Of a stretch of 13,496 nt of DNA, positions 1 through 13,496 are shown in pieces. The position numbers were made by a program, and so were the translations under genes. This DNA is from Lachnospiraceae bacterium. Lineage in GTDB: Bacteria; Bacillota; Clostridia; Lachnospirales; Lachnospiraceae. Below the pieces are notes generated by a model. It saw only the letters and a list, made by a program, of their open reading frames with translations. It made no database searches and was not told where the DNA came from. Numbering within the stretch: position 1 is the stretch's first letter; the number at the start of each line of letters is the position of its first letter. The DNA lies in contig CABJAW010000033.1 of NCBI GenBank assembly GCA_902363665.1, forward strand, positions 1 to 13,496, in the 5' to 3' direction.

Positions 1-106
1 ACGAGGACTACGAGTCCCCTCTGGACATTTTGTTTGACCGTCTGGAGATGCGGGACCCGGACAGCATTGCCGTCAAGCAGTATCACATTTACAAGCAGGC
101 GGCAGG
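1..106 (+). pseudogene. VirD4/TraG-type conjugative coupling protein, 5' fragment interrupted by the element
   Basis: Frame 3 reads EDYESPLDILFDRLEMRDP, then through AVKQYHIYKQAAG, a stretch I recognise from VirD4-like coupling proteins of Firmicute conjugative elements. These are membrane ATPases that bring the relaxase-DNA complex to the type IV secretion channel. The gene starts before the window. Homology stops at the GG of 105-106, where the inserted element begins. The frame then runs about 39 codons into element sequence and stops at 222-224, overlapping the first 32 bases of the recombinase gene. The gene resumes at 13391. The interrupted product lacks its C-terminal part and should be inactive until the element excises. 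Seen: the split frame. Inferred: the protein identity, from recalled family sequence. Confidence 0.8.
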
Positions 107-112
107 TGTTGT
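99..112. other. Left attachment junction (attL), crossover GG at 105-106
   Basis: Coupling-protein codons gcg gca are followed by GG and then element sequence TGTTGTATGC. The matching right junction reads CGTCTCT-GG-AAAGACC. Taking GG as the crossover dinucleotide gives the empty site GCGGCAGGAAAGACC, which encodes A-A-G-K-T in frame. Tn4451 and Tn5397 use GA at this position, so GG would be a variant. Confidence 0.8.
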
Positions 113-117
113 ATGCT
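112..117 (+). promoter_or_regulatory. -10 half of the circle-junction promoter (TATGCT)
   Basis: TATGCT lies 5 bp inside the left crossover GG. In the excised circle it would sit exactly 17 bp downstream of TTGACT from the right end (13375-13380), facing the recombinase gene at 193. In the integrated state the hexamer at the -35 position is TTACAA (89-94), a poor match. A circle-dependent promoter for tnpX is known for Tn4451. Here it is inferred from sequence. Confidence 0.65.
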
Positions 118-158
118 TTAAGAGACTTATTCATCACGATATGAGTAAGTCTCTTAAA
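117..158. repeat. Large palindrome at the left end, probable recombinase binding site
   Basis: Perfect 13-bp arms TTTAAGAGACTTA (117-129) and TAAGTCTCTTAAA (146-158). A further 4-bp pairing, TCAT/ATGA (131-134 with 141-144), lies inside. The left arm contains the start of the terminal inverted repeat GACTTATTCATCA, so the site holds two inverted copies of its core. No run of T follows the second arm, so it is not a typical terminator, although an RNA hairpin here could still reduce read-through from the coupling-protein gene. Confidence 0.6.
124..136 (+). repeat. Left terminal inverted repeat, GACTTATTCATCA
   Basis: Matches the reverse complement of 13361-13373 (GACTTTTTCATCA) at 12 of 13 positions. 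Both copies begin 19 bp from their crossover GG. This mirror placement is what paired recombinase binding sites should show. Confidence 0.75.
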
Positions 159-192
159 ACATATAAGGCTACAAAGCAGAAAGGAGACCCCC

Positions 193-2061
193 ATGAGCAA
201 ACAGAAAATAACCGCCCTGTATGAGCGTTTGAGCCGTGACGATGAACTGCAAGGCGAGAGTAATTCCATATCCAATCAGAAAAAATTATTGGAGGAATAC
301 GCCGCACAGCAAGGCTTTACAAACTGTGTCCACTTTACGGACGATGGAATAAGCGGGACTTGTTTCGATAGACCCGGCTTTCTTGATATGATGCGGCAAG
401 TCGAAGCCGGAAATGTGGACTATCTGTGCATTAAGGACATGAGCCGTCTGGGGCGTGATTATCTCAAAGTCGGTCAGATTATGGAGATTTTACGCCAGAG
501 AGGTGTCCGTCTCATTGCCATCAATGACGGTGTGGACAGTGCCAGAGGAGACGATGATTTTACCCCTTTTCGCAATATCATGAACGAATACTACGCCAGA
601 GACACAAGCCGCAAAATCAAGTCCACTTTCAAGACCAAAGGCATGACAGGCAAGCATCTGACAGGGACGGTCATTTATGGTTATCTCTGGAATGAGACGA
701 GAGACCAATGGATTGTTGATGAATACGCCGCCGAGGTTGTCAAGCGTATTTTTGCTATGACGATTGACGGCTACGGACCGTATCAGATTGCAAAGAAGCT
801 GTCCGAGGACAAGATACTCATTCCCTCTGCCTACCTTGCACAGCATAACGAGGGCGTGAACAAAAACAAGACTTTCAAGGATGTGTACGGTTGGGGTTCT
901 TCCACTATCGTCAATCTGTTGGACAAGCGTGAATATCTCGGTCATACCGTCAATTTCAAGACCCGAAAGCACTTTAAGGACAAGAAAAGCCATTATGTCC
1001 CGGAGGACGAATGGACGATTTTCGAGAATACCCACGAAGCCATTATCAGCCAAGAGACTTTCGACCTTGCACAGAAAATCCGAAGCAAGGTCAGACGATA
1101 CCCCGATGGATGGGGCGAAGCTGCTCCCCTCACAGGCTTGCTCTACTGTGCCGATTGCGGCGGCAAGATGTATGTCCACCGCACTAACAACGGCAAGCGT
1201 ATCTCTCAATACACTTGCTCACAGTACACAAAAGTCCCTTGTGGAACGCTCTGCAAGACACAGCACCGTATCAATGAAGATGTGGTACTTTCCCTTGTCT
1301 CCGATATGCTCCGAGCCATAGCCGAGTATGCAAAGCATGAGCGAGCCGAGTTTGTCCGAGTGGTACAAGAAGCACAGTCCAGTCAGCAGACAAGCGAGGT
1401 CAAGAAGCAACGCACAAGGCTTGCTACGGCAAAACAGCGTGTTTCAGAACTGGAAGTTTTGCTCTGTAAAATTTATGAGGACAATGTATTGGGCAAGCTC
1501 CCCGATGCCAGATATGCCGTTCTGGATGCACAGTACGCAAAGGAACAGGCGGCACTTACCGCCGAGATTGCAACACTTGAAAAGGCTGTCGGAGATTATG
1601 AGAAGCATGAGAAATCCGCAGACCGCTTTATCGCTCTGATTGACAAGTATCAGAACTTCGACAAGCTGACAAATACCATGCTCAATGAGTTTGTCGATAA
1701 AATCCTTGTCCATGAGCGAGCCAGAAAAGGCAGTCGAGAGACTACGCAAGAGGTTGAAATCTTCTTTAACTTTGTCGGGCGTTTCGTCCCTCCGGCATTT
1801 GCCGAAGTGGAGCTTACACCGGAAGAATTAGAGGAAATCCGCAAGCGTGAGGAACGCAAGGACAAACTTCATCAGAACTACTTGAAGCGTAAAGCCAGCG
1901 GTGCCCAGAAGCGTTATGAGGACAAAATCAAGGCGGCAAAGAAAGCCGAGATGGACGAAAAGAAAAATGCCATTCGAGCCGAGGATATTGCAAGGGGCGT
2001 ATTTATCCCTGTCAGCAATCTTCCGAAGCGAGAACCACAGAAAGGAGCTATCACAGCATGA
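193..2061 (+). CDS. tnpX: Large serine recombinase (TnpX/TndX-like)
   Basis: Site-specific recombinase that excises and integrates the element through a Ser-linked intermediate. At 622 residues it has the usual length for large serine recombinases. The resolvase domain spans about 5-150, with catalytic Ser14 in YERLSRDD and the conserved stretches around MSRLGRDYLKVGQ and RNIMNEYYARDTSRK. A recombinase DNA-binding domain follows (about 165-280). A zinc ribbon comes next, with likely ligands C319, C322, C342 and C354. Beyond it are a coiled-coil stretch (about 375-475) and a Lys/Glu-rich tail. The ATG at 193 is chosen for AAGGAG at 181-186. The stop overlaps the next start (ATGA at 2058-2061). 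Expression probably rises in the excised circle through the junction promoter. While integrated, transcription entering from the coupling-protein gene could also drive it. Confidence 0.95.
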   Translation: MSKQKITALYERLSRDDELQGESNSISNQKKLLEEYAAQQGFTNCVHFTDDGISGTCFDRPGFLDMMRQVEAGNVDYLCIKDMSRLGRDYLKVGQIMEILRQRGVRLIAINDGVDSARGDDDFTPFRNIMNEYYARDTSRKIKSTFKTKGMTGKHLTGTVIYGYLWNETRDQWIVDEYAAEVVKRIFAMTIDGYGPYQIAKKLSEDKILIPSAYLAQHNEGVNKNKTFKDVYGWGSSTIVNLLDKREYLGHTVNFKTRKHFKDKKSHYVPEDEWTIFENTHEAIISQETFDLAQKIRSKVRRYPDGWGEAAPLTGLLYCADCGGKMYVHRTNNGKRISQYTCSQYTKVPCGTLCKTQHRINEDVVLSLVSDMLRAIAEYAKHERAEFVRVVQEAQSSQQTSEVKKQRTRLATAKQRVSELEVLLCKIYEDNVLGKLPDARYAVLDAQYAKEQAALTAEIATLEKAVGDYEKHEKSADRFIALIDKYQNFDKLTNTMLNEFVDKILVHERARKGSRETTQEVEIFFNFVGRFVPPAFAEVELTPEELEEIRKREERKDKLHQNYLKRKASGAQKRYEDKIKAAKKAEMDEKKNAIRAEDIARGVFIPVSNLPKREPQKGAITA

Positions 2062-2456
2062 ACGAACTGAAAGCGAGAATCCATGAAAACGGCATTGACT
2101 ATGTCCTTGTGGGAGATTACTATGTGCCGGATTTGAAGCTGCCGGAGGAAAAGCGACCTATCGGGCATTGGGGCAGACTTCACAAAGCCTATTTGCAGAA
2201 CTACCGCCCCACCGTTTACAACGAGCTTGTTTTGTCCTGTCGGCTTCATTCCGTCCTTGCGGATCTGAACGAACAGGCAAATGACCGCTTCTCTCTGATT
2301 ATGGAGCAGATGGCAAGAGCCGAGGGCGTGACAGAGCAAATGAAAGCGGAAAATCAGATGTTGTGGGTGCAGTCTATGAACTCTATCCGCAACCGAGCCG
2401 AGGAAATTGTCAAGCATGAAATGATTTACTGCCATTATAGCGGAGGGGGTGATTAA
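2058..2456 (+). CDS. tnpV: TnpV-like transposon-encoded protein
   Basis: A 132-residue protein resembling TnpV of Tn4451-family elements: an N-terminal part with GDYYVPDLKLPEEKRPIG, then HKAYLQNYRPTVYNELVLSC, then a helical C-terminal half (QANDRFSLIMEQMARAEGVT). Its ATG overlaps the recombinase stop (ATGA), with AAAGGAG at 2041-2047 inside the end of that gene, so the two are translationally coupled. This suggests an accessory role in recombination or its control, but I know of no established biochemical function. No membrane segment is visible. The family call rests on recalled sequence similarity; the coupling is seen directly. Confidence 0.85.
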   Translation: MNELKARIHENGIDYVLVGDYYVPDLKLPEEKRPIGHWGRLHKAYLQNYRPTVYNELVLSCRLHSVLADLNEQANDRFSLIMEQMARAEGVTEQMKAENQMLWVQSMNSIRNRAEEIVKHEMIYCHYSGGGD

Positions 2457-2738
2457 ATGATTATGGAAGCGATTTTCGGCGGCGATATGTACCCATTGGA
2501 GAACATTGTACCGCAACAGGACGGCTACAAGGCAGAGGTCAAAGCCATTGCCGACCTTATGGACGAACTGGCGAACAGGTTTTCAAAAGCTGACTTTTCC
2601 AAAGTGGAGGAGCTTCATCAGCGAATGACGATTATTCAGCAGTACGAAAGCACCGAGCATTTTAAGTGCGGACTGTCCACAGGATTGCTACTTATGAAAG
2701 AAGCCTATGAATATCCACTCAATCCCAAAGAGGATTAA
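2457..2738 (+). CDS. Small DUF6809-like protein of unknown function
   Basis: A 93-residue acidic protein. It starts directly after the TnpV stop (TAA at 2454-2456, ATG at 2457), with GGAGGGGG just upstream at about 2443-2450. The N-terminal part (EAIFGGDMYPLENIVPQQDG) is followed by two predicted helices, one with KAIADLMDELANRF and one with CGLSTGLLLMKEAYE. This arrangement resembles DUF6809 proteins, small proteins common in clostridial mobile elements. There is no signal peptide or membrane segment and no catalytic motif that I recognise. Its tight spacing makes it the third gene of the recombination operon, so an accessory role in the element's life cycle is possible. An in-frame second ATG at 2463 is a less likely start. 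Confidence 0.75.
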   Translation: MIMEAIFGGDMYPLENIVPQQDGYKAEVKAIADLMDELANRFSKADFSKVEELHQRMTIIQQYESTEHFKCGLSTGLLLMKEAYEYPLNPKED

Positions 2739-2778
2739 AAAAACAAGGTCTGAACCCGACAATTTAATACCGTAATTC

Positions 2779-2821
2779 AAGCGGCAAGTGTTTCGTTCTT
2801 CGTGAAATGCTTGTTGCTTTT
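2779..2821 (+). terminator. Hairpin terminator after the recombination operon
   Basis: RNA stem 2781-2794 (GCGGCAAGTGTTTC) pairs with 2804-2817 (GAAATGCTTGTTGC) over 14 pairs, four of them G-U wobbles. The AA before and TT after extend it to 16, with a 9-base loop. TTTT follows at 2818-2821. All wobbles favour the + strand RNA. It lies about 40 bases after the stop of the 93-residue protein. It could instead act as an attenuator for the next two genes. Confidence 0.55.
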
Positions 2822-2860
2822 ATTAACCTTAAATCTTAATCTTTCAAGGAGGAACCCACT

Positions 2861-3139
2861 ATGAATATGAACATCAATGAAAAGAAAGCTCTTTATGCTT
2901 TTGGCTGTCCGAATCGAGAAGCGACCGTTCAACGCTTGCGTCTTGTGGCTGCACTTGCTCCCGACCCTGCGGCTAAGAAGCTGTTTTTCGCTCTGGCAGT
3001 CAAGTTGAATGACAAGGACTGTGACCGTTGGTATCGCTGTTTCTTCTACAACATGAGGGTGGAAATGGAACGCTTTGCTCACCACAAGTATGTGCCGGAC
3101 AGCTATCCTGTTCCGATTATGGAGGGGCTTTATGAGTAA
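2861..3139 (+). CDS. Conserved small protein of mobile elements, function unknown
   Basis: A 92-residue soluble protein rich in Arg, Cys and aromatic residues, with CPNREATVQRLRLVAALA near the start and DKDCDRWYRCFFYNMRVEME in the second half. The ATG at 2861 is preceded by AAGGAGG (about 2847-2853). I do not recognise a named domain. The paired C..W..C..FF pattern could be structural or metal-binding, but that is speculation. Its last 8 bases overlap the next gene, so the two are translated together. Proteins like this pair occur between the recombination and mobilization genes of clostridial elements, as far as I recall. No transmembrane segment is visible. Confidence 0.7.
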   Translation: MNMNINEKKALYAFGCPNREATVQRLRLVAALAPDPAAKKLFFALAVKLNDKDCDRWYRCFFYNMRVEMERFAHHKYVPDSYPVPIMEGLYE

Positions 3140-3422
3140 GCTGACGAAGTATGAGAAAGAAACAATCGTCCTGTTTAATGAAGCAGACGAAGAAGCTCAT
3201 ATCCAGACTTACAATGCCGGACTTCGGAAACGCCTTGAAGCGTTCAGCAAGAAGTACCCCGACCTCTGCCGTTTGGATATGAGTATGGGGCAAGGCGGTG
3301 TGTCCTATTGGATTGACAAGTCCAGATTGTCTATCCGCTTTCAGCCGCCCATGAGCGAGGAACGCAGACGAAAAGCAAGCGAATTGGCGAAGCAAAACGG
3401 TTTTAACGGTCAGAACGGATAA
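3132..3422 (+). CDS. Conserved small protein of mobile elements, function unknown
   Basis: A 96-residue charged protein beginning MSKLTKYEKETIVLFNEADE. The ATG at 3132 is chosen because GGAGGGG lies at 3120-3126 and the first bases overlap the end of the previous gene; a longer frame from 3075 lacks such a site. The N-terminal pattern, TKYE-ETI--FNE followed by a basic helix (RKRLEAFSKKYPD), is one I recall from small proteins carried by clostridial conjugative elements. They are sometimes given unconvincing chaperone-type names in databases. The C-terminal tail is basic (EERRRKASELAKQNG). No function is assigned. Confidence 0.7.
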   Translation: MSKLTKYEKETIVLFNEADEEAHIQTYNAGLRKRLEAFSKKYPDLCRLDMSMGQGGVSYWIDKSRLSIRFQPPMSEERRRKASELAKQNGFNGQNG

Positions 3423-3444
3423 TGTAGCTTTTCGGGTCTGTTTG

Positions 3445-3482
3445 CGGTCAAAATGTCGGGTCTGTACCCGATGTTTTGACTG
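3445..3482 (+). terminator. Long hairpin after the small-gene pair, probable terminator
   Basis: RNA arms 3445-3461 and 3466-3482 form 17 consecutive pairs, three of them G-U, closed by a CTGT loop. The core reads TCGGGT-CTGT-ACCCGA. TTTT lies within the second arm, and the following bases (TTACATAT) are only moderately T-rich, so termination strength is uncertain. The hairpin sits 23 bases after the stop at 3422 and before the cargo promoter, a sensible place to insulate the two. Confidence 0.5.
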
Positions 3483-3567
3483 TTACATATCGTCAAGGTA
3501 TAAAGTCCTTACCTACCCAAAAAAGGAAAAGTATGCGTTATGGAGCTAATATGAACTACGAATTTAC

Positions 3568-3606
3568 CGCAAGAGTGTTGATTTATTCACACTTGCGTGA
3601 TATAAT
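3568..3606 (+). promoter_or_regulatory. Promoter with overlapping dyad for the regulator/two-component operon
   Basis: TTGATT (3578-3583), a 17-bp spacer and a perfect TATAAT (3601-3606) form a strong sigma-A-type promoter about 30 bases upstream of the XRE gene. An interrupted inverted repeat, CGCAAG(AG)TGT at 3568-3578 and ACACTTGCG at 3589-3597, covers the -35 and spacer. That position suits a repressor; autoregulation by the XRE protein is inferred. Confidence 0.75.
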
Positions 3607-3638
3607 AATAGAATATGTAAGCACAAGGAGGGTAAGCT

Positions 3639-3887
3639 ATGGCGGTAACATATAAAAAGTTGTTTCATTTAATGATTGACAAGGGTATGAGCAATGCGGA
3701 ATTGATGGAACAGGCAGGTTTTAGTGCCAACATCATAACCCGATTGAAACGAGATAATTACCTTTCCCTTGACACCATCGAAAAGATATGCAACACACTC
3801 CATTGCGGAGTTGATGATATTCTTGAATTTATACCTAACGAAAAAGGCAATGATGCCAGAAATCCTTTCAGCAAGGAGAATACATGA
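3639..3887 (+). CDS. XRE (Cro/CI-type) helix-turn-helix regulator, YozG-like
   Basis: An 82-residue DNA-binding protein consisting of a single HTH_3 domain. The recognition region is about residues 18-41 (SNAELMEQAGFSANIITRLK), followed by LSLDTIEKICNTLHCGVDDI, typical of short YozG-like regulators. The ATG at 3639 follows AAGGAGGG (3625-3632). It is the first gene of the cargo operon, and its stop overlaps the response regulator start (ATGA at 3884-3887). It may control the operon promoter through the dyad at 3568-3597; this link is inferred. The protein has no obvious ligand-binding domain, so the signal it responds to cannot be read from sequence. Confidence 0.9.
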   Translation: MAVTYKKLFHLMIDKGMSNAELMEQAGFSANIITRLKRDNYLSLDTIEKICNTLHCGVDDILEFIPNEKGNDARNPFSKENT

Positions 3888-4555
3888 TGAGTAAATTATT
3901 ATTAGTGGAGGATGACCAAAGTATCGTATCCTCATTATCGGACTATTTAGGAAATGAAGGGTTCAAAATCGAAAGTGCTTCCGGGCAAAAAGAAGCAATA
4001 GAAAAATTGGATAACGACCAATACGATATAGCCTTGGTGGATATTCAATTATCAAATGGAAATGGCTTTTCTGTTTGTTCTGCAATTAAAGAAAGAGGAA
4101 CTATGCCGGTTATTTTCTTAACGGCGTCTGATGATGAATATAGTGTTGTGGCAGGACTGGACATGGGAGCTGACGATTATATCAGTAAACCATTTAGACC
4201 AAGGGAGCTTCTTTCAAGGATCAACAGCGTATTAAGGAGAACTAAGAACACGCAAAACATTATCAGCTACCATGACTTAGTTGTGGACACAAATCAAGCA
4301 ACCGTGGTAAAAAACGGAACAGAGATTTTATTGTCTGCTATGGAATATAAGTTGCTGTTAGTCTTTTTGCGTAACAAAGGTATTGTCCTTTCTCGCAGAA
4401 GATTGTTGGAGCTTTTATGGGACACTACCGGAGAGTTTATCAATGATAATACGCTGACTGTTTACATGAAAAGGCTGCGTGACAAAATTGAAACAAATCC
4501 ACAGGAGCCGGAAATCATAATTACCGTTCGTGGGCTTGGCTATAAGGTGGGTTGA
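3884..4555 (+). CDS. OmpR/PhoB-family response regulator
   Basis: A 223-residue transcription factor. The receiver domain (about 4-118) has the acidic pair D10-D11, phosphoacceptor D53 (ALVDIQL), the LTAS threonine and the SKP lysine. The winged-helix DNA-binding domain (about 128-222) contains LSAMEYKLLLVFLRNKG and TVYMKRLRDKIE, ending in RGLGYKVG. The ATG at 3884 overlaps the XRE stop; ATG at 3887 is an equally possible start. AAGGAG lies at 3874-3879. The partner kinase follows after one base. A likely target is the ABC operon promoter, where direct repeats with 11-bp period sit over the -35 region (5592-5610). Confidence 0.95.
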   Translation: MMSKLLLVEDDQSIVSSLSDYLGNEGFKIESASGQKEAIEKLDNDQYDIALVDIQLSNGNGFSVCSAIKERGTMPVIFLTASDDEYSVVAGLDMGADDYISKPFRPRELLSRINSVLRRTKNTQNIISYHDLVVDTNQATVVKNGTEILLSAMEYKLLLVFLRNKGIVLSRRRLLELLWDTTGEFINDNTLTVYMKRLRDKIETNPQEPEIIITVRGLGYKVG

Positions 4556-4556
4556 T

Positions 4557-5564
4557 ATGGACTTTATCAGAAATAAAGAAGTTAAAAGGCAGATTGTTGT
4601 CAGCAGTATTCTTATTCTATTTTGGGGCGGCATTGGCATTATCGTTGATAGCAAAGCTGTGTGGATTGTTCTGTCGGCTATCATTTCATCAAGTGCAGTT
4701 TCCCTCTTTTTTACATATCAGAGATACAAGAAAATTGCTGATTTTAGTTTGCATATTGATAGGCTGCTGCATGGAGATGAAACGATTTCTTTTGGGCAGT
4801 TTCAAGAAGGCGAATTATCTGTTTTACATGATGAAATATCTAAGATGACAAGACGACTTATTGAACAGGCAGAAGCTCTGAAAATGGAGAAAGGTAATTT
4901 GGCGAATGCTTTAGCCGATATTTCACATCAATTAAAAACACCTTTGACATCGCTGAATATCCTAAATGCTTCTCTGTGTAATGAGGAACTGACTGACGAA
5001 GAAAGGTATGAGCTGATCCGCAAACAGACTATGCTCTTATCAAGAATGGAGTGGCTGATAGCCACACTTCTGAAAATATCCAAGCTGGATGCAGGAACGA
5101 TTACTCTAAAGCCACAGGAGATATACTTAAAAGATGTGGTAGAAAAAGCAATTCGTCCTCTGGAGATTGCGGCAGAATTAAAAATGCAGACAATAACGCA
5201 AGTGATTCCGGCAGAACTGAAACTTGCTCTTGATGCTGATTGGACTGCTGAAGCCTTGGGGAATGTAATTAAAAACTGTATCGAACATTCACCAGAGAGC
5301 AGCAGTATTGAAATCAAGGCAATAGAAAGACCTCTTTTGACACAGATCATTATAGCGGATAATGGAGCAGGTTTTCGGAAAAAGGATATACCGCATCTAT
5401 TTGACCGATTTTATCAAGGAAGTGGCTCTACAATCGGTAATGCCGGTTTGGGGTTGGCTCTGGCAAAAACAATCATCGTCAATCAGGGCGGCGTCATCCA
5501 GGCGAAAAACCGGAAGTCAGGCGGTGCAGAATTTGAAATCTGCTTTTATCGGGGGACTGCTTAA
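4557..5564 (+). CDS. Membrane sensor histidine kinase with very short external loop
   Basis: A 335-residue kinase that should phosphorylate the response regulator encoded just upstream. Two membrane helices (about 11-28 and 33-52) are joined by only a few residues (DSKA), so there is no external sensor domain. This is the architecture of intramembrane-sensing kinases such as BceS, which take their signal from a partner ABC transporter. A HAMP-like linker (about 54-110) precedes the H-box with His124 (SHQLKTPLTS). The ATPase domain has N236 and N240 (NVIKNCIEHS), DNGAG, FDRFYQGSG and GLGLALAK. The ATG at 4557 follows AAGGTGGG; an in-frame TTG at 4530 inside the regulator gene is less likely. 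Overlapping its stop is a terminator. Confidence 0.93.
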   Translation: MDFIRNKEVKRQIVVSSILILFWGGIGIIVDSKAVWIVLSAIISSSAVSLFFTYQRYKKIADFSLHIDRLLHGDETISFGQFQEGELSVLHDEISKMTRRLIEQAEALKMEKGNLANALADISHQLKTPLTSLNILNASLCNEELTDEERYELIRKQTMLLSRMEWLIATLLKISKLDAGTITLKPQEIYLKDVVEKAIRPLEIAAELKMQTITQVIPAELKLALDADWTAEALGNVIKNCIEHSPESSSIEIKAIERPLLTQIIIADNGAGFRKKDIPHLFDRFYQGSGSTIGNAGLGLALAKTIIVNQGGVIQAKNRKSGGAEFEICFYRGTA

Positions 5565-5578
5565 TGCAGCCCCTTTTT
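5551..5578 (+). terminator. Rho-independent terminator at the end of the kinase gene
   Basis: GGGG(A)CTGC (5552-5560) pairs with GCAGCCCC (5566-5573), with one bulged A and a TTAAT loop, followed by TTTTT (5574-5578). The kinase stop codon (5562-5564) lies inside the loop. It separates the regulatory operon from the transporter operon. Confidence 0.8.
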
Positions 5579-5634
5579 AAGTGACATTTTTGTAATGAAA
5601 AAGTAATGAAGCAGTCACTTGGCTTTGCTATACT
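5579..5634 (+). promoter_or_regulatory. Response-regulator-dependent promoter of the ABC operon
   Basis: GTAATGAA occurs at 5592-5599 and again at 5603-5610, an 11-bp period expected for tandem OmpR-family dimers. These repeats are flanked by inverted AAGTGAC (5579-5585) and GTCACTT (5614-5620). The -10 is TATACT (5629-5634). The -35 position has no good hexamer and is covered by the second repeat, as in activator-dependent promoters. The regulator is inferred to be the cargo response regulator. Confidence 0.65.
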
Positions 5635-5664
5635 GAATTGCAAAAATATATGGAGGAACTTTTT

Positions 5665-6345
5665 ATGGAAATATTAAGAGTAGAGAATATCTGCAAAACC
5701 TATGAAATGGACAATGCTCCTGTCCATGCTTTGTCAGATGTTTCTTTTTCCGTCGATAAAGGAGAGTTTGTTGCAATCATTGGAGCATCTGGGTCTGGCA
5801 AGTCTACCCTGTTGCACATTTTAGGTGGTGTTGACAGACCAACTTCGGGAAAAGTATTTGTGGATGGACAGGATGTTTATGAGCAAAACGAAGATGAATT
5901 GGCTGTATTCAGAAGAAGGCAGGTTGGGCTTGTCTATCAGTTTTATAATCTGATCCCGGTTTTGACTGTCGAGGAAAATATCACGCTGCCGATTCGATTG
6001 GATGGGCGTAAAATCAATAAGGAGCGTTTGAAAGAACTGCTATCCACGCTCAAACTGGTAAAGCGTAGAAAGCACCTGCCAAGTCAGTTATCCGGCGGTC
6101 AACAACAAAGAGTGGCAATCGGACGAGCGTTGATTAACGCACCTGCGATTATCCTTGCGGACGAGCCGACGGGAAATCTGGACACGGAGAACACAAGGGA
6201 TATTATGAAACTTCTGCGTGAATCCAATGAAGTCTATCGCCAGACAATGATCCTGATTACCCATGACCGTGAAATCGCAATGCAGGCAGACCGTATTCTG
6301 GAAATTCAGGATGGCAGACTTGTGAGGGATGAGGTGATACGCTGA
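5665..6345 (+). CDS. ABC transporter ATP-binding protein (MacB/LolD/BceA type)
   Basis: A 226-residue ATPase that powers the permease encoded next. Motifs: Walker A GASGSGKST (40-48), Q-loop Gln92 (YQFYNL), signature LSGGQQQR (142-149), Walker B ILADEP with D166 and E167, and switch His200 (ITHD). Length and motifs fit the family that drives FtsX-type permeases in antimicrobial-peptide resistance, lipoprotein release or macrolide export. The ATG at 5665 is chosen for GGAGG at 5652-5656; a frame from 5638 has no ribosome site. Its TGA shares one base with the permease ATG (6345), so the two are translationally coupled. Confidence 0.95.
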   Translation: MEILRVENICKTYEMDNAPVHALSDVSFSVDKGEFVAIIGASGSGKSTLLHILGGVDRPTSGKVFVDGQDVYEQNEDELAVFRRRQVGLVYQFYNLIPVLTVEENITLPIRLDGRKINKERLKELLSTLKLVKRRKHLPSQLSGGQQQRVAIGRALINAPAIILADEPTGNLDTENTRDIMKLLRESNEVYRQTMILITHDREIAMQADRILEIQDGRLVRDEVIR

Positions 6346-8849
6346 TGAATATGATTTTCACGCTTACACTCAGGAATCTGCTGTCGAATAAAAAGCGTAC
6401 CCTACTCACACTTTTAACCATTCTTTTGTCAATCAGTATGATAACCGCTATTCTCTGTGGGGGATGGTCGTTGGTTGATTTTTTGAAAGAGAAAGAAAAA
6501 GTGTATGGTGGCGATTATGACTACTACATGGAGGATTTGACTTGGGAGCAGGTTCAAGAGCTATATAGTCAAAACAATGTAGGCGAGGTTTCGCTTCTCC
6601 GCTTTGCCGGAAACAGTTTTTACGGGGAGAAATCCAACAGTACAATGCTCTCCGTTGGCGAGATTGACGAGAACTTTACCCAAAGATTTTCGTTAAATCA
6701 GTATTTGCTTGCGGGGCGTTTCCCGCAAGATGAAAATGAGCTTGTTATTTCAGAATCTTTTTTGAAGAAAAACAATATGAACACAGAGATTGGAGATACG
6801 ATTTCTTTAACCCTTGGTTCAAGAATTTGGGATGAATATAATGCCCAGCTTTCCGGGCTGACAAATTATAGGGGCGAAGAAGAAAGTTTCGTTCCAACGA
6901 AAGAGAAAGCGTATGTAGTTGTTGGTATTCTGTCAGATGTGAATGACTCAAAAATCGCAGCAAACTATAATGCCTTTGCAGGCGTTGACAAAACGGCATC
7001 CGATTTTGCTGCGTATGTCAAGGCAAAGAATTTATCCAATTCGATCTATACAGAAGCCGAAGAAGTGGCTGCGGCAGTAGACAGTCATGTAGCAAAGTTT
7101 CATTCTGAACTGTTAGTCTATCATGGAATTACCGGCGGCAAAGGAGCTGCCAAACTGATTGCTTTGGTAGTCATGGTCATTTGCCTTTTGATGGCTGCAT
7201 CCGCTTCAATGATCAGCAACGCCCTCTCCATTTCCTTGCAGGAACGAATTAAGCAGATGGGAATGTTATCCAGTATTGGAGCCACAAAAGGGCAAAAACG
7301 CCTTAGTGTATATTTAGAAGCCTTTCTTTTGGGTGTGGTAAGCATACCTTTGGGATTGGTTGTCGGCATACTGCTGTCTGCTCTGTTGTTAAGTGTGGTC
7401 AGGGCAGCTTTTGGAGAAACATTCACTTTTGGCATTGTAGAACTGTCCTTAAAGGTAAACGGACTTATCCTACTCGTCAGCGGATTATCCGGCATTGCTT
7501 CTTTGTACTTCGGAAGCAGAAAGCCTGTGAAGCAAGCTGCTAAAATTACAGTTATTGAAGCTATCCGCCAGTCTAACAATGCGGTATCAAAAAAGAAATT
7601 CCGTGATGGAAAAATCGTTTCTTTGGTTTTTGGCATTTATGGTTCGCTGGCAGCTAAAAATATTAAGCGTAATCCAAAACGCTTCCGAGCAATTACTGGC
7701 TCTATTTTCTTGTCGGTGGTAATTGCCCTTTCCTTATACAGTTTGTCTGATTTTATGCTTTATCAGACATCCTTGGACATGAAGGAGGACGGTTCCTGTT
7801 ATACTGATGTGATTTCGACGATTCAATACAAAGATATTCCTACCGCAATCGGGGCATTATCGGATGAAAATATCACTGCGGATGTTTCCTATTCTTTTCA
7901 GCGATATATGACTGCTGAATTTTCGCAGGAACAAATCAATCCTGATATGCAGGGATATTTTATCAATGGTACGAAAGCAGAGGTATATGTCGTAGGACTG
8001 GACGAAGAACATTTTACTTCCTTTTGTGAGGAAAATGGCTTTCATATTATGACTGGCAGCTCCAATCGTGGAATCCTGCTCAATCAGACAATGGGATATT
8101 ATAATGCGGGTCAAAATCGAGTGATTGCAGGCTCCCCGTTTCTTATTGAACCGGGAACTGAAATCATTCCGTTGGGGGCATCCGAGGATGCCTTGCCGAT
8201 TATCGTGGAAGAAATCGTTTCAGAAGAAAATGCAAATATCCAATCCATGTTTGTGAGAGATCGAGCTGTCCTCATTGTGCCTTTAAGTTATTTTAACTGG
8301 CTGATAGATGATAACGCCTATGTGGAAATGAGAATACAGACAGCACAGCATAAAGAAGCAATGGACTGTCTGGCTGACAGAGGATTTCCGCAAACTGTGG
8401 ACATTGCAGCCGCAACGAATAATTCCAGACAGGTATATACGATTGCAAAACTGGTAATCTGCCTGTTCTCGATCCTGATGACGGTTATTATCAGTTTGAA
8501 TGTTTGCAACACTATCTCAAATACAATTCATTTGAGAAGAAGCGAATTTGCTGTTCTGCGTTCTGTTGGTATGACTGCCAAAGGATTGAAATGTACGCTA
8601 TTGCTTGAAGCTGTTTTGTACGGCGTAAAAGCATTGGTTCTTGCGTTGCCTGTGAGCTTTTTGATTCATTGTGCCATCTACTACTTCATATCGTCGGGTA
8701 TGACACCATTTGCTTTTTATATCAACGGTGGTATTTATGCTCTTGCAGTTCTGGCGGTCGGTGCTATGGTATGTATCGCTATGCTGTTTGCTGTCAGAAG
8801 CGTATCAAAGGTGGAAATTGTAGAGGAACTGAAATTGAGCAATATGTAA
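6345..8849 (+). CDS. FtsX-type ABC transporter permease with duplicated MacB-like halves
   Basis: An 834-residue membrane protein made of two similar halves. Half one: membrane helix about 18-40, an external domain about 41-265, then three helices (about 270-293, 325-350, 368-388) with the FtsX signature around ISLQERIKQMGMLSSIGATK. Half two: helix about 448-470, an external domain about 475-695, and three helices (about 699-722, 750-775, 790-815) with HLRRSEFAVLRSVGMTAKG. This gives eight helices and two large external domains. BceB-type peptide sensors have ten helices and one large external domain, so this is not a plain BceB. With the loop-less kinase and regulator nearby, detoxification of a cell-envelope-active peptide is a reasonable but unproven role. 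Confidence 0.92.
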   Translation: MNMIFTLTLRNLLSNKKRTLLTLLTILLSISMITAILCGGWSLVDFLKEKEKVYGGDYDYYMEDLTWEQVQELYSQNNVGEVSLLRFAGNSFYGEKSNSTMLSVGEIDENFTQRFSLNQYLLAGRFPQDENELVISESFLKKNNMNTEIGDTISLTLGSRIWDEYNAQLSGLTNYRGEEESFVPTKEKAYVVVGILSDVNDSKIAANYNAFAGVDKTASDFAAYVKAKNLSNSIYTEAEEVAAAVDSHVAKFHSELLVYHGITGGKGAAKLIALVVMVICLLMAASASMISNALSISLQERIKQMGMLSSIGATKGQKRLSVYLEAFLLGVVSIPLGLVVGILLSALLLSVVRAAFGETFTFGIVELSLKVNGLILLVSGLSGIASLYFGSRKPVKQAAKITVIEAIRQSNNAVSKKKFRDGKIVSLVFGIYGSLAAKNIKRNPKRFRAITGSIFLSVVIALSLYSLSDFMLYQTSLDMKEDGSCYTDVISTIQYKDIPTAIGALSDENITADVSYSFQRYMTAEFSQEQINPDMQGYFINGTKAEVYVVGLDEEHFTSFCEENGFHIMTGSSNRGILLNQTMGYYNAGQNRVIAGSPFLIEPGTEIIPLGASEDALPIIVEEIVSEENANIQSMFVRDRAVLIVPLSYFNWLIDDNAYVEMRIQTAQHKEAMDCLADRGFPQTVDIAAATNNSRQVYTIAKLVICLFSILMTVIISLNVCNTISNTIHLRRSEFAVLRSVGMTAKGLKCTLLLEAVLYGVKALVLALPVSFLIHCAIYYFISSGMTPFAFYINGGIYALAVLAVGAMVCIAMLFAVRSVSKVEIVEELKLSNM

Positions 8850-8891
8850 TCATTCAATCTAACAAAGCAACTGAAACGGAGGTAATAGAAA

Positions 8892-9254
8892 TTGCGTAAA
8901 AAGAAACTGGTAAAGAGAGTTGCAGGCATTGCTTTGACTGTTGGTGTAGTTATACTTGCCATTGTATGTGTCGGTAAAGTAAATCGCATTCAGAACGAAA
9001 AAGATATTATTGGCACATGGAAGGATACAAATGCGGAGGAGGTATTTACCTTTCAAGAGAACGGGGAACTTGCTGTGAGTAAAGATATGCCCGATTCGGG
9101 TCTGTCCTGCGGTAACGCATCTTATGGTTTTTCTTACTCGGATATAATCTGCGTGACACAGGGAGATAGTAGTGTAGAATTTGAGATAGAAGTAGATCAT
9201 GACGAATTGACAATCTTCTTTATGGGGCAAGAATACTTAGCGTTAGAAAGGTAA
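8892..9254 (+). CDS. Small membrane-anchored extracytoplasmic protein, lipocalin-like
   Basis: About 120 residues, starting at TTG (8892) with GGAGG at 8878-8882 and no suitable ATG. A basic N-terminus (MRKKKLVKRV) leads into one membrane helix (about 10-29), then an external domain of about 90 residues. IIGTWKDTNAEEVFTFQENGE and the alternating beta-strand pattern resemble small lipocalin-like or DUF5640-like beta domains. There is no lipobox, so it is anchored by its helix. It follows the permease by 42 bases and is the last gene of the transporter operon. It might be an accessory binding or immunity protein for the transporter; this is context-based only. It contains a single external Cys. 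Confidence 0.75.
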   Translation: MRKKKLVKRVAGIALTVGVVILAIVCVGKVNRIQNEKDIIGTWKDTNAEEVFTFQENGELAVSKDMPDSGLSCGNASYGFSYSDIICVTQGDSSVEFEIEVDHDELTIFFMGQEYLALER

Positions 9255-9302
9255 TGGTAGAAACTCTCTTGTTTCGTAAAAACTGAATAGAATGAACAAA
9301 CC

Positions 9303-9336
9303 AAAGGCGACTAACCGTAAAAAGTTGGTCGCTTTT
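9303..9336 (+). terminator. Hairpin terminator of the ABC operon
   Basis: AAAGGCGACTAAC (9303-9315) pairs with GTTGGTCGCTTTT (9324-9336) over 13 pairs, two of them wobbles, with an 8-base loop (CGTAAAAA) and TTTT at the end. It lies about 50 bases after the last cargo gene. Confidence 0.7.
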
Positions 9337-9454
9337 GCTTTGCTCATTTGCAAAGCGGATGTGTCGGAAACGGCATATCCGAAAAGTGGAGAAATCCGAT
9401 TTGACGAAATTGGACTTCTCCATTTTTTTGTGAAAGTCTCCGATGGAGAGTTTC
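9337..9454 (+). other. Run of four adjacent hairpins, candidate structured RNA or terminator cluster
   Basis: Nearly back to back: (a) GCTTTGC/GCAAAGC (9337-9343 with 9350-9356). (b) 9356-9366 with 9371-9381, 11 pairs with two G-U, capped by GAAA, a GNRA tetraloop. (c) 9383-9402 with 9407-9426, 20 positions with two G-U and one mismatch, with T7 at 9423-9429, a strong terminator shape. (d) 9432-9441 with 9445-9454, 10 positions with one mismatch. The wobbles are possible only in + strand RNA. No convincing protein is encoded here. Confidence 0.5.
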
Positions 9455-9519
9455 GCAAAAACCGATGGACTGCAAATGTCGGCAGCTGACGATGTGAAGC
9501 AGTTTATCGGGCAGGAGTA

Positions 9520-9693
9520 CAGAGGGCGGCAAGCCCTTTGTGCATGGGTACAGGGAATGCAATATCCCTGTGCAGGTCAAGGGCGGCAGCCTTGCCCAGT
9601 TAAGTGGCGTTTCGCCACTTAGTACTGGGTATTACTTGTCGCAAAATTGCAGCAAGGATGGCAGCTTCGCTGCCCCTTTCCCCTGCGGGGAAA
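9520..9693. other. Probable origin of transfer (oriT), hairpin-rich region upstream of the relaxase
   Basis: Hairpins in order: 9520-9527/9533-9540; ACAGGGA/TCCCTGT (9550-9556/9565-9571); CAAGG/CCTTG (9578-9582/9590-9594); TAAGTGGCG-TTT-CGCCACTTA (9601-9621), extended by CCCAGT/ACTGGG (9595-9600/9624-9629); GGCAGC-TTC-GCTGCC (9660-9674); TTTCCCC-TGC-GGGGAAA (9677-9693). MobV relaxases usually have oriT with inverted repeats directly upstream of their gene, which fits. I cannot place the nick site. The first 40 bases of this gene-free stretch (9255-9302) and 9455-9519 show nothing clear. Confidence 0.55.
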
Positions 9694-9717
9694 ATCTGAA
9701 CGGAGGTTAGAAATGGT

Positions 9718-10953
9718 TTGAAATTAACAAGACACAACGGTCGCTCCGGCAAGCATGGCACTTACAACCCGAAGCACAATGACCGCACTTTTGATGTGAG
9801 CAACAGCGAACACATTGACGAAGAACGAGCCAAGCACAATGTCTATTGGGACTGCTTCAACGGCTATCGCACCTTTGCAGAGAAGCAAGTCCAGAGCGAG
9901 CTTGCAGACACTTTCGAGGAAGTGGAGGAACTGTTCTACTCCGCAAAATACGGTGCTTATGTCGAAGCACAGAACGCCAGAAACGATAAGAACAGGCACT
10001 CGGAACGCAACCGCACCACAACGGATTTGCTTAAAGACAAAAGGACTTGCCCGGAGGAAACCATCTATCAGATCGGAAAGATGGGCGACCATGTTTCGCC
10101 TGATGTTCTGCTGAAAGTCGTGACGGATTTCTTCGTGGAGATGGAACGGCGTTTCGGCTCTCATGTTCACATTCTGGATTGGGCATTACATCTGGATGAA
10201 GCGACACCGCACATTCAAGAACGCCATGTATTCGACTGTGAAAACCGCTACGGCGAGATTTGCCCACAACAGGAAAAGGCACTTGAAGCATTAGGCTTTG
10301 AACTGCCAGACCCCACCAAGAAGCAAGGCAGACACAACAACCGAAAAATGACTTTCGATTCTGCCTGTCGTGCCATGCTCTTTGATATTGCAAAAAGGCA
10401 TGGTCTGCATTTGGAGCAAGAGCCGGAATATGGAGGGCGAGCCTATCTTGAAAAACAGGACTTCATTCTTGCCAAACAAAAAGAGCAGTTGGAGGTACAG
10501 GAGCAGAGATTAGAGGAACTGACTTTGAAAATCGAGGATGTGGAAACGCTGATTGATGATGTTGCCGATATTGCCTATGACAAGGCGGTGGAGGTCGTGA
10601 CAGATACAGTCAGAGTGGAAACCCACAAGGAGGACATTCGGCTGATTGAGGAAACAAAGACATGGCTTCAATCGCCGGAACGCAAAGCACCGAAGAAAGA
10701 GCGTGACTATGCAATCAGCCGTTTGGATGGCGTGATTGGCAAAATCAAAAATGCCATGCAGTCTGCATTGCAGAAAATCCAGTCCAGACTTCTTTCGCCG
10801 GAGGTCAAGAAAACGAGCAAAGAGCAGATTAAGGAAAAGGTCAAGCCCTCCATCCTTGCCAGACTTGAAAGAAACAAGGAACTGGCAAAACAGGAAAATG
10901 AAGCGAGACGGAGCGAACACCGTCCGCACAAAAAACAGAATATGGAGCTTTAA
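9718..10953 (+). CDS. MobV-type (Mob/Pre) relaxase
   Basis: A 411-residue mobilization protein expected to nick oriT and pilot the single strand into a conjugation channel supplied by another element. The relaxase domain is about 1-240, with HVH (149-151) and the metal-site motif HLDEATPH (158-165). The C-terminal part is a long coiled coil (about 245-300) followed by a basic tail. The start is TTG at 9718: GGAGG lies at 9702-9706, an in-frame stop lies at 9697, and the nearby ATG at 9713 encodes only two codons before its stop overlaps this TTG. It matches the TnpZ position in Tn4451-like elements. In this family the second His of the usual H-x-H after TPH is replaced (TPHIQERH). A hairpin terminator overlaps the stop. 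Confidence 0.92.
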   Translation: MKLTRHNGRSGKHGTYNPKHNDRTFDVSNSEHIDEERAKHNVYWDCFNGYRTFAEKQVQSELADTFEEVEELFYSAKYGAYVEAQNARNDKNRHSERNRTTTDLLKDKRTCPEETIYQIGKMGDHVSPDVLLKVVTDFFVEMERRFGSHVHILDWALHLDEATPHIQERHVFDCENRYGEICPQQEKALEALGFELPDPTKKQGRHNNRKMTFDSACRAMLFDIAKRHGLHLEQEPEYGGRAYLEKQDFILAKQKEQLEVQEQRLEELTLKIEDVETLIDDVADIAYDKAVEVVTDTVRVETHKEDIRLIEETKTWLQSPERKAPKKERDYAISRLDGVIGKIKNAMQSALQKIQSRLLSPEVKKTSKEQIKEKVKPSILARLERNKELAKQENEARRSEHRPHKKQNMEL

Positions 10954-10994
10954 GGCACTTGCCATTTTCGATTTGAGAATGACAGGTGCTTTTT
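10952..10994 (+). terminator. Hairpin terminator after the relaxase gene
   Basis: AAGGCACTTGCCATTTTC (10952-10969) pairs with GAGAATGACAGGTGCTTT (10975-10992): 18 positions with three wobbles and one mismatch, a 5-base loop, and TTTTT at 10990-10994. It overlaps the relaxase stop codon. Since the primase follows at once, it may only attenuate. Confidence 0.6.
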
Positions 10995-11013
10995 CCATTT
11001 TGGGAGGTTGATA

Positions 11014-11634
11014 ATGAATGTATTTGAAGCAGTAAAGCAGTCGGTCACGACAAGGCAGGCGGCAGAGTTTTACGGCTTTCGTGTAAACCGAGCCGGAATG
11101 ATAGCCTGTCCGTTTCACAATGACCGCACACCGAGCATGAAAGTGGATAAGCGTTTTCATTGTTTCGGCTGCGGTGCGGATGGGGATGCCGTTGACTTTG
11201 TTTCCCGACTGTTTGAATTGCCGAGCAAAGAAGCCGCTATGAAACTGGCTGACGATTTCGGTATCGCTTATGACCGAAACGGCAAGCCGTCCATCGTGGC
11301 AAAAATCCGAGAGCCTACCGCCAAACAGAAGTTTGAAGCGGAGGAAAAACGGTGCTTTCGTGTGCTGTCCGATTACTTCCACAAGCTCCGAGCGTGGGAA
11401 AAGGACTATGCACCGAAGCAGCCAGAGGACGAATGGCATCCGCTATTTACAGAAGCCTTGATCAAGAGAGATTATATTGAATATCTCCTTGATATTTTGA
11501 TTGACGGAACACTTGAAGATAGAAAGGCACTTGTAGCCGAGCAAAGAAACGAGGTGATGAAACTTGAACGAAGATTTGCAGACAGCCGCCAGAGAGGAAA
11601 TTCGAGACCGATTAGAACTGACACAGCAAGGTAA
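11014..11634 (+). CDS. CHC2 zinc-finger primase-like protein
   Basis: A 206-residue protein with an N-terminal DnaG-type zinc finger: C32-P-F-H35 and C50-F-G-C53, within IACPFHNDRTPSMKV and RFHCFGCGADGDAVDF. This domain binds single-stranded DNA at primase start sites. The catalytic Toprim domain of full DnaG is absent. The rest (about 90-206) is helical and charged, so it may act with a partner rather than prime alone. The ATG at 11014 is chosen over TTG at 11008 because GGGAGG ends at 11007. The last 71 bases overlap the VapE gene, linking the two in expression. The role is probably in copying the transferred strand or the excised circle. Confidence 0.88.
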   Translation: MNVFEAVKQSVTTRQAAEFYGFRVNRAGMIACPFHNDRTPSMKVDKRFHCFGCGADGDAVDFVSRLFELPSKEAAMKLADDFGIAYDRNGKPSIVAKIREPTAKQKFEAEEKRCFRVLSDYFHKLRAWEKDYAPKQPEDEWHPLFTEALIKRDYIEYLLDILIDGTLEDRKALVAEQRNEVMKLERRFADSRQRGNSRPIRTDTAR

Positions 11635-12916
11635 GCCTGCGAATACCGCCATGAATTACAAGACGGTATTTCAGAATGACCCTCTACTGAAAGGTGCTAT
11701 CCGCAAAAATCTGTTGACGGAACGCACCGACATTGTAAAGCCGCTTGGTTGGTATCGTGAAAGCTCCACTCTGACCGATGTGGATATTAAATATCTGCTT
11801 CTCTACTTTGAAGAACACTACGGCTTGACGGTTGAGAAGAAAATCGAGGATGCCGCATTGGTTATTGCCAACGAAAACCGCTACCACCCTGTCTGCGATT
11901 TTCTGAACGGCTTGGAGTGGGACGGACAGGAACGCATACGCTTTTGTCTGCACCGCTTTCTTGGGTCGGATGCCGATGATTATACCTATGAAGCCTTGAA
12001 GCTGTTTCTGCTTGGGGCAATCAGCCGAGCCTTTAAGCCGGGGTGCAAGTTTGAAGTCATGCTATGCCTTGTCGGAGGGCAAGGAGCCGGAAAGTCCTCT
12101 TTCTTCCGTCTGCTTGCGGTCAAGGACGATTGGTTTACCGATGACCTTAAAAAGCTGGATGATGAAAATGTGTACCGCAAAATGCAAGGGCATTGGATAA
12201 TCGAGATGTCGGAGATGATAGCCACAGCCAATGCAAAGAGTATTGAGGAAATCAAGTCCTTTTTGAGCAGACAGAAAGAGACCTACAAAGTCCCCTATGA
12301 GACACATCCGGCAGACCGCAAGCGACAATGCGTGTTTGGCGGTTCGTCAAATACTCTGGACTTCCTACCCCTTGACCGCACAGGCAACCGCCGTTTCGTG
12401 CCGGTCATGGTTTACCCCGAAAGAGCCGAGGTGCATATCCTCGACAATGAGGAAGAATCCAGAGCCTACATTCATCAGATGTGGGCAGAAGCAATGGCGA
12501 TCTACCGAAGCAGAGACTTCAAGCTGCGGTTTAGCCCGACAATGAATGAGTATCTGAAAGCACATCAAAGGGAGTTTATGCCGGAGGACACCAAAGCCGG
12601 ACAGATACTTGATTATCTGGACAGCTACACAGGCAATGCCGTCTGCTCCAAACAGCTTTACAGAGAAGCATTGGGGCATGAGTATGACGAGCCGAAGCAA
12701 TGGGAACTGCGAGAGATAAACGACATTATGAACAATGTTGTCAAAGGTTGGAAGTCTTTCAGCAATCCGAGACACTTCCCGAAGCCGTATCTTCGTCAGA
12801 AAGGTTGGGAGCGTGAGTTGCCCGACAACGGAGAAGCTGACAACGGAGACGGAAGATTTATTCCTCTCTCCGATGCGGAGCTTGAACAGATGGAACTGCC
12901 GGAGGGATGGCGATAG
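11564..12916 (+). CDS. VapE/VirE-type P-loop helicase-like replication protein
   Basis: A 450-residue protein of the virulence-associated E family, related to superfamily 3-type helicases found with primases in mobile elements. An N-terminal domain (about 1-150) with NDPLLKGAIRKNLLTERTD precedes the ATPase core: Walker A GGQGAGKSS with Lys177 and Ser178, HWIIEMSEM as Walker B region, and GSSNTLDFLPLDRTGNRRF carrying the sensor Asn and Arg finger candidates. The start is TTG at 11564 with GAGGTG at 11551-11556; ATG at 11651 would cut conserved N-terminal sequence. It overlaps the primase gene by 71 bases in another frame. Near the C-terminus two 11-bp repeats encode DNGE/DNGD and contain the GACAAC motif of the downstream repeat region. 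Confidence 0.9.
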   Translation: MNEDLQTAAREEIRDRLELTQQGKPANTAMNYKTVFQNDPLLKGAIRKNLLTERTDIVKPLGWYRESSTLTDVDIKYLLLYFEEHYGLTVEKKIEDAALVIANENRYHPVCDFLNGLEWDGQERIRFCLHRFLGSDADDYTYEALKLFLLGAISRAFKPGCKFEVMLCLVGGQGAGKSSFFRLLAVKDDWFTDDLKKLDDENVYRKMQGHWIIEMSEMIATANAKSIEEIKSFLSRQKETYKVPYETHPADRKRQCVFGGSSNTLDFLPLDRTGNRRFVPVMVYPERAEVHILDNEEESRAYIHQMWAEAMAIYRSRDFKLRFSPTMNEYLKAHQREFMPEDTKAGQILDYLDSYTGNAVCSKQLYREALGHEYDEPKQWELREINDIMNNVVKGWKSFSNPRHFPKPYLRQKGWERELPDNGEADNGDGRFIPLSDAELEQMELPEGWR

Positions 12917-13139
12917 AAAATTGCTATCCTGTTGTCAGCTTGTTGCCGAGCCGGTTGTCAATCCCGTTGTCGGGCAAAATCCGAAAAAGCCTTGTCAAGA
13001 CTGGACTTTTCTCTCTCTGACAACCTTGACAACCAAGATTTCAAAGAAAAAGTAAATAGTAAGCAATAAGAGCCGCCCGATAAGATAAAAGGTTTTTGAA
13101 TGTCCGTTGTCAGGACTTCGTTGTCAGCCTTTCCTTGTC
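12737..13139. repeat. GTTGTC repeat cluster, possible replication origin or regulatory site
   Basis: GTTGTC occurs at 12737, 12931, 12954, 12966, 13106 and 13120, and its complement GACAAC at 12824, 12839, 13019 and 13028. Near copies are GTTGCC (12942) and CTTGTC (12991, 13134). A longer unit TTGTCGGGCA appears at 12967 and 13135 and inverted at 12819-12828. GACAACGGAGA is repeated at 12824 and 12839. The gene-free part is 12917-13168. Repeats next to a primase/helicase pair suggest iterons, but no binding protein is known. Confidence 0.5.
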
Positions 13140-13168
13140 GGGCATTTTTCATTCACAGGAGGTATTGA

Positions 13169-13357
13169 ATGACAGAAAACAGAAACACAGCAGCACAGAC
13201 CACCACCCAGCACACCGCACCCACCGTCAGAAAGCAGATAAACGGCACGACCTATATCGTCCGTGTCCACTTCAACGAGAACGCCAGAGAGACAATGGAG
13301 GACAAAATCAAGCGTCTGCTTCGCAACGAGATTCAGCAAAATGTAACTTGTTTGTGA
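13169..13357 (+). CDS. tnpW: TnpW-like transposon-encoded protein
   Basis: A 62-residue protein resembling TnpW of Tn4451-family elements: a Thr/Gln-rich N-terminus (TAAQTTTQHTAPTV), then a conserved core KQINGTTYIVRVHFNENA, then a helix ETMEDKIKRLLRNEI. The ATG at 13169 follows AGGAGG (13157-13162). It is the last gene, ending 34 bases before the right crossover, the usual TnpW position. The function is unknown; small size and location at the end suggest an accessory or regulatory role. The final residues (QQNVTCL) run into the end of the element, so the tail is likely element-specific. Confidence 0.85.
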   Translation: MTENRNTAAQTTTQHTAPTVRKQINGTTYIVRVHFNENARETMEDKIKRLLRNEIQQNVTCL

Positions 13358-13360
13358 ATT

Positions 13361-13373
13361 TGATGAAAAAGTC
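13361..13373 (-). repeat. Right terminal inverted repeat, GACTTTTTCATCA on the - strand
   Basis: Its reverse complement matches the left repeat (124-136) at 12 of 13 positions and starts 19 bp inside the right crossover GG, mirroring the left end. A small palindrome AAAAGTC-CTT-GACTTTT (13367-13383) overlaps it, paralleling the palindrome at the left end. Confidence 0.75.
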
Positions 13374-13374
13374 C

Positions 13375-13380
13375 TTGACT
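13375..13380 (+). promoter_or_regulatory. -35 half of the circle-junction promoter (TTGACT)
   Basis: TTGACT points out of the right end. In the circular form the 10 bases to the crossover, the GG and 5 bases of the left end make a 17-bp spacer to TATGCT (112-117). In the integrated state the position 17 bp downstream falls in coupling-protein DNA (GACCGC, 13396-13401... region), which holds no -10-like hexamer. Confidence 0.65.
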
Positions 13381-13383
13381 TTT

Positions 13384-13399
13384 CGTCTCTGGAAAGACC
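13384..13399. other. Right attachment junction (attR), crossover GG at 13391-13392
   Basis: Element sequence CGTCTCT meets GG and then AAAGACCGCC of the coupling-protein gene. It is the counterpart of the left junction at 105-106. Confidence 0.8.
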
Positions 13400-13496
13400 G
13401 CCAAGTCCATCCTGATCAGTGTAGGTGTCCGGCTGGCAGCCTTCAATCTGCCGCAGATCGCCAAGCTGACCAATACTGATGAACTGGATCTTTCCA
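13391..13496 (+). pseudogene. VirD4/TraG-type coupling protein, 3' fragment
   Basis: Frame 2 reads GKTAKSILISVGVRLAAFN, then LPQIAKLTNTDELDLS, running off the window edge. It continues the protein broken at 106: joined, the sequence is KQAAG-KTAKSILIS with no lost or extra residue. An in-frame stop lies just upstream at 13376-13378 and no start or ribosome site precedes the fragment, so it is probably not translated while the element is present. Confidence 0.8.

Follow-up and report, generated by a model that had tools for sequence, protein, structure and literature searches.

TnpX elements nested in coupling-protein genes appear to assemble a recombinase promoter with a 17-bp spacer at the circle joint

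Introduction

Lyras and Rood are said to have described, in 2000, a junction promoter for TnpX in the Clostridium elements Tn4451 and Tn4453. The tnpW gene is also present in these two elements. The element studied here lies in a window of 13,496 nucleotides (the whole stretch of DNA that was analysed) from a Lachnospiraceae bacterium and, likened by description and not by sequence, shares with Tn4451/Tn4453 a TnpX-type recombinase, tnpV, a 2-bp crossover and a predicted joint promoter for tnpX. For Tn4451, PMC5704250 gives a GA crossover and "numerous sites" as targets, whereas the present elements have a GG crossover and mostly one target, the coupling-protein gene virD4/traG; a leader hairpin and a cargo of two-component and ABC-transporter genes also set them apart from Tn4451 as it is known by description.

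According to PMC3158075, Tn6104 of C. difficile R20291 is an integrative mobilizable element (IME) nested in the conjugative element Tn6103. It carries TnpX- and TnpV-like genes together with genes for a two-component system and an ABC transporter, has 2-bp repeats and was detected as a circle by PCR; PMC5704250 lists it as an internal traG site. By description it resembles our element in its nested position, its TnpX/TnpV pair, its two-component and ABC genes and its 2-bp repeats; it differs in its length of 15.6 kb and its sigma-factor-like genes, and the consulted portion of PMC3158075 mentions no tnpX promoter. Streptococcal IMEs with a serine recombinase, inserted in traG of Tn5252-type ICEs (PMC5357655, PMC5704250), likewise share both recombinase type and target, and their excision upon induction of conjugation has already been proposed (PMC5357655). 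The consulted portions of these two papers describe no junction promoter or leader structure for them, and the word "promoter" is absent from the main text of PMC5357655. The closest anatomical counterparts of our element are Tn6104 and these streptococcal IMEs in traG.

The integrases of ICEKp1 and ICEclc are tyrosine integrases. In ICEKp1, leader stem-loops are reported to damp the host-driven int RNA, and a promoter at the 3' end acts when the element is excised (PMC13023037). These two elements, as PMC13023037 presents them, resemble what is proposed below in combining read-through from the host when integrated, a far-end promoter in the circle and leader stem-loops; they differ in that the target lies beside a tRNA gene and the whole promoter resides in one end instead of being assembled at the joint. 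The junction-promoter logic is thus already known from Tn4451, and what appears to be new here is a further member of this group, with the leader hairpin as its novelty. No report of a leader hairpin in these elements was met in the literature searched, which does not prove its absence.

The element and its insertion site

The mobile element spans 13.3 kb, bounded by GG at 105-106 and GG at 13391-13392, and its sequence identifies it as a TnpX/TnpV/TnpW IME with both ends present. The insertion point falls within the codons for GKTAKS in a virD4/traG gene that belongs to a conjugative element. The interrupted 5' part (3-106, + strand) is read as EDYES...YKQAAG and ends at the GG crossover, while the 3' part (13391-13496, + strand) resumes the frame, so that the VirD4 flanks translate as ...QAAG on the left and GKTAKSIL... 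on the right.

A scan of genome contigs returned 390 TnpX relatives, the best 80 of which were kept as loci and to which more stretches from genomes were added. An element was considered complete when both ends fell in one stretch, and 46 such rows became 43 distinct elements, the window included, after merging the duplicates L005/L190, L025/L186 and L026/L189. Many of the best 80 loci end before the right end, and 8 of the 35 additional stretches (L188, L191-L197) hold no complete element. The GG direct repeat flanks 43/43 distinct complete elements, and the same GG codon is the end point in the 42 others. Among the stretches compared, 16 long virD4 frames that contain AGKT[AL]KS run on without a break and represent the empty site. 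With regard to target choice, a virD4 stretch adjoins tnpX at 104 places, and no match was found beside tnpX in 19 loci, which are a mix of other targets and diverged or cut virD4. Other TnpX lineages are inserted elsewhere within virD4/traG.

Downstream of a ribosome-binding site, AAGGAG (181-186, + strand), tnpX (193-2061, + strand) starts at ATG 193 and encodes a large serine recombinase of 622 aa with the Pfam domains Resolvase, Recombinase, Zn_ribbon_recom and DUF4368. It is followed by tnpV (2058-2456, + strand; Pfam TnpV), and tnpW (13169-13357, + strand; Pfam TnpW) lies near the right end. The cargo comprises, by Pfam, a CHC2 zinc-finger protein and a VapE-like protein and, by matches under the curated cut-offs of single families, response regulator, histidine kinase and ABC-transporter genes. 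The open reading frame at 9718-10953, considered as a candidate mobilization (relaxase) gene, has no Pfam or NCBIfam match; records carrying relatives are typed MOBQ in PLSDB.

A predicted promoter at the circle joint

The first-pass annotation of this DNA had proposed that the joined ends of the circle form a promoter for the recombinase, following the logic of Tn4451, and the hexamer positions and spacing that it gave are borne out. The right end carries TTGACT (13375-13380, + strand) and the left end TATGCT (112-117, + strand); joining at GG brings together 12 bases (13381-13392) and 5 bases (107-111) into a spacer of 17 bp, and the resulting promoter lies on the + strand and points at tnpX. 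The circle joint built from the two ends of the window is expected to read ...TTGACTTTTCGTCTCTGGTGTTGTATGCT..., in which the pair TTGACT-17-TATGCT has 9/12 consensus matches, TATGCT agreeing with TATAAT at just 4/6 bases. A weight matrix scores it at 10.7, and dinucleotide-shuffled versions of the window's ends reach this junction-spanning score with P = 0.009.

The comparison with relatives supports this promoter well. In all 43 distinct complete elements, which belong to one lineage inserted at the same site, the hexamers are 17 bp apart: TTGACT/TATGCT in 20, TTGACA/TATGCT in 17, TTTACA/TATGCT in 5 and TTGACA/TAAAAT in one (L163), whose left end is deviant and still has TAAAAT at the -10 position. 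Both ends were also found in three elements of other lineages, out of 16 loci listed, and these form TTGACA-17-TATAAT (L059), TTGACA-17-CATAAT (L069) and TTGACA-17-TAACCT (L006); their TnpX proteins share 41-43% identity with that of the window and 34-42% with one another. The right ends of L018, L051, L053, L065 and L066, for which only that end was compared, have TTGACA as well. Merging identical joints from the main-site elements and the 3 of other lineages reduced 49 joints to 25 distinct ones, and in 25/25 the best promoter crosses the junction with exactly 17 bp; since most of them share ancestry, they amount to about four independent lineages. The mean promoter score is 11.2 for the joints, compared with 5.7 for the left junction, 5.6 for the right junction and 5.2 for the reverse strand of the joint. 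Against this, L006b has 12.4 at its right integrated junction and 9.6 at its joint. Real ends outscored shuffled ones in 8/8 end pairs tried (P 0.0003-0.0097).

An exact search for the main-lineage joint pattern found none in viral contigs and none in any of 20 genomes (20/20). The one record of such an element described as circular, OY725856.1 (8501 bp), would give GGGG and a 19-bp spacer if taken literally. It was rejected as an excised circle: its ends are common to six other records of its organism over 124-127 bases, and because of this overlap it is read as a collapsed repeat contig.

These observations point to a model in which TnpX would excise the element through the 2-bp (GG) crossover; in the circle, a sigma-A promoter driving tnpX(-tnpV) would take its -35 from the right end and its -10 from the left. 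Integration would split this promoter, save where host DNA chances to provide a -35, as in the window. We assign a probability of about 0.8 to the reading that the circle joint of these TnpX elements builds a tnpX(-tnpV) promoter with a 17-bp spacer, which is dismantled on integration unless the host gives a -35. It could follow, as the first-pass annotation suggested, that recombinase levels are high in the circle and favour re-integration.

Predicted transcription in the integrated state and the presumed role of the arm motifs

The same annotation had held that the left end, once integrated, has nothing but TTACAA at the -35 position. This is incorrect: TTACAA (89-94) is the sequence at exactly 17 bp, and one base further upstream starts TTTACA (88-93, + strand), a -35-like hexamer in host virD4 DNA that lies 18 bp from TATGCT and gives 9/12 matches in the promoter scan, as many as the circle pair. 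By weight matrix the circle exceeds the integrated end by just 1.4 bits (10.7 vs 9.3), the latter value having been computed on L007 and L169, both of which have TTTACA-18-TATGCT as in the window. The promoter proposal is well supported by the comparison of joints. The contrast between its on and off states is weak at this insertion because the interrupted traG provides TTTACA at 18 bp. At most other insertion sites the predicted contrast is larger, the median -35 score over left junctions being -1.1 vs 5.1-7.4 for the circle hexamers. In addition, tnpX lies downstream of the cut traG and in the same orientation.

The hexamer at 88-93 raises the alternative that tnpX is transcribed chiefly while integrated, from TTTACA-18-TATGCT and by read-through from traG, with the circle promoter adding little. 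Its equal match count speaks for this, as do the 104 neighbouring pairs of a traG fragment and tnpX in the stretches compared, repeats counted, all of which are on the same strand with none on opposite strands, and the 17/43 complete elements, of one leader type, in which the cut traG frame continues in frame into tnpX. However, TTTACA at 18 bp occurs in only 7/74 distinct combinations of flank and left end, window included, whereas the junction -35 is kept in 43/43 complete elements, and an element cannot select a hexamer that resides in host DNA, so that we regard this alternative as unlikely. A different objection is that the conserved letters of the joint are merely a recombinase binding site (attP), with the hexamers as a by-product. 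The left arm motif GACTTATTCATCA (124-136, + strand; +18 to +30 from GG) is indeed a mirror of the right arm motif TGATGAAAAAGTC (13361-13373, + strand; -30 to -18), with 12/13 identical positions in the window, and the mirrored motif TGATKAANAAGTC at -30 to -18 has 11-12/13 matches in both arms of the 11/11 main-lineage end pairs shown. Across 19 main-lineage joints, the positions that never vary between the arm motifs comprise TT.AC in the -35 hexamer, TA...T in the -10 hexamer and a few single letters, as well as GT..C in the spacer, and the last of these speaks for a binding site. Against this, the hexamers sit between the arm motifs, where the arms are not mirrored (3-9/17 matches in -17 to -1); the left end of L163 differs from that of the window at 10 of its first 17 bases, by a count made by eye, and keeps T, A and the final T of the -10; and the three other lineages, without the arm motif (2-7/13 matches), still form TTGACA-17 followed by a -10. 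A binding site as the sole explanation is thus improbable, and the arrangement is better accommodated if the mirrored arm motif is the presumed TnpX contact and the hexamers are the promoter. Since the promoter sits between both presumed contacts, TnpX could equally shut it off.

In the preferred reading, a junction promoter in the circle, tnpX of the integrated element would be transcribed mainly through read-through from the traG operon, so that it might be prompted to excise when its host conjugative element is induced.

The tnpX leader

The left end also encodes a leader hairpin (109-166, + strand), which pairs 109-115 with 160-166 and 117-134 with 141-158 (25 pairs, with one C.A mismatch at 116/159) and contains the -10 hexamer in its 5' arm. 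The window leader (107-176) folds with -29 kcal/mol (z -8.2), the hairpin making up the first 60 bases past GG. An RNA starting at about 123-125 would begin within the 5' arm, which would thus be partly lost from the junction-started RNA. Two simple roles were considered and set aside: a terminator, as a T-run after the stem is present in some leaders only and in none of the window's type, and hiding of the ribosome-binding site, as its opening energy in the window is 2.6 for the read-through RNA and 2.2 for the junction start. Among 12 leaders, removal of the 5' arm made the ribosome-binding site clearly easier to open in 2 (L059b, L069b) and harder in 9.

The hairpin might nevertheless make tnpX expression dependent on the state of the element, with the read-through RNA folding fully and being stopped, cut or poorly used, and the junction RNA, with a partial 5' arm, escaping. 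Folding is strong in 21/22 distinct leaders (MFE -25.5 to -38.2, z -4.9 to -8.7) and weakens to -8.3 to -17.7 in the same 21 without their first 17 bases. Covariation over 27/32 distinct leaders, which excluded the near copies L014, L016, L063 and L077 and the hairpin-less L020, revealed four pairs changed on both sides (3/500 shuffles as high), representing few events on a tree, as well as 17 cells with both-side changes and a score of 0.148 (0/500 shuffles each). In addition, the L031-type leader has TTTTT directly after the stem, and the stem-loops of ICEKp1 provide a precedent for damping host-driven RNA (PMC13023037). On the other side, no hairpin was found in the L163/L020 leader (z -0.2), which the covariation count left out; further pair types were no more numerous than in shuffles (7 vs 7.3; 473/500); the window's type lacks the T-run and does not hide its ribosome-binding site; and the start site is a guess, while a DNA dyad might covary as well. 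Taken together, such a state-dependent role is possible, but we lean against it. Slightly more doubtful is the broader idea of the left end as a two-in-one state sensor, in which the -10 letters double, in RNA read through from the host traG operon, as part of the 5' arm of a long conserved hairpin restraining tnpX, so that joining would create the promoter and remove the brake at once and, with induction of the host element, would set excision and re-integration.

Implications

From sequence alone, the junction-promoter logic of Tn4451 seems to recur in TnpX elements nested in the coupling-protein genes of gut Firmicutes, with a spacing that is constant at 17 bp across the four lineages examined. 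These elements may also allow a test of how such nested elements could sense whether their host conjugative element is active.

Reading frame of traG into tnpX

According to a reading-frame count, the cut traG frame enters tnpX in frame and without a stop in 17 of the 43 distinct complete elements. These elements belong to a single leader type (the leader being the stretch after the left GG, ahead of tnpX), which includes L005 and L190, two loci of one element. Since the frame is stop-free and continuous with tnpX, a TraG'-TnpX fusion protein is possible, judging from the sequence, in the 17 elements of this type. In the window's leader type, the start of tnpX is also overlapped by the traG frame, but out of frame. 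At L048 (the same element as L171) and L050, about 400 additional bases separate the leader from the tnpX match.

Target sites and hosts of the relatives

No VirD4 match adjoins the relatives of the window's recombinase at L191, L194, L196 and L003, and GG again precedes their left ends, so these relatives seem to use secondary targets. At L006, L059 and L069, one virD4 gene hosts two different TnpX elements, nested at different sites.

The 8501-bp record OY725856.1 (L198), labelled as a circular plasmid, has the GG of a window-type element at both ends, and its ends (124-127 bases) are common to six other records of the same organism. The record appears to represent a multi-copy element that has been collapsed.

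Three Campylobacter coli plasmid records (L199 and L200 among them) contain relatives of this family of Firmicutes elements, which carry aminoglycoside phosphotransferase genes; in L200, the right end of the element adjoins a gene with the annotation UV damage repair protein.
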